Positions 1-64,000 of a stretch of DNA of 64,000 nt are shown here, piece by piece. Both the position numbers and the translations under genes were made by a program. How positions within the stretch are numbered: the first letter of the stretch is position 1; every line of letters starts with the position of its first letter. Under the pieces are notes generated by a model, which saw only the letters and a program-made list of their open reading frames with translations, was not told the origin of the DNA and did no database searches. The DNA is from Planctomycetaceae bacterium (GTDB taxonomy: Bacteria; Planctomycetota; Planctomycetia; Pirellulales; Pirellulaceae), in the NCBI GenBank assembly GCA_002723275.1, contig PBNZ01000002.1:264076-328075 (forward strand). Reading direction: 5' to 3'.

Positions 1-1862
<1,862 letters not shown>

Positions 1863-1901
1863 CTATGTAATTAAAAAGCTTCCGTGGCATCACCCTGAAG
1901 A

Positions 1902-2243
1902 TCAACGCACGGATCCTACTACAAACCGTAAATCACGGATCTTTTGATCTGGCATCCGTTCCGAAATAGCTTTCGTCAATTGTCGCTTTTGGAATGTCAA
2001 TTCCTGGACCACCGCGGAATTACTTGCGATGATCTCCAAAACTCCTCTTCGGATCTGGCCCGGTCGACTGTGCTCGCTCAAATGGCCAGCAATCTCTTCC
2101 CATAACTCCGTGTAGTTTTCCTCGGACAACAACCGGTTGTAACCCCGGCGCGCCATCAGTTGGGGCAGGACGTCCGACAATTTGCGGGGATCGCGTTTGC
2201 GCGGTTCCTTGGATGAACCCTTTTGTTTCGACCACGGCTTCAT
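1902..2243 (-). CDS. DciA-like protein (DUF721)
   Basis: A 113-aa basic protein of the DUF721/DciA type. Visible features are the Lys/Arg-rich N-terminus and the family core: KLSDVLPQLMARRGY, then LWEEIAGHLSEHSRP, then GVLEIIASNSAVVQEL and a C-terminal IRDLRFVVG strand. DciA proteins load or assist the replicative helicase DnaB in bacteria that lack DnaC/DnaI-type loaders. The gene lies between dnaN and gyrB, where many bacteria have recF, and is 40 bases downstream of dnaN. The family call is good from pattern. The helicase-loading role is known for the family and is inferred here. Confidence 0.82.
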   Translation of the reverse strand: MKPWSKQKGSSKEPRKRDPRKLSDVLPQLMARRGYNRLLSEENYTELWEEIAGHLSEHSRPGQIRRGVLEIIASNSAVVQELTFQKRQLTKAISERMPDQKIRDLRFVVGSVR

Positions 2244-2283
2244 GGCGCACCCACAGACTGAAGGACATCAACCAACCTACAAC

Positions 2284-3438
2284 TTACGCGGTACCTGCTG
2301 TTTCCGCCGATGCTGCTGCCTGAGCTCGATCACGTGCAAGCGGCATGACAACGTATCCATAACCGTCATCCGTCTCGAACAGAGCTGCGCTATCGGAATC
2401 AACAATGTTTAGTGTGAAGACTTTCTCTGGATCTAATACTTTGAGGAAGTCGGTCACAAAACGATGATCGAGGCAAAGGGTGATTTCAGATCCCTCATAC
2501 GGAATGGGTAATTCGACACGTGATTCACCCACGTCCGCCGTAAGACCGCAAAGGACCAACGATCCATTTCCAAAAATGAAATCGACACCCCGGCTATCAA
2601 CACTCGTAACAATAGCTGCTTGCCGTAACGCTGAATGGATTGGTCCTGCAGCGATTTCAATGTGTGCAGCTTCAGGTCGATGCGGCAAAACATCTCGCCA
2701 ACGTGGAAATCTTCCTTCCACCAATCTTGAAACAATGGTGACCTGCGGACTTCGGACCAAAAAGTCGTTGCCCCTTGAAGCAATATGGATTTCCGCATCA
2801 TTATCGGAAAGAGCTCGTTCGATGAGTTGCATCGAACGGGAAGGAACGATGGTCATCGTATCGCCCGTCACATGGCCCTCGATGGAAATCGCCGGACCCT
2901 CCATTTTTGCCAAGCGTCGACCATCGGTCCCAACCGCAACGATCTTTTCCTCTTCCATTTCTAGGAGAATACCTCCCAATGCATAACGGCTACTCTCGGT
3001 ATCCGTTGCAAATAGAGTCCGACGAATCAACTCTTTCATGAGTCGGGCAGGGACTTCGTGGTATTTCTTCTCATCGAAACTGGCGACACTCGGAAATTCA
3101 GCTGGATTTCCCGAGGCCAATTTGAACTTGGATCGTTCCCCCGAAACAACAACGCCGGATCCGTCTGCTTCGATACTGAGTGTCGAATCTCGGGATTCTC
3201 TCAAAATAGAACCAAATTGAACCACTGAAAGGAGTGCGTTACCAGGAACCTCAACCTCGATCTCACCAAGTTCAATTCGTATTCCGATCTCAAGATCCGT
3301 CGCCATAAGCACGGCTGAATTATCAGCTGCCTCAATTTTGACATTTTGCAAAATGGGCTTAGGACTTCTTGAGGGAGCAACGCCGGCAGCAAGTTGAAAT
3401 GCTGCCAAAAGTTTTTCTCGTTCACATTTGATCTTCAT
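2284..3438 (-). CDS. dnaN: DNA polymerase III beta sliding clamp
   Basis: A 384-aa sliding clamp that tethers DNA polymerase to the template. It starts MKIKCEREKLLAAFQLAAGV and shows the three-domain clamp pattern, including YALGGILLEME, VGTDGRRLAKME, RFPRWRDVLP and FVTDFLKVLD. The usual clamp C-terminus, YVVMPL, is followed by an extra 17-residue Ala-rich tail (ARDRAQAAASAETAGTA) that most clamps lack. The gene is downstream of dnaA on the same strand, separated by a 322-base gap likely to hold its promoter and perhaps origin sequences. Confidence 0.96.
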   Translation of the reverse strand: MKIKCEREKLLAAFQLAAGVAPSRSPKPILQNVKIEAADNSAVLMATDLEIGIRIELGEIEVEVPGNALLSVVQFGSILRESRDSTLSIEADGSGVVVSGERSKFKLASGNPAEFPSVASFDEKKYHEVPARLMKELIRRTLFATDTESSRYALGGILLEMEEEKIVAVGTDGRRLAKMEGPAISIEGHVTGDTMTIVPSRSMQLIERALSDNDAEIHIASRGNDFLVRSPQVTIVSRLVEGRFPRWRDVLPHRPEAAHIEIAAGPIHSALRQAAIVTSVDSRGVDFIFGNGSLVLCGLTADVGESRVELPIPYEGSEITLCLDHRFVTDFLKVLDPEKVFTLNIVDSDSAALFETDDGYGYVVMPLARDRAQAAASAETAGTA

Positions 3439-3760
3439 GGCATTCCTTTTGTCATCTTTGACGTCGCTTGACGAATCTTCTATTTCTAATAGTTTTTTGT
3501 AATTCAGAAGCAGTAGTAACTTGCAGCCTATTCACTGTCGATTATCAAGCTTTGTATTTTGTAAACCGTTGCATGATCGATGTTTATGGTTTCAAAACAA
3601 CATCAGCAATCGGTGGATAACATGTCTTTTGTCTGTCTTTGACTGTGATTATTTCGCGGTGTTGTTGCCAAATGCGACAGCCGGTTTCGAATTTCAAAGT
3701 TCAAGTTGACAACCATTCAGTTTCCCGACACGTTGCAGACAGTTTTTCCCCATTATTTTG
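3439..3760. other. dnaA-dnaN intergenic region, candidate oriC or promoter
   Basis: This 322-base non-coding gap contains one near-perfect DnaA box on the minus strand at 3612-3620 (TTATCCACC, one mismatch to TTATCCACA) and several AT-rich patches (around 3481-3500 and 3740-3760). An 11-base direct repeat, CATGATCGATG, is at 3572-3582 and again at 3762-3772 beside the dnaA stop codon. A gap next to dnaA is a common origin location, but a single good box is weak support. It must at least hold the dnaN promoter. Confidence 0.4.
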
Positions 3761-4846
3761 TCATGATCGATGAGGCACCAGGAACCTTTCCAATTCCTGC
3801 ACTGCACTGCGAGCGGTGGAATCAGTTTCAATAAGTCCGTTGATCTTTTTGCAGGCATGCATCACGGTCGTGTGATCACGATTCTGGAAAAAAGCGCCAA
3901 TTTGTTGGTAGCTCAAAGTGGTCAGGTCTCGGATCAAAAACATGGCAATGGCTCTCGCCATGGCGTCCATTTTTCGGCGGGATGCGCCAGTCACGCTGTT
4001 TACCTTGAGGCCAAAATGGCGGGCGGTGGCCGTAATTATATTGCGAGGATCTAATTGGTCGTGGTCGTCATCGAGCAGTTGTTGAACCACTTGTTTTTCA
4101 ACCGGTCCACAGGCAGCGACGTTCATCGCGTTGAGTTGATTGAATAGACCCATTAATTGCGGAATAGGAAGCGTATTCTCTGCCAACAGCTCACGAGCTT
4201 CATTGGATAACTCGATTCGATGCATCTCACCGATTCGGTCGAGTAGCTCCCGACGCGTGGCAGCGGCTGGCAGTTCCAGCGGGACGATCAATCCTGAACT
4301 GATACGGCTTGTGAGTCGTTCTGAAAGTTTGAGGGCATGAAGTGGTTGGCGAGTTGTCATCACCGTGGGCCGTTCATAGCGTATCCGATGATCCAGAATC
4401 ACGGAAAGCTGATGTTGAACGGCGGGACTATCAACCAATTCGTCAAGCCGATCGATCAGCAACAGGTCGGCTCGACAGTAACGTTTTTGGAAAGGGGGCA
4501 CATCGTCTAACTTAAGTGCCTCTAAGTAAGCATGACTCAGTTCGCTGCCAGTCATGAAGGTCACTTGATGTTCAGCGTAATGGCGACTCCACGTCGCACC
4601 AAGTGCCATGAGCAGTTGAGTTTTCCCGTATCCGGCAGGCGCCGTGATCAATAAAGGATGCATCGCAAAATTGATAGGGCTTGTTCCCTCGATGTCGGAA
4701 AGACCAATGCCAGTTGCAATCAATCGGTTCTCCGGACCCAACAAAAACTCGCGCAGCATTCCACGCGCACTCGCCGAAATTTGATTTCGACGGCGAGTTG
4801 TTTTGGAGTCCGTCTCCAAAGATAGCGTCGCAATTCCTTCGGTCAC
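3761..4846 (-). CDS. dnaA: chromosomal replication initiator DnaA, short and divergent
   Basis: AAA+ replication initiator. The C-terminal domain IV has the full DnaA signature (TTLSYQQIGAFFQNRDHTTVMHACKKI, split here as SYQQIGAFF and RDHTTVMHACKKI). The AAA+ core has Walker A APAGYGKTQ and an arginine-finger stretch RLTSRISSGL. Two oddities stand out. Walker B reads LLLIDRLDE, so the second Asp of the usual DD pair is Arg. Domain I is absent: the core lead-in LLGPENRL comes within about 40 residues of the start. I prefer the GTG at 4846, preceded by GGAGG at 4851-4855. A TTG at 4924 would add 26 residues but has no ribosome-binding site. The next gene upstream is iscS. Confidence 0.9.
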   Translation of the reverse strand: MTEGIATLSLETDSKTTRRRNQISASARGMLREFLLGPENRLIATGIGLSDIEGTSPINFAMHPLLITAPAGYGKTQLLMALGATWSRHYAEHQVTFMTGSELSHAYLEALKLDDVPPFQKRYCRADLLLIDRLDELVDSPAVQHQLSVILDHRIRYERPTVMTTRQPLHALKLSERLTSRISSGLIVPLELPAAATRRELLDRIGEMHRIELSNEARELLAENTLPIPQLMGLFNQLNAMNVAACGPVEKQVVQQLLDDDHDQLDPRNIITATARHFGLKVNSVTGASRRKMDAMARAIAMFLIRDLTTLSYQQIGAFFQNRDHTTVMHACKKINGLIETDSTARSAVQELERFLVPHRS

Positions 4847-5039
4847 CTTGCCTCCATGAAGGAAAAAGAGCGTGATGCAAGAAGGAGTTTCGACCTGGTT
4901 CTCAGCGAATGATCGCCGTTCCAAGTTCTTTGCAATGACAAGCCGTCGCGTTCACAAGCCTGAACGGGTGAGTTGTCCTAACTCCGAGCAATCTTGGCCT
5001 TCCCTTGGGTATTCAAGAGACTCAAATTCAACCCCGTAA

Positions 5040-6236
5040 TTATAGCGATTTTCGCCGCTTTTCGCGAGGCTCACTGGGCGAATTTGGGGCGGTTTCTGAT
5101 TGTCGCAAATGCTTGACAGTCTTGAGGATACGTTTAGCGGCTTCGTCGATCTCTGCGAGGCTGCTGGTCGCACCAAGACTGAGCCTTAGAGAACTCTCAA
5201 TTCGACCCGTTTCCAACCCCATCGCCTCCAACACGTGCGATGGTTCACTCGACCCGCTAGCACAGGCAGAACCGGTTGAACAGGCAACGCCAGCCATGTC
5301 CAAGGCCATCAACATCGCCTGACGGTCGAGGCCTAAAAATGAGAGATTCAAGGTGTGTGGGAGACGCTCGCCCTGACCATTCACGACCGCTGTCGAATCC
5401 TGGAGCAGCAGGTCTTCCAGATGATCCCGGCTTTGCCGCATGCCCGATTCTCGTTGATCTGCCTCCTCATTCCAAAGATTTAGGGCAGTCATCATTCCCA
5501 CGACAAGGGCAACGGGCTCAGTACCGGGGCGTTTACCCAGCTGTTGAGAACCACCAAACAAAATGGGCTGCACTTGGGTTTGCTCTCGGACCAAAAGTCC
5601 ACCGATACCCGCTGGACCATGGAATTTGTGAGCCGTAAAGGAAATGGCGTCGACTCCTGAACGCCCAAATTCAAAGGGCATCTTGCCGACCACTTGTACC
5701 GCATCGCTATGGACCGGTACTCCGGCTGCGTGACTCAACTCAACCACTTTCTCCAGGGGTTGAATGACACCTGTTTCGTTGTTTGCTGCCATCACACTCA
5801 CCAGTCTCGGGCGTGGAGACTGTTCTAGTAGTGTACGCAGCTTTTCGAGATCAATCGCACCGGACTCCGACGCTGGGATGTGATCAACCTGCCAGCCTTG
5901 CCGTTCAAGCTCGTCAGCTGTGGCAAGCGTACTCGGGTGTTCTATGGCAGAAACAAGGATGCGGCCTCGTCTGCTTTCCGGCCCCATTCCCAAAATTGCC
6001 AAATTGTTGGCTTCCGTTCCGCCACTCGTCAAAATCAAGCGATCGTGGGCCGGATCACCTCGCAGCACTGAAATGATCTCTTCTCGTGCGTCTTCAAGCG
6101 CTCGTTTGGCCTGACGTCCGGCTGAATGTTGACTTCCGGCATTGGCCGTGGTTTCGCGGAAACAACGCTCCATCGCCTCGATGACGCGAGGGTCGATAGG
6201 TGTCGTCGCATTGTGATCCAGATAAATCGACTTCAT
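5040..6236 (-). CDS. cysteine desulfurase, NifS/IscS type
   Basis: A 398-aa PLP-dependent enzyme that removes sulfur from cysteine for Fe-S cluster or thio-cofactor synthesis. It has SGGTEANNLA (71-80), His100 in AIEHPST, ANNETG (151-156), HSDAVQ, and the PLP lysine Lys204 in SFTAHKFHGP. The catalytic loop ACSTGSACASGSSEPSH places the reactive Cys at about 325. Length is normal. No iscU, iscR or sufE neighbour is visible; it sits directly upstream of dnaA with 193 bases to the preferred dnaA start. Which of IscS, NifS or a tRNA-thiolation enzyme it matches best cannot be decided from sequence alone. A role in supplying selenium to the selenoprotein at 54 kb is possible but unsupported. Confidence 0.92.
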   Translation of the reverse strand: MKSIYLDHNATTPIDPRVIEAMERCFRETTANAGSQHSAGRQAKRALEDAREEIISVLRGDPAHDRLILTSGGTEANNLAILGMGPESRRGRILVSAIEHPSTLATADELERQGWQVDHIPASESGAIDLEKLRTLLEQSPRPRLVSVMAANNETGVIQPLEKVVELSHAAGVPVHSDAVQVVGKMPFEFGRSGVDAISFTAHKFHGPAGIGGLLVREQTQVQPILFGGSQQLGKRPGTEPVALVVGMMTALNLWNEEADQRESGMRQSRDHLEDLLLQDSTAVVNGQGERLPHTLNLSFLGLDRQAMLMALDMAGVACSTGSACASGSSEPSHVLEAMGLETGRIESSLRLSLGATSSLAEIDEAAKRILKTVKHLRQSETAPNSPSEPREKRRKSL

Positions 6237-6315
6237 AGAGGATCGATCAGAGCGTTAACGTTAAGTCGGTAGCCATTTTTCGATTAATTTGCTGCGATCG
6301 CTTCGCGCTCAACGG

Positions 6316-6978
6316 TTACTCAATTTCCTGTTTGCGAGCGGCAGCAAATAGTTTTTCCGCAGTATCAGATTGGTTCACGCTTTCGTAATCTGTCGCCGCA
6401 TCGAAGTACTGTTGCTTGGCGACGGAGCGTAACTCGGTTTCGAATGCTTCAGCATTGCGTGTTTGTTTCGCGACCTCGAAAAACGAAGGGATGGCGAAGT
6501 AGGCATTCAGCTTTGCCGCTTGATGTATCGCCGACCAAAATGGGCGGATCTTTTTCTTGTTTTTTTCGTCTTTCGTCCAATCTAGCCAGAGGAATCCACC
6601 AGCCTCGTTTCGTGTGTCGAGGTAGTTACAAAGGATTTTGGCGTCCCCATCGATTTGCGCTGCGCCGGAGAAAGTGTTGACGGGATCCCACCGATCGTCC
6701 GTTTTTCCTGGGAGCAGAATCTTCTCATTGGAGAGGTAATCCTCCAAATCATGGGCTGGATTACTTCGAACGACGGGCGTTATCTGCAGTTTGAAGATTG
6801 GAATCTGATAGTAGGTAAAGTCGCGTCGACTGAACCGATCCGGTGAAAACTCCGTCCCATCAACTCGACCGAAGGAGAATACAAGAAAGCTGAATAACCC
6901 AGCAAAGGTCAACACAGCCGTCAGGATATACAGCGCCCTTCGAACGACGCTTCCCGTTCTTTTTCGTATGGATGACAT
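6316..6978 (-). CDS. membrane-anchored hypothetical protein
   Basis: About 220 aa, family not recognised. The start at ATG 6978 (MSSIRKRTGS) is preferred over an ATG 18 bases upstream because GGAG lies 6 bases before it. A basic N-terminus is followed by one hydrophobic segment (ALYILTAVLTFAGLFSFLVF, about residues 15-34), so the protein is probably inserted in the inner membrane with the rest outside the cytoplasm. The remainder is soluble, with aromatic-rich stretches such as RRDFTYYQIPIF and FLWLDWTKDEKNKK, and ends in an Ala/Lys helix. It follows 61 bases after the next block and points toward iscS. Confidence 0.7.
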   Translation of the reverse strand: MSSIRKRTGSVVRRALYILTAVLTFAGLFSFLVFSFGRVDGTEFSPDRFSRRDFTYYQIPIFKLQITPVVRSNPAHDLEDYLSNEKILLPGKTDDRWDPVNTFSGAAQIDGDAKILCNYLDTRNEAGGFLWLDWTKDEKNKKKIRPFWSAIHQAAKLNAYFAIPSFFEVAKQTRNAEAFETELRSVAKQQYFDAATDYESVNQSDTAEKLFAAARKQEIE

Positions 6979-7176
6979 CAGATCTCCGAGGAACAATCAG
7001 TTGTGCTGATTCTATTTTCTCACCGGTATCTTAGCCTGACAAGCAACGTTGCTGAGAGGATCTTCGAGGAATAGGTTGTGAAAGCCTTGGAACCGGCGTT
7101 TCTCACTTTGCATTCTCTCGCTATCATCGGCTCCGGGGATTGCATCAAAACCCTAAAATACAGGGGCAAACGTCGA

Positions 7177-7638
7177 ATGTTTGGTCAATCGTTGAGAAAT
7201 CTTCTCACCGTATGTCTGTTGATTGGTCTGCCCCTCTCGGCACTCGCTGATATTCGTTCGGTTTTTTTTGAATGGACCCCATCGGTGGGAAAATCGGCGT
7301 CGAATAGCCGCGACGCGGTCAAACCTGAGCGAACGCATGAAGCGATAACGGCACTGGAAGCAGCCCACGTACCCCTGGCTCAGACCGATTGGTTTCCAGC
7401 ATTTCGGCGAGAAATCCGCCAGCTTGGGGCGGTTCATCTGCGTGTTGAACGGGTCACCGCTTCGGGTAATGGACCGATCTATCACTTTCAGTGCCGATTT
7501 CAGTGTCAGAGCCGAAATGAGGTCGCCGGAAAACAAATTGAGTCGCTCAGTTATTCAGCACGGTCGGCGGCAGAACAGGTTTTACGAGATGCTCGAATCT
7601 GGTACCGTCGAAACAAGCCACTCGTGTCGAAATCGTAA
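7177..7638 (+). CDS. small secreted hypothetical protein
   Basis: About 153 aa from ATG 7177. The longer frame from 7078 is unlikely because the signal peptide begins at 7177 and AGGGGC lies 10-16 bases upstream. The N-terminus MFGQSLRNLLTVCLLIGLPL and the following SALADI form a typical signal peptide with an A-x-A-like cleavage site. The mature part is charged, with VHLRVERVT and YHFQCRFQCQSRNE, and no recognisable enzymatic motif. It stands alone between divergent and downstream genes. Function is unknown; an envelope location is inferred from the signal peptide. Confidence 0.6.
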   Translation: MFGQSLRNLLTVCLLIGLPLSALADIRSVFFEWTPSVGKSASNSRDAVKPERTHEAITALEAAHVPLAQTDWFPAFRREIRQLGAVHLRVERVTASGNGPIYHFQCRFQCQSRNEVAGKQIESLSYSARSAAEQVLRDARIWYRRNKPLVSKS

Positions 7639-7718
7639 ATCCTCACCTTTTTTCTTCAATGTAGGCCAGCCACGGAATAGCGTCTGGGAAACACGACTGT
7701 ATCCTGATTTCAGACAGG

Positions 7719-9071
7719 ATGAGCCAACGGTTCGTAAGGGATGATTGGACTGACATGCGAACGTGCCGCGAAACGCCCATTGCTCTTGAGAGTATTGCCT
7801 ACCGGTACCGCATCGATGCCCGGCTGAATTGCCAGTGGCAAAGTGCTAATTCGCTAGCATTCGGCAGCCCATCGACGGCGATGACGGGCTCCACGATTGA
7901 AGAGTCCGATGCCGCAAAAATACAGCGAGTGGAGGCGATTTTATTTCTCGCCAAAGAGCCTCTCTCGAGCCGTAAGTTAAGCCAATACGCCAACTTGGCG
8001 GACGGCACGGAAGCTCGTACACTGGTGCGCCGATTGAATCAGAGACTGGATGAGCTCAACCGAGCCTTTCGAGTTAGTGAAATTGCTGGTGGGTTCCAAT
8101 TGACAACGAGGCCAAAGTTTGCGAAATGGCTCCGTCGTCTGGAACATGTGCCGTCGCTGGACCGGTTGTCGGCACCTTCCATGGAGACGCTCGCGGTCGT
8201 CGCCTTTCGGCAACCGGTCATCCGGGCCGAAGTTGAGGCGATCCGAGGAGTAAGCTGCGGTGAGATATTGCAGCAGCTGATGAGTCGCGATTTGATTCGG
8301 GTTGGTGGTCGGAGTGAAGAACTCGGAAGACCTTATTTGTACAGCACGACCAAACGGTTTTTGCAGGTTTTTGGCCTTCGCAGTTTAGACGATCTTCCAC
8401 AGTCAGCTCGTTTCGCGGCTGCACCTGTGAGAATGCCGCCGGATGCGGAAGGCCAGGTTGATTTGGAGAAAATTCCGGCCAATGAGTCGGACGGTGAGGA
8501 GGAATTTGACGTGAGCGTTTCGGTTGAACACGAGAATCACCCCCATGCGCTGCAAACGGTAGTCGAATCGGAACGTCTTGAGATTCAGACGGTTCGTATG
8601 GAAGACGAAGACTTCGATGATGACGAATACGAATACGAAGATGCAGACGAAGAAGAAGATGGAGACGAAGATGGAGACGAAGAGTACGAGTACGAAGAAG
8701 CAGACGAGGATGGAGACGACGACGAAGACGAGGAGTACGAGTACGAAGAAGAAGATGAAGATGAAGATGAAGACGGAGATTTAGAGGAAGAAGAGTACGA
8801 AGAAGAAGAGTACGAGGACGACGATGAACTCGAAGAGGATGAGGTAGACGACGAGGATCTAGAAGAGGACGAGGATCTAGAAGAGGACGAGGATCTAGAA
8901 GATGACGAGGAACTCGAAGACGACGAGGAACTCGAAGAGTATGAAGACGAAGACGAAGAGGAAGAGGACGGCTTCGAAGCAGATGAATGGGAAGAAGTTG
9001 AAGAAGAGGAAGAGGAAGAATGGGACGACGACGAGTGGGAAGATGATGATGAGTGGGAGGAAGAAGAATAG
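7719..9071 (+). CDS. ScpB-family protein with long acidic tail
   Basis: The N-terminal half (about residues 65-250) matches ScpB, the winged-helix partner of ScpA in the SMC condensin complex: IQRVEAILFLAKEPLSSRKL, then METLAVVAFRQPVIRAEVEAIRGV split over the second winged helix, then GRPYLYSTTKRFLQ and FGLRSLDDLP. From about residue 285 to the end (450) it is almost only Asp, Glu and Tyr, with short repeats such as DLEEDE and DEELED, plus Trp near the end. No ScpA or SMC gene is in the window. A second ScpB is at 46.3 kb. The start is uncertain: ATG 7719 gives the long form, and an ATG at 7881 (MTGSTIEESD) would keep the whole ScpB core. It converges with hemA 28 bases away. Confidence 0.85.
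   Translation: MSQRFVRDDWTDMRTCRETPIALESIAYRYRIDARLNCQWQSANSLAFGSPSTAMTGSTIEESDAAKIQRVEAILFLAKEPLSSRKLSQYANLADGTEARTLVRRLNQRLDELNRAFRVSEIAGGFQLTTRPKFAKWLRRLEHVPSLDRLSAPSMETLAVVAFRQPVIRAEVEAIRGVSCGEILQQLMSRDLIRVGGRSEELGRPYLYSTTKRFLQVFGLRSLDDLPQSARFAAAPVRMPPDAEGQVDLEKIPANESDGEEEFDVSVSVEHENHPHALQTVVESERLEIQTVRMEDEDFDDDEYEYEDADEEEDGDEDGDEEYEYEEADEDGDDDEDEEYEYEEEDEDEDEDGDLEEEEYEEEEYEDDDELEEDEVDDEDLEEDEDLEEDEDLEDDEELEDDEELEEYEDEDEEEEDGFEADEWEEVEEEEEEEWDDDEWEDDDEWEEEE
8600..9069 (+). repeat. purine-rich low-complexity tract encoding the acidic tail
   Basis: Roughly 470 bases made almost wholly of GAA, GAG, GAC and GAT codons, with imperfect units such as GAGGATCTAGAAGAGGAC repeated around 8852-8900. 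The plus strand is strongly purine-biased. It is in frame with the ScpB-family gene, so the tract is coding and probably prone to slippage. Confidence 0.85.
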
Positions 9072-9099
9072 TTTCTAGCTGAGTTCAAGCTCGATTGGC

Positions 9100-10374
9100 T
9101 CAGTCTCGCAATTGAAACAATTTTTTGAGGGCATCCAGCAATCCATGTGGGGTGCCCTTTTCTGCTTCGTCCCGCAGTGATTCGAGAGGTGAGTGTAGCA
9201 ATTTATTCACCAGTCGATCGAATGACATTCGGATTTCTTTTTCGGTGTTATCGTCGACTTCACTCAGCTTATTCATCAGTCGCTGTAATTCGTCACTCTT
9301 CAATTTCTCAGTCGTGGCCTGTAATTGACGAATAGTCGGGCCGGTGACGCGATGGTTCCATTGCTTTAGAAACCGATCTGTTTCGACATCAATGATTCGT
9401 TGTGCTTTTGGCCATTCTTTTTCGCGTTGCTGACGATTCGACTCGCAGGCCTTCTTCAGATCGTCAATCGAGTAAAGATAGACTCCTAAACAATGACCGA
9501 TCTTCGGATCAAAATCGCGTGGAACGGCGAGATCGAGAACGAACAAGGTTCGTTGAAATCGCTCAGATTCGATGCGCTGATAATCATCGAGCGTGATGAT
9601 GGGTTCTTTCGATCCTGTCGTGCTAATAACCATGTCTGCCTTGGCGAGATGCTTCGGAAGGTCGCCCCATGGAGCCGTTGATCCGTTGAATTCCTCCGCT
9701 AAGGTCTCGGCTCGTTCCTGATTCCGATTGATGATGGTGACGTGCCGAACTCCTTCTTCAACCAGATAGGTTAATGTCTCCCGGCCCATTTCGCCGGCAC
9801 CGATGACAAGCACTTCTTTGTCATCAAATCGTTCGAATATCTGACTGGCGAAGTCAGCCACCGCGACACTGGGAATACTGACGCGTCGTTGGTGGATTGC
9901 CGTTTCCGTCGCAACCCGTCTCGCCACTCGCATAGCTCCCTGGAATGCCGCATGCGTGAGCGGACCGGTATAATCTCCGTCGTTGGCGACGCGATACGCT
10001 TCTTTGACCTGCGACAAGATCTGGGCCTCGCCCATGACCATGCTGTCTAAACTCGCTGCCACGCGAAACAGATGTCGTAAGGCATCACCACGTTGTCGCA
10101 AAAACAGATCATCGACAATTTGATGCGCGCGCAAACCGTGGAAATCGGCAAGGAACTCGATCACTTGTTCGTCGCTCGGCGCTTCCAAATCACTCTCCGC
10201 TGCCGTATACAGTTCCACGCGGTTGCAGGTCGAAAGCAAAACCGCCTCCGTTTTGGGAAAACTGCTACGGAGCGCCGACAGTGCCATGGGGATCTGTTCT
10301 GGACTAAACGCCAATTGCTCACGAATCTCAATCCGCGTGGTGTGGTGGCTGCAGCCCACAAGCTTTAGTTTCAT
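9100..10374 (-). CDS. hemA: glutamyl-tRNA reductase
   Basis: A 424-aa enzyme that reduces glutamyl-tRNA to glutamate-1-semialdehyde, the first committed step of C5-pathway tetrapyrrole synthesis. The start MKLKLVGCSHHTTRIEIRE is typical. The catalytic Cys50 is in LLSTCNRVELY, followed by HLFRVAASLDSMVMGEAQIL and the NADPH-binding motif VIGAGEMGRETL near residue 197. A helical dimerisation tail ends the protein. The start codon overlaps the hemX stop by 4 bases, indicating translational coupling. Confidence 0.97.
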   Translation of the reverse strand: MKLKLVGCSHHTTRIEIREQLAFSPEQIPMALSALRSSFPKTEAVLLSTCNRVELYTAAESDLEAPSDEQVIEFLADFHGLRAHQIVDDLFLRQRGDALRHLFRVAASLDSMVMGEAQILSQVKEAYRVANDGDYTGPLTHAAFQGAMRVARRVATETAIHQRRVSIPSVAVADFASQIFERFDDKEVLVIGAGEMGRETLTYLVEEGVRHVTIINRNQERAETLAEEFNGSTAPWGDLPKHLAKADMVISTTGSKEPIITLDDYQRIESERFQRTLFVLDLAVPRDFDPKIGHCLGVYLYSIDDLKKACESNRQQREKEWPKAQRIIDVETDRFLKQWNHRVTGPTIRQLQATTEKLKSDELQRLMNKLSEVDDNTEKEIRMSFDRLVNKLLHSPLESLRDEAEKGTPHGLLDALKKLFQLRD

Positions 10375-11273
10375 CGTAACGGTCCTCCGAGAGAGGATGC
10401 GACGACATGATTTTTCCGAGGACTTTGATCCTTTGTCGCTGTCGAACCGTGATCTGTGGGCATCAAATAAATGATTCCCAGCACGATGCCAAGAAAGACA
10501 AAACTACCTATTGTCAAATAGGCCACTTTTTGACCGGAGCGTGACGGTTTGTAGTAGGCGTTAAATAAAAATACGATGATCAACCAGGCAAGCCAGACGA
10601 ACGATGCCAACACCACTGGGTCCGACCAGGGAATACCCTGATCGCCATCGGATTGCGTTAAATTCAAAAGAATGCCAGAGATCAATCCAACGCCCAACAA
10701 CAAGATCGATGTCACCAGACTGCGTTCATTGAGAATCTGTAATCGTTCCAAACTTGGTAGCCAAAAACCCGATTGTGGAGGCAGCTTCTGTTTCAGACGA
10801 TGTGACTGAAAGAGATACATCAAACCGGCGATAAAGCCTACAACCACCAAGGCGATCCCAAACACGATCGAAAGTCCATGAATCATTCCCCAATACCGGA
10901 TTCCCTCCGCCGAATTGGGAAAGAGTTGGGCGGCAAGTATTAAGGCTAGACTTGTGGGCAATAAGATCAAGCCGTTAATCGAATTTTTGCGATTCAACAT
11001 GCTTGTCAAATAGCAAGCCACAATGATCCACGAGAGTGACATACATCCGGTGTACCAGGTGACGAGCGCGGTCCCATCTGTCCAATGCTGACGAAACTCG
11101 TTACTCAAGAAAATCGTTTGAGCGAATAATCCGGCTGATGCGAATCCAATCATCACAGCGTTGCGAATCACGGCTCGGTAAAAAAGCCTCGATATCTCCA
11201 ACGCAAAGGCAACCAGATAGCTGGCTGCAAAACAGAAGACAGAAATGCCGGCAAGCACGATAGAAGACCTCAA
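10371..11273 (-). CDS. hemX: HemX/CcsA-like membrane protein
   Basis: A 300-aa polytopic protein with about eight hydrophobic segments, including SIVLAGISVFCFAASYLVAF at the start and VAYLTIGSFVFLGIVLGIIY near the end. The arrangement, and the conserved WYTGCMSLSW, MIHGLSIVFG and YLFQSHRLKQK regions, match the CcsA/HemX family of cytochrome c assembly-type proteins. In many bacteria hemX lies directly before hemA and influences HemA level. That arrangement is seen here, with a 4-base overlap. A heme-handling rather than regulatory role cannot be excluded. Confidence 0.82.
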   Translation of the reverse strand: MRSSIVLAGISVFCFAASYLVAFALEISRLFYRAVIRNAVMIGFASAGLFAQTIFLSNEFRQHWTDGTALVTWYTGCMSLSWIIVACYLTSMLNRKNSINGLILLPTSLALILAAQLFPNSAEGIRYWGMIHGLSIVFGIALVVVGFIAGLMYLFQSHRLKQKLPPQSGFWLPSLERLQILNERSLVTSILLLGVGLISGILLNLTQSDGDQGIPWSDPVVLASFVWLAWLIIVFLFNAYYKPSRSGQKVAYLTIGSFVFLGIVLGIIYLMPTDHGSTATKDQSPRKNHVVASSLGGPLR

Positions 11274-11608
11274 ATTGGACTGGCCAATTTTACATTGTAC
11301 ACGTTACGACCAACACCCTTCTAGGCTGCTACATAATTGACCCCGGTGCGGCTGCCCTCAGACTGACTTCGCTAGCAAATTATAGGCAACGCAATGGATT
11401 TAACACTTTTTCGCATTAGATCAGCACGAGTTTCCCTTGTCATTCCTCGGTCCATGTCGGGCCCGTGCTCGTGCGATGTGGTTCTACAGCGCGTTCTATC
11501 CAGACACTTGCTGCGTAATTCGCCCGGGCCGGCCTGCAGCTTGGAGAGCAGAAATTGGTATCATACTTTGTAGTCAGAAGTACGAATTCCTTTACGCGAG
11601 GTTTCACG
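11274..11608. other. intergenic region between hemX and the DUF1559 gene
   Basis: A 335-base divergent gap. I see no convincing ORF, RNA gene or long inverted repeat in it. It presumably holds the hemX-hemA promoter and the promoter of the plus-strand gene. Confidence 0.4.
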
Positions 11609-12511
11609 ATGTCATCCGTGCTCAAAACCATCTTGCTGTTTGGTCTCATCGGTTCTTCCAATCTCGTTGCGGAAGAGTTAAGGATCTGGAAAGACAGCAC
11701 GGGCAAGTACGAGATCAACGCGGCTTTTGTTGAATTGAGAAATGGCGAGGTTAAGCTGCGTCGGGATGATGGTAAGACCTTGACTGTCAAGCTGTCGAAG
11801 CTGAGTGAGGCTGATCAAGAGCTTGCCAGGAAAATGGCTCAAAAGGTGACGACCAGCGCAGCGACTCGACCGAACAATGTTGCTAATTCGGTACGCGGAG
11901 CGGTCTATCGAAATCAATCGATACAGCGCATGAGGCAGCTTGCACTTGCGCTCGCCAATTATGAATCGACCAATGGTCATTTCCCTGCAGCCGCGATCAC
12001 GACGCGGGACAAGAAACCTGGTTTGAGTTGGCGTGTTGCCATTCTGCCGTATCTCGAGCAGAACAATCTGTATCGACAGTTTCGCTTGGACGAACCATGG
12101 GACAGCGAACACAACATCAAACTCATTGAGCGTATGCCGAAGGCGTTTGAATCACCGGGCACCGGAGCGGAGCGTGGCTACACAAACTTTCTCACCGTGC
12201 GCATGCAGAATTCTTTCATGTCTGATGACAATCGAGAACCACGAATGCGTGACATCAGGGATGGCACGTCGGCCACCGTTGGCATCGTGGAGGCTGATGA
12301 CGATCACGCTGTTATTTGGACGCGGCCGGACGATTTAGAATGGTCGAGTGAAAACCCTGCAAAGGGTTTGGGAAATATCTGGCCCGGTCGTTTTCACGCA
12401 AGCTTTGTCGATGGAAGTGTTCGGGCAGTGCCAATGTCGGTATCGGTGGAGGAGCTTCGTGGAATTTTCACTCGAAATGGCGGTGAACGTGTCAGGCTGG
12501 ATTCCTTCTGA
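11609..12511 (+). CDS. exported SHD1 plus DUF1559 protein
   Basis: About 300 aa. The start ATG 11609 gives a signal peptide (MSSVLKTILLFGLIGSSNLV, then AEE); the longer upstream frame is rejected. Residues about 24-70 (RIWKDSTGKYEINAAFVEL, VKLRRDDGKTLTVKLSKLS) resemble the SHD1 domain common in planctomycete exported proteins. The rest is DUF1559-like: LALALANYESTNGHFPAAAI, LSWRVAILPYLEQNNLY, NFLTV, IRDGTSATVGIVEA and FHASFVDGSVRAVP. Most DUF1559 proteins begin with a type IV pilin-like methylation helix; here that is replaced by a cleavable signal plus SHD1. The molecular role is unknown. Confidence 0.85.
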   Translation: MSSVLKTILLFGLIGSSNLVAEELRIWKDSTGKYEINAAFVELRNGEVKLRRDDGKTLTVKLSKLSEADQELARKMAQKVTTSAATRPNNVANSVRGAVYRNQSIQRMRQLALALANYESTNGHFPAAAITTRDKKPGLSWRVAILPYLEQNNLYRQFRLDEPWDSEHNIKLIERMPKAFESPGTGAERGYTNFLTVRMQNSFMSDDNREPRMRDIRDGTSATVGIVEADDDHAVIWTRPDDLEWSSENPAKGLGNIWPGRFHASFVDGSVRAVPMSVSVEELRGIFTRNGGERVRLDSF

Positions 12512-12674
12512 GTTCGCCATGTGACGATTGTAGCGGTTCATCTCATCCCTGGTGCAGGACAAAACGACAAAGCTCGGTCCTGGCCGAGCGAAATGGGATG
12601 CCAGCGCGGGCTACGTTCAAGAGTGGCTCAAGCAATTGAGACAACCAGCGTAATTCTTGTGTGGAGATGATTTG

Positions 12675-13283
12675 ATGAATCGCCGCAGATTCGCCTTTTT
12701 GATCGGTATGGGTCTTTTTTGGATTTCCGACAAACTGCGCGCGGACCGAATTGATGAATTTGCCGCGACGTTGATGAAGAGTACCGAGCGCGTTTCCATA
12801 CGAGAGCGATGGGCTCACAAAGAAAACCGTCGCTGGCGCTGGTTCGAACGGGAAACATATCTCAAAGACCATTGGAAGCTGACCGGTGTTACGACCCCGA
12901 TCAACAAGGAAAACGGTGAACCCTACACCGAACGAACCGGTTACCTCGACGAATCCCTCGTACCCCGTGAACTGAGGAATGAACATCGAGTCGTCGCGCA
13001 GGAGCCCGTTGTCGAGGAAGTTGAATCCACGGTTGCTGATGGTCAACCGGATCCTGCACGCCGCGCTCTTGAAGGTCGCCCGCCCAGCCAATGGCTGAGA
13101 AGTCTCGAGGCGGAAGAGATTCGCATCTGGCTCAAGACGATTGAGGTGCCGGAATTTGGCGTCAGTGGCATGACCTTTAAGACCCATCTGACCCGAGATC
13201 ATTTCTTTGATTCCAAGAAGATTGAAGGGTTGTCGGTCGACGAGCAAGCCAAGCTTCACGCCGCTGCCCATTACGGCTATTAG
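12675..13283 (+). CDS. exported hypothetical protein
   Basis: About 202 aa from ATG 12675 (MNRRRFAFLIGMGLFWISDK), chosen because GGAGA lies about 10 bases upstream. The twin Arg followed by a hydrophobic stretch suggests a Tat-like or Sec signal. The mature part has WAHKENRRWRWFERETYLKD, YTERTGYLDESLVP and a C-terminal segment (WLKTIEVPEFGVSGMTFKTH). I do not recognise the family. The antisense strand is also open for 242 codons here, but this strand has the ribosome-binding site and signal sequence. It converges with the sigma-54 activator. Confidence 0.65.
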   Translation: MNRRRFAFLIGMGLFWISDKLRADRIDEFAATLMKSTERVSIRERWAHKENRRWRWFERETYLKDHWKLTGVTTPINKENGEPYTERTGYLDESLVPRELRNEHRVVAQEPVVEEVESTVADGQPDPARRALEGRPPSQWLRSLEAEEIRIWLKTIEVPEFGVSGMTFKTHLTRDHFFDSKKIEGLSVDEQAKLHAAAHYGY

Positions 13284-13294
13284 AAGATTTAATG

Positions 13295-13320
13295 CAATCT
13301 CGTACTAAGATTCGAGATTG
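13295..13320. terminator. possible bidirectional hairpin between convergent genes
   Basis: A perfect 8-base inverted repeat (CAATCTCG...CGAGATTG) with a 10-base loop lies between two convergent genes and overlaps the stop codon of the minus-strand gene. There is no clear T-run on either side, so termination is only suggested. Confidence 0.3.
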
Positions 13321-14354
13321 TATTCCTTGAGCTTCTTGTGCAGCGTGTTGCGATTGATGCCCAATCGAGCGGCTGCTTTGGTCTGTACGTTGTTGACGCT
13401 GATCATCACCTGCGCGATCAATTCACGCTCGACTCGATTGACAATCTTTGCATGCAGGTTGTCTTCATTGGCGTCAGCGTCCGTCAAGCCGCGCTCGACA
13501 ACGGCATAGGTCAACGATTCGAGATCTGCTGCTTGCAGCTTCCGATTTCCAGTGGGTTGACCAATGGTGACGGTGTCCGGAAGGAGATCGATGGTCAATT
13601 CGTCTCCGTCCGCCATGACCACAGCTCGTTCGATGTAGTTTTGGAGTTCACGGACGTTACCGGGCCAATCGTAGTGCTGCAACCGTTCCATGGCTTCGGG
13701 TTGGATGTGAACCACATAGCGATCGTTCGCTTCGTTATAAACGTTCAAAAAATGTGCGACTAACTCTGGAACATCTTCCTTGCGCTCACGCAAAGCGGGA
13801 ATCAAGACTGGTACAACGTTCAATCGCCAGTAAAGATCTTCGCGGAATCGTTCCTCACTCACCTCTTCCATCAGGTCGCGGTTACTTGCAGCGATGACTC
13901 GTGTGTCTGTGCGAATGGTTTCCGTGTCGCCGACGCGCTCGAATTCACGTTCTTGCAGAACACGCAACAACTTGACCTGCAGCTGCAGTGAAGTGCTGTT
14001 GATTTCATCGAGGAAAAGCGTGCCACCGTGAGCCGCTTCAAAGCGTCCCGTTCGATTGTTCAATGCCCCGGTGAAAGAACCACGCACGTGACCAAATAAT
14101 TCGCTTTCCAGCAAACTCTCGCTCAACGCTCCACAGTTGACCCGCACAAAAGGCCCTCCCGTGCGGAGACTCAATCGATGGATCGCTGTTGCGACTAGCT
14201 CCTTACCCGTTCCCGTTTCACCGAGCAACAAGACCGACGCATTGGAACGAGCTACGCGACGGATAGTCCGATAGACATATTCCATTGCTTGGCTGGAGCC
14301 AATCAATGCTGGGATCGGAGGACCCGAATCATCGGCATTCGCGTAGCTTGACAT
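13305..14354 (-). CDS. sigma-54-dependent activator without receiver domain
   Basis: About 349 aa: an NtrC-type AAA+ domain and a C-terminal Fis-type helix-turn-helix. Walker A is GETGTGKE (45-52) and Walker B GGTLFLDEI (110-118). The sigma-54 contact loop reads GSFTGA (92-97) instead of GAFTGA. Also present are FREDLYWRLNVVPV, LRERKEDVPEL and WPGNVRELQNYIERAV. The HTH is TKAAARLGINRNTLHKKLKE. There is no N-terminal receiver, GAF or PAS domain, only about 17 residues before the AAA+ module, so activity is probably controlled in trans or by expression level. A TTG at 14363 is an alternative start. Confidence 0.93.
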   Translation of the reverse strand: MSSYANADDSGPPIPALIGSSQAMEYVYRTIRRVARSNASVLLLGETGTGKELVATAIHRLSLRTGGPFVRVNCGALSESLLESELFGHVRGSFTGALNNRTGRFEAAHGGTLFLDEINSTSLQLQVKLLRVLQEREFERVGDTETIRTDTRVIAASNRDLMEEVSEERFREDLYWRLNVVPVLIPALRERKEDVPELVAHFLNVYNEANDRYVVHIQPEAMERLQHYDWPGNVRELQNYIERAVVMADGDELTIDLLPDTVTIGQPTGNRKLQAADLESLTYAVVERGLTDADANEDNLHAKIVNRVERELIAQVMISVNNVQTKAAARLGINRNTLHKKLKEYNLES

Positions 14355-14404
14355 CGTTTTCAATCATGGAACGTAGGACGTCCGCTCGTCATACGTCTTT
14401 GGTG

Positions 14405-16639
14405 CTAAGGTTCTTGATTACCCTCGGAAGGGGCCTCAATTGAGTCTAGGAGTGACCCGAGTACTTTCTGGGTAGCCGGGTCTAAGTTCCGACTTCGGTT
14501 GTATCGGTCGTATTGGCGATGGATCTCTGCCTGGGTCATCAGGATTCCATTCTTCTGAATTGATTCATCAAACGCGCTGGCTGCTGCCTGTCGGTCGGCC
14601 AACGAGAAGGTTGGTTGGCTGGCCAAGTCTGCCAAGGCAAGTTGCGCCGAAGCAGTTGGCAGATTGATGGCCACACGTCGAGCATGATCGGCGAGTTCAG
14701 GAACCGTCAAGGCAGCCAGGATTCGATCCTGTTGTCTTAGCAACGTGGAATAACGATTGGGATCACCTTCTGCCAATTGGGCCAGCCAATCGAGTGCCAT
14801 TGCCGCCTGATCGATTCGCCGGCCACGGTCCATCAAATCACGGCCCGCGGTTTGAATGGCCATCGCTACGACCTGTCCGAAAAAGTCAGACTCGAGCGGC
14901 TGTGGAAACGCAAGGACTCGCCTGTCCGAACTTGCGATTTGTTCAAGCTTTGTCAGCGAGTTGGGTTGATAACCCATGAGTAGAATCGGTAGGTCAGCCG
15001 ACTTCGGATCGGAACGCAGTGATTGAATCAATGACCATAAACTGGCTCCGCGAATTGCGTCGCTGATCATGATCAATTCCAGATCCGGCGATGCAATCGC
15101 ACGGGCTGCAATTTGTTTTGGATCCGTGACGACCTCCGCCTCGAATCCTGCGTTGTGGGCAAGACCCGCGAGATTATGGCCTTCTTGGGCCAACGGATGA
15201 GCAATCAAGATGCGTCGAGATCCCGTCGATCCAGCAAAGTATCCAAGCGCCTGGGGTAGGCGACTTGCCCCTGGAAATGATGCCTGAGGATTGAGCTTCA
15301 TGATCGCCTGCAAGGCTGCGAAACGAACTCGTCGATGAGGATCGGTCAGCAACAAAACCAAAGGCGAGACTTTGCCCGCAGGAGCCCGTAAGGTTTTGAC
15401 ATCACCGATTTCGCCTAGGATTTCTGCAGCAGCGATCGCACCAATCCAGTGTCCGTTTTTGATACTTTCCTGCAATACCTGCTCGATCACCTGCGTTCCG
15501 GCTGCAACGCCTTCCTCAAATGCCGTTCCGGCACCGCGTCTTAGCGGTCGATCAAGAACCATGGCTTGATCAAGCTCAAGTCGACTTGCAAGGTAACGAA
15601 TTCGATATTCATTGTCGTCAGGATCGACGGCGAAAAGATCACGGTAGAGACGTGAAGCCGTCAATGCTGCGACGTCTTCTGAAAACAGTCGATAGGGAAT
15701 CGCCGACTGGAGTTCTTCATTCCAAGCCCATATCGAAATGACACCATCGATGTCTGCCTTTTGAGTGATTTGGCGTTGGTACGCTTGTTGAGCGGATTGT
15801 CGTAACAGTTGAGTTGCTTCAAAGCGAGTTGGTTCGGAGCCAAGGATGCGTCGAAAGGCTTGCGCTGCCGCTTGCCGTTCCGATTCGTCACGCGGTGCCA
15901 AATAAGGCCGCACCAGGTATGCTAACGCTCGTTCGCGGCCCAGACGGCCAAGAGCATCGATCGCTGCCAAACGGAGTGGATCATTGGAGCTCGACAGTGT
16001 CGTAATCAGCGGATCAACGGCTTCGCTCCCCAACTCAATCAGTACCGACTTTGCATTTTTCGTTAACTCGGGGTTCGTCGATGCTGCAATGGCTTCGATC
16101 AGTTGAGGAACCGCGAATTCGCCGGAACGACTCAATTCTAACGCCGCACGTAATTGGGTTTGTCGGTCGGTTGCAGCAAGTTGTTGGATGTCGCGACCAA
16201 TTCGTTGAGGATCCTGGGCGTACGCCTTCGCAGCCGACAGAGTCGCCAGCGCGAATTCACGACCTAAAGGCTCCATTTCAGGACGCAAAAGCTTGAGCAT
16301 TACCGACGTCCCAAATTTCTGGTGAAGCTGAGCGCGTGCAGTAACGTCGAGTCCCTGATCGTTTAATTGTTGGAGATAATCCAAGGCCAGATCGAAACGA
16401 TCGAGTCGGATCAATTGATCGATCGCTCGAAGTAGTTGTTCCGGGGTCTGTGGATCAGTCGCGCGAATTGCACGGACGGCTGCACTATCAACGATCTCCG
16501 GAGGCTTTTCCGCTCCAGGAACATTGGGTTGCTGCCCATGGACGACAGTGCTTGTGGTGACCAAGAACAGCAGCAAAAGGCCGCTCAAGGAATACGTCTT
16601 CCCGGTTACAAATATCGATAATTTTCGCGATTGATACAT
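14405..16639 (-). CDS. exported HEAT-repeat protein with receiver-like segment
   Basis: About 744 aa from ATG 16639; an upstream start at 16720 would put 27 residues before the hydrophobic signal and is less likely. The N-terminus (GKTYSLSGLLLLFLVTTSTV, then VHGQQ) is a signal peptide or anchor. Residues about 140-450 carry HEAT-like helical repeats (LRLAAIDALGRLGRERAL, RRVRFAALQAIMKLNPQ). Residues about 470-595 look like a response-regulator receiver fold: RRILIAHPLAQ, LELIMISDAIRG, LPILLMGYQ, RVLAFPQPLE. The acidic pair and the conserved Lys are not evident. No known function; HEAT repeats usually mediate protein contacts. It lies just downstream of argH on the same strand. Confidence 0.8.
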   Translation of the reverse strand: MYQSRKLSIFVTGKTYSLSGLLLLFLVTTSTVVHGQQPNVPGAEKPPEIVDSAAVRAIRATDPQTPEQLLRAIDQLIRLDRFDLALDYLQQLNDQGLDVTARAQLHQKFGTSVMLKLLRPEMEPLGREFALATLSAAKAYAQDPQRIGRDIQQLAATDRQTQLRAALELSRSGEFAVPQLIEAIAASTNPELTKNAKSVLIELGSEAVDPLITTLSSSNDPLRLAAIDALGRLGRERALAYLVRPYLAPRDESERQAAAQAFRRILGSEPTRFEATQLLRQSAQQAYQRQITQKADIDGVISIWAWNEELQSAIPYRLFSEDVAALTASRLYRDLFAVDPDDNEYRIRYLASRLELDQAMVLDRPLRRGAGTAFEEGVAAGTQVIEQVLQESIKNGHWIGAIAAAEILGEIGDVKTLRAPAGKVSPLVLLLTDPHRRVRFAALQAIMKLNPQASFPGASRLPQALGYFAGSTGSRRILIAHPLAQEGHNLAGLAHNAGFEAEVVTDPKQIAARAIASPDLELIMISDAIRGASLWSLIQSLRSDPKSADLPILLMGYQPNSLTKLEQIASSDRRVLAFPQPLESDFFGQVVAMAIQTAGRDLMDRGRRIDQAAMALDWLAQLAEGDPNRYSTLLRQQDRILAALTVPELADHARRVAINLPTASAQLALADLASQPTFSLADRQAAASAFDESIQKNGILMTQAEIHRQYDRYNRSRNLDPATQKVLGSLLDSIEAPSEGNQEP

Positions 16640-16724
16640 GGATGCTTCTCGTGAAACTGCGAATGGTGTTCGAATCTGTTTCGCACTCCATTGAACGTCT
16701 AGCCGAGCGACCCAAGACAACCCA

Positions 16725-18104
16725 TTACAGGTCGAGCTTCTTCTGCCACGCGGCTACCTGACTGGCAACTTCCGAAGGTGCCGTAGAACCATAACTTCGA
16801 AAGGCTTGAATCGCGTTTTCGACCCCAATCACCTCGAAAACGCGTTCATCCAATACCTCGTGCGCATCGCGAAACTCCTGCGGGTCGAGCTTCGCGAGAG
16901 GAACCTGTTGTTGGATCGCCTTGCCGACTAAATCGCCGACGAGATGATGGGCAGAGCGCTGAGGTACGCCGTGTTGAATCATGAACTCCATGAGTGTTGT
17001 GGCATCGAGGTAACCGCGGTCGAGTCCACTGACAATATGGTCTCGATTGAGTTCGGCATCCCGTACCATCGGTGCTGCAAGTCCCAAACATGCAGACACT
17101 GTATCGACGGAGTCAAAGAGCGGTACTTTATCTTCCTGCAGATCACGGTTGTAGGCGAGAGGCAGACCCTTCACCAAAACCAAAAGCGATTGCAGATTGC
17201 CGATCACCCGAGCCGTTTTGCCACGAATCAACTCAAGCACATCCGGGTTGATTTTCTGAGGCATGATCGACGAACCGGTACAGAATTGCTGTGGTAAAGT
17301 CAGAAAGCGATACTCGATCGTCGACCACAGGATCCACTCTTCAGCCCAACCACTCAAATGTTCCGCAATGACAGTCAGCGTAAACGCGAGTTCGAGTACA
17401 AAATCGCGGTCGCTCGAAACATCCAGACTGTTGGCGGCCACCGCTTCAAAATTCAACTCTTTTGCCGTCTGGTCGCGATCAATGGGCAAGCTTGTTCCCG
17501 CTACAGCGGCTGCTCCTAGACCGCTCCGATTGAGACGCTTACGACAATCTGCCAGACGCTCGCGGTCCCTCTCAAATTTTTCGCAGTAAGCGAGCCAGTA
17601 ATGAGGGGCTAAAACAGGCTGTGCCCGTTGCAGGTGAGTGTAAGCGGGCAAAATGACGTCGGCGTCACGCGCACACCGAGATACGAATGAGCGTTGCAAT
17701 TCGGTGAGTTGCTGGTCGAGTCCATCGATGGCGTCTCGACACCACAGTCGAAGGTCGGTCGAAACCTGATCGTTGCGGCTCCTGGCCGTATGCAGTTTGC
17801 GGCCAATGTCGCCCAAACGGTTGATTAAGGCCTGCTCAATGTGCATATGGATATCTTCGAGCTCGATCTGCATCGGCAGCTCGTTTCGATCCAATTCACC
17901 CTCGATCTCCGTCAAGGCAGCTTCAATCTGCTTGCATTCGTCTTCAGAGATCAGACCCACGCCGGCCAGCATGCGGGCATGTGCCTTTGAGCCTTGGATG
18001 TCGTGCCGATAGAGTCGACGGTCGAAACTGATACTCTCAGTGAATTGCTCGACACGTCGATCGGCTGACTGTTGGAAAACACCACTTCGTGAAGGACTAG
18101 ACAC
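16725..18104 (-). CDS. argH: argininosuccinate lyase
   Basis: A 459-aa enzyme of the fumarase/aspartase superfamily that splits argininosuccinate to arginine and fumarate, the last step of arginine synthesis. It has HMHIEQALINRLG, LHTARSRNDQVSTDLRLW, TYTHLQRAQPV-like AYTHLQRAQPVLAPHYW and the family signature GSSIMPQKINPD, where the usual KKNP is KINP. The start is GTG 18104 with GAGG 5-9 bases upstream. Other arginine genes (argG, argB and so on) are not nearby, though carB, which makes carbamoyl phosphate for the same pathway, lies divergently across a 503-base gap. Confidence 0.97.
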   Translation of the reverse strand: MSSPSRSGVFQQSADRRVEQFTESISFDRRLYRHDIQGSKAHARMLAGVGLISEDECKQIEAALTEIEGELDRNELPMQIELEDIHMHIEQALINRLGDIGRKLHTARSRNDQVSTDLRLWCRDAIDGLDQQLTELQRSFVSRCARDADVILPAYTHLQRAQPVLAPHYWLAYCEKFERDRERLADCRKRLNRSGLGAAAVAGTSLPIDRDQTAKELNFEAVAANSLDVSSDRDFVLELAFTLTVIAEHLSGWAEEWILWSTIEYRFLTLPQQFCTGSSIMPQKINPDVLELIRGKTARVIGNLQSLLVLVKGLPLAYNRDLQEDKVPLFDSVDTVSACLGLAAPMVRDAELNRDHIVSGLDRGYLDATTLMEFMIQHGVPQRSAHHLVGDLVGKAIQQQVPLAKLDPQEFRDAHEVLDERVFEVIGVENAIQAFRSYGSTAPSEVASQVAAWQKKLDL

Positions 18105-18607
18105 GTTGCCTCAAAACCTTACAACCGGTTGAAAACCCGCGAAACCGCCCAATCTGTTAAGATTAAACGGCTTACGACGAGGTGTCAACGATCGGAAACG
18201 GGCAGTGCGTAGGAAATGGGCAATGGCTGGTCCAGCATTTCCGGTCAAAGCAGTCCCTCAGGGGGAGTCAATTTTGGCCGATTCCGCCAACGGCCTGGTA
18301 GGCGGTTGTTGAAAGAAGGCTGCGGTTTTCCGAAGAAGCTTCGCGCGGCTTGGTCGGATTTGGCCCAGAAAACGGTAAACCGAGTTGATTTACCCGGCTG
18401 AGTCCTGGTGGCTGGTGAGGACCGTGCCTATGAATTTCAAACTCCCGTCGCATAAATCTTAGGTCGCTCGCATAAATTTTGGCGACATGTCTGAGGAATG
18501 CTCGAGCGCCCCTTTTACGTTCGTGGGCCGCGTGGTAATTTCGAGAGATTTTACCCAGATATGTATTTCTTTGCGGCGACTCTTGTTATTGGAAGGAAAG
18601 GTGCGGC
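18105..18607. other. divergent intergenic region argH-carB
   Basis: A 503-base gap with no convincing gene. A 9-base direct repeat, CGCATAAAT, occurs at 18449-18457 and 18469-18477, exactly 20 bases (about two helical turns) apart and about 130 bases before carB. This is the only regular structure I see and could be an operator, but the evidence is slight. Confidence 0.35.
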
Positions 18608-21600
18608 GTGCCTCGTCGGGACGACATCCACAAAATTCTGCTGATTGGTTCTGGTCCGATTGTGATCGGCCAAGCTTGCGAATTTGATTACTCAGGAACC
18701 CAAGCTTGTAAGGCTTTACGTGAGGAGGGTTATGAGGTGGTGCTGGTGAATTCAAATCCTGCAACCATCATGACCGATCCGAATACGGCCGATCGTACTT
18801 ACATCGAGCCTTTGACTTGGGAAATCGTCGAAAAGGTGATCGAACAGGAAAAGCCTGATGCTCTTTTGCCAACCCTTGGGGGGCAGACGGGATTGAATGT
18901 TGCGATGGATCTGGATCGCCACGGCGTGCTTGAAACGCATGGCGTAAAGATGATCGGCGCAAACGCTCAGGTGATCGCCAAGGCTGAAGAACGGGATCAG
19001 TTCAAAAAAGCGATGGAGAGCATTGGACTGGAATGCTGCCACGGCCGAACCGTTCATACTCTTGAAGAAGCCCGTGAGGTGCTAGGCGAAGTTGGTTTGC
19101 CCTGTGTGGTTCGACCTAGCTTTACGCTTGGCGGATCCGGTTCCGCGGTCGCTTATAACCGCCAGGACTTTGATACGCTCGTCCAGTACGGCCTTGATCA
19201 GTCTCCGATTACTGAAGTATTGATCGAAGAGTCGGTGCTTGGCTGGAAAGAATATGAGATGGAGGTGATGCGCGACTTGGATGACAACGTCGTGATCATC
19301 TGTGCCATCGAAAACTTCGACCCGATGGGCGTGCATACCGGCGATTCCATTACGGTGGCGCCGGCGCAGACGCTGACGGACAAGGAATACCAACGTATGC
19401 GGGATGCCAGCTTGGCTGTCATTCGCGAAATCGGCGTTGAAACTGGTGGCTCTAATATTCAGTTTGCGATCGACCCCAAAACCGGGCGTATGATTGTGAT
19501 CGAGATGAATCCTCGTGTGAGTCGATCTAGCGCACTGGCTTCGAAGGCAACCGGTTTTCCGATCGCGAAAATCGCTGCGAAATTGGCGGTGGGATACCGA
19601 TTACATGAGTTGCCGAACGACATTACCCGCAAAACACAGGCTTGCTTCGAGCCCAGCATTGACTACGTCGTCACGAAGATCCCCCGTTTTGCCTTTGAGA
19701 AATTCCCCGAAGCTGATTCGACGCTGACCACGCAGATGAAGAGTGTGGGCGAGACGATGGCTATCGGTCGAACGTTCAAGGAGTCGTTCCAAAAAGCACT
19801 GCGCGGATTGGAAGTCGGCCGTTTCGGGTTTGGGTGTGACGGCAGCAAGGACCTGTGGGGCAGCGAGCAGCAGCCAACCGTCGAAGAAATCAAGGCCAAC
19901 CTGGCACGTCCTAATGAAGATCGAGTTTGGCATCTTCGATATGCGATGAAGGCCGGTTTATCCAATAAAAAAATTCACGAGCTGAGCTACATCGATCCAT
20001 GGTTCCTGGATCATCTCTCTGAAATCGTTGAGTTGGAAGAAGAGTTGCTGAAGATCGAATCCATCACGGATGTCGACAATGCAACGCTCCGCAAAGCCAA
20101 ACAATTCGGATATTCCGATCGACAGCTGGCCGAAATCTTCCAGACGAGTGAAATGGAGGTTCGAGAATTTCGAAAGTCACGAGGTATCGTGGCCACCTTC
20201 AAGTCGGTAGATACATGTGCCGCTGAGTTCGAGGCGTATACGCCTTACTTCTATTCGACGTACGAAGACGAAGATGAGACGCCCGCCAAGCAACCTGATC
20301 GCAAACGCATTATGATTCTCGGGGGTGGACCCAATCGTATCGGTCAAGGTATCGAATTTGACTATTGCTGCTGCCACGCGAGCTTCGCGCTGCGGGAACT
20401 TGGCATTGAGTCGATTATGGTCAACTCGAATCCGGAAACGGTGAGTACCGACTACGACACTAGTGATCTGTTGTTCTTTGAACCTTTGACGACAGAAGAT
20501 GTGTTGAACATCTGCGATCGCGTTCAACCGGATGGGGTGATCGTTCAATTCGGTGGACAGACACCGCTGAACTTGGCTCGCGGCCTGGCAACAGCCGGCA
20601 TCCCGATCATTGGAACAACGGTCGATACCATCGAAGCTGCAGAAGATCGCAAACAATTCCAAGAGATTCTGCAGCGCTTGAACCTGAAACAACCGGCGAA
20701 TGGCATCGCCATGAACATGAATCAGGCACGCAGCGAAGCGGCAAAAATTGGATTTCCTTCGCTCGTACGTCCTAGCTTTGTGTTGGGCGGTCGTGCCATG
20801 GAGATCTGTTACGACCAGTCGCAATTTGAGCGCTTTGTGTCTGAGGCCTTCAACGCTTCGCAAGGCAAGTCAGTCCTGATTGACCGCTTCCTCGAAGATG
20901 CGACCGAAGTCGATGTGGATGCCATCTGCGATGGTGAAAATGTCATTATTGCCGGAATCATGGAACACATTGAAGAGGCTGGTGTTCATTCGGGTGATTC
21001 CGCTTGTGCCATCCCCTCCTATAGCTTGCCTCAGAATGTGATCGAAGAGATCCGAACGGCCACGCGATCGTTGGCTTTGCATCTGAATGTCGTCGGATTG
21101 ATGAATATCCAATTCGCCGTCAAAACCGAAGACGGGAAGCCGAACGTCTATGTGCTGGAGGTCAATCCGCGAGCCAGTCGAACGGTTCCTTTTGTTGCCA
21201 AGGCGACCGGCGTACCTGTGGCGAAACTGGCGGCCAAGGTGATGGCAGGAGTTACCTTGGACGAACTAGGGTTGGACCGCGAACCGATCCCCGCTCATGT
21301 CTCCGTCAAAGAAAGTGTCTTCCCGTTCCGTAAGTTTGTAGGAGTCGATATTGTCCTCGGCCCCGAAATGCGCAGTACGGGTGAAGTGATGGGGATTAGT
21401 GAAAGGTTTTCAATCGCCTTTGCGAAGAGTCAACTCGCGGCAGGGGTCGTGTTGCCCAAGGACGGTCAGATTTTCATTAGCGTTACCGAACGCGATAAAG
21501 ATCTGGTGGCTGCTCTTGCCGAACGTTTACACCGGTTGGGATTTGAGCTTATCGCGACAGCCGGCACCGCTCGTCGCCTCGAAGATGCGGGCATTCCCGT

Positions 21601-21871
21601 TGAACCCGTGAAAAAACTTGTCGAAGGCCACCCGAATCTGATCGATTACCTGATCGACGGTAAGGTATCGTTGATTCTCAACACTCCCAACGGCAAAGGT
21701 GCTCGTACAGATGAAGGACGGATTCGAGCGGCAGCTGTCCAGCACGGCGTCTCATGCATCACGACATTTCAGGCTGCCGAGGCAGCAGTGATGGCGATGG
21801 AAGCGCTTCGCGAAGAGGAAATAAAGGTCCAGTCGCTCCAAGAACGGTTCGCCGAACGAGCCGTCAATTGA
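18608..21871 (+). CDS. carB: carbamoyl-phosphate synthase large subunit
   Basis: A 1087-aa enzyme making carbamoyl phosphate for pyrimidine and arginine synthesis. Both ATP-grasp halves are intact: the first starts [20 protein letters not shown] and the second [20 protein letters not shown]. Each has the cap motifs ([14 protein letters not shown]-like [27 protein letters not shown]) and ATP-grasp metal-site strings ([40 protein letters not shown]). The C-terminal MGS-like regulatory domain follows (about 945-1087). Start is GTG 18608, with AAGGAAAGG about 8 bases upstream. The glutaminase subunit carA is not in the window. Confidence 0.97.
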
Positions 21872-21922
21872 TTCGCGGCACGTTGCGAATTTGTGGACTC
21901 GCAGGATCGTTTGCTGTTTAGT

Positions 21923-22828
21923 TTAGAGCTTCCACAGCAGAGTGACGTAATAGTCGATGTCATTTGCAAGAGCCCCGTCCGGCGTGCTGTCGTATCGATC
22001 AATGGCACCCAGCTTCAAGCTCAGGTTGGTGGCCTCGTCTAATAACACTTCCCAATTTGCATCGGCAATGATGTGAAAGTCAGAGAATTCTTCCCAGGCT
22101 GGATAATAGTCGACCGTAAGATTCAGCTTTTGACGTTTGGTGAGAGCATGTTCTGCGTCCGCACCAACGTTCGCCTCCGGAATCCACTCGTTATTGAGTC
22201 CGCCAAACTCACGTGATACACCCGCACCAAAGCGGCTCGTCAACGTTGTTCGATCGTTCTTGATGAAGTGATAACCAAGACCACCTGAGTTCGTCATCCG
22301 TATGTCGTAAAACTTGAATTCATCGTATTCGAGAATGGTCTTCGTGTACAAAAACCAGATCGGAGAAATATTCCAATCCCAGCGACCGTCGAGCAAAGCG
22401 TAGTGCTGTGTCTCCACTCCATCCGCTTGTGTCTTGCCGTAATTGATTTTTACTTCGACGGTGCTCGCTTCGGTTTCGCGCTTGAAGGATCCCGATGCCA
22501 TCATGCTGAAGGCTTGCGAGTTACCTTCGGAACCGTTCACTCCTAATTCCATCCCGAAATCCCAAATCGGAGAGTTGAACCACCCCATGGTAGTCGACCA
22601 GGGAGTCCAAAAGTCGGTTGGAGCTTCCGTCAGCAATTCTTCACCCAGTAATTCTTCGGACGTAACTTCCGTAGAAATACTTCCGTCATCGGATCCCGAA
22701 ATAGGCGGCAACAACTGAATCTCACTCTCCTGGGCGGAGAGTCTGGATGGAATACAGTAGGGGATCGCCACGAATGTGAGTACCAGGATCGCGTCAAACA
22801 GTCGATTCATCATGGATTTGGAAACCAT
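21923..22828 (-). CDS. DUF481 outer-membrane protein
   Basis: A 301-aa protein with a signal peptide (MNRLFDAILVLTFVAIPYC, ending near SRLSAQES). The mature part is an alternation of beta strands with aromatic girdles: LGVNGSEGNSQAFSMMASGS, VEVKINYGKTQADGVETQHY, WFLYTKTILEYDEFKFYDIR, LGYHFIKNDRTTLTSRFGAG and a C-terminal YYVTLLWKL ending in a hydrophobic residue. This matches the DUF481 (YdiY-like) family of salt-inducible outer-membrane barrels. Its substrate or role is unknown. It converges with carB. Confidence 0.82.
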   Translation of the reverse strand: MVSKSMMNRLFDAILVLTFVAIPYCIPSRLSAQESEIQLLPPISGSDDGSISTEVTSEELLGEELLTEAPTDFWTPWSTTMGWFNSPIWDFGMELGVNGSEGNSQAFSMMASGSFKRETEASTVEVKINYGKTQADGVETQHYALLDGRWDWNISPIWFLYTKTILEYDEFKFYDIRMTNSGGLGYHFIKNDRTTLTSRFGAGVSREFGGLNNEWIPEANVGADAEHALTKRQKLNLTVDYYPAWEEFSDFHIIADANWEVLLDEATNLSLKLGAIDRYDSTPDGALANDIDYYVTLLWKL

Positions 22829-22941
22829 CGTACAGGCAGTGAATGCTTTTATGCAGTGAATGCAATACCATCACGTACGGACAATCGGGCCAGAGCTTAT
22901 AGCAGGCGATTCCGAAGATAGACAAGAGCAAACTTGCCGGC

Positions 22942-23763
22942 TCAACGCTGGAAAACGAGAGTCATGGCGGCCGCTCCATAACGAGCGACGGGTGAGATTC
23001 TTTCCAGGCCCGCCTCGAAGCGTCCCCACCAATGCCGCAGCTGTCCGGGATTCGTCAGCTGTTTGGGGACAAACCAGCAGTAATCGCGAGCCAAACATTG
23101 CCAGCCAAGTTCTTTTCCAATGTCCTGGTAGTCTCGATCGGTCAGCCAATCAACGCGTGAGATGACCCGATTATAAAGACTTCCAGCATTGAATTCGCGG
23201 AACAGGATGCGGCCTCCCGGACGAACGACGCGATGAATCAATTCCAGCATCTCTCGGTGCGGTCGCATGTACGCCAAAGCGAACTGAGTATAACAACCGT
23301 CGAAACTTTCAGCGGGTTGTTGTGCCAGCATTTCAAAGGCGTCGGCTGCCTGCAGCGTGACATGAAGCGACTTGCCACTACGTTCGGAAAACCAGGAGGT
23401 CATGGCTTGTCCGGCTGCCACTCGTTGTGGATTGTGATCCAGACCCGTGATGGTCGCACCACGCATTGCCAGTAAGTGTGCCTGGGTGGCAACTCCGCAT
23501 CCCAGGTCGAGTAGATGAGGTTGAGTGGACTGAGGGTTGAAGCATCGATCGACGTCGCGAACGAAGGGCGCGAAATGATGCAGAAAATGATTCTGCCAAG
23601 TGATGTACCGGTCGTAATAGTCGTGCATTTGGTCGACCGCAGTCGCCGGAACTTGATCATCGCGAACGGCTGCCAGAAGTTCATTCAGAGCGCACTCGAC
23701 AGTCGCCACGTCGAGTGGCGATTGGACCGCGAAATTCGAAATGGCTTGAGGCGTCTTGGACAA
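22942..23763 (-). CDS. class I SAM-dependent methyltransferase
   Basis: A 273-aa methyltransferase. Motif I is HLLDLGCGVATQAHLLA, followed by ITGLDHNPQRVAAGQ (post-I acidic residue), FDGCYTQFALAYM (motif II) and VVRPGGRILFREFNAGSLYN (motif III). Acceptor unknown. The predicted start is TTG 23763, with no better in-frame ATG before the methyltransferase core. It is divergent from the polysaccharide genes that follow and may or may not belong with them. Confidence 0.85.
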   Translation of the reverse strand: MSKTPQAISNFAVQSPLDVATVECALNELLAAVRDDQVPATAVDQMHDYYDRYITWQNHFLHHFAPFVRDVDRCFNPQSTQPHLLDLGCGVATQAHLLAMRGATITGLDHNPQRVAAGQAMTSWFSERSGKSLHVTLQAADAFEMLAQQPAESFDGCYTQFALAYMRPHREMLELIHRVVRPGGRILFREFNAGSLYNRVISRVDWLTDRDYQDIGKELGWQCLARDYCWFVPKQLTNPGQLRHWWGRFEAGLERISPVARYGAAAMTLVFQR

Positions 23764-24037
23764 ACAGACAAGTCCTGATCAAAAACCGAATACACAACGT
23801 AGGATCGTTACGATCGATACAAGCTACCCGCGAAGTAGGATCAAACCGATCTTCCCAACAGAGTACTCTTATAACATGACTCGACAACAACTACCGGGCG
23901 CTCTTTCTGGCCAATTATAATTAAGGAATTGAAGAAGTAGTCGCGACTCGGAGATTTTTACAGCTGCTATTGGTGATCGGCGCTATGTGTCGCCATGATC
24001 TGGCAGTAGAGCGAGTCGGAATTAGAAGCAAAAACGT

Positions 24038-25027
24038 ATGTCTGATGATCCGCTGCGAACCGTTCCTTTTTTTGTGGTCGGAAATCCACGATCCGGAACG
24101 ACGCTGCTGCGCAGCATTCTTTGCGGACATTCGCAAATTGATATTCCGGACGAAACTGGCTTTCTGGCCCATCTCGGTCGTTATCAATCCCGCCGGCTCA
24201 GCCGTGAAGAGATCGAACAGCTGGTCGGGGAGCTCGGAAAAATGAATCACGAGTGGTCCGGATTGGTCGACGATATCGACGCCTTTTGCGAATCGTTGCC
24301 CGAGTCCACACTTCGACATGCCCTGGATGCTCTCTATCGAATCAAGACGAATGACGCGGCTCGATGGGGTGACAAGGGTCCGAGCTATGTGCGAGTTTTA
24401 CCCACCATTAACGAGATTTTTCCAGATGCGAAATTCATTCACATAATTCGTGATGGTCGTGACTCGGTACTCTCAGCTTTGAAGAAATGGAGTGACCGAT
24501 ACTGGTATTACGATACCTATTATTTGCTTCAAACCTGGAAACAAAATGTGACCTTCGGTCGACAAGCGGCAAGTTGGCTGGGTCCGGAGCGTTATCTGGA
24601 AATTCGTTATGAGAAGCTTGTAGAAAACACGGAGGCCACGGTTCGGAAGATCTGCGAATTCCTCGATGAACCTTTTGAAGCCACGATGTTGGAGAATACG
24701 GCGGCCGGTAAACGCATTGCCGGCCCAACGGGGCACCACGAGGTGGCAGCGCCGGTCAGTGTCGGCTCGGTTGCCAATTGGAAAACGAAGATGACCGTTT
24801 TTGATCAAAAGCTCAGTGAACATTTGGTCGGTCCCTTGTTGCGGGAGCTTGGTTACGACGTCCCTGAGATGCCCGCGATGACGATTGGGGAACGAATCAA
24901 GAAAACGCAGATGGCGGTCCGTTACCTGAGCCTGGATTTGGCAAAGCGACTTTTGTTTGCAGCGGGTTGGCTCAAAATGAGTCGAGAGAAATCTTCCCCG
25001 GAAAGTCAGGTTCCCGTTTCAACCTAG
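24038..25027 (+). CDS. sulfotransferase
   Basis: A 329-aa PAPS-dependent sulfotransferase. The 5'-phosphosulfate loop is at the N-terminus (FFVVGNPRSGTTLLRSILCG, about residues 9-28). The 3'-phosphate motif follows further on: KFIHIIRDGRDSVLSALKKW. YLEIRYEKLVENTEATVRKI and FLDEPFEATML complete the family pattern. There is no signal peptide. It opens a plus-strand run with a pyruvyltransferase-family protein, a glycosyltransferase and a flippase, so a sulfated cell-surface glycan is a reasonable inference. Planctomycetes often carry many sulfotransferases and sulfatases. Confidence 0.93.
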   Translation: MSDDPLRTVPFFVVGNPRSGTTLLRSILCGHSQIDIPDETGFLAHLGRYQSRRLSREEIEQLVGELGKMNHEWSGLVDDIDAFCESLPESTLRHALDALYRIKTNDAARWGDKGPSYVRVLPTINEIFPDAKFIHIIRDGRDSVLSALKKWSDRYWYYDTYYLLQTWKQNVTFGRQAASWLGPERYLEIRYEKLVENTEATVRKICEFLDEPFEATMLENTAAGKRIAGPTGHHEVAAPVSVGSVANWKTKMTVFDQKLSEHLVGPLLRELGYDVPEMPAMTIGERIKKTQMAVRYLSLDLAKRLLFAAGWLKMSREKSSPESQVPVST

Positions 25028-25067
25028 TTTGTGTCATGGACACGTGGGATAGAAAGATATCAAGCAA

Positions 25068-26237
25068 ATGCTCGTAGATACCCCCGTGGTTATCATTGGC
25101 GGTTTCGGGCTGGGCAATTTCGGCGACGACTTGCTCATGCTGGCTGCCGTCAACGCGGTACGAAAGGTCCATGACCCGACGGACATCACCGTGTTGATTT
25201 ATCGTGGTGGTGAACGATATTGTCGCCGACTCGATGCCATGCCGCAGTATATCGTCCGCCAGGCGGAAACCACGGTACGTTCGCAGGTCGCGATCTATGG
25301 TGGCGGAACACAGTTTTACGACTTCCAAGGAACTTCCTTGCGTCGATCAAGGTGGGAACGGGCTCAACGATTCCTGGAGGGTCTGGCGAGTGGGCGGATG
25401 TCGCTTGCTAATCTTCGACGACCGCAAGGAGTCCGTCTTGATCTTGATGAAAAGACTCGTCGGGCTGCGATTTCCATCGGTTTGGGTCCGTTCGCTCGAC
25501 CTGAATCCGAACAATCGGCGGCAAAACAATTAGCCGGCTGCGAATTCTTGTCCGTTCGTGACGAAACGAGTGTGCGATACTGTCAGAACTGGGGTCTTGA
25601 ACAAGCGAGTTTGCATTCTGACTTTGGGTATGCGAGTTCTCTTTGGGGTGCAGATCTTCCAGCTCTGAAAAATTCCTCTCCACCGTATCGAATTGGCATC
25701 ATCGTTCGGGATTGGTATCGGACGGAAGAAGGATTTCGCCATCTATCCGCTTCCATGGAACTGGCGGCCTCGCTTGAGAAACGAGGGCACAAGCCGACCT
25801 TCTTTATCTTTGATGGATTTGGCGACACGACTTGCCGGCGAACGGTTCAATCGTCTTCGTTTTCGAACATTATCTGGAACCCCAATCGTTTATCGATCTC
25901 CGATCAATTGGACGAACTCGCGGCCTGTGATGTCTTGGTGACATCCCGAGCTCACGGCGCAATCGTGGGATCGGCGTTGGGAATTCCAGCGATTTGTACG
26001 GTCATCGAACCAAAACTTCGGATTATGGCCGAGACACTTGAGGATGCGGCCGTCGGCTGGGAATCGCCTTTTGAGGTCGACGACGGTGTAAAACTCGTTG
26101 AAGCGACGTTAGATTGCCTCGACGATCGACGACGCGCTGCCCAGGATGTCAGTGCAAAACATGCAGAATCGGCGCTCGTCTCCGCCGATGAATTAGCCGA
26201 TTATTTAAAACGGGTTGCGCCCAGTCCGGGTGGATGA
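25068..26237 (+). CDS. polysaccharide pyruvyl transferase family protein
   Basis: A 389-aa protein resembling the CsaB/ExoV pyruvyltransferase family: VVIIGGFGLGNFGDDLLMLA at the N-terminus, VAIYGGGTQFYDFQG in the middle, AISIGLGPF, and the C-terminal DVLVTSRAHGAIVGSALGIP with the conserved SRxH. These enzymes put pyruvate ketals on glycan residues. It starts 40 bases after the sulfotransferase stop, so cotranscription is likely. Confidence 0.88.
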   Translation: MLVDTPVVIIGGFGLGNFGDDLLMLAAVNAVRKVHDPTDITVLIYRGGERYCRRLDAMPQYIVRQAETTVRSQVAIYGGGTQFYDFQGTSLRRSRWERAQRFLEGLASGRMSLANLRRPQGVRLDLDEKTRRAAISIGLGPFARPESEQSAAKQLAGCEFLSVRDETSVRYCQNWGLEQASLHSDFGYASSLWGADLPALKNSSPPYRIGIIVRDWYRTEEGFRHLSASMELAASLEKRGHKPTFFIFDGFGDTTCRRTVQSSSFSNIIWNPNRLSISDQLDELAACDVLVTSRAHGAIVGSALGIPAICTVIEPKLRIMAETLEDAAVGWESPFEVDDGVKLVEATLDCLDDRRRAAQDVSAKHAESALVSADELADYLKRVAPSPGG

Positions 26238-26454
26238 ACCGTTTTGACTAGCTTACGTAAACAGACAACTGACTTCTTGGCTGCCACTTCCCTCGAAGAA
26301 GTCCCCAATTAGCAAGCAAGTGAATTATTCGACAAACGTAATTTGTGTTAGAGTTCTCAGGCGGGGCGCTTGATCGGCGTCCTCGTGATTTGATTGATCC
26401 ATCCATTGTCAATCGCTCCTGCGGCGATGACGTGAAACCGTCAGTGAGTTGATT

Positions 26455-27753
26455 ATGCCCGTGACCGATGTTGCCAACGCTGAGACTCGGGACTCCACCG
26501 GTGAGAAGCTCACCGTTTTCATTCTGACCCACGATTGGTCTGGCCTGCATCAAATGTTCGAAGACGAGACCTTCGACAAGATGGCGGGTGTCCCGTTGGT
26601 GCCGATGCTTTGGAAGACAATGGCAGACCAAGGTCACGACGTACATGTGTTTGTGATCGGCGACTTCTCCTCATCGAAGGATTTCATGATGGGCGGATTC
26701 CACGTCCATCGAATCTGCCCGCCTCCGTTGATCTTCAAGGCGATGAAGGCTCGACCCTTTCGAAACATTTTCAAGGTCGGATGGGTGTGGACGCAAAATG
26801 CCTTCAGGCGCGAGGTCAATCGAGTCGCTGCGGAATATCGTCCTGATGTAATTTATTCGTATCGCAGCGATCCCGCGTATGTCGCTCACCGCCTGTGTCG
26901 AAAATATTGTGCGGTTCACATTGGCAGACGATGGGGTACATGGTTAGGTCACACGCTGTTTAATGTGCCTTGGTATAAACGGATTCGAGATTTCGGAGAG
27001 ATCCTTTCTTACAAGATTCCTTACGACATGTTGATCATGTCAAACGACGGCACGCTGGGTGACAAAGTGGCCGAAAAGTTAAAGTATCCGCCCGAGCGTC
27101 ATCGGTTCTGGTTGGATGGGACTAAACGAGGCATTTATCAACCAGATCTCGACGTAGCTCAAGTCAAAGAATCTGTGGGCCTCACGCCGGATCACTTGAT
27201 GATCTTTGCCGTCGCTCGGCTCGACACTTGGAAACGATTAGATCGTGCCATCGGCGCGATGCCGACGGTCATCGAGCGGATTCCAAATGCGAGGTTGGTT
27301 ATCGGCGGAGACGGTCCTCTGAGAAAGGATCTCGAGGCGCAAATTGAACGACTTGGAGTTGGCGAATACGTGACGCTGCTGGGAAGCATTCCTCATGCTA
27401 GGGTGCGTGAACTGCACAACGCCGCTGATCTATTTCTGACAGTGCAAGACTTGACCAATCTGGGTAATCAAATTATGGAAGCGATGCATAGTCGAACCTG
27501 TGTGATCGCTTACGACATTGGGGGTACTCAATGTGTGATGAGGGATGATGAAACCGGCCTGCTCTTAACCGAAGATGAACTCGAAGAGCTCGGCGAGCGA
27601 ATCGCCGAACTGTTCGAGAATGACGATCGTCGGCAAGAGTTGGCAGAGGGTGCCTTTCAGTTCGCTCAGGAGAATATCTGGTTCTGGGACGAACGGCTGC
27701 AGGCAGAGATTGAACTCGTCCAAGATCTCGTTGCCAAAAAACGCACCGGCTAA
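26455..27753 (+). CDS. family 4-type glycosyltransferase
   Basis: About 432 aa from ATG 26455 (MPVTDVANAETRDSTG); a TTG two codons earlier is possible. It has a GT-B fold: an N-terminal acceptor domain with a DVHVFVIGDFSS segment, and a C-terminal nucleotide-sugar domain with MIFAVARLDTWKRLDRAIGA, ARLVIGGDGPLRKDLEAQI, VTLLGSIPHARVRELHNAAD and the EX7E-like EAMHSRTCVIAYDIGGTQ. The donor and acceptor are unknown. It lies in the sulfotransferase-flippase run. Confidence 0.9.
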   Translation: MPVTDVANAETRDSTGEKLTVFILTHDWSGLHQMFEDETFDKMAGVPLVPMLWKTMADQGHDVHVFVIGDFSSSKDFMMGGFHVHRICPPPLIFKAMKARPFRNIFKVGWVWTQNAFRREVNRVAAEYRPDVIYSYRSDPAYVAHRLCRKYCAVHIGRRWGTWLGHTLFNVPWYKRIRDFGEILSYKIPYDMLIMSNDGTLGDKVAEKLKYPPERHRFWLDGTKRGIYQPDLDVAQVKESVGLTPDHLMIFAVARLDTWKRLDRAIGAMPTVIERIPNARLVIGGDGPLRKDLEAQIERLGVGEYVTLLGSIPHARVRELHNAADLFLTVQDLTNLGNQIMEAMHSRTCVIAYDIGGTQCVMRDDETGLLLTEDELEELGERIAELFENDDRRQELAEGAFQFAQENIWFWDERLQAEIELVQDLVAKKRTG

Positions 27754-27794
27754 GTGACGACTAACTCGTAGCCACTGCCAAGGTCACCGAAACG

Positions 27795-29084
27795 ATGGGA
27801 TTCGTCAAGAAAGCAACGTTGCTAGGTGCCAGTGAGTTTGTACTTGCTTGCGCCGGTGTCATTAGCACGGTGATCTACGCCCGCTTTCTTGGTCCCGAGG
27901 GTGTGGGTCAGTACTCGGTCTTCATGTCGACTTTGACGCTTGTTGTTCCCCTGGCATCTTTGGGGATTGGTCGCGCGAACATCTATTTTCTCAATACCCA
28001 GCGGTATCCGCGCCAGGAGGTAATCCAGAATTCTATGACGTTTGGTGTCATCGTGGGCGTGTTATTGACGGTCGGGATGACGGCAGTCTTCTGGACGCGA
28101 GATTCGTTCTATGGCGCATTCCCATGGTGGTGTTTGGTTATCTTTTCGTTCGGGATGGCCTGTCATGTGGTCATTGCTCTGTTGCGGCCGGTTCTGGTTG
28201 CTGCACTAGCGAGTCGGAAAATCTTATCGGTCGACATCATTCAACGCGTGGTCCTCATCCTCGGTGCGCTCGCTTTTGCGCTCTCGGGTCATTTGACGGT
28301 GGATTGGGCGCTGGTCGTAACCACTTCGGCGGGTTTCGCCGGCATGCTGTTGCTGCTTTATTTTTTGCGAGTGGAGTTGCGACATCCGTTTGGTTGGCAG
28401 ATGACCTGGTTCCGAGAAACGGCAGGCTACGGAATCAAGATTGCTGCCAGCGGAATTCTGTTTGCCATCACCTCTTCATTGACTGTCCTGATTCTAGCTG
28501 ATCGGCTAGAACACGATTTTTCAGTCGTCGGCTATTACACGCGAGCGGTGACGATTTCCAGTTTCGCGGTCTTAATACCCCGCGCACTTTCGCCGCTTTT
28601 CTATGCCAAGTGGTCGGATGCGGCAAATAAAAACAAGAGAGATCAGATCGAGCGCGCGGCTCGCTTCAACGTGGCCTATGGTTTCTTGGCCGCCATCGGA
28701 TTGATTGTGCTTGGCCGTTGGGTGGTTGTGCTACTCTATGGTGCGGAATTCATCGAGGCGTATAGCGCACTTGTGATTTTTGCACCCGCCATGCTGGTGA
28801 TGTGTCTTTTCAGCATTTTCAACAGCGTCTTGGCGAGTGAGGGTGAGGCAGCAACGACCGCAGGATGTCTGGCTCTTACCTTGATCCTCGTTTGCGCGTT
28901 GACCTACGTCTTGGTGCCGGTCTATGGCATGCGCGGCGCAGCGATTGCCGTATTGTTGGGGAATGCCCTATCGACCGTGATGCTCGGAGTTGTCTGCTGT
29001 CGTCTCTATGGTTTGAGATTGTCGCAGATGTTGTTTCTGTCGCCGCAGGACGTCCGCTATGTCATCGCAGCTCTGAAACGCTGA
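27795..29084 (+). CDS. polysaccharide flippase (Wzx/MATE-like)
   Basis: A 429-aa protein with about 12-14 hydrophobic segments, starting MGFVKKATLLGASEFVLACA, and with the family string YARFLGPEGVGQYSVFMS. The mid-region LADRLEHDFSVVGYYTRAVT and late GMRGAAIAVLLGNALSTVML fit the RfbX/Wzx-type oligosaccharide flippases. It would move lipid-linked glycan precursors across the inner membrane. It begins 41 bases after the glycosyltransferase and converges with the deacetylase-like gene. Confidence 0.9.
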   Translation: MGFVKKATLLGASEFVLACAGVISTVIYARFLGPEGVGQYSVFMSTLTLVVPLASLGIGRANIYFLNTQRYPRQEVIQNSMTFGVIVGVLLTVGMTAVFWTRDSFYGAFPWWCLVIFSFGMACHVVIALLRPVLVAALASRKILSVDIIQRVVLILGALAFALSGHLTVDWALVVTTSAGFAGMLLLLYFLRVELRHPFGWQMTWFRETAGYGIKIAASGILFAITSSLTVLILADRLEHDFSVVGYYTRAVTISSFAVLIPRALSPLFYAKWSDAANKNKRDQIERAARFNVAYGFLAAIGLIVLGRWVVVLLYGAEFIEAYSALVIFAPAMLVMCLFSIFNSVLASEGEAATTAGCLALTLILVCALTYVLVPVYGMRGAAIAVLLGNALSTVMLGVVCCRLYGLRLSQMLFLSPQDVRYVIAALKR

Positions 29085-29087
29085 CTT

Positions 29088-31106
29088 TTATTGAGCGTGA
29101 ACGACGATTTGATGCGAAGGCTGCTCAGCGGAGGTCAATGCGACGCGATCATTCAGCGCCTCAGATTTAACCGGTTGGCCGTTGATGAGACAGGTCGTTG
29201 GTCGGTCGGAGACGATACCGATTTGCAGATCGATTGGCGAATCACCGGAACCGGAATCAAACGTCCATTGATCCTCGCCGTGGATACTTAGTTTTACTCG
29301 TCGGAGAGCTGACCAAAAATCGCCGATCTCGGCCATGGCGGCTACCCAAAGTCGGCCAGTGTTCCGTCTTTCTGCCAGCCCCTGGAGGTTCTCGTCAAAT
29401 TGTGGCGTAATGCGCCAATGACCGTTGCCGTCCGGTTCGATTGCGTGACTCAAGTGAGCTCGACTGATCGAGGTCAGGTATGTGTGCGATAAATGGATGC
29501 CATAGTCGTCGATCAAGCGATCTATCACGGCTCCGCTATACGCTTTTTCGACGTCATGAATGGCGAGTGTATTGAAGAGCCAACGGGGAGTCCGTTGTTG
29601 TTGGACTGAATAGTGCTCGGGAAAGAAAATTGGCATTCGAAGTATTTCTTCGCGAGCACCCTTCAAGTGATGCCAAAGATCGTTCACGCCGGGTGGCAAG
29701 AGCAATGCGGCGGTGATCCGACCTGATTGCCACATCGCGCCGGGTATGGCGGTGACATCCGCCTGCATGACGCGTTGAATTCGTCGTTGAGCCAGAAAGA
29801 ATTGCAACATGGTCTTTTCCGGAATCAACTGGTATGCCAATACCGACATGCCGTGTAGTACGGCCCAAGGCCGTTTTGCTTTTAAGGCGCGGCGCGTATT
29901 GGAGGGCAGATCTCGCAGATAGGATCGACCGCTGAACTGTGACACGTTGAGCTGATTGAGTTGTTCTTGAGGAAGCGCATGGCCAAAGTCCACGCGACCC
30001 CAGACGTATCGAATTCCAAGTCGATCGAGCCAGGGGTGCAGTGAATACTCGTCATTTGGATCCCAACCTCGGCGACCATAGTTTGAAAGGAAACGGTTTC
30101 CATGATCGATCCAGGTCTTTGGCTGGAATTTTTCGAAGGGACGAAGCAGTGACTCGATTTCACTCACTTTCGGTTGAACGGCACTATGGATGCCGTGCGG
30201 ACAGATCTCGATACCCGACTCGTGTCCGGCGCGGCACACTTCGGTAAACTTCGGATTGTGTAAGCCGGGGCCGTCTGCCTCGGGGGTCGCGGTGAAAACC
30301 GATTTGGTGAAGGGCAAGCTCAGTCCCACGAAACCCGACTTGCGACTCGCGTTGGGTGTTCGTGAACTTCCGTACCATAGCGCGTCGACACGTTCACAAC
30401 TGTCGTGGTCTGCATGATCCGTGATCGAAAAAACTGCTCGATGGCGTTTTGGAAATCGGCCTGGAATTAACAGCGGTCGCGGTTGTGGGCTCGATTGGAT
30501 AAACAGGTCAAAGTCGAGTTGTGCGGTTGCAGACCACTGATAGGCGTTGTTCCAATTCCGGTATTGCGGACCCTCAAAAGAAAACCGTGGGTGTGCCAAT
30601 CCGTGATCCAGCCAGAAAGTCATGTCGACTTCGCCAGCCTTTTTCTGAAACGCATGCACCGGAAGCCAGCGGGAACCCACAACGGAGAGATGGTGCCCTG
30701 CCAGTTCGCTGCGGAGTAACACGGGCGTCAAGGCGCCATTCAGCTGCTCGCCGTCGAGCTCGCGGAGTCGATAATGGTTGTCGAGCGTGTCTGCTGTTGG
30801 GAAATGACCCAGGCAACGCCAACGAATTTCGTCAGCCGTCAAGCTGTGCTCACAAATCCACGTGCAGGAAGCCTTCATGCAGGTTGGTGTCAAAGGCTCG
30901 ACGGTTACCGTTCCACGAAAACCTTCACCTTGAAAGCCAACCCGGTGATGGTCCTTCTCAACGTGTAGCGGTTGCTCGGGTCGTCCCTTACCGATCACAT
31001 CGAGGGTACCAGCGACGCTCAACACCGGTATCAGATCTCCTCCAGAATTCTGATCAAGGGTGAGCTGGCCATTTTGCCGGGAAAGATAGACGCTGATACA
31101 AGTCAT
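29088..31106 (-). CDS. polysaccharide deacetylase-like protein
   Basis: About 672 aa; the start at ATG 31106 (MTCISVYLSRQNGQL) is preferred to one five codons earlier. The centre has a NodB-type metal motif: AVFSITDHADHDSCERVDAL (about residues 225-244) and, later, GIEICPHGIHSAVQP, which together resemble the Asp-His-His triad of carbohydrate deacetylases. LGIRYVWGRVDFGHALPQ follows. The N-terminal about 200 residues are beta-rich and unfamiliar. There is no clear signal peptide. Its position beside the glycan genes suggests it edits or degrades the polysaccharide. The family call is by pattern only. Confidence 0.55.
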   Translation of the reverse strand: MTCISVYLSRQNGQLTLDQNSGGDLIPVLSVAGTLDVIGKGRPEQPLHVEKDHHRVGFQGEGFRGTVTVEPLTPTCMKASCTWICEHSLTADEIRWRCLGHFPTADTLDNHYRLRELDGEQLNGALTPVLLRSELAGHHLSVVGSRWLPVHAFQKKAGEVDMTFWLDHGLAHPRFSFEGPQYRNWNNAYQWSATAQLDFDLFIQSSPQPRPLLIPGRFPKRHRAVFSITDHADHDSCERVDALWYGSSRTPNASRKSGFVGLSLPFTKSVFTATPEADGPGLHNPKFTEVCRAGHESGIEICPHGIHSAVQPKVSEIESLLRPFEKFQPKTWIDHGNRFLSNYGRRGWDPNDEYSLHPWLDRLGIRYVWGRVDFGHALPQEQLNQLNVSQFSGRSYLRDLPSNTRRALKAKRPWAVLHGMSVLAYQLIPEKTMLQFFLAQRRIQRVMQADVTAIPGAMWQSGRITAALLLPPGVNDLWHHLKGAREEILRMPIFFPEHYSVQQQRTPRWLFNTLAIHDVEKAYSGAVIDRLIDDYGIHLSHTYLTSISRAHLSHAIEPDGNGHWRITPQFDENLQGLAERRNTGRLWVAAMAEIGDFWSALRRVKLSIHGEDQWTFDSGSGDSPIDLQIGIVSDRPTTCLINGQPVKSEALNDRVALTSAEQPSHQIVVHAQ

Positions 31107-31149
31107 TCTTGAAGGTCGCAATCTGTTTGATGTCTTCTGGATCTGAGCG

Positions 31150-32919
31150 TCAGTTGTCCAGGCCCCGGGCTAATTGTTCGCAGAGCGGTTCGATGCGCAG
31201 CGTCACGAATTCATCGACCCGCCAGATGTTCCTCGGCGGATCTGCCTCAAAATAGACCGCCGCGCTGATCAACAGTAAGTCTCGAAAGCTCTTCAAGGGC
31301 AGGTTTCCCACACACTTTTCGCGAATCCACTGGTAGGCGTGCAGTTTGGCGCGATGAAGACCCAGAAAATTTAAGGCCAAGCGAGTCATGATGTTGATCT
31401 TCAGCTCATCGCCATCGACGTCTGCACGGAGTTGGGGTTCGTAGGTCGTCGCCTCCAGTTCCTGCCAGATGGCGATGGCTCGATCGACCTCACGTCGTGC
31501 TGCCGTTGGGCTGGCTCCAGCAGCAATCAGCTGATCTGCAGTTTCATGCTGTCGTTTTTCGAGGTTCGCCCAAAGTCGAAAGGCCTTGGTTGCCTGTCGA
31601 AAATAAAACGGAACATCTTGTACGATGAGATCGAGTTTACTCGGAAAAATTTTTAGCAAACTCGAGCTCAACAACGCCTCGGGATTATCTGGACGCAATT
31701 CCGTGTATTTGAATTCAGCAATGTCAGCAATGACCTCAGCAAGTACCGGAGTCATTGCAACTGGCAAACGTTCTACGATCTTGGATTGGACGAACGAGCG
31801 GAAAGTTGTTTCGTTGAGTCGAAGGTTTTCTCCTCTTCCCTCAAAACAGTCGCCTAGCTGTATTCTGTCGCCCGAAGGAATCCGCGTTGGTTCGTCGAGT
31901 GATAATGGCTGAGCGTAGCGTGCCAGTTGTTCGTAAAGCCCGTCGTATCGCAAGAGACTAGCCTGCCAACCATGTCCCCAAACGTCATGAACAACATATT
32001 TGTCGACTTGCTGCAAAGGGACGATCGCTGTTAGTCGGCCTATCTCGCGCGAAACGATTGGAATGCTCAACTCGGATCTTGCCGCAAGCCGCGAAAGAAT
32101 CTCATCGGGCAGATCTTCACCCTTCAAAAACCCAAACACGGGGAAGTGAGCAAACTGCCATTGGGAAAAACGTTTGACTCGACCCAGGAATTTTCGAACT
32201 GGAGCTTGTTCGTCTTCGTTTGCTGCTTGAAACCGTTCTGTCTGCAAATCGGTGTCGGAAAACGGGAGACAAAAGAAGATCATGCTGCCGGTCACAATCA
32301 ACTCGACTTCGTCGACGGTGATTCCTGTGTCCGGATAACAAGTATCGAAAAATCGAAAGATGTTTTCGCGCAGCGAAGGGTCAGACTTCCAGAGACCAAA
32401 CTCGTCTCGAATCGCCTTAACCACGCTCAGTTTTCGATTTGCGTCGATCGCATCCGCTTCCACTTGCTCTTCCACTCGACCCAGCAGATGCTGGGACATG
32501 CCAGGCATCGACTGTAAGGCACGACGCATCTTGGCACACTCGTCAGGCGATGCGCGAAAATCGGCCTCAAAGCTGTGAAGCGTATCCGACCCCGCTGTAT
32601 CGAGCACGGAATCTTGGTCTGCCGCAATGCTGGTTTCTAGTTTCATCAACACGAACACGGCTCGGGCGAAGATTTCCGCATCCAACTCTGTCGGTTGGTT
32701 CTCGATCGCCGACGGTTCGAGCAAGTCGGCGGACTCGATCACTAACTCATCGTGAAGCTCCCTCAGTCGCTGCTCGTCTTCGGCGGTGGGTCGTTCCGGA
32801 CGACCCTTGCAGACGTCAAGTTCGAGCTGCACGAAGCTGCTGAGCCGCTCAATGATCGGCTTCCACCGACGAGGGACACGCGTTGAACAGATATTTTCTT
32901 CAGTTAGGACCGCTGGCAT
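31150..32919 (-). CDS. unrecognised protein with HDxxGH motif
   Basis: About 589 aa; ATG 32919 is preferred because GGAG (32930-32933) lies about 10 bases upstream, and a GTG at 32931 is the alternative. I do not recognise the family. The middle has VDKYVVHDVWGHGWQASLLR (numbering from the GTG, about residues 309-328), a possible metal site (His315, His320), followed by an aromatic-rich helix YDGLYEQLARYAQPLSL. The C-terminal half is helical with many charged residues and FYFRQATKAFRLWANLEKRQ. There is no signal peptide. It is divergent from uvrA and follows the deacetylase-like gene by 43 bases. Confidence 0.65.
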   Translation of the reverse strand: MPAVLTEENICSTRVPRRWKPIIERLSSFVQLELDVCKGRPERPTAEDEQRLRELHDELVIESADLLEPSAIENQPTELDAEIFARAVFVLMKLETSIAADQDSVLDTAGSDTLHSFEADFRASPDECAKMRRALQSMPGMSQHLLGRVEEQVEADAIDANRKLSVVKAIRDEFGLWKSDPSLRENIFRFFDTCYPDTGITVDEVELIVTGSMIFFCLPFSDTDLQTERFQAANEDEQAPVRKFLGRVKRFSQWQFAHFPVFGFLKGEDLPDEILSRLAARSELSIPIVSREIGRLTAIVPLQQVDKYVVHDVWGHGWQASLLRYDGLYEQLARYAQPLSLDEPTRIPSGDRIQLGDCFEGRGENLRLNETTFRSFVQSKIVERLPVAMTPVLAEVIADIAEFKYTELRPDNPEALLSSSLLKIFPSKLDLIVQDVPFYFRQATKAFRLWANLEKRQHETADQLIAAGASPTAARREVDRAIAIWQELEATTYEPQLRADVDGDELKINIMTRLALNFLGLHRAKLHAYQWIREKCVGNLPLKSFRDLLLISAAVYFEADPPRNIWRVDEFVTLRIEPLCEQLARGLDN

Positions 32920-33054
32920 GGTAATCGTCACTCCGGATAAACAATTGAGAAGATGTGTTCACCGAAAATCGCGGGCTGTGCATCCTTTGAACGCTGTTCT
33001 AAAATAACGCGTTTACCTTCGACTTGCCAACTTGCATAAGAACTCTTCCTGACC

Positions 33055-36000
33055 ATGCCAAATTCGGACATCGTGATCAAGGGCGCGCGTGAGCATAATC
33101 TCCGCGAGGTGGACCTAATTCTGCCCCGAAACAAGCTGATATGCCTGACCGGCGTCAGCGGTTCCGGAAAAAGCTCGCTGGCTTTTGACACGCTTTATGC
33201 CGAAGGTCAGCGTCGTTATGTGGAGAGCCTTTCCAGTTTTGCTCGACAGTTTCTCGGCCAGATGCCCAAGCCGGATGTCGACTATATCGGTGGTTTGAGC
33301 CCCTCAATATCGATCTCCCAGAAGTCAGCAGGGACAAATCCTCGATCGACCGTCGGCACCATCACCGAAATCTACGACTATCTGCGAGTGCTTTACGCTC
33401 GAGTTGGTGACGGACATTGTCCGACGTGTAGTCGTCCCGTGACGGCTCAGTCACGCGAGCAGATTCTGGCTCACATCATGACGTTGCCTGAAGGGGCGCG
33501 CATTTATCTGCTGGCTCCGGTAATTCGCGGCCAAAAAGGTGAATACCGGGATCTCTTCGAAGATTATCTCAAACAGGGATTTGTGCGGGCACGCGTCGAT
33601 GGCGAAATTGTTTCGCTCTCAGAGGATCAACAACTCGATCGACAAATGCGACACGACATTGAGATCGTGATCGATCGACTGACGATCGGAAAGGCCGCTC
33701 GGACTCGTTTGGCGGAGGCCGTTGAAGTTGCGCTACGTATTGGCAAGGGAACTCTCATCGTCGCTCAGCCTGATGCGACCGATGAATCCTCTCGTCCGCG
33801 AGCGCGGCGAAAGACCACGACCCGGCAGAAACGGAATCGCCCCGGCGATCTTGTGATGTCGATTAGTTATGCGTGTACCGAATGCGGAGTCAGTTTTGAG
33901 GCACCCAGTCCCCAGCTGTTTAGCTTCAATAGTCCTCAGGGAATGTGCCTGCAATGTGACGGCCTGGGAGAGTTCTATTCATTTGATGTGGATCTACTGA
34001 TTCCGGATCCGAGTTTGAGTTTCAAGCAGGGGTGCCTAGAAATCCTGGGACCTTGGAAAGATCTTGGACGGTGGCGACGCCACATTTACCAAGGAGTTGC
34101 AGATTCGTTCGAACGAGTGAACGACATGGAAGCTGGAGTGATGTTGGAAACACCCTGGCAAGATCTCGACGAAATGCAACAAGAAGCCTGGTTGTGGGGA
34201 ACCGACGAATTGCACATCACCTTTACCTGGCGCGGTGGCAAGTCACCGATGAAGTACGGCGGCAATTTTGAGGGCATTATTCCCGATTTGTTGTCGAAGT
34301 ATCGGAATAGCAAAAGTCGTATGCAATTGCGTCAACTCGAACGATACATGAGCACCGTCGAGTGTCCGGATTGCAAGGGCGAACGGCTTAATGCGCAGGC
34401 GTGTAGTGTTACCGTTTCCAGCACCCACTCCGATTTTTCTGATCGACCCGCACGATCACTTCCGGAGGTCTGTCGATTATCGGTCGTAGAAGCGATTGAT
34501 TTCTTTGCAGAACTCGAATTGGATCCAACGCGAACGTTGGTCGCCACGGAGGTGCTCAAGGAGATTCGTGGTCGATTAGGTTTTCTCAATAATGTCGGAT
34601 TGGATTATTTGTCGCTCGATCGTTCAGCGCCGACTCTGTCCGGGGGTGAGTCGCAACGTATTCGCCTGGCGGGCCAGATTGGCTGTGGGCTCGTGGGCGT
34701 TCTTTATATTCTCGATGAGCCGTCGATCGGTTTGCATCCGAGGGATAATGATCGGCTCATCGAAACGCTCGGCCGGTTGCGGGATCTTGGTAATACAGTC
34801 GTGGTTGTCGAACACGACGAGGACACGATGCGGGCGAGTGACCACATTATCGATTTTGGTCCCGGACCCGGTGTACGCGGTGGATATGTTGTTGCGGAAG
34901 GTGACGTCCAGCAGCTGGTTCGCAACATAGACAGCGTGACGGGCCAATATCTGTCGGGAAAACGAGAAATCGCAGTGCCAAACTCCCGGCGGCTCAGCGC
35001 AGGACTCAAGCCACCGAAGCCAGAAATCGAAGAGGAAGAGGAAAAACCGAAGAAGGTTCGACGCGGTTTGGGTGCCGCCCCCGAGAAAACCAATCCCGGC
35101 GAATTCTGGCTCAATATCGCCGGGGCTCGTCACAACAATCTCAAAAACATTGACTTCGCGTTTCCACTGGGTAGCTTCGTATGTGTGACTGGTGTCTCGG
35201 GATCCGGTAAAAGCTCTTTGGTGAATGACATTCTCGTGGAAGCTCTGCGGCGAGATCTCAATGGGGGCGATGGTGATCCAGGTGATCACGATGCCATTGT
35301 CGGGATCAAGCATCTCGACAAGATGATCGCCATTGATCAGTCCCCGATCGGACGAACACCGCGGTCGAATCCGGGTACCTATATCAAGTTATTCGACGAC
35401 ATTCGCAATCTGTACACACAGTTACCGGAATCGAAACAACGAGGTTACAAGCCAGGCCGTTTCAGTTTCAATGTGGACGGAGGACGTTGTACGGCTTGCG
35501 AAGGAAATGGCTCTACGAAACTTGAAATGGATTTCCTCGCGGACGTGTGGGTGACCTGTCCCGTTTGCCAAGGTCATCGCTTCAATCGAGAAACGCTTTC
35601 CGTTAAATTCAAAGGGCATTCGATCGCCGATGTACTCGAGATGGATGTCCAGCAGGCGTTGGAGCTGTTCGATAGCATTCCAAAAATTCGCCACAAGCTG
35701 CAGACGCTCCAAGATGTAGGGCTTGATTATTTGAAGATCGGGCAACCCTCACCGACGCTTTCCGGAGGAGAGGCTCAGCGCATTAAGTTGGCTCGAGAAC
35801 TGGTCAAGAAGAGCACCGGGAGTACGCTCTACCTGCTTGATGAACCGACGACAGGCCTGCACTTTGCCGACATCCAAATGTTGCTCGAAGTCCTCCATGG
35901 CTTCGTGAGTGCAGGAAACACGGTCATCGTCGTCGAACACAATTTGGATGTCATCAAAACCGCAGACTGGATTGTGGATCTCGGTCCCGAAGGTGGTGCG

Positions 36001-39000
36001 GGCGGCGGAACGATTGTCGTTCAAGGAACTCCGGAAGAAGTTGCCAAGAGTAAACGCTCTCCGACCGGCGTTGCTTTGCATCGTGCGATGAACGGTAAAA
36101 ATGGAAACGGGCAAAAAGCAGGCAAGAAAAAAACCGCTCGTCCCTCCAAAAAGATCAATCAGGCGAAATACATTGAAGTTGGAGGAGCTCATCAACACAA
36201 TTTGAAGCATGTGGATGTGAAACTGCCCCGCGACGAAATGTCGGTGTTTTGCGGTCCGAGTGGGAGCGGTAAAAGCTCTCTGGCAATGGACACGATTTAT
36301 GCCGAAGGCCAGCGACGTTATGTCGAAAGCCTCAGTTCGTATGCAAGACAGTTTGTCAGTCAGATGCAGAAGCCCCAACTCGAACACATCGAAGGGCTTT
36401 CGCCGGCGATTGCGATCGAACAACAGAATCTGGGAAATACGCCGCGTTCGACCGTTGGAACCTCAACGGAGATTTACGACTATTTGCGCATTCTCATGGC
36501 CAGGTTGGGAACGCCCCATTGTCCTGCTTGTAACATTCCCGTTGGTACGCAGACGCCCGACGAAATTGTCGATAAAGTCATGTCGGAACGCGAAGGAACC
36601 AGGCTGTATTTGATGGCACCGACCGGTGTTGAAGTCGGGCAAAAGTATGAAACGCTCTGGGAAGAATTGAGAAGTCACGGATACCTTCGCGTGCGAATCG
36701 ATGGCGTCACTCATTCTCTTGATGACCCACCCACGATCGACCGCAGAAAAAAACATGATGTGGCCGTCGTCATCGATCGAATCATTGTGAGAAAGGCATC
36801 TCGCAGTCGCATTGCCGAGAGCATCGAAGCGGCTCTCTCCATTGGGCAAGGCGAATTGCAAGTCGCCTATCCCGATGAGAAGATTCCGGAAAACCGTTGG
36901 CGTGTGCGATCACACAGCCAACATCGTGTCTGCGAAGAGTGTGACCGTAGCTTTGAGGCGCTTACTCCGCACAGTTTCTCCTTCAACAGTCACTTGGGCT
37001 GGTGTGATGTTTGTGAGGGAATCGGAACACAGGTGGGTGCTAATCCGGCGTCATTGATTCGAAATCGTCAGCTTACCCTGGCCGAGGGAGCGATCCATAT
37101 CTGGCCGGATGTGAGCCAGCCTGTTTCGAAATGGATGCTGAAGGCGATTTCGGAAGGGACTGGAGTACCGCTGGATGTGCCTTTTGATGAACTCGATGCA
37201 CGACAACGACGGGTCATCATGCATGGCGCGGGCGACACCTGGTTTTCCGTGTTTCGGAACGGCCGCCGTACCAAGACCGGCAGGCCGATTTTTCAGTTCC
37301 AATTTAAAGGTTTGTACCCGGCACTTGAGGAAGCTGCCAAGCTCTCCCCTGCTCTGCGTAGTCAGTTAGAACATCTGGTCGATGAGGTCGAGTGTTCCGC
37401 TTGTGGGGGAAGTCGGCTGCGAGAGGATGCGGCTGCTGTTCGTTTCCGTGGTCGTGGCATCGATCAGTTGTGTCGTCAACCACTCGGACAGTTGCAGGAA
37501 ACCATTGAGAAGTGGAAGCTCTCCAGCTCAGAGCGGAAAATCGTTGGTGAGGTGATTCGAGAAATCACGGGACGAGTTGAATTCCTGAACGACGTTGGAC
37601 TTCAGTATCTGACGCTCGGACGCCCTGCGATGACACTTTCGGGTGGTGAAGCCCAGCGTATTCGGTTGGCGAGTCAGTTGGGGAGTGGCCTGTGTGGTGT
37701 GCTGTACGTGTTGGACGAACCGACGATTGGTCTACATCCTCGCGACAATAATCGTTTGCTGAAGGCACTGCATCGACTTCGAGATCTGGGCAATACGCTG
37801 GTGCTCGTGGAACACGATCGGGAAGTGATTGAGGGGAGCGATACCATCGTGGACTTCGGTCCCGCCGCCGGCAAGCACGGGGGTGAGGTAGTAGCCCAGG
37901 GTAAACCTGCGACCGTTGTCAAACGCCGAGCTTCCGTGACGGGTCCTTATCTGTCGGGAAAGGCTGCCATCCCGGTACCGTCAAATCGTCGGTTGCCCAC
38001 GGCCGTTGCCAATCAACTCAGTAATACCACCCGCAAAGGTCGATCCACGAAGGCGTCGGAAACGATCGACTTGCTGACGGTCGTTGGCTCCCGTCACAAC
38101 AACCTGCGAGGCGATGACGTCAGTATTCCGCTGGGAACCCTGACCGCCATAACGGGCGTTAGCGGTAGTGGTAAGAGTTCCTTGGTGAACGACATTCTTT
38201 ACAATTCGCTCGCGCGAACATTACATCGGGCTAGTGTTATTCCCGGTGCCCATGAACGAATTGATGGAGTCGAACATATCAACAAGGTTGTGCGGGTTGA
38301 TCAGCAACCACTTGGAAATTCACCGACCTCCAACCCAGCCACTTACACCGGTGTCTTTGAGCTGATTCGGATGTTGTTCTCCCAACTTCCGGAAGCCAAG
38401 GTGCGAGGCTACACCCAACGACGCTTCAGTTTTAACGTTCCCGGTGGCCGTTGTGATGAATGCGAAGGCAATGGACAGTTGTGCATTGAAATGCACTTCC
38501 TGCCGGACGTCTGGGTCGAGTGCGATACGTGTCGTGGACAGCGGTACAATCCGGAAACTTTGGAGGTCAAGTTTCGTGGGCATTCGATTGCCGACGTGCT
38601 GGAACTGACCTGTGCAGAAGCTCTGCAGCTTTTTGCCAACATTCCGAAGATTCGGCGCGTCTTGCAAACGTTATGCGATGTAGGACTGGACTATTTGACC
38701 CTCGGACAAGCTGCACCGACGCTTTCCGGCGGAGAAGCTCAACGCGTCAAGTTGGCAGCTGAATTGTCGCGGCCGGATACCGGTCGAACTCTCTATCTTT
38801 TGGATGAGCCGACAACCGGACTGCACTTCACGGATCTGGAGAAATTGTTGGCAGTTCTCAACCGACTCGTTGATTTAGGCAACACTGTGGTCGTCATCGA
38901 ACACAACGTGGATGTCATCAAGACCGCGGACTGGGTGATCGACATGGGGCCGGAGGCCGGCGAGTATGGTGGAGAGTTGGTGGCTGCGGGTACTCCTGAG

Positions 39001-40143
39001 CAAATCGTTGACTACGCGAAAGCGATTGAGAAAAAGTCGTCGACGCGTGGTAAGGCAAAGCCTCAATCCTGCACGGGCCTGGCGTTGGCGCCTGTTTTAG
39101 AGGCTGGTCCGACGGAGATCCGGCCAACTTATGATCCGGCTGAAGACCAAAAAGAAGTTGAGGGTGATCTTGAGATTACTGAGGTTGGTCAACAGGCGAA
39201 AATGCCCTGGCAGATTGACGGTCGTCGCTGGCACACCCTCGAACGCGTTGGCCGCAAGGGGGAACCCTGTCGATGGGATGGTCGCATCTTGGAGGAAGTG
39301 GTTGATCGTATTCAGAGTCTCGGCGATTTTGGAGAGACGAACTGGGGTGCTCGCACAATCGTGGAAGTTGCGGGAAAGACGAAAAGTCACGGCTGGTTCT
39401 TGCACGCGATTACGGGTGAGGCCTGGTTGTTGAAGCTCAAATTCCGAACTTCAAAAGGCACCTTTCGTCGAGACGACCTGATCAAACAACTGAATCTGAA
39501 AACGCTCAATCAAATGGATGAATTGCCGGTTTACGGCAATCAACCGCGCGTGAAGTGCAAGTCGATTCGGGGCCCCTGGCAAGAAGTGGAGATACGAGCT
39601 TACTCGTATGACGAAATCGATCAGCCCGCTTTCTGGGAATTTCTGGAGGCGGCGGTTCGTGGTTTCGAAAAGCTTACGACACGGGCCGCTGAAAACCCGG
39701 AAGATCTGATGCCTTGGAAAAAGCTTGGCCGCAAGTGGCATTTCGCGCGGCGTGGATTTCCACCGGGGAAAAAAGTGAAATGGCAAACGAGTCTGCTCGA
39801 AGATCTATGCGAACTACTGATCGAAGTAGCTGGTGAAGAGAGTCAATTCCTTTGGAACAATCAACAACTGGTGCATCTATATGTTCCCGGACAACGTCAA
39901 CCTTGGGCGACCCTCCACACTAAACGACTGGCGTCACTTGACCTGTCGCTGACGGGGCCGAAGAGCCAATTTGGTTTGGGACGAATCACTCAATTCGGCT
40001 TCGAACGCGAAATCGACGGTGAAGCTAAGGATGTTGATGTCGTCAAAATAAAATTCAATAAGAACAATCAGATTCAAGATGACGAACTGAATGCATTTCT
40101 ACGTGAGCACTTTGATGCAGTAAGATCTTTGTTGGCTCAATAG
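33055..40143 (+). CDS. uvrA: giant tandem UvrA (excinuclease ABC subunit A)
   Basis: A 2362-aa protein with two complete UvrA copies plus an extra C-terminus. UvrA is the damage-sensing ATPase of nucleotide excision repair. Four ABC modules are visible: Walker A motifs near residues 33, 713, 1067 and 1701, and LSGGE signatures near 528, 902, 1529 and 1892. Each copy carries the zinc-finger Cys pairs (CPTCSRP and CTECGVSFE in copy 1; CPACNIP and CEECDRSFE in copy 2; later CTACEGNGS and CDECEGNGQ). Residues about 2026-2362 hold a duplicated module of about 165 aa. A single UvrA is about 940 aa. Chlamydial UvrA is also a tandem form, so the arrangement fits the PVC group. Confidence 0.95.
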   Translation: MPNSDIVIKGAREHNLREVDLILPRNKLICLTGVSGSGKSSLAFDTLYAEGQRRYVESLSSFARQFLGQMPKPDVDYIGGLSPSISISQKSAGTNPRSTVGTITEIYDYLRVLYARVGDGHCPTCSRPVTAQSREQILAHIMTLPEGARIYLLAPVIRGQKGEYRDLFEDYLKQGFVRARVDGEIVSLSEDQQLDRQMRHDIEIVIDRLTIGKAARTRLAEAVEVALRIGKGTLIVAQPDATDESSRPRARRKTTTRQKRNRPGDLVMSISYACTECGVSFEAPSPQLFSFNSPQGMCLQCDGLGEFYSFDVDLLIPDPSLSFKQGCLEILGPWKDLGRWRRHIYQGVADSFERVNDMEAGVMLETPWQDLDEMQQEAWLWGTDELHITFTWRGGKSPMKYGGNFEGIIPDLLSKYRNSKSRMQLRQLERYMSTVECPDCKGERLNAQACSVTVSSTHSDFSDRPARSLPEVCRLSVVEAIDFFAELELDPTRTLVATEVLKEIRGRLGFLNNVGLDYLSLDRSAPTLSGGESQRIRLAGQIGCGLVGVLYILDEPSIGLHPRDNDRLIETLGRLRDLGNTVVVVEHDEDTMRASDHIIDFGPGPGVRGGYVVAEGDVQQLVRNIDSVTGQYLSGKREIAVPNSRRLSAGLKPPKPEIEEEEEKPKKVRRGLGAAPEKTNPGEFWLNIAGARHNNLKNIDFAFPLGSFVCVTGVSGSGKSSLVNDILVEALRRDLNGGDGDPGDHDAIVGIKHLDKMIAIDQSPIGRTPRSNPGTYIKLFDDIRNLYTQLPESKQRGYKPGRFSFNVDGGRCTACEGNGSTKLEMDFLADVWVTCPVCQGHRFNRETLSVKFKGHSIADVLEMDVQQALELFDSIPKIRHKLQTLQDVGLDYLKIGQPSPTLSGGEAQRIKLARELVKKSTGSTLYLLDEPTTGLHFADIQMLLEVLHGFVSAGNTVIVVEHNLDVIKTADWIVDLGPEGGAGGGTIVVQGTPEEVAKSKRSPTGVALHRAMNGKNGNGQKAGKKKTARPSKKINQAKYIEVGGAHQHNLKHVDVKLPRDEMSVFCGPSGSGKSSLAMDTIYAEGQRRYVESLSSYARQFVSQMQKPQLEHIEGLSPAIAIEQQNLGNTPRSTVGTSTEIYDYLRILMARLGTPHCPACNIPVGTQTPDEIVDKVMSEREGTRLYLMAPTGVEVGQKYETLWEELRSHGYLRVRIDGVTHSLDDPPTIDRRKKHDVAVVIDRIIVRKASRSRIAESIEAALSIGQGELQVAYPDEKIPENRWRVRSHSQHRVCEECDRSFEALTPHSFSFNSHLGWCDVCEGIGTQVGANPASLIRNRQLTLAEGAIHIWPDVSQPVSKWMLKAISEGTGVPLDVPFDELDARQRRVIMHGAGDTWFSVFRNGRRTKTGRPIFQFQFKGLYPALEEAAKLSPALRSQLEHLVDEVECSACGGSRLREDAAAVRFRGRGIDQLCRQPLGQLQETIEKWKLSSSERKIVGEVIREITGRVEFLNDVGLQYLTLGRPAMTLSGGEAQRIRLASQLGSGLCGVLYVLDEPTIGLHPRDNNRLLKALHRLRDLGNTLVLVEHDREVIEGSDTIVDFGPAAGKHGGEVVAQGKPATVVKRRASVTGPYLSGKAAIPVPSNRRLPTAVANQLSNTTRKGRSTKASETIDLLTVVGSRHNNLRGDDVSIPLGTLTAITGVSGSGKSSLVNDILYNSLARTLHRASVIPGAHERIDGVEHINKVVRVDQQPLGNSPTSNPATYTGVFELIRMLFSQLPEAKVRGYTQRRFSFNVPGGRCDECEGNGQLCIEMHFLPDVWVECDTCRGQRYNPETLEVKFRGHSIADVLELTCAEALQLFANIPKIRRVLQTLCDVGLDYLTLGQAAPTLSGGEAQRVKLAAELSRPDTGRTLYLLDEPTTGLHFTDLEKLLAVLNRLVDLGNTVVVIEHNVDVIKTADWVIDMGPEAGEYGGELVAAGTPEQIVDYAKAIEKKSSTRGKAKPQSCTGLALAPVLEAGPTEIRPTYDPAEDQKEVEGDLEITEVGQQAKMPWQIDGRRWHTLERVGRKGEPCRWDGRILEEVVDRIQSLGDFGETNWGARTIVEVAGKTKSHGWFLHAITGEAWLLKLKFRTSKGTFRRDDLIKQLNLKTLNQMDELPVYGNQPRVKCKSIRGPWQEVEIRAYSYDEIDQPAFWEFLEAAVRGFEKLTTRAAENPEDLMPWKKLGRKWHFARRGFPPGKKVKWQTSLLEDLCELLIEVAGEESQFLWNNQQLVHLYVPGQRQPWATLHTKRLASLDLSLTGPKSQFGLGRITQFGFEREIDGEAKDVDVVKIKFNKNNQIQDDELNAFLREHFDAVRSLLAQ

Positions 40144-40158
40144 TGAAGGCGTCGACCG

Positions 40159-40821
40159 ATGGTTGAAAACACGTTAATTCCTCCCACCTTTCTCTTTCGT
40201 ATTGCGAATCCGCTGCTGTACACGAAACAGCGTTGGAAAAAACAGGGATTGGAACTCGATCCGAAATATGTGCTTCCGAGTTATCACGCCGAACTCAATG
40301 GAGGACCGCGTTTTGCGGATCTTCGAGTCGGTTGGAATGAGGATGGCATCGCCATCAATCTACGGGTGGCGGGGAAGAAGCAGGCACCCTGGTGTCGAGA
40401 ATCTCGGATCGACGATAGTGACGGACTTTCTCTCTTCATCGATACACGTAACACTCGGAACATCCATCGCGCAGGCCGTTTCTGCCATCGCTTCGTATTC
40501 TGTCCGCAGGGGTCCGGTAGGCTGATGGATGAGCCAACCGCGCAATTGGTTGAGATCCATCGTGCGCGAGAAAACCCCAAGCCGGCTCCCGAGGGTTCGT
40601 TAAAGATTCGCAGTGAAAAAAGGATCGATGGCTACATCGTGCATGCATTTATCGAAGCGAACGCGATCACGGGATGGGAGCCCGACGATCAATTGCAATT
40701 GGGATTCTCCTATGCGGTCGTTGATCGGGAGCTCGGCTGGCAGACCTTTAGTCTGGGTCCTGAGTTTCCCTATGCCTCGGATCCCAGCCTCTGGGGATCA
40801 CTTGAGCTTCTTACGGACTAA
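40159..40821 (+). CDS. CBM9-like domain protein
   Basis: A 220-aa protein, 15 bases after uvrA and probably cotranscribed. The pattern resembles the carbohydrate-binding family 9-like (DOMON-type) beta-sandwich found in some bacterial proteins: ADLRVGWNEDGIAINLRVAG, SDGLSLFIDTRNTRNIHRAG, YIVHAFIEANAITGWEP and QLQLGFSYAVVDRELGWQTF. There is no signal peptide, which is unusual for a carbohydrate-binding domain and suggests a cytoplasmic role. The stop overlaps the convergent larA-like gene by 4 bases. Confidence 0.6.
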   Translation: MVENTLIPPTFLFRIANPLLYTKQRWKKQGLELDPKYVLPSYHAELNGGPRFADLRVGWNEDGIAINLRVAGKKQAPWCRESRIDDSDGLSLFIDTRNTRNIHRAGRFCHRFVFCPQGSGRLMDEPTAQLVEIHRARENPKPAPEGSLKIRSEKRIDGYIVHAFIEANAITGWEPDDQLQLGFSYAVVDRELGWQTFSLGPEFPYASDPSLWGSLELLTD

Positions 40822-42095
40822 TTGGTTGCGACTCCCGCAAGCACGTAAGGGCCCTTGGGAATCACCGCTACCGATGCGTCGGCACCGTGCTGTTCCAATG
40901 CGTTTGTGAGTGCAGATTCGACCGAGTTCGCACTACGGACAAAGAGTCGATCGATCGTGTCGGCTGGCAATCCATCGGTAACAACTTGCACGTCGGCTTT
41001 GCGGCAAACCTGTCCCATCTTTTGTAACTGCCACTGATCGATGGAAAAGAAGTCGGGATCGGATAACCGTCCCATGAAGTCTTCCAGGCTGGCATGTGTC
41101 TTAAACAGGTTCTGGAACTCTTCACTTCCAATTCCTTCGGACATGCTGCCTGCAAGAATGATGGTGCCGCCTTCTTTGACGATTGGCATCGCAGCCGTCA
41201 TGCCCTTCACGCATTGGTAAAAGGTTGTGTCCAGGGGGTAACCGGCAGCGCTGGTGACAACGATGTCGACGGGTTTTGGAACTGTTGCAGAGACAACCTC
41301 TCGCACAAAGTTCACACCTTCATCAAAGGCCGCTTGCAGTTCTCCAGCAACAAGACATAGGGGGCGTCGCTGAGCGTCAATCACCGCGTTGACGATGAAG
41401 TCGCATCCGACATGCCTGGCAATCCAGCTGTTTTCTTCATGAACTGGGTTGCCAGTGAGGATGCCGCAATCTGCGTTCGGATGACTGAGAAACTCAGGTC
41501 CATGCCAGACCTTGATCGTGTCGATACCGGCCAGCCCCGGGCAGATGACCTTGCGACCTCCTGAAAACCCCGCCATCAAATGAGGTTCAATGAGGCCCGT
41601 GGATATTTTCAGATCCGCTTCGACATATCGGGTGTCGATCCAAATCGGAACACCGCGAGGACTTTCGCCGAGATAGGTGTGCTCGGCCTGTATCTGACCA
41701 GCATGGTTTTCAATACGATATCGGTCGACGATTTCTTCGCCCACCATTTCGATCAGCTCTTCCCGGTCGTTCGGACGATGCAATCCCGTAGCGACCAGAA
41801 TAAGAATATCCTCTCGAGCGATTCCAGCCCGTTCGAGTCGGCCAAGCAACGCATGTAAGATCAAGCGGTTGGGCACCGGTCGTGTGATGTCGCAAATCGC
41901 GATGCAGACGGTTTGACGACCTCGGGCCAATTTTTCCAAGCTGTCGCAACCAGTTGGTCGATCAAGAATGCGATCAAGAACCGCTTGCGGATCCTCGATT
42001 GGATCCGCATGGCGGTAAGCCAGTATTTTCGCGTCACAGTCTTCTGGTAACTGGACCGGAAGACCAGAACGTCCGTAATCTAGTTGTACACGCAT
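40818..42095 (-). CDS. LarA-family protein (nickel-pincer racemase-like)
   Basis: About 425 aa from ATG 42095 (MRVQLDYGRSGLPV); the longer upstream frame is rejected. Motifs match LarA, the lactate racemase that uses a pyridinium-dithiocarboxylate nickel cofactor: ICDITRPVP, VATGLHRPN (His), IEPHLMAGFSGGRK (His and the cofactor-bearing Lys) and KVWHGPEF (His). Aligned to L. plantarum LarA from memory, the Cys two residues after the second His is Met here, so substrate or coordination may differ. larB, larC and larE are not nearby. Substrate unknown. Confidence 0.83.
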   Translation of the reverse strand: MRVQLDYGRSGLPVQLPEDCDAKILAYRHADPIEDPQAVLDRILDRPTGCDSLEKLARGRQTVCIAICDITRPVPNRLILHALLGRLERAGIAREDILILVATGLHRPNDREELIEMVGEEIVDRYRIENHAGQIQAEHTYLGESPRGVPIWIDTRYVEADLKISTGLIEPHLMAGFSGGRKVICPGLAGIDTIKVWHGPEFLSHPNADCGILTGNPVHEENSWIARHVGCDFIVNAVIDAQRRPLCLVAGELQAAFDEGVNFVREVVSATVPKPVDIVVTSAAGYPLDTTFYQCVKGMTAAMPIVKEGGTIILAGSMSEGIGSEEFQNLFKTHASLEDFMGRLSDPDFFSIDQWQLQKMGQVCRKADVQVVTDGLPADTIDRLFVRSANSVESALTNALEQHGADASVAVIPKGPYVLAGVATN

Positions 42096-42210
42096 GGTAG
42101 TACAACGCTCGTCGGCGAGCTTTGGAGCTGAAGAAAAGGAAAGGCGCGAATGCCAATGCATTCGCGTTAAGTTCACTTAGAGGCAGATGATCAAATCCGA
42201 AGTCATCCAA

Positions 42211-42444
42211 TCAGGACGTCGATTCTTCGGTTGTAGCTTCATCAGTATCCTCTTCCTCTTTCTTGACCTTCTTCTTCTTCTTCAACGCGACTTTCTGGAC
42301 ACGGACCTTTGGAAGTCCGAGAACCCCATCGCCTTCGTTCCAACGCTCGTTCTCTTCGAGCTTTGCGATTCGTTCGACTCGCGTCAGCACGTTGCGGTTA
42401 CCCATACCGCCCCGCCGAACCTTGAGGCTTTTGTCGATGGTCAT
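42211..42444 (-). CDS. PVC-type small basic protein
   Basis: A 77-aa protein starting MTIDKSLKVRRGGMGNRNVL and continuing TRVERIAKLEENERW and GVLGLPKVRVQK. This is the short basic protein conserved across Planctomycetes, Verrucomicrobia and Chlamydiae, whose function I do not know (a ribosome link has been suggested). The conserved core is followed by a poly-Lys stretch (KKKKKVKKEEE) and an acidic Ser/Thr tail. It is a good lineage marker for the window. Confidence 0.8.
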   Translation of the reverse strand: MTIDKSLKVRRGGMGNRNVLTRVERIAKLEENERWNEGDGVLGLPKVRVQKVALKKKKKVKKEEEDTDEATTEESTS

Positions 42445-42683
42445 CTAAGATTCTCCAACTATGACTCGTGGGCCGAACCGTACTGGCTCGCCCCGCCCAT
42501 TGTTTTGGCAATTTGGGAAGCCCCTCAGTATAGAAAATATGTCGAAGGTCATCAATCCGAGGCGATCGGGGAGAAAAGCCGGAAAAATCGCCACTTCCTC
42601 CCCAGCTTCATGGCGAAACTGGCCTTCCAAGTCTGTCCTCGCCCATGAGGAGGTTGTTCACAAAGAGCATCTGGAATCGGATC

Positions 42684-43565
42684 TCAACCGCCTTTTCCTT
42701 CGGCGGAGGTGACGGCTTGCAAGACCCGCAGGAATTCATCCACGCTCTGGGGGCGGTCGCCGGGCTGGACGGAGATAGATTTCATGATTATCTCAGCCAA
42801 CTTCGGATCCAACTTGGGGCAAACCTCAAGCAGATGAACAGGTTGCTTGGTGTCGTGCAGCATTGCCGCTTTGCCCGTCACATCTTGAGATGGCCAAGGT
42901 AGATCCAGGGCACAAAGCTGGTAAATCGTGACGCCGAGAGAAAAGAGATCGACCCGTTGATCGGTCATGCGGCGGCGAACGACTTCAGGTGCCATGTAAT
43001 TGGGCGTCCCAGTGCGATTGCCAGGCTGCATGAACTCCTTGGTGGCCGGGACGGTCAGTCCGAAGTCGATGAGTTTCAGCTGTTTAGCATCTTCGGAACA
43101 GATGAAATTCCTGGGGCAAATGTCACGATGAATGAAACCCTGTTTGTGGACTTCGCCCAAAGCGGTAACCATTTGTCGAATTAATGACAGTCGGTTGCCA
43201 TCAAGGAGAGGGCTTCGGTCCTTAATCAGGATGTTCAATCCAGGACCGTCAAGATATTCCATCATCAGATAGTGTTCGCCATTGTTGGTAACACCATAGC
43301 TGAGCGTTTTGACAATTTGCGGGTGATCGAACTGAACCGCGATTTCGCCTTCAGAAGGCTTTTCTAGACCTTTGAAACGTGACTCGAAGAATTCTGTCTT
43401 CGTTGGATCGAGTACCTTGAGTCCGACGATCTCCCCGGTCTTCTTATCCTTGGCCATATAGAAGGCAGACATCGTGCCGGAGACAGCCTCGCGAAGAAGC
43501 TCATAACGGTTCTCAATACTGAGCTTGCCTTCAAGTAGCGATTTGAATTGATCAAGCAAACCCAT
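42684..43565 (-). CDS. serine/threonine protein kinase
   Basis: A 293-aa soluble kinase domain with no transmembrane segment. The catalytic loop is HRDICPRNFI, the metal motif IDFGLT and the activation segment ends MAPEVVRRRMTD. The ATP Lys is in VGLKVLDP. Two departures from the usual kinase pattern: the glycine-rich loop is not evident (EAVSGTMSAFYM), and the Lys of HRDLKP is Cys. Substrate unknown. Upstream is accD, 100 bases away on the same strand. Confidence 0.85.
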   Translation of the reverse strand: MGLLDQFKSLLEGKLSIENRYELLREAVSGTMSAFYMAKDKKTGEIVGLKVLDPTKTEFFESRFKGLEKPSEGEIAVQFDHPQIVKTLSYGVTNNGEHYLMMEYLDGPGLNILIKDRSPLLDGNRLSLIRQMVTALGEVHKQGFIHRDICPRNFICSEDAKQLKLIDFGLTVPATKEFMQPGNRTGTPNYMAPEVVRRRMTDQRVDLFSLGVTIYQLCALDLPWPSQDVTGKAAMLHDTKQPVHLLEVCPKLDPKLAEIIMKSISVQPGDRPQSVDEFLRVLQAVTSAEGKGG

Positions 43566-43665
43566 AGCGAAAGTTGCCTCAAAGAATCTGATCCGTTCCT
43601 TAACCTCGTGTGCCTTTAATCTAAATTAACATCGAGAGCGGGCACGAGGAGAGGCTTTTTCGGCC

Positions 43666-44505
43666 TTATTTTCCGCAATAGTCAATCACTCGGGCGATTT
43701 CACTTTTCAGTCGATCGCGAGCCACGATTCTGTCAACAAAACCATGCTGTAATAAAAACTCGCTCGTCTGAAAACCTTCTGGTAACTCGATGCGAATCGT
43801 CGCCTTGATTGTGCGAGGTCCTGCAAAACCGATCAACGCTTCGGGTTCCGCGAAGATCACGTCGCCTAGCGAAGCAAAACTTGCTGCGACGCCACCCATA
43901 GTCGGGTTGGTGAGTACGGAGATAAAGAGTCCACCTGCTTCGTCGTGACGCGCGAGAGCGGCTGACACCTTCGCCATTTGCATCAAAGAATGGATGCCCT
44001 CGTGCATTCGAGCACCACCACCCGATCCGCTGACGATAATCAACGGTAAATGCTGTTCGGTTGCACGTTCGGTAAGACGAGCTAACCGTTCGCCGACCAC
44101 CGATCCCATGCTGCCCATGATAAAGGCAGAGTCGGTCACGCCGAAAGCGACACGACGGGCACGGATCATTCCTGTTCCAGTAATTGCAGCGTCACGTAAA
44201 CCTGTTCGCTTTTGCTCGGATACCAATCGATCTCGATAAGATTTCTTGTCCTGAAACTCAAGCGGATCGTCGGGAAGTAGATCAGCATCCCATTCTTCAA
44301 ACGTGCCTTCGTCCAGAACATGTCGGATTCTCTCGGAAGCTGAAACATAGAAGTGATAGCCGCATTCGGGACAAACCCCGAGTCGTTTCTCAGCCTCACG
44401 ACGAAAAATGGCGGCGTGACAACCTGGGCATCGTTGCCACAGACCTTCCGGCACTCCGCGTTTTTGTCGCTTCATAGGACGATTCGATGTGAGATTAGTA
44501 GCCAT
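43666..44505 (-). CDS. accD: acetyl-CoA carboxylase carboxyltransferase subunit beta
   Basis: About 279 aa. It transfers carboxyl from biotin carboxyl carrier to acetyl-CoA in the first step of fatty-acid synthesis, as a partner of AccA. It has the AccD N-terminal zinc ribbon ([20 protein letters not shown] then PECGYHF) and the crotonase-like core: ALIVVSGSGGARM-like [38 protein letters not shown] and [15 protein letters not shown]. Start ATG 44505 (MATNLTSN) is chosen because an upstream TTG adds no conserved sequence; ATG 44475 is also possible. accA is not in the window. Confidence 0.95.
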
Positions 44506-44660
44506 GTCGCATCTGTTGGCGGGTTGGCGGACAGCGCTTTCCAATTTCTATTTGAACGTTGGTCGATTATCGCCGGAAAACCACCATTGAGGCAAGGCGT
44601 AACCGAGGTTTGATGGGGCCCTGTTTGAATTCGGTAACACTTAAAGACGCACTAGCACTG

Positions 44661-45245
44661 CTAGGACGACGATGCCAGCACGCTGTCAGGGGTCACGTCG
44701 ATCATGACCCAGCTGCCGCATTCGGTTTCGGCTTGCCACAGGTCTCCCAGATCCGAGTTGTCCAAGGTGCTGCGAACAATGCTCCACAGCGGTCCGGGAA
44801 TCACCATGCCGATTGTTCCGGTTTTGTGCTTCTTCAATATTTTTTCTAGTGCCGTTTGGACTCGCTGCCGAGCGGAACTGAGCGTCTCGCCCTCCGGAGG
44901 ACAGACCGTATCCGGCTGCTCCTGCCACTGCTTGTAAACTTTTCGTTGCGTCGACTTTACTTCATCAATCAGTTTGCCTTGCCACAGGCCATGATCGAGA
45001 TTCTGTAACCGATTAACGCTTTTTGATTTAACGCCGAGCGAATTTGCCAGAACTGCTGTCGTTTCTGCGGCAGCCTGACACGGTGATGAATAGACGATTT
45101 CGATGTCGAGCTCCGACAGCTCGTCGGCCGCTTGAGCGGTCTGGTTGTTTCCGAAGTCATTCAACGGAATGTCCAGAGTGCCCTTGATACGGCCCTGCTC
45201 GTCATAGTCGGTGGTGCCGGGTCGAATGAGTACTACACGAACCAT
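44661..45245 (-). CDS. histidine-phosphatase-fold protein lacking both catalytic His
   Basis: About 194 aa from ATG 45245; a longer frame starting inside rpe is rejected. The fold is that of the phosphoglycerate mutase/histidine phosphatase family: VVLIRPGTTDYDEQGRIKG, LDIPLNDFGNNQTAQAADEL, IVYSSPCQAAAETTAVLA, NLDHGLWQGKL, CPPEGETLSSARQRV and GMVIPGPLWSIVR. The catalytic RHG is RPG, and the second catalytic His (usually VxHGG) is also Pro. So both catalytic histidines are missing and the protein is probably not a phosphatase. It follows rpe by 16 bases. Confidence 0.85.
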   Translation of the reverse strand: MVRVVLIRPGTTDYDEQGRIKGTLDIPLNDFGNNQTAQAADELSELDIEIVYSSPCQAAAETTAVLANSLGVKSKSVNRLQNLDHGLWQGKLIDEVKSTQRKVYKQWQEQPDTVCPPEGETLSSARQRVQTALEKILKKHKTGTIGMVIPGPLWSIVRSTLDNSDLGDLWQAETECGSWVMIDVTPDSVLASSS

Positions 45246-45261
45246 CAGTGATGGGTCTCCA

Positions 45262-45951
45262 CTATTGCGCCTGGGCCAAGGTTTCCAGGTCGCGAACGGA
45301 TGTACCGTAATTAGGATGGCGAAAAATGGCGGAACCGACCACCAATAAATCCGCACCTGCCTCGGCGCAGGAACCAATCGTTGCGGAATTGACGCCTCCG
45401 TCAATCTCCAAAATTAAGTCGTCCCGACTCTGTTTCTTAAGTTCCTTCAGTTTTTGCAAGGCGATCGGGTTAAATTGCTGACCGCCGAATCCTGCATTGA
45501 CGCTCATGACGAGTACCAAATCGCAGAGCTCAAGATGAGGCGTAATCTTCGACAATGGTGTGTCGGGATTGAGTGCCAATCCCCCGCAGGCGCCAAGTTC
45601 TCGGATCTGAGCTAAATCGCGAGCGGCGTCATCGGTTGCCTCAATATGAATCGTGATGATATCGGCGCCACTTTCAACGAATGCCTTGAGATAATGACAT
45701 GGCTCCTCGATCATCAAATGTACGTCCAGCGGTAGGTCGGTGAGTCGCCGACAGGCTTCGACGATCGGCATCCCATAGCTCAAATTGGGAACGAATCGAC
45801 CATCCATCACATCAAGGTGCAAACCCGCGACCTCAGCCGCCTCTAATTGCGCTACTTCCCGTTCAAGATTGCCAAAGTCGCACATCAACAGTGAAGGCAA
45901 CACTGCAGGAGCAGCATCGCGTAATCGTTCAAGTTGTGGTCGACGTGACAT
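45262..45951 (-). CDS. rpe: ribulose-phosphate 3-epimerase
   Basis: A 229-aa TIM-barrel epimerase of the pentose phosphate pathway that interconverts ribulose-5-phosphate and xylulose-5-phosphate. It has VLPSLLMCDFGNLEREVAQL, GLHLDVMDGRFVPNLSYG, PLDVHLMIEEP, LVLVMSVNAGFGGQQF and LEIDGGVNSAT, with the metal-binding His and Asp in place. Full length. The pseudo-phosphatase gene follows 16 bases downstream. Confidence 0.96.
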   Translation of the reverse strand: MSRRPQLERLRDAAPAVLPSLLMCDFGNLEREVAQLEAAEVAGLHLDVMDGRFVPNLSYGMPIVEACRRLTDLPLDVHLMIEEPCHYLKAFVESGADIITIHIEATDDAARDLAQIRELGACGGLALNPDTPLSKITPHLELCDLVLVMSVNAGFGGQQFNPIALQKLKELKKQSRDDLILEIDGGVNSATIGSCAEAGADLLVVGSAIFRHPNYGTSVRDLETLAQAQ

Positions 45952-46341
45952 ACCGTTGCAAATCCGGACGAAAGACGAGCGTCGTGGTCAGAGTAGAAAA
46001 GAGGAAGCTTGCCTACGACGATATAGTTCAGACGGCCCAAGACCGACCTGCCAGAATGAGTTGAAAACCAACACGGCCAAAAGGTTGGTATTAATTCTCC
46101 CCCGTGTTGCTGTCCGCGATGCCTTGCCTCAAAAGGATCCTCATCGCGGATCGTCCAATTCTAACAACGACCTGCCGAATCGTCAGCGCGGCTACTAGGT
46201 GATCTCGTAGCCCCTCATTCGTGGGCGCTTATTTTCTGAACATGACCGTTGCTCAATCATTCATAATTTTACTTCCCCCTCGCGAGCGTGGGTAAGAGTC
46301 TAAGTCATGAATCCCATGAGTCTTAGGACAATCAAGATAGG
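45952..46341. other. intergenic region between rpe and scpB
   Basis: A 390-base gap. I see no convincing gene. An imperfect inverted repeat (CTAAGTCATG...CATGAGTCTTAG, about 46299-46326) near the scpB stop could be a weak terminator. Confidence 0.35.
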
Positions 46342-47091
46342 TCAGGCGTAATGAAAATCGTCGTGACGCGGGAGATCGTCGAGAGATTCGAGCTGGAATA
46401 GATCCAGAAAACGATCGGCGGTGCTGTAAAGAGTTTTTCTCGGCCTTTCCTTGGTGCGCTCGATCTTTAACAACTCACGCCGCACCAATTGGCTCAGCAT
46501 TGTGCCACAGGGGCGCCCGATCAACTTATCAATGGATTGACGATCGATGGGCTGATGGTAGGCCACAATCGCGAGCAGATCGATCGCCAGTTGGGATAGC
46601 TTCGCCTCACGCACGCGGCCGTAGAACCGTTCTCGTAACCCTTCATGTTCGGTTCGTAGTGTGAGCCGATAGCCGGCACCTTCTGAAACGACCTGGTAGG
46701 GGGCGTTGGATTCTTCGTAGCTTTGATTGAGTTTGGCGAGCAGCTCATCAACTTCGGCGGGGGTGACGCCGCGTAGATAGCCGGCCATCAGTCGGCTGGT
46801 GAGTGGTTCGTTGGATGGATGTCCAACGAACAGGATGGCCTCGAGAATTGCTTCGGCGGACACGCTGGAATCATCTTTCTCCGCCTCAACTTCCTCAGGT
46901 TCGGCAAGGTCTTGCTCCTCACTCGCGGCATTTTCCGCACCTGTCGATGGATCCGTCGAGCTGGCCGACGTATCTTGGCCGATCAATTGAGCGAAAGCTT
47001 GCGTCAGCTGATCGACGGACAATTCCGCAGGTGGCTTTTGATCGTCACCCGGGTCATCGGGGGATTCTTGCGGAACGTCTTTTTCGGTCAT
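46342..47091 (-). CDS. scpB: ScpB segregation/condensation protein
   Basis: A 249-aa ScpB, partner of ScpA and SMC in chromosome condensation. An acidic Pro/Ser-rich N-terminal tail (about 1-75) precedes the core: AEAILEAILFVGHPSNEPL, LAIDLLAIVAYHQPIDRQSI, RPCGTMLSQLVRRELLKIER, RPRKTLYSTADRFLDLFQLE and SLDDLPRHDD. A second ScpB-like protein with a different, C-terminal acidic tail lies at 7.7-9.1 kb. No scpA neighbours this gene. Confidence 0.9.
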   Translation of the reverse strand: MTEKDVPQESPDDPGDDQKPPAELSVDQLTQAFAQLIGQDTSASSTDPSTGAENAASEEQDLAEPEEVEAEKDDSSVSAEAILEAILFVGHPSNEPLTSRLMAGYLRGVTPAEVDELLAKLNQSYEESNAPYQVVSEGAGYRLTLRTEHEGLRERFYGRVREAKLSQLAIDLLAIVAYHQPIDRQSIDKLIGRPCGTMLSQLVRRELLKIERTKERPRKTLYSTADRFLDLFQLESLDDLPRHDDFHYA

Positions 47092-47186
47092 GAGATTTCC
47101 GTTGACTCAGCAAGCAGAGGCTGGGATTGACAAGCCCGTGTCACCGCGCCTTTTAATTATCTGTAAATCAACGACCGATACCAAGG

Positions 47187-48038
47187 TCAATTCTGTCGCT
47201 TCTCGACTTCTTGTTTCATGAAGGCGAGACCATCGCGAGCGAGTTGTTCTTCGTTCTCATACATCCGCCGCCAGATCTTGGTTGCGGCCACTAATTCAGG
47301 AAGAGCCAATCCGAAGGCTTCGATCATGAGCCAGCCATCGTATCCAACTTCTTTCAAGCCATCGAAATTACTTGCCCAGTTAACATCACCGGTTCCTGGT
47401 GTGCTGCGATTGTTTTCTGAAATGTGCACATGAACCATATGCGGTGCCGCCGTACGAATAGCTTCGGTCGGACATGTTTCTTCGATGTTTGCGTGGAAGC
47501 TGTCGTACATCATGCCACAGGCTGGATTGTCAACTGCCTTGCAGAAACGGGCGGTGTCGCTGGCACAATTCAGGAAATAACATTCGAAACGATTGAGATA
47601 CTCGACTCCCAGTTGGACGCCGACTTGGCCGGCATGTTCAGCGACCTGTTGCATGCTATCCACGCCTCGTTTCCATTCATCTTCGGTCGGGCCGGTGCCG
47701 CTGAATTTTCCCAACGCGGAGTGATAGGGTCCGACCAGTGTTTGAGCACCGACGGCCTGGCAGCAATCAAGGGCGAGTTTGTTGTTAGCGACTCCTTGAG
47801 CTCGTATGTTGTCGTCGGGGCTGATCGGATCATCATCTTCGCCACGGACGGTGACTGCGGTACGCTCCAGACCCAAGTCATCCAGACGTTGACTCCATTG
47901 CGCCCATTTGTCGACATTCAGGTCGAAGATGGGAAGTTCGACTCCGTCATAGCCCATCGCCTTGAGCGATTCCAACACAGGCATCATGGTGTCATCCAGA
48001 TCGCCGCTCCACAGCAGCAGATTCATACCGTATTTCAT
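47187..48038 (-). CDS. sugar phosphate isomerase/epimerase-like protein
   Basis: A 283-aa TIM-barrel protein of the xylose isomerase-like/AP endonuclease 2 superfamily. It has MKYGMNLLLWSGDLDD, AMGYDGVELPIFD, GVEYLNRFECYFLNCA (metal Glu), CGMMYDSFHANIEE (Asp/His), VHISENNRSTPGTGDVNWAS (His) and YDGWLMIEAFG (Glu). The pattern is close to tagatose/psicose 3-epimerases, but the substrate is unknown. It stands 23 bases from the next gene on the same strand. Confidence 0.85.
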   Translation of the reverse strand: MKYGMNLLLWSGDLDDTMMPVLESLKAMGYDGVELPIFDLNVDKWAQWSQRLDDLGLERTAVTVRGEDDDPISPDDNIRAQGVANNKLALDCCQAVGAQTLVGPYHSALGKFSGTGPTEDEWKRGVDSMQQVAEHAGQVGVQLGVEYLNRFECYFLNCASDTARFCKAVDNPACGMMYDSFHANIEETCPTEAIRTAAPHMVHVHISENNRSTPGTGDVNWASNFDGLKEVGYDGWLMIEAFGLALPELVAATKIWRRMYENEEQLARDGLAFMKQEVEKRQN

Positions 48039-48061
48039 TGTTTCGCTCCTTTAATGCGGCA

Positions 48062-48718
48062 TTACGAAATCGTGGTGGGATCGAGTAGATCGGCAGCACG
48101 CTTTTGGACGGCCTGCCGCGCTTCCGGAAACCACTCAGCAAGCTCTTCAGGGAGCCGAGGCAGTTTCACACGTTGCATGACGTTATTCAGTCGAAACAGC
48201 AGTTTGCCATCCTCGGCGTAGTCATACAAGAACCGCTCCTGCGAAAAGCGCGGGATCAAATAGGTGAGATTCGCCACCTCTTTTCCCGATATTTGCTCGA
48301 CCACCCACGTCACAAAAGCGGGATCGACGGTGTCGAGAGCGCGATAATAATCGTCCAAACGGGATGGATCTGACTGGATCAACAGATCATCCAGCAGTAA
48401 TTCCACGAGAATGTGGCCAAGAAAACTGGGGCGCAATCCGTTGTCGACTGGCAGCCGGTCCCGAATAGCAACCGTGAAGGCCCACGATAATTCGGCGAAG
48501 GCCGGCGTGCGGTGGAACCAATCATCATCCCGATGATGTTGCAGCACACCCGTTGCGATCGCGACAACTCGCTGGTCCTTGTGGGCGATGAAGGGTCGTG
48601 CCGCTTTGGAACGTGCGCGAACGCGCCGATTAACCACATTTAGCCAGTCCGGAATCGCCGATCCAGCCATCAAGTAGGGTGCATGAACGTAGTTGCGGCC
48701 GTGAGCAAAGTAATTCAT
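48062..48718 (-). CDS. AcpH-like hypothetical protein
   Basis: About 218 aa from ATG 48718 (MNYFAHGRNYVHAPYLMAGS); an ATG four codons earlier is possible. The pattern resembles acyl-carrier-protein phosphodiesterase AcpH: NYFAHGR at the start, GVLQHHRDDDWFHRTPAF (compare HRRID) and SFLGHILVELLLDDLLI. This suggests an all-helical HD-like metal-dependent hydrolase. The identity is distant and the true substrate is unknown. It follows the HEAT lipoprotein. Confidence 0.5.
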   Translation of the reverse strand: MNYFAHGRNYVHAPYLMAGSAIPDWLNVVNRRVRARSKAARPFIAHKDQRVVAIATGVLQHHRDDDWFHRTPAFAELSWAFTVAIRDRLPVDNGLRPSFLGHILVELLLDDLLIQSDPSRLDDYYRALDTVDPAFVTWVVEQISGKEVANLTYLIPRFSQERFLYDYAEDGKLLFRLNNVMQRVKLPRLPEELAEWFPEARQAVQKRAADLLDPTTIS

Positions 48719-48774
48719 TGCTCTCAGCATAGCCGAATGTGATTCGCTTGACTGCCTCTTGTCGATCGCTGGCT

Positions 48775-49347
48775 CTAGTCAATCGCTGGATCGCTGGCGT
48801 TTGTCGTCGTTTCAGATGGATCCGGTTCTTCGAGCAACTGAATCAAATCAGGAATCGCGGCGGCGGCAGCTGGGCCAATTTGTCCCAAGGCCCGCGTTGC
48901 AGATCGACGAACCTCATCATCCGGATCCTTTAATAGATGCTGTAGCGTCGGCACGGCGATCACCGCTTCAGGTCCGATTCGGGCCAGCACGCGTGCCGCG
49001 ACCGTCCGCACTTGTGGATTCGGATCCTGTAAGGCTTCGACAAGCTTGGGAACGGCAGCGGGTCCCATGCGCCCGAGAGCATCCGCTGCCGCTTCAGAAT
49101 CTGTCCATTCGTAATAAGGTCGGAGGCTCTCTCGTGGATCACGGTCTGCTTGATCCTGGTCGGATGCCGATGATGCGATCTCGTCCGCCATTTCGGCAGG
49201 ACTACTTTCGTCGGTTTCGGGAATCTCTATCTCGACCGGCTCCTGAACCACCACCGTTGATTCCTGCCACCGATTGCAAGCGGCTAAGGAAAGCCAAAGC
49301 AGCCCCAGCACACAGACCATCGTCTTGGTTCGTCGGTGAATCGTCAT
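48775..49347 (-). CDS. HEAT-repeat lipoprotein
   Basis: A 190-aa protein with a lipoprotein signal (TMVCVLGLLWLSLAAC, lipobox LAAC). The mature part opens with an acidic linker (residues about 25-75), then carries HEAT/PBS-lyase-like repeats: AAADALGRMGPAAVPKLVEA, PQVRTVAARVLARIGPEAVI and DEVRRSATRALGQIGPAAAA. It is probably an envelope-anchored scaffold. Partner unknown. Confidence 0.85.
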   Translation of the reverse strand: MTIHRRTKTMVCVLGLLWLSLAACNRWQESTVVVQEPVEIEIPETDESSPAEMADEIASSASDQDQADRDPRESLRPYYEWTDSEAAADALGRMGPAAVPKLVEALQDPNPQVRTVAARVLARIGPEAVIAVPTLQHLLKDPDDEVRRSATRALGQIGPAAAAAIPDLIQLLEEPDPSETTTNASDPAID

Positions 49348-49685
49348 CGGTTCGGTTGGATCCCTACACGCAGCTTTGCTATCATCGAGGAAGGTTGAGA
49401 CGCAACCGTGATCGACCCCACTTGGGGGGCGAACGCAGTTTCGACAAGGTGAGATTTGGAGTCTTCAGGTCGAGCTGAACAAGGATTGAGCTCAACCTTA
49501 AAGCTTTAGAATTATACCGGATCCAAAAGCACTGCCCTGCTCTTCCGCTGGGAATAGAGGCTTGTGATGTACGGGTTGTACCGTTTGCTCAGCCTGGAAC
49601 ATACTGCAAGTGAAATCGACGCCTGCATCACCCGCTTGGAAGGGCAGATTTGGCGTCTTCGAGGAATTCAACAAAGGAGCTCTTC
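49348..49685. other. divergent intergenic region before the S41 protease
   Basis: A 338-base gap. A 50-codon ORF (ATG 49567, MYGLYRLLSLEHTASEIDAC...) runs through the protease start in another frame. It may be a leader peptide, but there is no strong support. No other structure is seen. Confidence 0.3.
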
Positions 49686-51029
49686 GTGCCGCTTCGGAAT
49701 CTCACCATCCTCCTCATGACCGCTTTGGTTTCTTTGCTCTGTTACGCCGAAGCTGGGCGAAATCGGTATGCAAGCATCCTTTCGGAATCCATTGACAAGA
49801 TCTCTTCCTACTACGTGGAACCGGTCGAAGCGCGAAAGTTGTTCGAGGGCGGCATGAACGGAATGCTCACCGATCTTGATCCTTATTCCGGATATATCAG
49901 ACCAGAAGATTTCAGCGAATTTCAAGTTGATATTCAGCAGGAGTTTGGTGGTATCGGCGTCGAGGTCGGCCTGGAAAATGAACGACTGACCGTGCTGAGT
50001 CCCGTTCCCGGAACTCCTGCCTACGAAGCTGGTCTACGGTCCGGTGACACAATTCTTGCCATCGATGGCCAGGACACCGAAGGTTTTAGCCTCGAAGATG
50101 CCGTTGGGTTGATGCGAGGTCCACGGGGATCAACGGTTCTCGTGAAGGTGCGTCACAAAGGCATCGAAGAACCCAAAGAGTATCCGATCGTGCGCGAAAG
50201 GATTCGAATTGAGTCGGTTCGTGGAGAACGGCGATCGGAAGACTCGCAATGGATCTTTCAAATCGAAGACGATTCACGTATCGGGTACATTCGACTAACG
50301 GGTTTTGGCGAGCATACAACCGAGGATTTCAAACGCAGCCTCAATGAAATGCAGGGTGAAATTGAAGGATTGATAATCGATCTTCGAGGCAATGCTGGCG
50401 GTTTATTGACGTCGGCCGTCGAGATCTGCGACATGTTCATCGATGGAGGCGAGGTCATTGTCAGCACACGTGGGCGCGATCCGACCGAGGAACGCGTGGT
50501 CGTTGCTGAAGAACCTCCGCTTGTTGATCCTGATTTGCCGGTAGTCGTGCTGGTGGATCCCCTGTCGGCAAGTGCCAGCGAGATTCTTGCCGCCTGTTTG
50601 CAGGACTATGGTCGAGCGACCATCGTGGGTGAACGCAGTTGGGGAAAAGGGACGGTCCAAAACGTCATTGAAATTGAAGGCGGTCGCAGCGCAATTCGAC
50701 TCACCACACAAACCTACTGGCGTCCGAGTGGAAAGAATATTCATCGCCACGTTGATGCAACGGATGAAGATGAATGGGGGGTCAAACCGCTTGCCGAAAA
50801 CGAAGTCAAACTGACCAGCGAAGAACGGGAAAAGGTCTATCGGTTTCGCCGTCTGCGAGAAACGAGCGGACGTGTGGATGGCGAGGAGATGACGGAAGAA
50901 CAGATTGAGCTTGAAGATTATGTCGATCCTCAATTGCAACGGGCGATTGATACCCTCAAGAAAGAGATGCCACCTCGTATCACGGATCGACCGATGGGCG
51001 TTGAAATCGATAAGTTCGCTCGACGCTGA
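49686..51029 (+). CDS. S41-family C-terminal processing protease
   Basis: About 447 aa. The start is GTG 49686, with AAGGAG about 7 bases upstream; the longer frame is not preferred. An N-terminal hydrophobic segment (NLTILLMTALVSLLCYAEAG) exports it. A PDZ domain follows (FGGIGVEVGLENERLTVLSP, AYEAGLRSGDTILAIDGQD). The catalytic domain has LIIDLRGNAGGLLTSAVEIC, the Ser in DPLSASASEILAACL and the Lys in SWGKGTVQNVI. This is the CtpA type, which trims proteins in the envelope. Confidence 0.94.
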   Translation: MPLRNLTILLMTALVSLLCYAEAGRNRYASILSESIDKISSYYVEPVEARKLFEGGMNGMLTDLDPYSGYIRPEDFSEFQVDIQQEFGGIGVEVGLENERLTVLSPVPGTPAYEAGLRSGDTILAIDGQDTEGFSLEDAVGLMRGPRGSTVLVKVRHKGIEEPKEYPIVRERIRIESVRGERRSEDSQWIFQIEDDSRIGYIRLTGFGEHTTEDFKRSLNEMQGEIEGLIIDLRGNAGGLLTSAVEICDMFIDGGEVIVSTRGRDPTEERVVVAEEPPLVDPDLPVVVLVDPLSASASEILAACLQDYGRATIVGERSWGKGTVQNVIEIEGGRSAIRLTTQTYWRPSGKNIHRHVDATDEDEWGVKPLAENEVKLTSEEREKVYRFRRLRETSGRVDGEEMTEEQIELEDYVDPQLQRAIDTLKKEMPPRITDRPMGVEIDKFARR

Positions 51030-51156
51030 TCGACCGCCGCGGAAATCCGACTTGGAAGCCGTTCGAGGCTCTCGGATCTTTTCTCGCTCCCCTTTATTGT
51101 CTCGCTCTGCACGATTAAACTCATCGACCGGTTGTTCGGTTTCAGATGGGATATGC

Positions 51157-51996
51157 ATGGTCAATAATCTGCCAGTCAAGACGCTTCAGCATAACGGTCT
51201 CACGATCGAGGGCTATTCGCGTGCCGCGGTGCAGTCCTATTGGCGTGTCCCGGAAATGAAATTGGGATTTGATCTGGGAGCTCAGCCTTGGGACTTCATG
51301 GGAACGGGCAACTGGTTCATTTCGCATGCGCATCTGGATCATATCGCCGCTCTTCCCGTCTATGTCGCTCGCCGACGAATGATGAAGATGAGTCCTCCGA
51401 AGATCTATCTTCCGAGTTGCGCCGTTGAAAACGTTAAACGGATGTTGCACGCCTTCAGCCGACTTGACCGCGGTCGACTTCCTTGTCACCTGGTGGGTGT
51501 GGAGTCAAATCAAGAGATCGAGCTTTCTCGGGAGCGATTAGTCACGACGCACGCTACCAAGCACACGTTGCCGTCTCTCGGCTATGTTGTTTGGGATCGA
51601 CGGAATAAGCTCAAGCCTGAGTATTCGGAACTGCGCGGTGACCAGATCCGAGATCTTCGACAGGCGGGCGAAGAGGTGACGGTTGAGCAACGTGTCCCCA
51701 GGCTCGCCTATCTTGGAGATAGCACCCCTGTGGGACTCGATGAGAATCCCGTGATGTACGAAGCCGAAGTGCTGATCACGGAAATGACGTTTCTGGCGCC
51801 CGATCACCGTAAACAAAAGATTCATAAACTTGGGCATATCCATTTAGACGACATTGTCGCCAGGAAAGATCGATTCGAAAATCAGTTGGTGATCGCTACC
51901 CATTTCAGCACGCGTTACCATTCACGTCAGATCGAAGCCATTGTAAAAAAAGCCATGCCAGACATGCTTGATGGACGTTTGCATCTCTGGCTGTAA
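51157..51996 (+). CDS. tRNase Z-like metallo-beta-lactamase-fold protein
   Basis: About 279 aa from ATG 51157 (MVNNLPVKTL); the earlier frame inside the protease gene is not used. The metal motif HAHLDH is in NWFISHAHLDHIAALPVYVA. Further motifs: PPKIYLPSCAVENVKRM, TTHATKHTLPSLGYVVWD, LKPEYSELRGDQIRDLRQAG, LAYLGDSTPVG and TEMTFL. The overall pattern resembles the short plant-type tRNase Z (TRZ1/2) rather than E. coli RNase BN, so a tRNA 3'-processing role is plausible but unproven. hemW follows, overlapping or adjacent. Confidence 0.78.
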   Translation: MVNNLPVKTLQHNGLTIEGYSRAAVQSYWRVPEMKLGFDLGAQPWDFMGTGNWFISHAHLDHIAALPVYVARRRMMKMSPPKIYLPSCAVENVKRMLHAFSRLDRGRLPCHLVGVESNQEIELSRERLVTTHATKHTLPSLGYVVWDRRNKLKPEYSELRGDQIRDLRQAGEEVTVEQRVPRLAYLGDSTPVGLDENPVMYEAEVLITEMTFLAPDHRKQKIHKLGHIHLDDIVARKDRFENQLVIATHFSTRYHSRQIEAIVKKAMPDMLDGRLHLWL

Positions 51997-52015
51997 CCGT
52001 CCAGGCGTCTTACGA

Positions 52016-53161
52016 GTGTCTCAACTGTCATCCCCTCCCAATCTGCCTCGTTCGACATACGTGCATGTCCCGTTCTGTCGACATCGTTGTGGCTATTGCA
52101 ATTTCACGTTGATTGCCGGAAGGGATGACTTGATTCCAGCCTATCTTGAGGCCTTGTCGATAGAGCTATCTCATCTCGACATACCGCTTCCGATGGATAC
52201 GATTTTTCTCGGAGGTGGAACTCCCTCGCATCTTTCACCGGCACAATTGAACCAACTCTTCTCGATGATTCATGAGGCGTTTCCGTTACGCGCTGGCGGC
52301 GAATTCTCGCTCGAAGCCAACCCGGCTGATATCAGTCACGAGCAAGTTAAGTTGTTTGCCGATGCGGGTGTTAATCGGGTCAGTTTGGGAATTCAATCGT
52401 TTGATGATCAAAAACTTGCGACGTTGGAGCGAGACCATCGGGCAAACACGATTTTCGAAGCAACTAAAATTGTGGCCTCGCAGATTGATAATCTGTCGTT
52501 GGATCTGATTTTTGGGGTACCGGGCGAAACGCGTGCGACTTGGCAGCGGGATTTGCAGCAGGCGGTTGCCTTGGCTCCGCAACATATTTCAACCTATGGT
52601 CTAACCTATGAACCTGGGACGTCGTTCTGGAACCGACGCCAGAAGCAGCAGCTTTCACCGCTTGCGGAAGACGATGAGGCGTGGATGTATGAGTTGGCGA
52701 TCGATACGCTAACAGCAAAGGGTTTTAAGCATTACGAGGTCTCGAATTTTGCTCAACAAGCGTATCGCAGTAAACACAATCAAGTTTACTGGACGGGAGC
52801 CCCCTATTTTGCGATTGGCCCCGGAGCTGCACGGTTTGTCGATGGGGTGCGAGAAATAAATCATCGCAGCACCACCACCTATCTGAAACGTGTTATGGCA
52901 GGCCAGTCACCCGTTGCGGAACGCGAAACCTTAACTCCTGAACAACTTGCCCGCGAGCGTCTCGTTTTCGGTTTGCGGCGAATGCAGGGTGTCGATGCTG
53001 ATCAATTCGCAACCGACACCGGGTTTTCGATCGAGAACCTGGCCGGTAGCGTCGTCGATCGCTGTTGTGAACAGGGTTGGTTGCGGTGGCAAAGTCGTCG
53101 TTTGCAATTGACGCGTTCCGGCTTGCTGCTGAGTGATTCCTTGTGGCCAGAGTTCCTCTAG
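52016..53161 (+). CDS. hemW: radical SAM heme chaperone HemW
   Basis: About 381 aa from GTG 52016; a more upstream ATG at 51968 would overlap the preceding gene. The radical SAM cysteines are in PFCRHRCGYCNF (CxxxCxxC). It continues TIFLGGGTPSHLSPAQLNQL, FSLEANPADI, GVNRVSLGIQSFDDQKLATL and SLDLIFGVPGETRATW. HemW was formerly called HemN-like coproporphyrinogen oxidase but is thought to be a heme chaperone. The tail has the winged-helix-like domain ending LLSDSLWPEFL. Confidence 0.93.
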   Translation: MSQLSSPPNLPRSTYVHVPFCRHRCGYCNFTLIAGRDDLIPAYLEALSIELSHLDIPLPMDTIFLGGGTPSHLSPAQLNQLFSMIHEAFPLRAGGEFSLEANPADISHEQVKLFADAGVNRVSLGIQSFDDQKLATLERDHRANTIFEATKIVASQIDNLSLDLIFGVPGETRATWQRDLQQAVALAPQHISTYGLTYEPGTSFWNRRQKQQLSPLAEDDEAWMYELAIDTLTAKGFKHYEVSNFAQQAYRSKHNQVYWTGAPYFAIGPGAARFVDGVREINHRSTTTYLKRVMAGQSPVAERETLTPEQLARERLVFGLRRMQGVDADQFATDTGFSIENLAGSVVDRCCEQGWLRWQSRRLQLTRSGLLLSDSLWPEFL

Positions 53162-53306
53162 TCGACGGCTGATCGTGATTCGATCGTTTTCGGCAAAAGC
53201 CCCTTTTGTGCCGGGAAAACGGCGCAGTTTTTTCCCAAGATCTGCGTAACTTCGGCGAATTACCCGTATCTGTAAACTACCCAAACACCTTATAGGGAAA
53301 GTGCCG

Positions 53307-54026
53307 ATGTACTATCCATTTGAACAACCAGAACCCTTCGAAAAACAATCGGGTGAAGCTCAGTCGTCCGCTGAGTTGGCCTCATCGGATTTCGATGAAC
53401 AACAGCGAGTTGTTGTTTTCGAAAAGCTGGTGGATTGGTTGATCGAGACCGATCCCTGGAAAGTTCGTCGTTACGTGCAGTCGCTACGCGAACGTTATCC
53501 CGACGCAGCGGATGATGAGCTGGTGGAAAAGGTTGTGAGCGTCAAGTCGGTAAAGAACGGCCTGATCGGAGCTGCCACCGCGGTGCCAGGCTTTCTGGCT
53601 CTCCCGATCGTCGTCCCTGCAGACTTGATTGCATCATGGCAGATACAAATTAATCTCGCGCTTTGCATTGCTCATATTTATGGTCATGAGATTGACGGCC
53701 ATAACGTCGCCAAAATCAAAACCGACCTGTTCATGATCCTGGCCGGCGAGGAAGCGCGGGAGTCTTTCGAGGTGATGGGTATTGAAGTCGATCAAGTAAC
53801 CCAGGAAACAGTTCGCCGTTATGTGACTCGTGAGATCGCCATTGAGCTTTGGAAACATCTGGGGCTCCGTATCATGCGGATGACAGGCGTCCGTTCGTTC
53901 GCTCGTCTCTCAAAAGCCGTTCCGCTGGTGGGAGCCCCAATCGGTTTCGTGTTTGATTACTCGGCCACACGCAGTGTCGGCGAGGCAGCGCGCGAGTATT
54001 ACAGTCCGCAGCAGTCGGCGGCGTAA
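53307..54026 (+). CDS. EcsC-like protein
   Basis: About 239 aa from ATG 53307; a GTG at 53301 two codons earlier is equally possible. AGGG lies upstream. The pattern fits the EcsC-type family: KSVKNGLIGAATAVPGFLAL, PADLIASWQIQINLALCIAH, IYGHEIDGHN, LGLRIMRMTGVRSFARLSKA, VPLVGAPIGFVFDYSATRSV and GEAAREYYSPQQ. Two hydrophobic stretches suggest membrane association. Function unknown. Confidence 0.7.
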   Translation: MYYPFEQPEPFEKQSGEAQSSAELASSDFDEQQRVVVFEKLVDWLIETDPWKVRRYVQSLRERYPDAADDELVEKVVSVKSVKNGLIGAATAVPGFLALPIVVPADLIASWQIQINLALCIAHIYGHEIDGHNVAKIKTDLFMILAGEEARESFEVMGIEVDQVTQETVRRYVTREIAIELWKHLGLRIMRMTGVRSFARLSKAVPLVGAPIGFVFDYSATRSVGEAAREYYSPQQSAA

Positions 54027-54029
54027 ACG

Positions 54030-54062
54030 AAAAAAGGCCTCCCGACATGAATGCGGGAGGCC
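54030..54062 (-). terminator. Rho-independent terminator of the selenoprotein gene
   Basis: A perfect 9-base stem (GGCCTCCCG...CGGGAGGCC, 54036-54044 and 54054-54062) with a 9-base loop. On the minus strand it is followed by TTTTTT (54030-54035), so it terminates the minus-strand gene ending at 54087. It may also stop transcription from the convergent plus-strand gene. Confidence 0.8.
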
Positions 54063-54086
54063 TGATTGAGTGCCCTGATTGCGTGA

Positions 54087-54434
54087 TCAGCCGAGCAAGT
54101 CTTCGTAAATCTCTTCGTTGAACCCGACGATCAGCTTTTTACCGACTCGTAGCGTCGGTGCTCGCAGATTTCCAGTGGGTCCCAAGATCACCTTTTTCAA
54201 ATCGGCAGCTGAGGGCTTTTCTTTTTTCAGGTTGAAGTGAACCACCTTTTTGCCCTTGGCAGCGTAGACTTCGCTGACGGTTTTTAGCAGCTCCATCGCC
54301 TGCTTTTCCCCGAAGGTATCCTTCTTGGCATCGACCTGTTCCGTGGCCTCTAAACCTGCATCCGCAAGGAACCCTTGCGTTTTTCCGCAGGTCTTTCAGC
54401 CAGGACGATGATAACTCCAATCAATTTTCGGCAT
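54087..54434 (-). CDS. ArsC-family selenoprotein (UGA read as Sec)
   Basis: A 115-aa thioredoxin-fold protein whose reading frame contains an in-frame TGA. ATG 54434 follows GAGGAG about 6 bases away. The frame reads MPKIDWSYHRPG, then TGA (54396-54398, codon 13), then KTCGKTQGFLADAGLEATEQ and on to the stop at 54087. The TGA sits where the first Cys of CxxC would be, giving UKTC, a UxxC redox motif. The C-terminal half has GPTGNLRAPTLRVGKKLIVG and GFNEEIYEDLLG, as in ArsC/Spx-type proteins. A SECIS-like hairpin follows the TGA. The gene is monocistronic, with a terminator 25 bases downstream. The substrate is unknown; a redox role is inferred from the motif. Confidence 0.9.
54355..54391 (-). 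promoter_or_regulatory. candidate bacterial SECIS element
   Basis: Read on the minus strand, the structure starts 5 bases after the TGA. Its lower stem is CCTGC (54391-54387) with GCAGG (54359-54355). An internal loop follows, then a perfect 7-base upper stem CGCAAGG (54379-54373) with CCTTGCG (54369-54363) and a GTT loop. If the top pairs open, the loop begins with GGGTT. The apical G-rich loop lies about 22 bases after the TGA, as in known bacterial SECIS elements that recruit SelB. Confidence 0.8.
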
Positions 54435-54561
54435 GTTATTCTCCTCTCGATAAGCGGTCAAGAATCTCTATGATGATATAGTCAGTTTGTCGGAATCAGC
54501 AATCGGGTGCTGATAACTTCCGCGTCGTTGACGTGGCTCTCCTGTCGCATTTGGAACCGTA

Positions 54562-55683
54562 ATGAGCTCGGATGCTATTGATTTCTGCTTACCAGATGCG
54601 TCCTGGAATCGACGAGTTCGCCGGTCCTTGTTGACTTGGTTTCGCCGTAACGCGCGTGATCTACCATGGCGTCGAAATCGAGATCCCTATCGGATTTGGA
54701 TCAGCGAAGTCATGCTGCAGCAGACGCAGGTCGAAACCGTCAAGCCGTACTTCAACCGGTTTGTGAAACGATTTCCGCGTGTCGAAGTGCTGGCCAATGC
54801 TGATGAGCAGGAAGTCTTGCGGCATTGGGAGGGTCTGGGTTATTACCGCCGTGCTCGCCAGCTGCATCGCGCAGCAAAGATGATCTGTGACGAATATGGA
54901 GGTCAATTCCCACGCGATCCTGACGAGGTACGAGCACTGCCCGGTATTGGTCGGTATACGGCTGGAGCAATTCTTTCAATTGCTTTTGATGCGCGCGAAC
55001 CGATCGTTGAAGGTAATACACTTCGCCTCTATAGCCGATTACTTGCCTATCGAGATGACCCTCGTGCGACAAGCGGCCAACGCGTGCTGTGGTCTTTCGC
55101 TGAATCAGTACTCCCGCGGCAGCAGACCGGAGAATTCAATCAGGCGTTGATGGAATTGGGAAGTCTTGTTTGCACACCTCGTTCCCCGCAATGTGATGAA
55201 TGCCCCGTGAAAAGTCTCTGCCCGACCTATGGGCATGGTTGGCAGGATCAGATTCCGACCGCTGCGAAAAAGATTGTTTACGAAGACGTTAATGAGGTGG
55301 CCGTGGTGGTGCGGAAAAAGAACGCTGTATTGCTGCGTCGTTGCGGAGAGGGAGAAAGATGGGCGGGACTCTGGGATTTTCCCAGGTTCCGTTCCGAAGA
55401 TCCGACACAATCACCTCCGGAACTTGAGGAACGTGTTCAGCAATTGACCGGCGTCCGTGTTGAAGATGCGCAATGGGTAACGGAGATCAAACACGCCGTT
55501 ACTCGCTATCGAATTACTCTTAGTTGTTTTGAAGCGCACTACCAATCGGGTCGCAAAAGGAGCGGCGAGGAATGTGCCTGGGTGACCGTGGATCAGTTGA
55601 GTGACTATCCGCTGAGTGTGACGGGCCGTCGTATCGGACGACTCGTGGCTGCCGGTGCCTTCGGTAAATCTGCCGCCCTATGA
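54562..55683 (+). CDS. mutY: A/G-specific adenine glycosylase
   Basis: A 373-aa base-excision repair enzyme that removes adenine mispaired with 8-oxoguanine. It has the HhH-GPD core: WISEVMLQQTQVETVKPYFN, LPGIGRYTAGAILSIAFDAR with the catalytic-domain Asp region EPIVEGNTLRLYSRLLAY, and the 4Fe-4S site CTPRSPQCDECPVKSLC (C-x6-C-x2-C-x5-C). A C-terminal NUDIX-like domain follows (VVVRKKNAVLLRRCGEGERW). It is divergent from the selenoprotein gene and its 3' end overlaps trpC by 6 bases. Confidence 0.95.
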   Translation: MSSDAIDFCLPDASWNRRVRRSLLTWFRRNARDLPWRRNRDPYRIWISEVMLQQTQVETVKPYFNRFVKRFPRVEVLANADEQEVLRHWEGLGYYRRARQLHRAAKMICDEYGGQFPRDPDEVRALPGIGRYTAGAILSIAFDAREPIVEGNTLRLYSRLLAYRDDPRATSGQRVLWSFAESVLPRQQTGEFNQALMELGSLVCTPRSPQCDECPVKSLCPTYGHGWQDQIPTAAKKIVYEDVNEVAVVVRKKNAVLLRRCGEGERWAGLWDFPRFRSEDPTQSPPELEERVQQLTGVRVEDAQWVTEIKHAVTRYRITLSCFEAHYQSGRKRSGEECAWVTVDQLSDYPLSVTGRRIGRLVAAGAFGKSAAL

Positions 55684-56460
55684 ATTGAGTAATTCATCGA
55701 CCGACGCGCCGATGTCGGGTTTCTTCATCAGTCTTTCGCCGACGAGTAACGCGTTGACGCCTGCTGCTTCGAGCTTCACGACGTCAGCACGACTATCGAT
55801 ACCGCTCTCGCCGACCAAAAGACAGTCGGATGGGATTTTTTCCCGCATTTGAATCGTATGGTCCAAATCGACTTTGAAGGTTCGCAGATCACGATTGTTA
55901 ACACCGATCAGTGTTGCACCGGCATCCAACACGCGAGATAGATTCTCGGGTTCGTAGAATTCAACCAAAGGAGTCAGTCCCAGTTCGATCGACTCGTTAT
56001 GGAGCTTTCGCAGGTCACAGTCGTCCAAGCATTCGGCGATCAGCAAGACACCGTCGGCACCTGCGGCGCGAGCTTCCAGGAGCTGGTAATGATCGAGGAT
56101 GAAATCCTTACGAAGCAAAGGAACTTCGACAACCTTGCGAATTTCCGCGAGATAGTCGAGTGATCCTTGGAAATAGGATTCGTCGGTGAGCACGCTAATG
56201 CAGGATGCGCCATGTTGTGCGTAGATTTGAGCGATCTGTACGGGATCGAAGTCTGCACGAATCACTCCCTTGGAAGGACTCGCCTTTTTGACTTCTGCGA
56301 TCAGCTTGATGCGTCCTTCCGGAAGCAATGCATCGAAAAAGGAACGAACAGCAGGGGCATTTTCGACAGCGGTGCGCAATTCCGACTCAGGCCTGCGCTC
56401 TTTCGCAGCCTGGATTTCACCTTTTTTCGTGGCGACGATTTTGTCGAGAATGGTTGTCAC
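55678..56460 (-). CDS. trpC: indole-3-glycerol phosphate synthase
   Basis: A 260-aa TIM barrel of tryptophan synthesis. It has LDKIVATKKGEIQAAKERRP, LIAEVKKASPSKGVIRADFD, GASCISVLTDESYFQGSLDY, LLRKDFILDHYQLLEARAAG, DGVLLIAECL, LVEFYEPENLSRVLDAG, LIGVNNRDLRTFKVDLDHT and LLVGESGIDSRADVVKLEAA. All catalytic Lys, Glu and Asn positions appear intact. Other trp genes are not adjacent. It is followed upstream by purH, 25 bases away on the same strand. Confidence 0.97.
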   Translation of the reverse strand: MTTILDKIVATKKGEIQAAKERRPESELRTAVENAPAVRSFFDALLPEGRIKLIAEVKKASPSKGVIRADFDPVQIAQIYAQHGASCISVLTDESYFQGSLDYLAEIRKVVEVPLLRKDFILDHYQLLEARAAGADGVLLIAECLDDCDLRKLHNESIELGLTPLVEFYEPENLSRVLDAGATLIGVNNRDLRTFKVDLDHTIQMREKIPSDCLLVGESGIDSRADVVKLEAAGVNALLVGERLMKKPDIGASVDELLNS

Positions 56461-56485
56461 GATGAAGGTCCTGACTTGCTCGCCC

Positions 56486-58060
56486 TTAGTGTTTGAAATG
56501 CCTTTTTCCGGTGAAGATCATCGGCAGTCGGTGCTCGTTACAGGCGTCAATGACTTCCGAGTCACGTTTCGATCCGCCGGGCTGAATGATCGCCGCAATT
56601 CCCGCTTGGGCCGCTCGTTGGATTGAGTCGGGAAAGGGGAAAAATGCATCCGACGACAACACGGCTCCGTTCGCTCGCTTCCCCGCTTTTTGTAAGGCAA
56701 TTTCTACGGAGTCCACACGGCTCATCTGGCCGGCACCGGCACCCCACAGGGCGAGATCATTTGTCACGGTGATGGCATTGCTCTTCACATGACGAACGAC
56801 CGCCCAACCGAATCTGAGCTCCCTAGCCAGTCGATCATCCGGTTGTGCCTCGGTAACCACTTTCCATTCATCATACTCATCAGGATTCATGTCGGCCTCT
56901 TGGACCAACATGCCACCGCCAATCTGTCGATAGGCGACTTGTGCTTTGGTGCTTTCGAGTTCACCCACTTCCATCAAGCGGACATTGTTTTTCCACTTCG
57001 GCCGTGTCGTTAAGATCTCGACGGATTCCGGAGAGAAACTCGGAGCGCCGATCGCCTCGATGAACAGTCCGGGCGTGGAAAGCACTTCGGCGGTTGCCGC
57101 ATCGACTGGTTGATTGAAGGCGAGAATCGATCCAAAGGCGCTGACCGGATCACCGTCCAACGCTTTCTGCACTGCCGGTGCTAGTTCGTCGGCCGAAGCA
57201 CAACCGCAGGGATTGTTATGTTTGATGACGACAGCTGCGGATCCCGGTAGTGATCGGACGATTGACAGGGCGCTGTCGAGATCCAGCAGATTGTTGTAGG
57301 ACAGCTCTTTTCCATTGAGCTGCCGCGCTGAAATCAGACTGGGGCCCGAAGAAGTGCCATCGCTGTAAACGGCAGCCTGCTGATGTGGGTTTTCTCCATA
57401 TCGCAATACAGCTTTACGCTGCAACTGAATCGAAACATTTTCGGGGAAGACTTCGTCGGAAGCTCCCAGTTGTTCCTGGAAATAGGAACTGATCGCGGCA
57501 TCATAAGCGGCAGTTCGGGTGAAGGCCGCACCGGCGAGTTGCTGTCGGAGTTCAAAGCTGGTCGAGCCCTGTTCCTGCACCTGCTGCAAAATGCTTGCAT
57601 ATTGTTCCGGTGCTGTTGCGATCGTTGTGAAGGCATGGTTCTTGGCGGCTGCTCGGACAAGGCTCGGACCGCCGATGTCGATCTGCTCGATCGCTTCCGG
57701 CATCGTCACGCCTTCTCGGGCCACCGTGGCTTCGAACGGATAGAGATTGACGACGACCAGTTCGAAACTGGCAATTCCATGTTCGCCGATCGCTTGCATA
57801 TCATCGTCGCGGTCATGACGGCAAAGAATCCCGCCGAAGACCTTCGGATGCAATGTTTTCAGTCGACCGTCCATCATTTCAGGAAAGCCGGTGTATTCCG
57901 AGATATCCTTGACCTCAAGGTCGTTATCACGAAGATGACGCGCCGTACCGCCTGTGCTGTAGATTTCGACGCCTGCTTCGGCCAGTCCCTTCGCAAAGTC
58001 TGCCAGTCCTAGTTTGTCACTCACGCTGATTAGCGCGCGTTGGATCGGTGGGGAATCCAT
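56486..58060 (-). CDS. purH: bifunctional AICAR formyltransferase/IMP cyclohydrolase
   Basis: A 524-aa enzyme for the last two steps of purine synthesis. The N-terminal MGS-like IMP cyclohydrolase opens ALISVSDKLGLADFAKGLAE and has IYSTGGTARHLRD, TGFPEMMDGRLKTLHPKVFG and LVVVNLYPFEATV. The C-terminal transformylase has LRYGENPHQQAAVY, ELSYNNLLDLDSALSIVRSL, AAVVIKHNNPCGCASADELA (the catalytic KHxNPCG) and VLSSDAFFPFPDSIQRAAQA. Length is normal. The gene pairs with trpC, 25 bases downstream. Confidence 0.97.
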   Translation of the reverse strand: MDSPPIQRALISVSDKLGLADFAKGLAEAGVEIYSTGGTARHLRDNDLEVKDISEYTGFPEMMDGRLKTLHPKVFGGILCRHDRDDDMQAIGEHGIASFELVVVNLYPFEATVAREGVTMPEAIEQIDIGGPSLVRAAAKNHAFTTIATAPEQYASILQQVQEQGSTSFELRQQLAGAAFTRTAAYDAAISSYFQEQLGASDEVFPENVSIQLQRKAVLRYGENPHQQAAVYSDGTSSGPSLISARQLNGKELSYNNLLDLDSALSIVRSLPGSAAVVIKHNNPCGCASADELAPAVQKALDGDPVSAFGSILAFNQPVDAATAEVLSTPGLFIEAIGAPSFSPESVEILTTRPKWKNNVRLMEVGELESTKAQVAYRQIGGGMLVQEADMNPDEYDEWKVVTEAQPDDRLARELRFGWAVVRHVKSNAITVTNDLALWGAGAGQMSRVDSVEIALQKAGKRANGAVLSSDAFFPFPDSIQRAAQAGIAAIIQPGGSKRDSEVIDACNEHRLPMIFTGKRHFKH

Positions 58061-58192
58061 GTCATCTCCTTATGAGCCTCAACGGCGAGATTTCACAAAC
58101 ACCCGACTGATTGTCGACTTTGGTCGGCCGCGGTCAACTCCCCCGAAGAGCAGGGATTAGGCTCTGACGACGGCCGTTTTGAGATTTGCGAA

Positions 58193-59824
58193 CTAAAAGC
58201 CGAAGGGATCTTCGTCATCACCAGCCGGACCGAAGGGATCTTCGTCGTCGCCAGCTGGGCCGAAGGGATCTTCGTCATCACCAGCCGGACCGAAGGGATC
58301 TTCGTCGTCGCCAGCTGGGCCGAAGGGGTCGTCATCCATTCCATCGTCGAACATACCGTCGTTCTCAACCGGAGGATTGGGATTCTCGGCTGGGGGCGAA
58401 ACAGGGGTTTCTCGCCTGGGGCTTGGGTCCGAATCGTCAGCGTCCGTGGTGGTCGGCATTTTGACATGCACAGTCGGTAATTTCGCATTGGTTTCTCGGA
58501 GACAGGTAATCGTCCCGTTACTCGCCGCAAGATAGATGCGATCCGTCAACTGATTGACGACCGGAATGTCATAACCGGAAATGTCCATCGACATCAGTTT
58601 TCCGCCACTCTTGGGGTCGAGCCCAACAAGGTTGCCCTGCATGTCGCGGGCGTAAACACGAGATTCACTCGCTGCGAGGACCCGATCGATGCCACTGGTT
58701 ACCCATTGCGGAAATCCGTCTGACGAAATGCTGTGCAGCTCTCCCGACTCCGTCACGGCGTAAAGGTTACCCCCGTTGTAGAACAAAGAGTTTCGAATCG
58801 GTTCACCGGTGGTGATTTCCCACTGGATCAGGCCGTCGTCTTCATTCACGCAGTAGACATAGCCGTCGGTCGACGCGACCGCCAGGCGATCCGGCGGGAC
58901 TTGCACGGAATGTCCGTCGATGGGACCAGCTGCTCGTACCATGTACAAAACTTCTGGTTCCGCAGTATTCGCGACGTAAAGTCGTCCACGACCGGCCGGC
59001 CAACTGATGGTCGTATCCGTTGCCGTGATAGGTGCGGTAACGCGACGGTCAGATTGATAATGCCAGGTGGGCTCTCGCAGAGGAAGCTTGCCCGGTTCCG
59101 GAAGACGTGCATTCTCTTTTGGCAGGTAATGTCCTTCGATTCGTCCATTGATGGAAGGAGCAAAAACCATTTCGCGGGTCAGGATCGGACCCCATGCCGG
59201 GTTTTGTTGCAAAGTTCGCTTCCAGACTTGTTCGCCTGTGAGCCGTTCCAACAGGTAAAGCGTGGAACCATTGATGACGGAAACATAGCGATCGTTGGCT
59301 GCGGGGGTCAGCGTTTGGTATTTGGGGTGGCCGACAAGAATCGCCCATTGGGTGCGACCGTTTTCGGCGTCAATTGCTTGAACCGTCCCCGAGTTGGAAG
59401 TTACATAGAGCGTGCAGCTCGGCACTCTTTTTTCTTGGATTTCGACTTGATAGCCCCGGGCTTCTAATTGAATCTTTTCTTTTTCTGCCAACCGCGCTGC
59501 CTCAGCTCCGCCGATCGATCGCCCATCACGACCCAGGTCAATGGCGCTAAAGCGACGTACACCCTTATCGAAGGTCACTTCGTAGACCGGATACGATGTG
59601 TCCATGAAATTGGCGTGCGATTCTCTGCCGACAACTTGCAACTGCATGCCGCCCGCGGACGAACGTTGAGGATCCAGCTCGACCTGCGAATCCCAGGCCA
59701 CCTCAAGTCCTGCGCGTTGAAAGTCGGAGGCTCGCATCGGTGTGCGACGGAGCTGCGCTTGGAGCGATTCGCTCGCAATTAGTAACAACGAAAGAACCAA
59801 GAGCATAAGACGATAACGATGCAT
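58193..59824 (-). CDS. exported PQQ-like beta-propeller protein with repeat tail
   Basis: A 543-aa protein with a signal peptide (LMLLVLSLLLIASESLQAQ). The body has PQQ-type blades: LYVTSNSGTVQAIDAENGRT, RYVSVINGSTLYLLERLTGE, VASTDGYVYCVNEDDGLIQW, NGGNLYAVTESGELHSISSD and RVYARDMQGNLVGLDPKSGG, then IYLAASNGTITCLRE. A low-complexity Pro/Asn linker leads to a tail of repeated DPFGPAGDDE units ending EDPFGF. It is probably a periplasmic or surface scaffold; no enzyme motif is seen. Confidence 0.82.
   Translation of the reverse strand: MHRYRLMLLVLSLLLIASESLQAQLRRTPMRASDFQRAGLEVAWDSQVELDPQRSSAGGMQLQVVGRESHANFMDTSYPVYEVTFDKGVRRFSAIDLGRDGRSIGGAEAARLAEKEKIQLEARGYQVEIQEKRVPSCTLYVTSNSGTVQAIDAENGRTQWAILVGHPKYQTLTPAANDRYVSVINGSTLYLLERLTGEQVWKRTLQQNPAWGPILTREMVFAPSINGRIEGHYLPKENARLPEPGKLPLREPTWHYQSDRRVTAPITATDTTISWPAGRGRLYVANTAEPEVLYMVRAAGPIDGHSVQVPPDRLAVASTDGYVYCVNEDDGLIQWEITTGEPIRNSLFYNGGNLYAVTESGELHSISSDGFPQWVTSGIDRVLAASESRVYARDMQGNLVGLDPKSGGKLMSMDISGYDIPVVNQLTDRIYLAASNGTITCLRETNAKLPTVHVKMPTTTDADDSDPSPRRETPVSPPAENPNPPVENDGMFDDGMDDDPFGPAGDDEDPFGPAGDDEDPFGPAGDDEDPFGPAGDDEDPFGF
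58201..58330 (-). repeat. tandem 30-base repeat encoding DPFGPAGDDE
   Basis: Two alternating 30-base variants are arranged A-B-A-B, so that 58201-58260 is identical to 58261-58320. A truncated fifth unit follows. It is in frame with the propeller gene and encodes its C-terminal decapeptide repeats. Confidence 0.95.
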
Positions 59825-60268
59825 GAAAGACCTCGATCGCGTCGAATCCGATTTTTAATAGCTCGGATTGAGTCTAGAGATAGTGCCAAGCGGGGTGGCC
59901 TAACAAGTACAAATTGTCAAGCTTACCACGTGGCGTACGCTGTTCCGGTTACTTTCCATAATAGTCGATCTTCTTGGCTTCTCTGCATGAAAAACCGGGA
60001 ATCCGACCGCTTCCCTTTACCGTTTTTGGCGAGGAAATGGGTCGAGTTTCTAGTCGGATTGAGTGAGGGGTCCCCATAGACCGAAGGGCAAGCCGAATTT
60101 AATATGTAAGCTTGTTGAATCTTTCCAAGACCGGGCGTGTTACGCGATTGAAACATATCAGGGTCACGCCGTTACTTGCCGGTGCTTCAAGAACGTTGAC
60201 CGCGGGGCATTGACCCTCGTGTTAAGCAATCAGAACCGGCCCGTTTTCGTGAGCCTGAGGAGTGGGTT
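59825..60268. other. divergent intergenic region
   Basis: A 444-base gap between the propeller gene (minus) and the large plus-strand gene. I see no convincing RNA gene or conserved ORF. The ribosome-binding site of the next gene (GAGGAG, 60257-60262) is at its right end. Confidence 0.4.
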
Positions 60269-63200
60269 ATGGAGCTTCGAGATCTCGGTCCCGACAGCCA
60301 ACCGGCTCTTGAACAGACGCTCGGTTATCTGAATTTTTCGTCCGGCGCTCCGGATACTCTGTTCCTGGGGCACCTGAATCAGCTTTTTGCGGAAATCAGG
60401 GATCATCGCGATCAGGGCGAAAAAAAAACCAGTTCGAGGCAACCGACTGCGATATGGCAGATCCTGGGTCAACTTTGGCAATCGGAACTGCAGTCGTTGC
60501 GAGATTCGTCGCCTGCCTTTCAGGATGCGACCCAGGTCACCGCGGTCCTGGATCTGGTGCTCAACCATGTGATTCTGGGATTCCGAGACTTCCATCGAGA
60601 CCTGTTGTTCCACCACTCGGACGACAGCCTGATTACGCCTTTCTCGCTGGGCCGAATTTGTGAGGCCGTATTACGCCAAGGTGCACCGTGGGGCGAAGTC
60701 GATCGGATTCGAGATCGTGCGATTCGGGATCTCAATGACTTTGTGGGATACCGACCGGTTGCTGTGCTCGAGTCCCGAGTATTGGAACCCTATGACCACG
60801 AACGTGTGCGACCGATTCCGCTGTACATCGAGGGTGCGGGGGTCACGTTAGGTTCGTACGAGGAGGTCGTGAACCTTGCTCTTGAGGTTCTTCGCGAAAC
60901 GGATTCTGTCGTGTTGGGTGCAGCCTGTTTTGTGCCGGACAACCTTCAAGAGTTGGCCATTGATCCCCGCGCGTATGACTTTGAACATCCCGTCAACAAG
61001 CGCCCCAACTATCACTTTGGTCAATGGGATCCACATGCGATCGACAACCGTGGATTCTACTATCGGTTTGTGATTCAGCAGGTCACGCTTGATGCATTGA
61101 TGAGTCGGATTGACTCGACATCGAACGTGCCGAAACACGAGTTGAAGTTTGAAGCAGCCGCGGTTCTTGCCGGAACGATTTTGATGGCGTCGGGTGTCAG
61201 CGGCGCCGGACCTGACAATCATGACTCAACGATCACCTTGGGGAATCTGCTGCCTCGCATCGCGACGTTTCGAGATGTCTTCTATGAACAGTTGATGGAT
61301 CGCTTGGCAGCTCGAGATCCCGAGCATGCGAAGCGATTGAAGGAAGAATCACAGCGACTTCGCCAGCCGTTTGGAGCTGCTCGCCAACATCTCAACTCAC
61401 AACTAACTCGGCAACGAGCTTCTCAATTGGAGCATGTGCGGTTGGCAAGTTTATTTGCACGAATGGGTTATCCGGAAGCTGCGCAGCGGCAGATCGATGC
61501 ACTTCCAGTCGCTTCGGCGCGGATGCTTTGCCAGATTGATTGCAATCTGACGCTCGCTCAACGCGACATTGATGAGAGCGAGTTGGCGCGGGCTCATGAA
61601 TGGCTGGCCGATACGCGCGACATTTTGCAGCGTGGAATCGAATGCGGAGCGATCCTCGATCCCTGGAATATCCTCGGATTTGACGGAAACTTCAGCCTCT
61701 TCCCGGCCATGGAAAATAGTATCCATGATCATCGTGTTGATGAGATGCTGGATATTGTGGACGAGACCTTTGAAACCTACAGCCGTTTATGGAGTGCTGC
61801 TGCCGCCCTCGACAATCAAACGGTTTCAACCGAAGTCGATGCAGAATTTCGTGACTTTGCCAGTTGGTGGCATCAGTTTGCAGTGCATGAAGTCAGTTGT
61901 GTTGATTCGGCCGATTCGCTCGATCTCTTTCGAGCGGCCAAAGACGTAGTGGACGCGTTAGCCCATTGGCATCAGGCCGGCGAGGCTACAGGCGATATCG
62001 CATTTTGGGCTCCCTATGTCGAAAAATTTGATTCGGCTCGCGCCTATGTGATGGTGATCGAAATGCTACTCGATCGTAGCGATATTGTGGCGGCACGTGC
62101 ACTGTTGATTCACTGGCTCAGTCAGGCCGATGTGTCGCCGCTCGAACAGGGCGATGATTCGTTCCACCGACTAGCAACTCGATGGCTGATGGAGGTTCTT
62201 GAAATCAATCCAAACGCCGGTGTCGGACCGGTATTGGAGGGTTCGTTACCGATAGAAACATGGCGCCGCGTCCAGAAGTTTTTCGACTATTTGGAGGCCA
62301 ACGCTGGCGATTATTGGCATGTTCCCAGCTTCGGTTTGAATTCCACCAACAATGATTCGGATATCGAGCCAGTAGATGCCGCTGATGAGCCGACGGACGA
62401 GGAAGAAGATGATTTATTCGGTGCGGCTTATGAAGACGTTGTCTATCGAGACAGTACCGACGACGGGGTGGAAGGCAGCATTTACGACACGAGTCATCGC
62501 AATGATGATCAACTTGATATTGTCCATGACCAAATTGCGAGTCGCCTCTCGTTTTTGAATTCTCTGGCTCGACTTCGTCGCATCGCGTCACTGTCGTGGA
62601 TGTTGGCCGAGCCGGAAGAGGACGGTGAGTGCTTCGAGGAGAGCCTGCGGCATTGGCTTCAGCATGGGGTTCAGCTCAAGGAAGCTCTGGCACAGTTATT
62701 GGTCGACGTGGGTCGATACCGTCTTACGCGACCGTCCCATGATTATATGTCGATGGCGGAATTTGATCGCGACCGAATGATCAAAGAGTCGTTGATGGAA
62801 CATATCATCGGCGCGAGTGTCGAACTCAGCCAAACTGATCAGTTCATTCACTGTGCTCTCAAGACCTCCGATCTTGATTTGCCCGAGGATGAAGCAGCCG
62901 CAATCTCCTTGTTGCGAGCAGCAGTACAGGGGCGACATGACGATGCTAGCGCAGCCTGGGAACAATTGAAGGATGCGCTCAGCGAGAAACCCATTCTCTA
63001 TGTTCCGCTCGTTCGAGGTGGTAGCCCAAAAAAAATTGTCGAAGTTCGCAATCGCCAACAAATATTGCGACTCTTGTTGGCCTGGCTTCCCCGCTTGGGA
63101 ATGCTCAATGAAACACGCGATCTGATCGACCTGGTGCGGACCATGGAACGAGCCACGCCAGCGGGACCTGGGTCGGTAACCGAATTCGATGATCTGTTTG

Positions 63201-64000
63201 AGATCGGCTTTCGCTCACTGGTCGACTGTATCATCCGAGCCACAAATGTGGACGAGACTCAGCATCTTGCGCCTTCAGATGATGAAGAGGAATCGGAACC
63301 ACAGTTGGTGTCCTGCCTGGAGAGCATGACCGAATCCATGCTGGTCACGTGGCTCTCGCATAGCCGCACCCTGCGATTGTCCGTCCTGGAAAAAGTCAAG
63401 GATGCTGAAGCGTGGCAAGGTGTGGTCGACTTTATTAAGCGATTTGGCGACGATCTTTTCACACAGCAATTCTTGAGCCTTGCGAATGTTCGCAGCATTC
63501 TTTTTCAAGGTGCCGAAAACTGGTTCTTGCAGCTCGAGGAAGAGCCGGAAGAAGGTTGGCATTTTCGCTTGCTCGACGAATTAGATGGAAGTATTCCACG
63601 GGATGAAGCCGCCCGATATCTCACGTTGATCCTCGAGGCCGTTGTCGAAAACTATGCCGAATATCGAGACTACAACAGCACGACGACCCAGTCGGATCGC
63701 GGCGATCTGTTCTACAATTTGTTGGATTTCCTGCGACTGTTAAGTAAATACGAACGAGTCGTGTGGAACCTGAAGCCCGTCGTCCTGGCTCACGAACTGC
63801 TCGTCCGACGTGGCTGTAATCAGTCCGCGCAAATGTGGCGTCGAGCCTTGTCAGAACGCATTGCTGAAGAAGCGAATCGGTATGTGAGACAAATGACGAA
63901 ACTGCAAACGCGTTATGCGATGCAGTTGCCAACCATTGCAGATCGCATTAACGAACGATTCCTGCGGCCTCTGATTATCGATCGTATGAGGGCCCTCGTA
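60269..64000 (+). CDS. very large unrecognised protein (3' end outside window)
   Basis: The frame opens at ATG 60269 (MELRDLGPDSQPALEQTLGY), 6 bases after GAGGAG, and stays open for 1244 codons to the window edge, so the end is missing. I do not recognise a family. It is mainly helical and soluble, with no signal peptide or membrane segment. Features are long Leu/Ala/Glu helices, repeated WWH/HWH-like stretches (DFASWWHQFAVHEV, VVDALAHWHQAGEA), an acidic linker (DAADEPTDEEEDDLF, near 62360-62420) and Trp-rich segments. Helical repeats of TPR/HEAT type are plausible by look only. Confidence 0.8.
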   Translation, partial: MELRDLGPDSQPALEQTLGYLNFSSGAPDTLFLGHLNQLFAEIRDHRDQGEKKTSSRQPTAIWQILGQLWQSELQSLRDSSPAFQDATQVTAVLDLVLNHVILGFRDFHRDLLFHHSDDSLITPFSLGRICEAVLRQGAPWGEVDRIRDRAIRDLNDFVGYRPVAVLESRVLEPYDHERVRPIPLYIEGAGVTLGSYEEVVNLALEVLRETDSVVLGAACFVPDNLQELAIDPRAYDFEHPVNKRPNYHFGQWDPHAIDNRGFYYRFVIQQVTLDALMSRIDSTSNVPKHELKFEAAAVLAGTILMASGVSGAGPDNHDSTITLGNLLPRIATFRDVFYEQLMDRLAARDPEHAKRLKEESQRLRQPFGAARQHLNSQLTRQRASQLEHVRLASLFARMGYPEAAQRQIDALPVASARMLCQIDCNLTLAQRDIDESELARAHEWLADTRDILQRGIECGAILDPWNILGFDGNFSLFPAMENSIHDHRVDEMLDIVDETFETYSRLWSAAAALDNQTVSTEVDAEFRDFASWWHQFAVHEVSCVDSADSLDLFRAAKDVVDALAHWHQAGEATGDIAFWAPYVEKFDSARAYVMVIEMLLDRSDIVAARALLIHWLSQADVSPLEQGDDSFHRLATRWLMEVLEINPNAGVGPVLEGSLPIETWRRVQKFFDYLEANAGDYWHVPSFGLNSTNNDSDIEPVDAADEPTDEEEDDLFGAAYEDVVYRDSTDDGVEGSIYDTSHRNDDQLDIVHDQIASRLSFLNSLARLRRIASLSWMLAEPEEDGECFEESLRHWLQHGVQLKEALAQLLVDVGRYRLTRPSHDYMSMAEFDRDRMIKESLMEHIIGASVELSQTDQFIHCALKTSDLDLPEDEAAAISLLRAAVQGRHDDASAAWEQLKDALSEKPILYVPLVRGGSPKKIVEVRNRQQILRLLLAWLPRLGMLNETRDLIDLVRTMERATPAGPGSVTEFDDLFEIGFRSLVDCIIRATNVDETQHLAPSDDEEESEPQLVSCLESMTESMLVTWLSHSRTLRLSVLEKVKDAEAWQGVVDFIKRFGDDLFTQQFLSLANVRSILFQGAENWFLQLEEEPEEGWHFRLLDELDGSIPRDEAARYLTLILEAVVENYAEYRDYNSTTTQSDRGDLFYNLLDFLRLLSKYERVVWNLKPVVLAHELLVRRGCNQSAQMWRRALSERIAEEANRYVRQMTKLQTRYAMQLPTIADRINERFLRPLIIDRMRALV

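Follow-up and report, generated by a model that had tools for sequence, protein, structure and literature searches.

The window analysed here is a 64,000-nucleotide stretch of the genome of a Planctomycetaceae bacterium (assembly GCA_002723275.1, contig PBNZ01000002.1, forward-strand positions 264,076 to 328,075), and all positions given below are counted from its first letter. On the minus strand of the window, an ATG at 54434 opens a frame of 115 residues once the TGA at codon 13 is read through, with the translated product MPKIDWSYHRPG-U-KTCGKTQ... (Table 1). The motif around codon 13 is HRPG-U-KTC, in which Sec13 and Cys16 form a UxxC pair. The first-pass annotation of this DNA had joined a 12-residue start with a Shine-Dalgarno sequence (GAGGAG) to the long frame beyond the TGA and had placed selenocysteine at the first position of a redox pair (UKTC), and its coordinates are correct on both points. 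It had further expected ordinary gene calling to settle on an internal ATG and to lose the active site, as is indeed the case in the unrecoded open-reading-frame list, which holds just a 69-residue fragment from ATG 54296. The assigned start is also supported by homologues (L048, L054, L055, L058, L073, L074 and L075 among them) with upstream open frames of 3 to 8 codons, the Met of which falls at the place of the window start or at most one or two residues away from it.

Table 1. Features of the selenoprotein locus, in window coordinates
Feature	Position	Strand	Basis
Shine-Dalgarno-like GAGGAG, 6-base spacer to ATG	54441..54446	-	Read from sequence
Selenoprotein gene, 115 residues plus TGA stop	54087..54434	-	Frame, NF041106 score, homologue rows
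In-frame TGA, codon 13, read as selenocysteine	54396..54398	-	Frame and homologue codons
Second Cys codon, residue 16	54389-54387	-	Sequence
Outer 9-bp helix (54394-54386 with 54360-54352) around the apical hairpin	54352..54394	-	Fold
SECIS-like apical hairpin (7-bp stem, GUU loop) 16 nt downstream of the UGA	54363..54379	-	Fold and homologue rows
Terminal stop TGA	54089-54087	-	Sequence
Terminator-like hairpin: 10-bp arms 54063-54054 and 54044-54035, loop 9, then T run (minus strand)	54030..54063	.	Sequence

The near-perfect inverted repeat listed last in Table 1 lies between the convergent ends of the selenoprotein gene and an EcsC-like gene and is perhaps a terminator; the hairpin scan of the window had a loop limit of 8 and omits it. 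The EcsC-like neighbour and a MutY-like neighbour are both encoded on the strand opposite to the selenoprotein gene. Across 137 loci, no gene family was found to accompany the gene from phylum to phylum. The largest neighbour cluster (15 of the 137 loci) consists of minus-strand open reading frames that overlap the gene itself as an antisense reading, and the clusters named by eye include a sulfatase-like one at mixed positions (13 loci) and a ferrochelatase-like one upstream (seven loci). A second in-frame TGA in the window, at 22873 on the minus strand (UWYC; 21923-23149), was considered and rejected: the frame that follows it encodes a DUF481 protein for which an ATG and a signal-like N-terminus are present downstream of the TGA, as in an ordinary gene. 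A crude scan of the window returned 33 other matches to a TGA with a nearby Cys, one of which, at 56520, lies between the frames 56486-58060 and 55678-56460.

For scoring against family profiles the Sec residue was written as Cys. The window protein matches the NCBIfam model NF041106 ('ArsC family (seleno)protein') with 145.9 bits against a cut-off of 85 over the entire profile (1-107 of 107), and the conservation spans residues 4-110. The Pfam ArsC family PF03960 is also matched (25.7 bits, cut-off 24). The scores against TIGR01617 (Spx/MgsR; 30.9 bits, cut-off 75.05) and against two Spx models (23.3 bits with a cut-off of 123 and 21.4 bits with a cut-off of 159) all lie below threshold, and TIGR00014, the model of true ArsC, gives no row for the window protein at E<=10, with Escherichia coli ArsC scoring 137.2 bits. 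A profile search of PDB sequences was led by Spx (6.8e-10), with U13 and C16 aligned to the two cysteines of the Spx CxxC motif; no canonical ArsC appeared in the PDB sequence matches at E<=1, which is no proof of difference. In the cis-proline region the protein carries a near-invariant LRAP, with Ala in place of the arginine that precedes the cis-proline in ArsC (R94, motif NRP), a position of the arginine triad of the ArsC active site; this correspondence was drawn by eye, the MAFFT alignment to E. coli ArsC being poor at the C-terminal end and misplacing the region. By sequence the window protein is nearer to the Spx/MgsR branch than to true arsenate reductase.

An AlphaFold2 model built from an alignment of 57 homologue rows (pLDDT 93.1, pTM 0.86) has a predicted Spx-like fold in which helix 1 comprises residues 14-25, with Sec13 at its N-terminal end and Cys16 one turn further on. 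At E<=0.001 Foldseek returned six matches, all of them to Spx chains or the Spx-like SMU.1142C. VIA-align 2 ranks Spx 3ihq first (Z 8.9, r.m.s.d. 2.9, 88 residues aligned), with 2m46 (Z 8.7) and YffB 1rw1 (Z 8.4) tied, and the arsenate reductases 3rdw (Z 7.7) and 3f0i (Z 7.2) follow at only about one Z unit below the best Spx. The comparison of the predicted fold does not firmly separate Spx from ArsC. These Z values and the PF03960 score could accommodate a selenium-containing arsenate reductase, but the silence of TIGR00014 and the lead of Spx among the PDB sequences make this assignment unlikely, and the Ala in LRAP, if the hand alignment is right, would speak against it too. The predicted fold and the location of Sec where helix 1 begins, taken with general selenoenzyme chemistry, point to a putative cytosolic thiol/selenol oxidoreductase of the thioredoxin-like Spx/ArsC superfamily.

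The same Spx matches, with the UxxC pair in register with the Spx CxxC, would also suit a regulator that binds RNA polymerase and in which a selenenylsulfide switch replaces the Spx disulfide. The protein nevertheless scores far under the Spx cut-offs, and YffB- and glutaredoxin-type enzymes are found among the fold matches as well, so that such a role is improbable. Framed more specifically as a selenium redox sensor, in which a Sec13-Cys16 selenenylsulfide would switch the binding of RNA polymerase or of another partner, the proposal is quite improbable, and the evidence does not favour it above an ordinary oxidoreductase. If it were true, planctomycetes and acidobacteria would use a selenol switch in gene regulation.

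The identity of codon 13 was followed through the homologues of the gene. A search with the NF041106 profile gave matches over the cut-off in 80 of 392 phylum genomes and in 28 of 100 family genomes, and the codon was read in 57 full-length loci (L022-L078, the window's own being L023). The equivalent of codon 13 is TGA in 46 of these, TGC in nine and TGT in two. All 57 aligned rows have the second Cys of the motif, and W6, Y8, R10, residue 13 and C16 are invariant among them (Sec and Cys being taken together at residue 13). A scan of named contigs yielded at least 570 confirmed relatives; the best 80 of these, and hence the nearest to the window protein, comprise 68 with TGA at the expected codon, ten in which an N-terminal insert moves the TGA one or two codons further along, and one each with TGT and TGC. 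Pooling the 57 loci with these 80 and removing identical stretches left 126 distinct rows, the window included, of which 113 carry TGA, 13 carry a Cys codon (TGC or TGT) and none carries any other codon; the rows are mutually related and hence not independent. The partial match L079 at a contig end and matches below the cut-off, some of them with one TGA (G065, G107, G223, G018 and G072), were left out.

The record titles of the best 80 of the at least 570 relatives name Planctomycetota, Acidobacteria, Methylomirabilota, Rokubacteria, Zixibacteria, Tectomicrobia, Verrucomicrobia and others, although some of these labels are doubtful. The bin labels of L110 (CAMBFS010000010.1, titled Klebsiella pneumoniae) and L132 (CAMDPK010000015.1, titled Candidatus Kuenenia) look wrong, their copies resembling those from other phyla or from Planctomyces-labelled bins. 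One TGA-form row, L135 (Bryobacterales), has CGC (Arg) at the second motif position, giving UxxR; this codon is one base from Cys and reflects either an error or a real variant. As judged by this comparison, UGA at codon 13 has been kept across several phyla, exchanging solely with Cys. The first-pass annotation had held a chance nonsense mutation at this very residue to be unlikely and had proposed a search for homologues with Cys or TGA at the position; the counts agree with the former, and the search recovered both kinds and no homologue with neither.

The selenoprotein reading of the first-pass annotation stands and can be refined by a candidate Sec-insertion hairpin that it did not mention. 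The 70 nucleotides from 54410 to 54341 have a folding energy of -32 kcal/mol compared with -19.4 (s.d. 2.9) for shuffled sequences (z = -4.38, none of 200 as good). A stem of at least 6 bp at the fixed place is found in 106 of the 113 TGA rows and in none of the 13 Cys rows, by a placed-stem statistic that was devised after the sequences had been viewed and after a 48-nt energy test had failed. In a control that replaced codons by synonymous ones sampled from elsewhere in the genes, 6 bp were reached in 5.2% of cases for the TGA rows and 0.5% for the Cys rows, and the same control on the window's own protein gave p = 0.010. In the 46 TGA rows of the 57-row alignment, 78.6% of the cells of the apical stem are paired, compared with 29.8-68.9% when the partner strand is slid by one to three columns, and four of the seven pairs show two-sided changes; a slide of -2 has a higher covariation score (0.227 versus 0.198) with fewer cells paired (68.9 versus 78.6%). 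In the 11 Cys rows the apical stem is 39.0% paired, which is lower than at three of the six slides. Pairing in the outer helix is poorly preserved (39.4% of cells over the 46 rows), and the copy L054, from the same genus, is predicted to form this helix completely.

Two broader tests gave null results. RNAalifold, applied to the 46 TGA rows, missed the hairpin and returned just four unrelated pairs. The 48-nt energy test, with synonymous shuffles within each gene (125 rows, L150 being dropped for an offset misfit), gave median z values of -0.87 (TGA rows) and -0.70 (Cys rows), which do not differ (Mann-Whitney p = 0.48). In our view these outcomes could arise because the signal is a single short stem at one place, which in some clades is partly displaced by a base and is drowned out by the remainder of the sequence. 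A search of the window against Rfam gave no match at gathering score, and the matches around the gene were at chance level. Comparison of the rows indicates that a hairpin 16 nt past the UGA, at the place of a bacterial SECIS element, goes with the TGA form of the gene and not with the Cys form.

The genome from which the window derives (6.8 Mb in 47 contigs, 96.6% complete) encodes the components required for selenocysteine insertion. On contig 29 selB (386 bits) adjoins selA (578 bits), and the same contig carries a tRNA-Sec gene (71 bits; identified by ARAGORN as tRNA-SeC with anticodon tca). The selD gene (356 bits) itself contains an in-frame TGA, in ASCAGUAGK. All of selA, selB, selC and selD, for which the first-pass annotation had proposed to search, are thus present; of the outcomes that it had named as refuting, neither a genome without selB and selC nor homologues with neither Cys nor TGA at the position was observed. 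This selD (L012, contig 44, 1006-1932, minus strand) is a second probable selenoprotein gene of the genome, and selD copies with one TGA also occur in G393, G434, G450, G135 and G268.

The association between the TGA form and this machinery extends to the genomes searched. In the phylum, selA at E<=1e-60 is present in 66 of the 70 genomes with a TGA homologue and in two of the ten with a homologue lacking the TGA (Fisher p = 7e-7, the genomes not being independent), and in 174 of the 312 genomes with no homologue over the cut-off. The class was assigned from the count of in-frame stops for 51 of the 81 phylum matches over the cut-off (one of which, G353, was codon-read as L076), and nine of the ten non-TGA genomes were codon-read, G268 being left out. 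In the family, as counted by eye, selA is over the cut-off in 24 of the 26 TGA genomes and in both Cys genomes. No selA over the cut-off was found in the remaining four phylum and two same-family TGA genomes; among these six, selB was found in G332, G264 and G173 and selD in G393 and G450, and G302 (79% complete) lacks selA, selB and selD. G393, of the same family and 99% complete, has TGA copies of both the selenoprotein gene and selD with neither selA nor selB over threshold; this is probably an assembly gap, as its genus mate G456 has selA. Across the 12 non-TGA genomes, selB occurs in four and selD in four.

These observations bear on three further ways of accounting for the TGA: translation of a 69-residue protein from ATG 54296, decoding of UGA as some other amino acid, or partial read-through without Sec. 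ATG 54296 does open an ordinary frame, but the conservation and the invariant residues extend well upstream of it and include codon 13 itself. Cys as the sole swap partner of TGA, the use of TGA as a normal stop in the selenoprotein frame and in other frames, and the tRNA-Sec gene also speak against them; taken together, these accounts are highly improbable. That the TGA is a nonsense mutation in a pseudogene or a sequencing mistake for TGC or TGT, codons one base away that do stand at this position in the 13 Cys rows, is implausible to the point of being negligible because the same TGA occurs in 112 other distinct rows, the frame is otherwise conserved, the hairpin accompanies the TGA form alone and the genome has the full Sec machinery.

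As a whole, the locus is best explained as a functional bacterial selenoprotein gene of NF041106, and we consider this very probably correct. By analogy with the established SelB pathway, SelB carrying Sec-tRNA(Sec) would bind the hairpin and decode the UGA. In the mature protein Sec13 would act as the attacking selenolate, Cys16 would resolve it to form a selenenylsulfide, and a cellular thiol system would then reduce this bond again.

A quick tree of the 126 rows, calculated with codon 13 masked, requires at least nine changes of state between TGA and Cys; changes were counted without direction, and support is low (19 to 92) for some of the branches adjacent to Cys rows. Cys forms occur both with and without the Sec machinery. 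Five genomes (G419, G434, G135, G268 and G150) have a non-TGA form and yet retain part or all of the machinery, so that exchange to Cys does not appear to wait for loss of the machinery. Such exchanges make NF041106, a family widespread in bacteria, suited to the study of Sec gain and loss. The locus also offers a clean test case, as plain open-reading-frame calling shortens the gene and all of the signs of Sec are visible by comparison: the TGA/Cys exchange, the disappearance of the hairpin from Cys forms and the association with the Sec machinery.

The family itself is already catalogued, and the window locus is an ordinary member of it, with nothing found that sets it apart. The first-pass annotation had rightly said that the family is not new, as it has its own NCBI model and entries in two review tables. 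An 'Arsenate reductase-like protein' with UxxC is listed under NF041106 in a 2026 review (PMC13188914) and under COG1393 in a 2022 paper (PMC9312934); the window protein has the same UxxC and matches that NCBI model over its full length and above its cut-off. 'Arsenate reductase 2' (cd03032, UxxC), with 42 sequences in the Global Ocean Sampling selenoproteome published in 2008 (PMC2398784), consists of metagenomic reads; it shares the ArsC-type fold and UxxC and, going by its description, is probably the same family. ArsC-like selenoproteins were also listed in 2006 (PMC1794560), and a planctomycete genome paper describes selenoproteins in two strains (PMC4807772). The arsenate reductase selenoprotein reported from the Sargasso Sea in 2005 (PMC1088965) and 'ArsC 1' of PMC2398784 have in common with the window protein a Sec residue in the ArsC superfamily. 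This group differs in having UxxS rather than UxxC and is placed in PMC13188914 under TIGR00014, which the window protein does not match. Relative to Spx/MgsR (TIGR01617; PDB entries 1z3e and 3ihq), the predicted fold and the place of the CxxC motif are alike, but in the window protein Sec replaces the first Cys and the TIGR01617 score falls well short of the cut-off.
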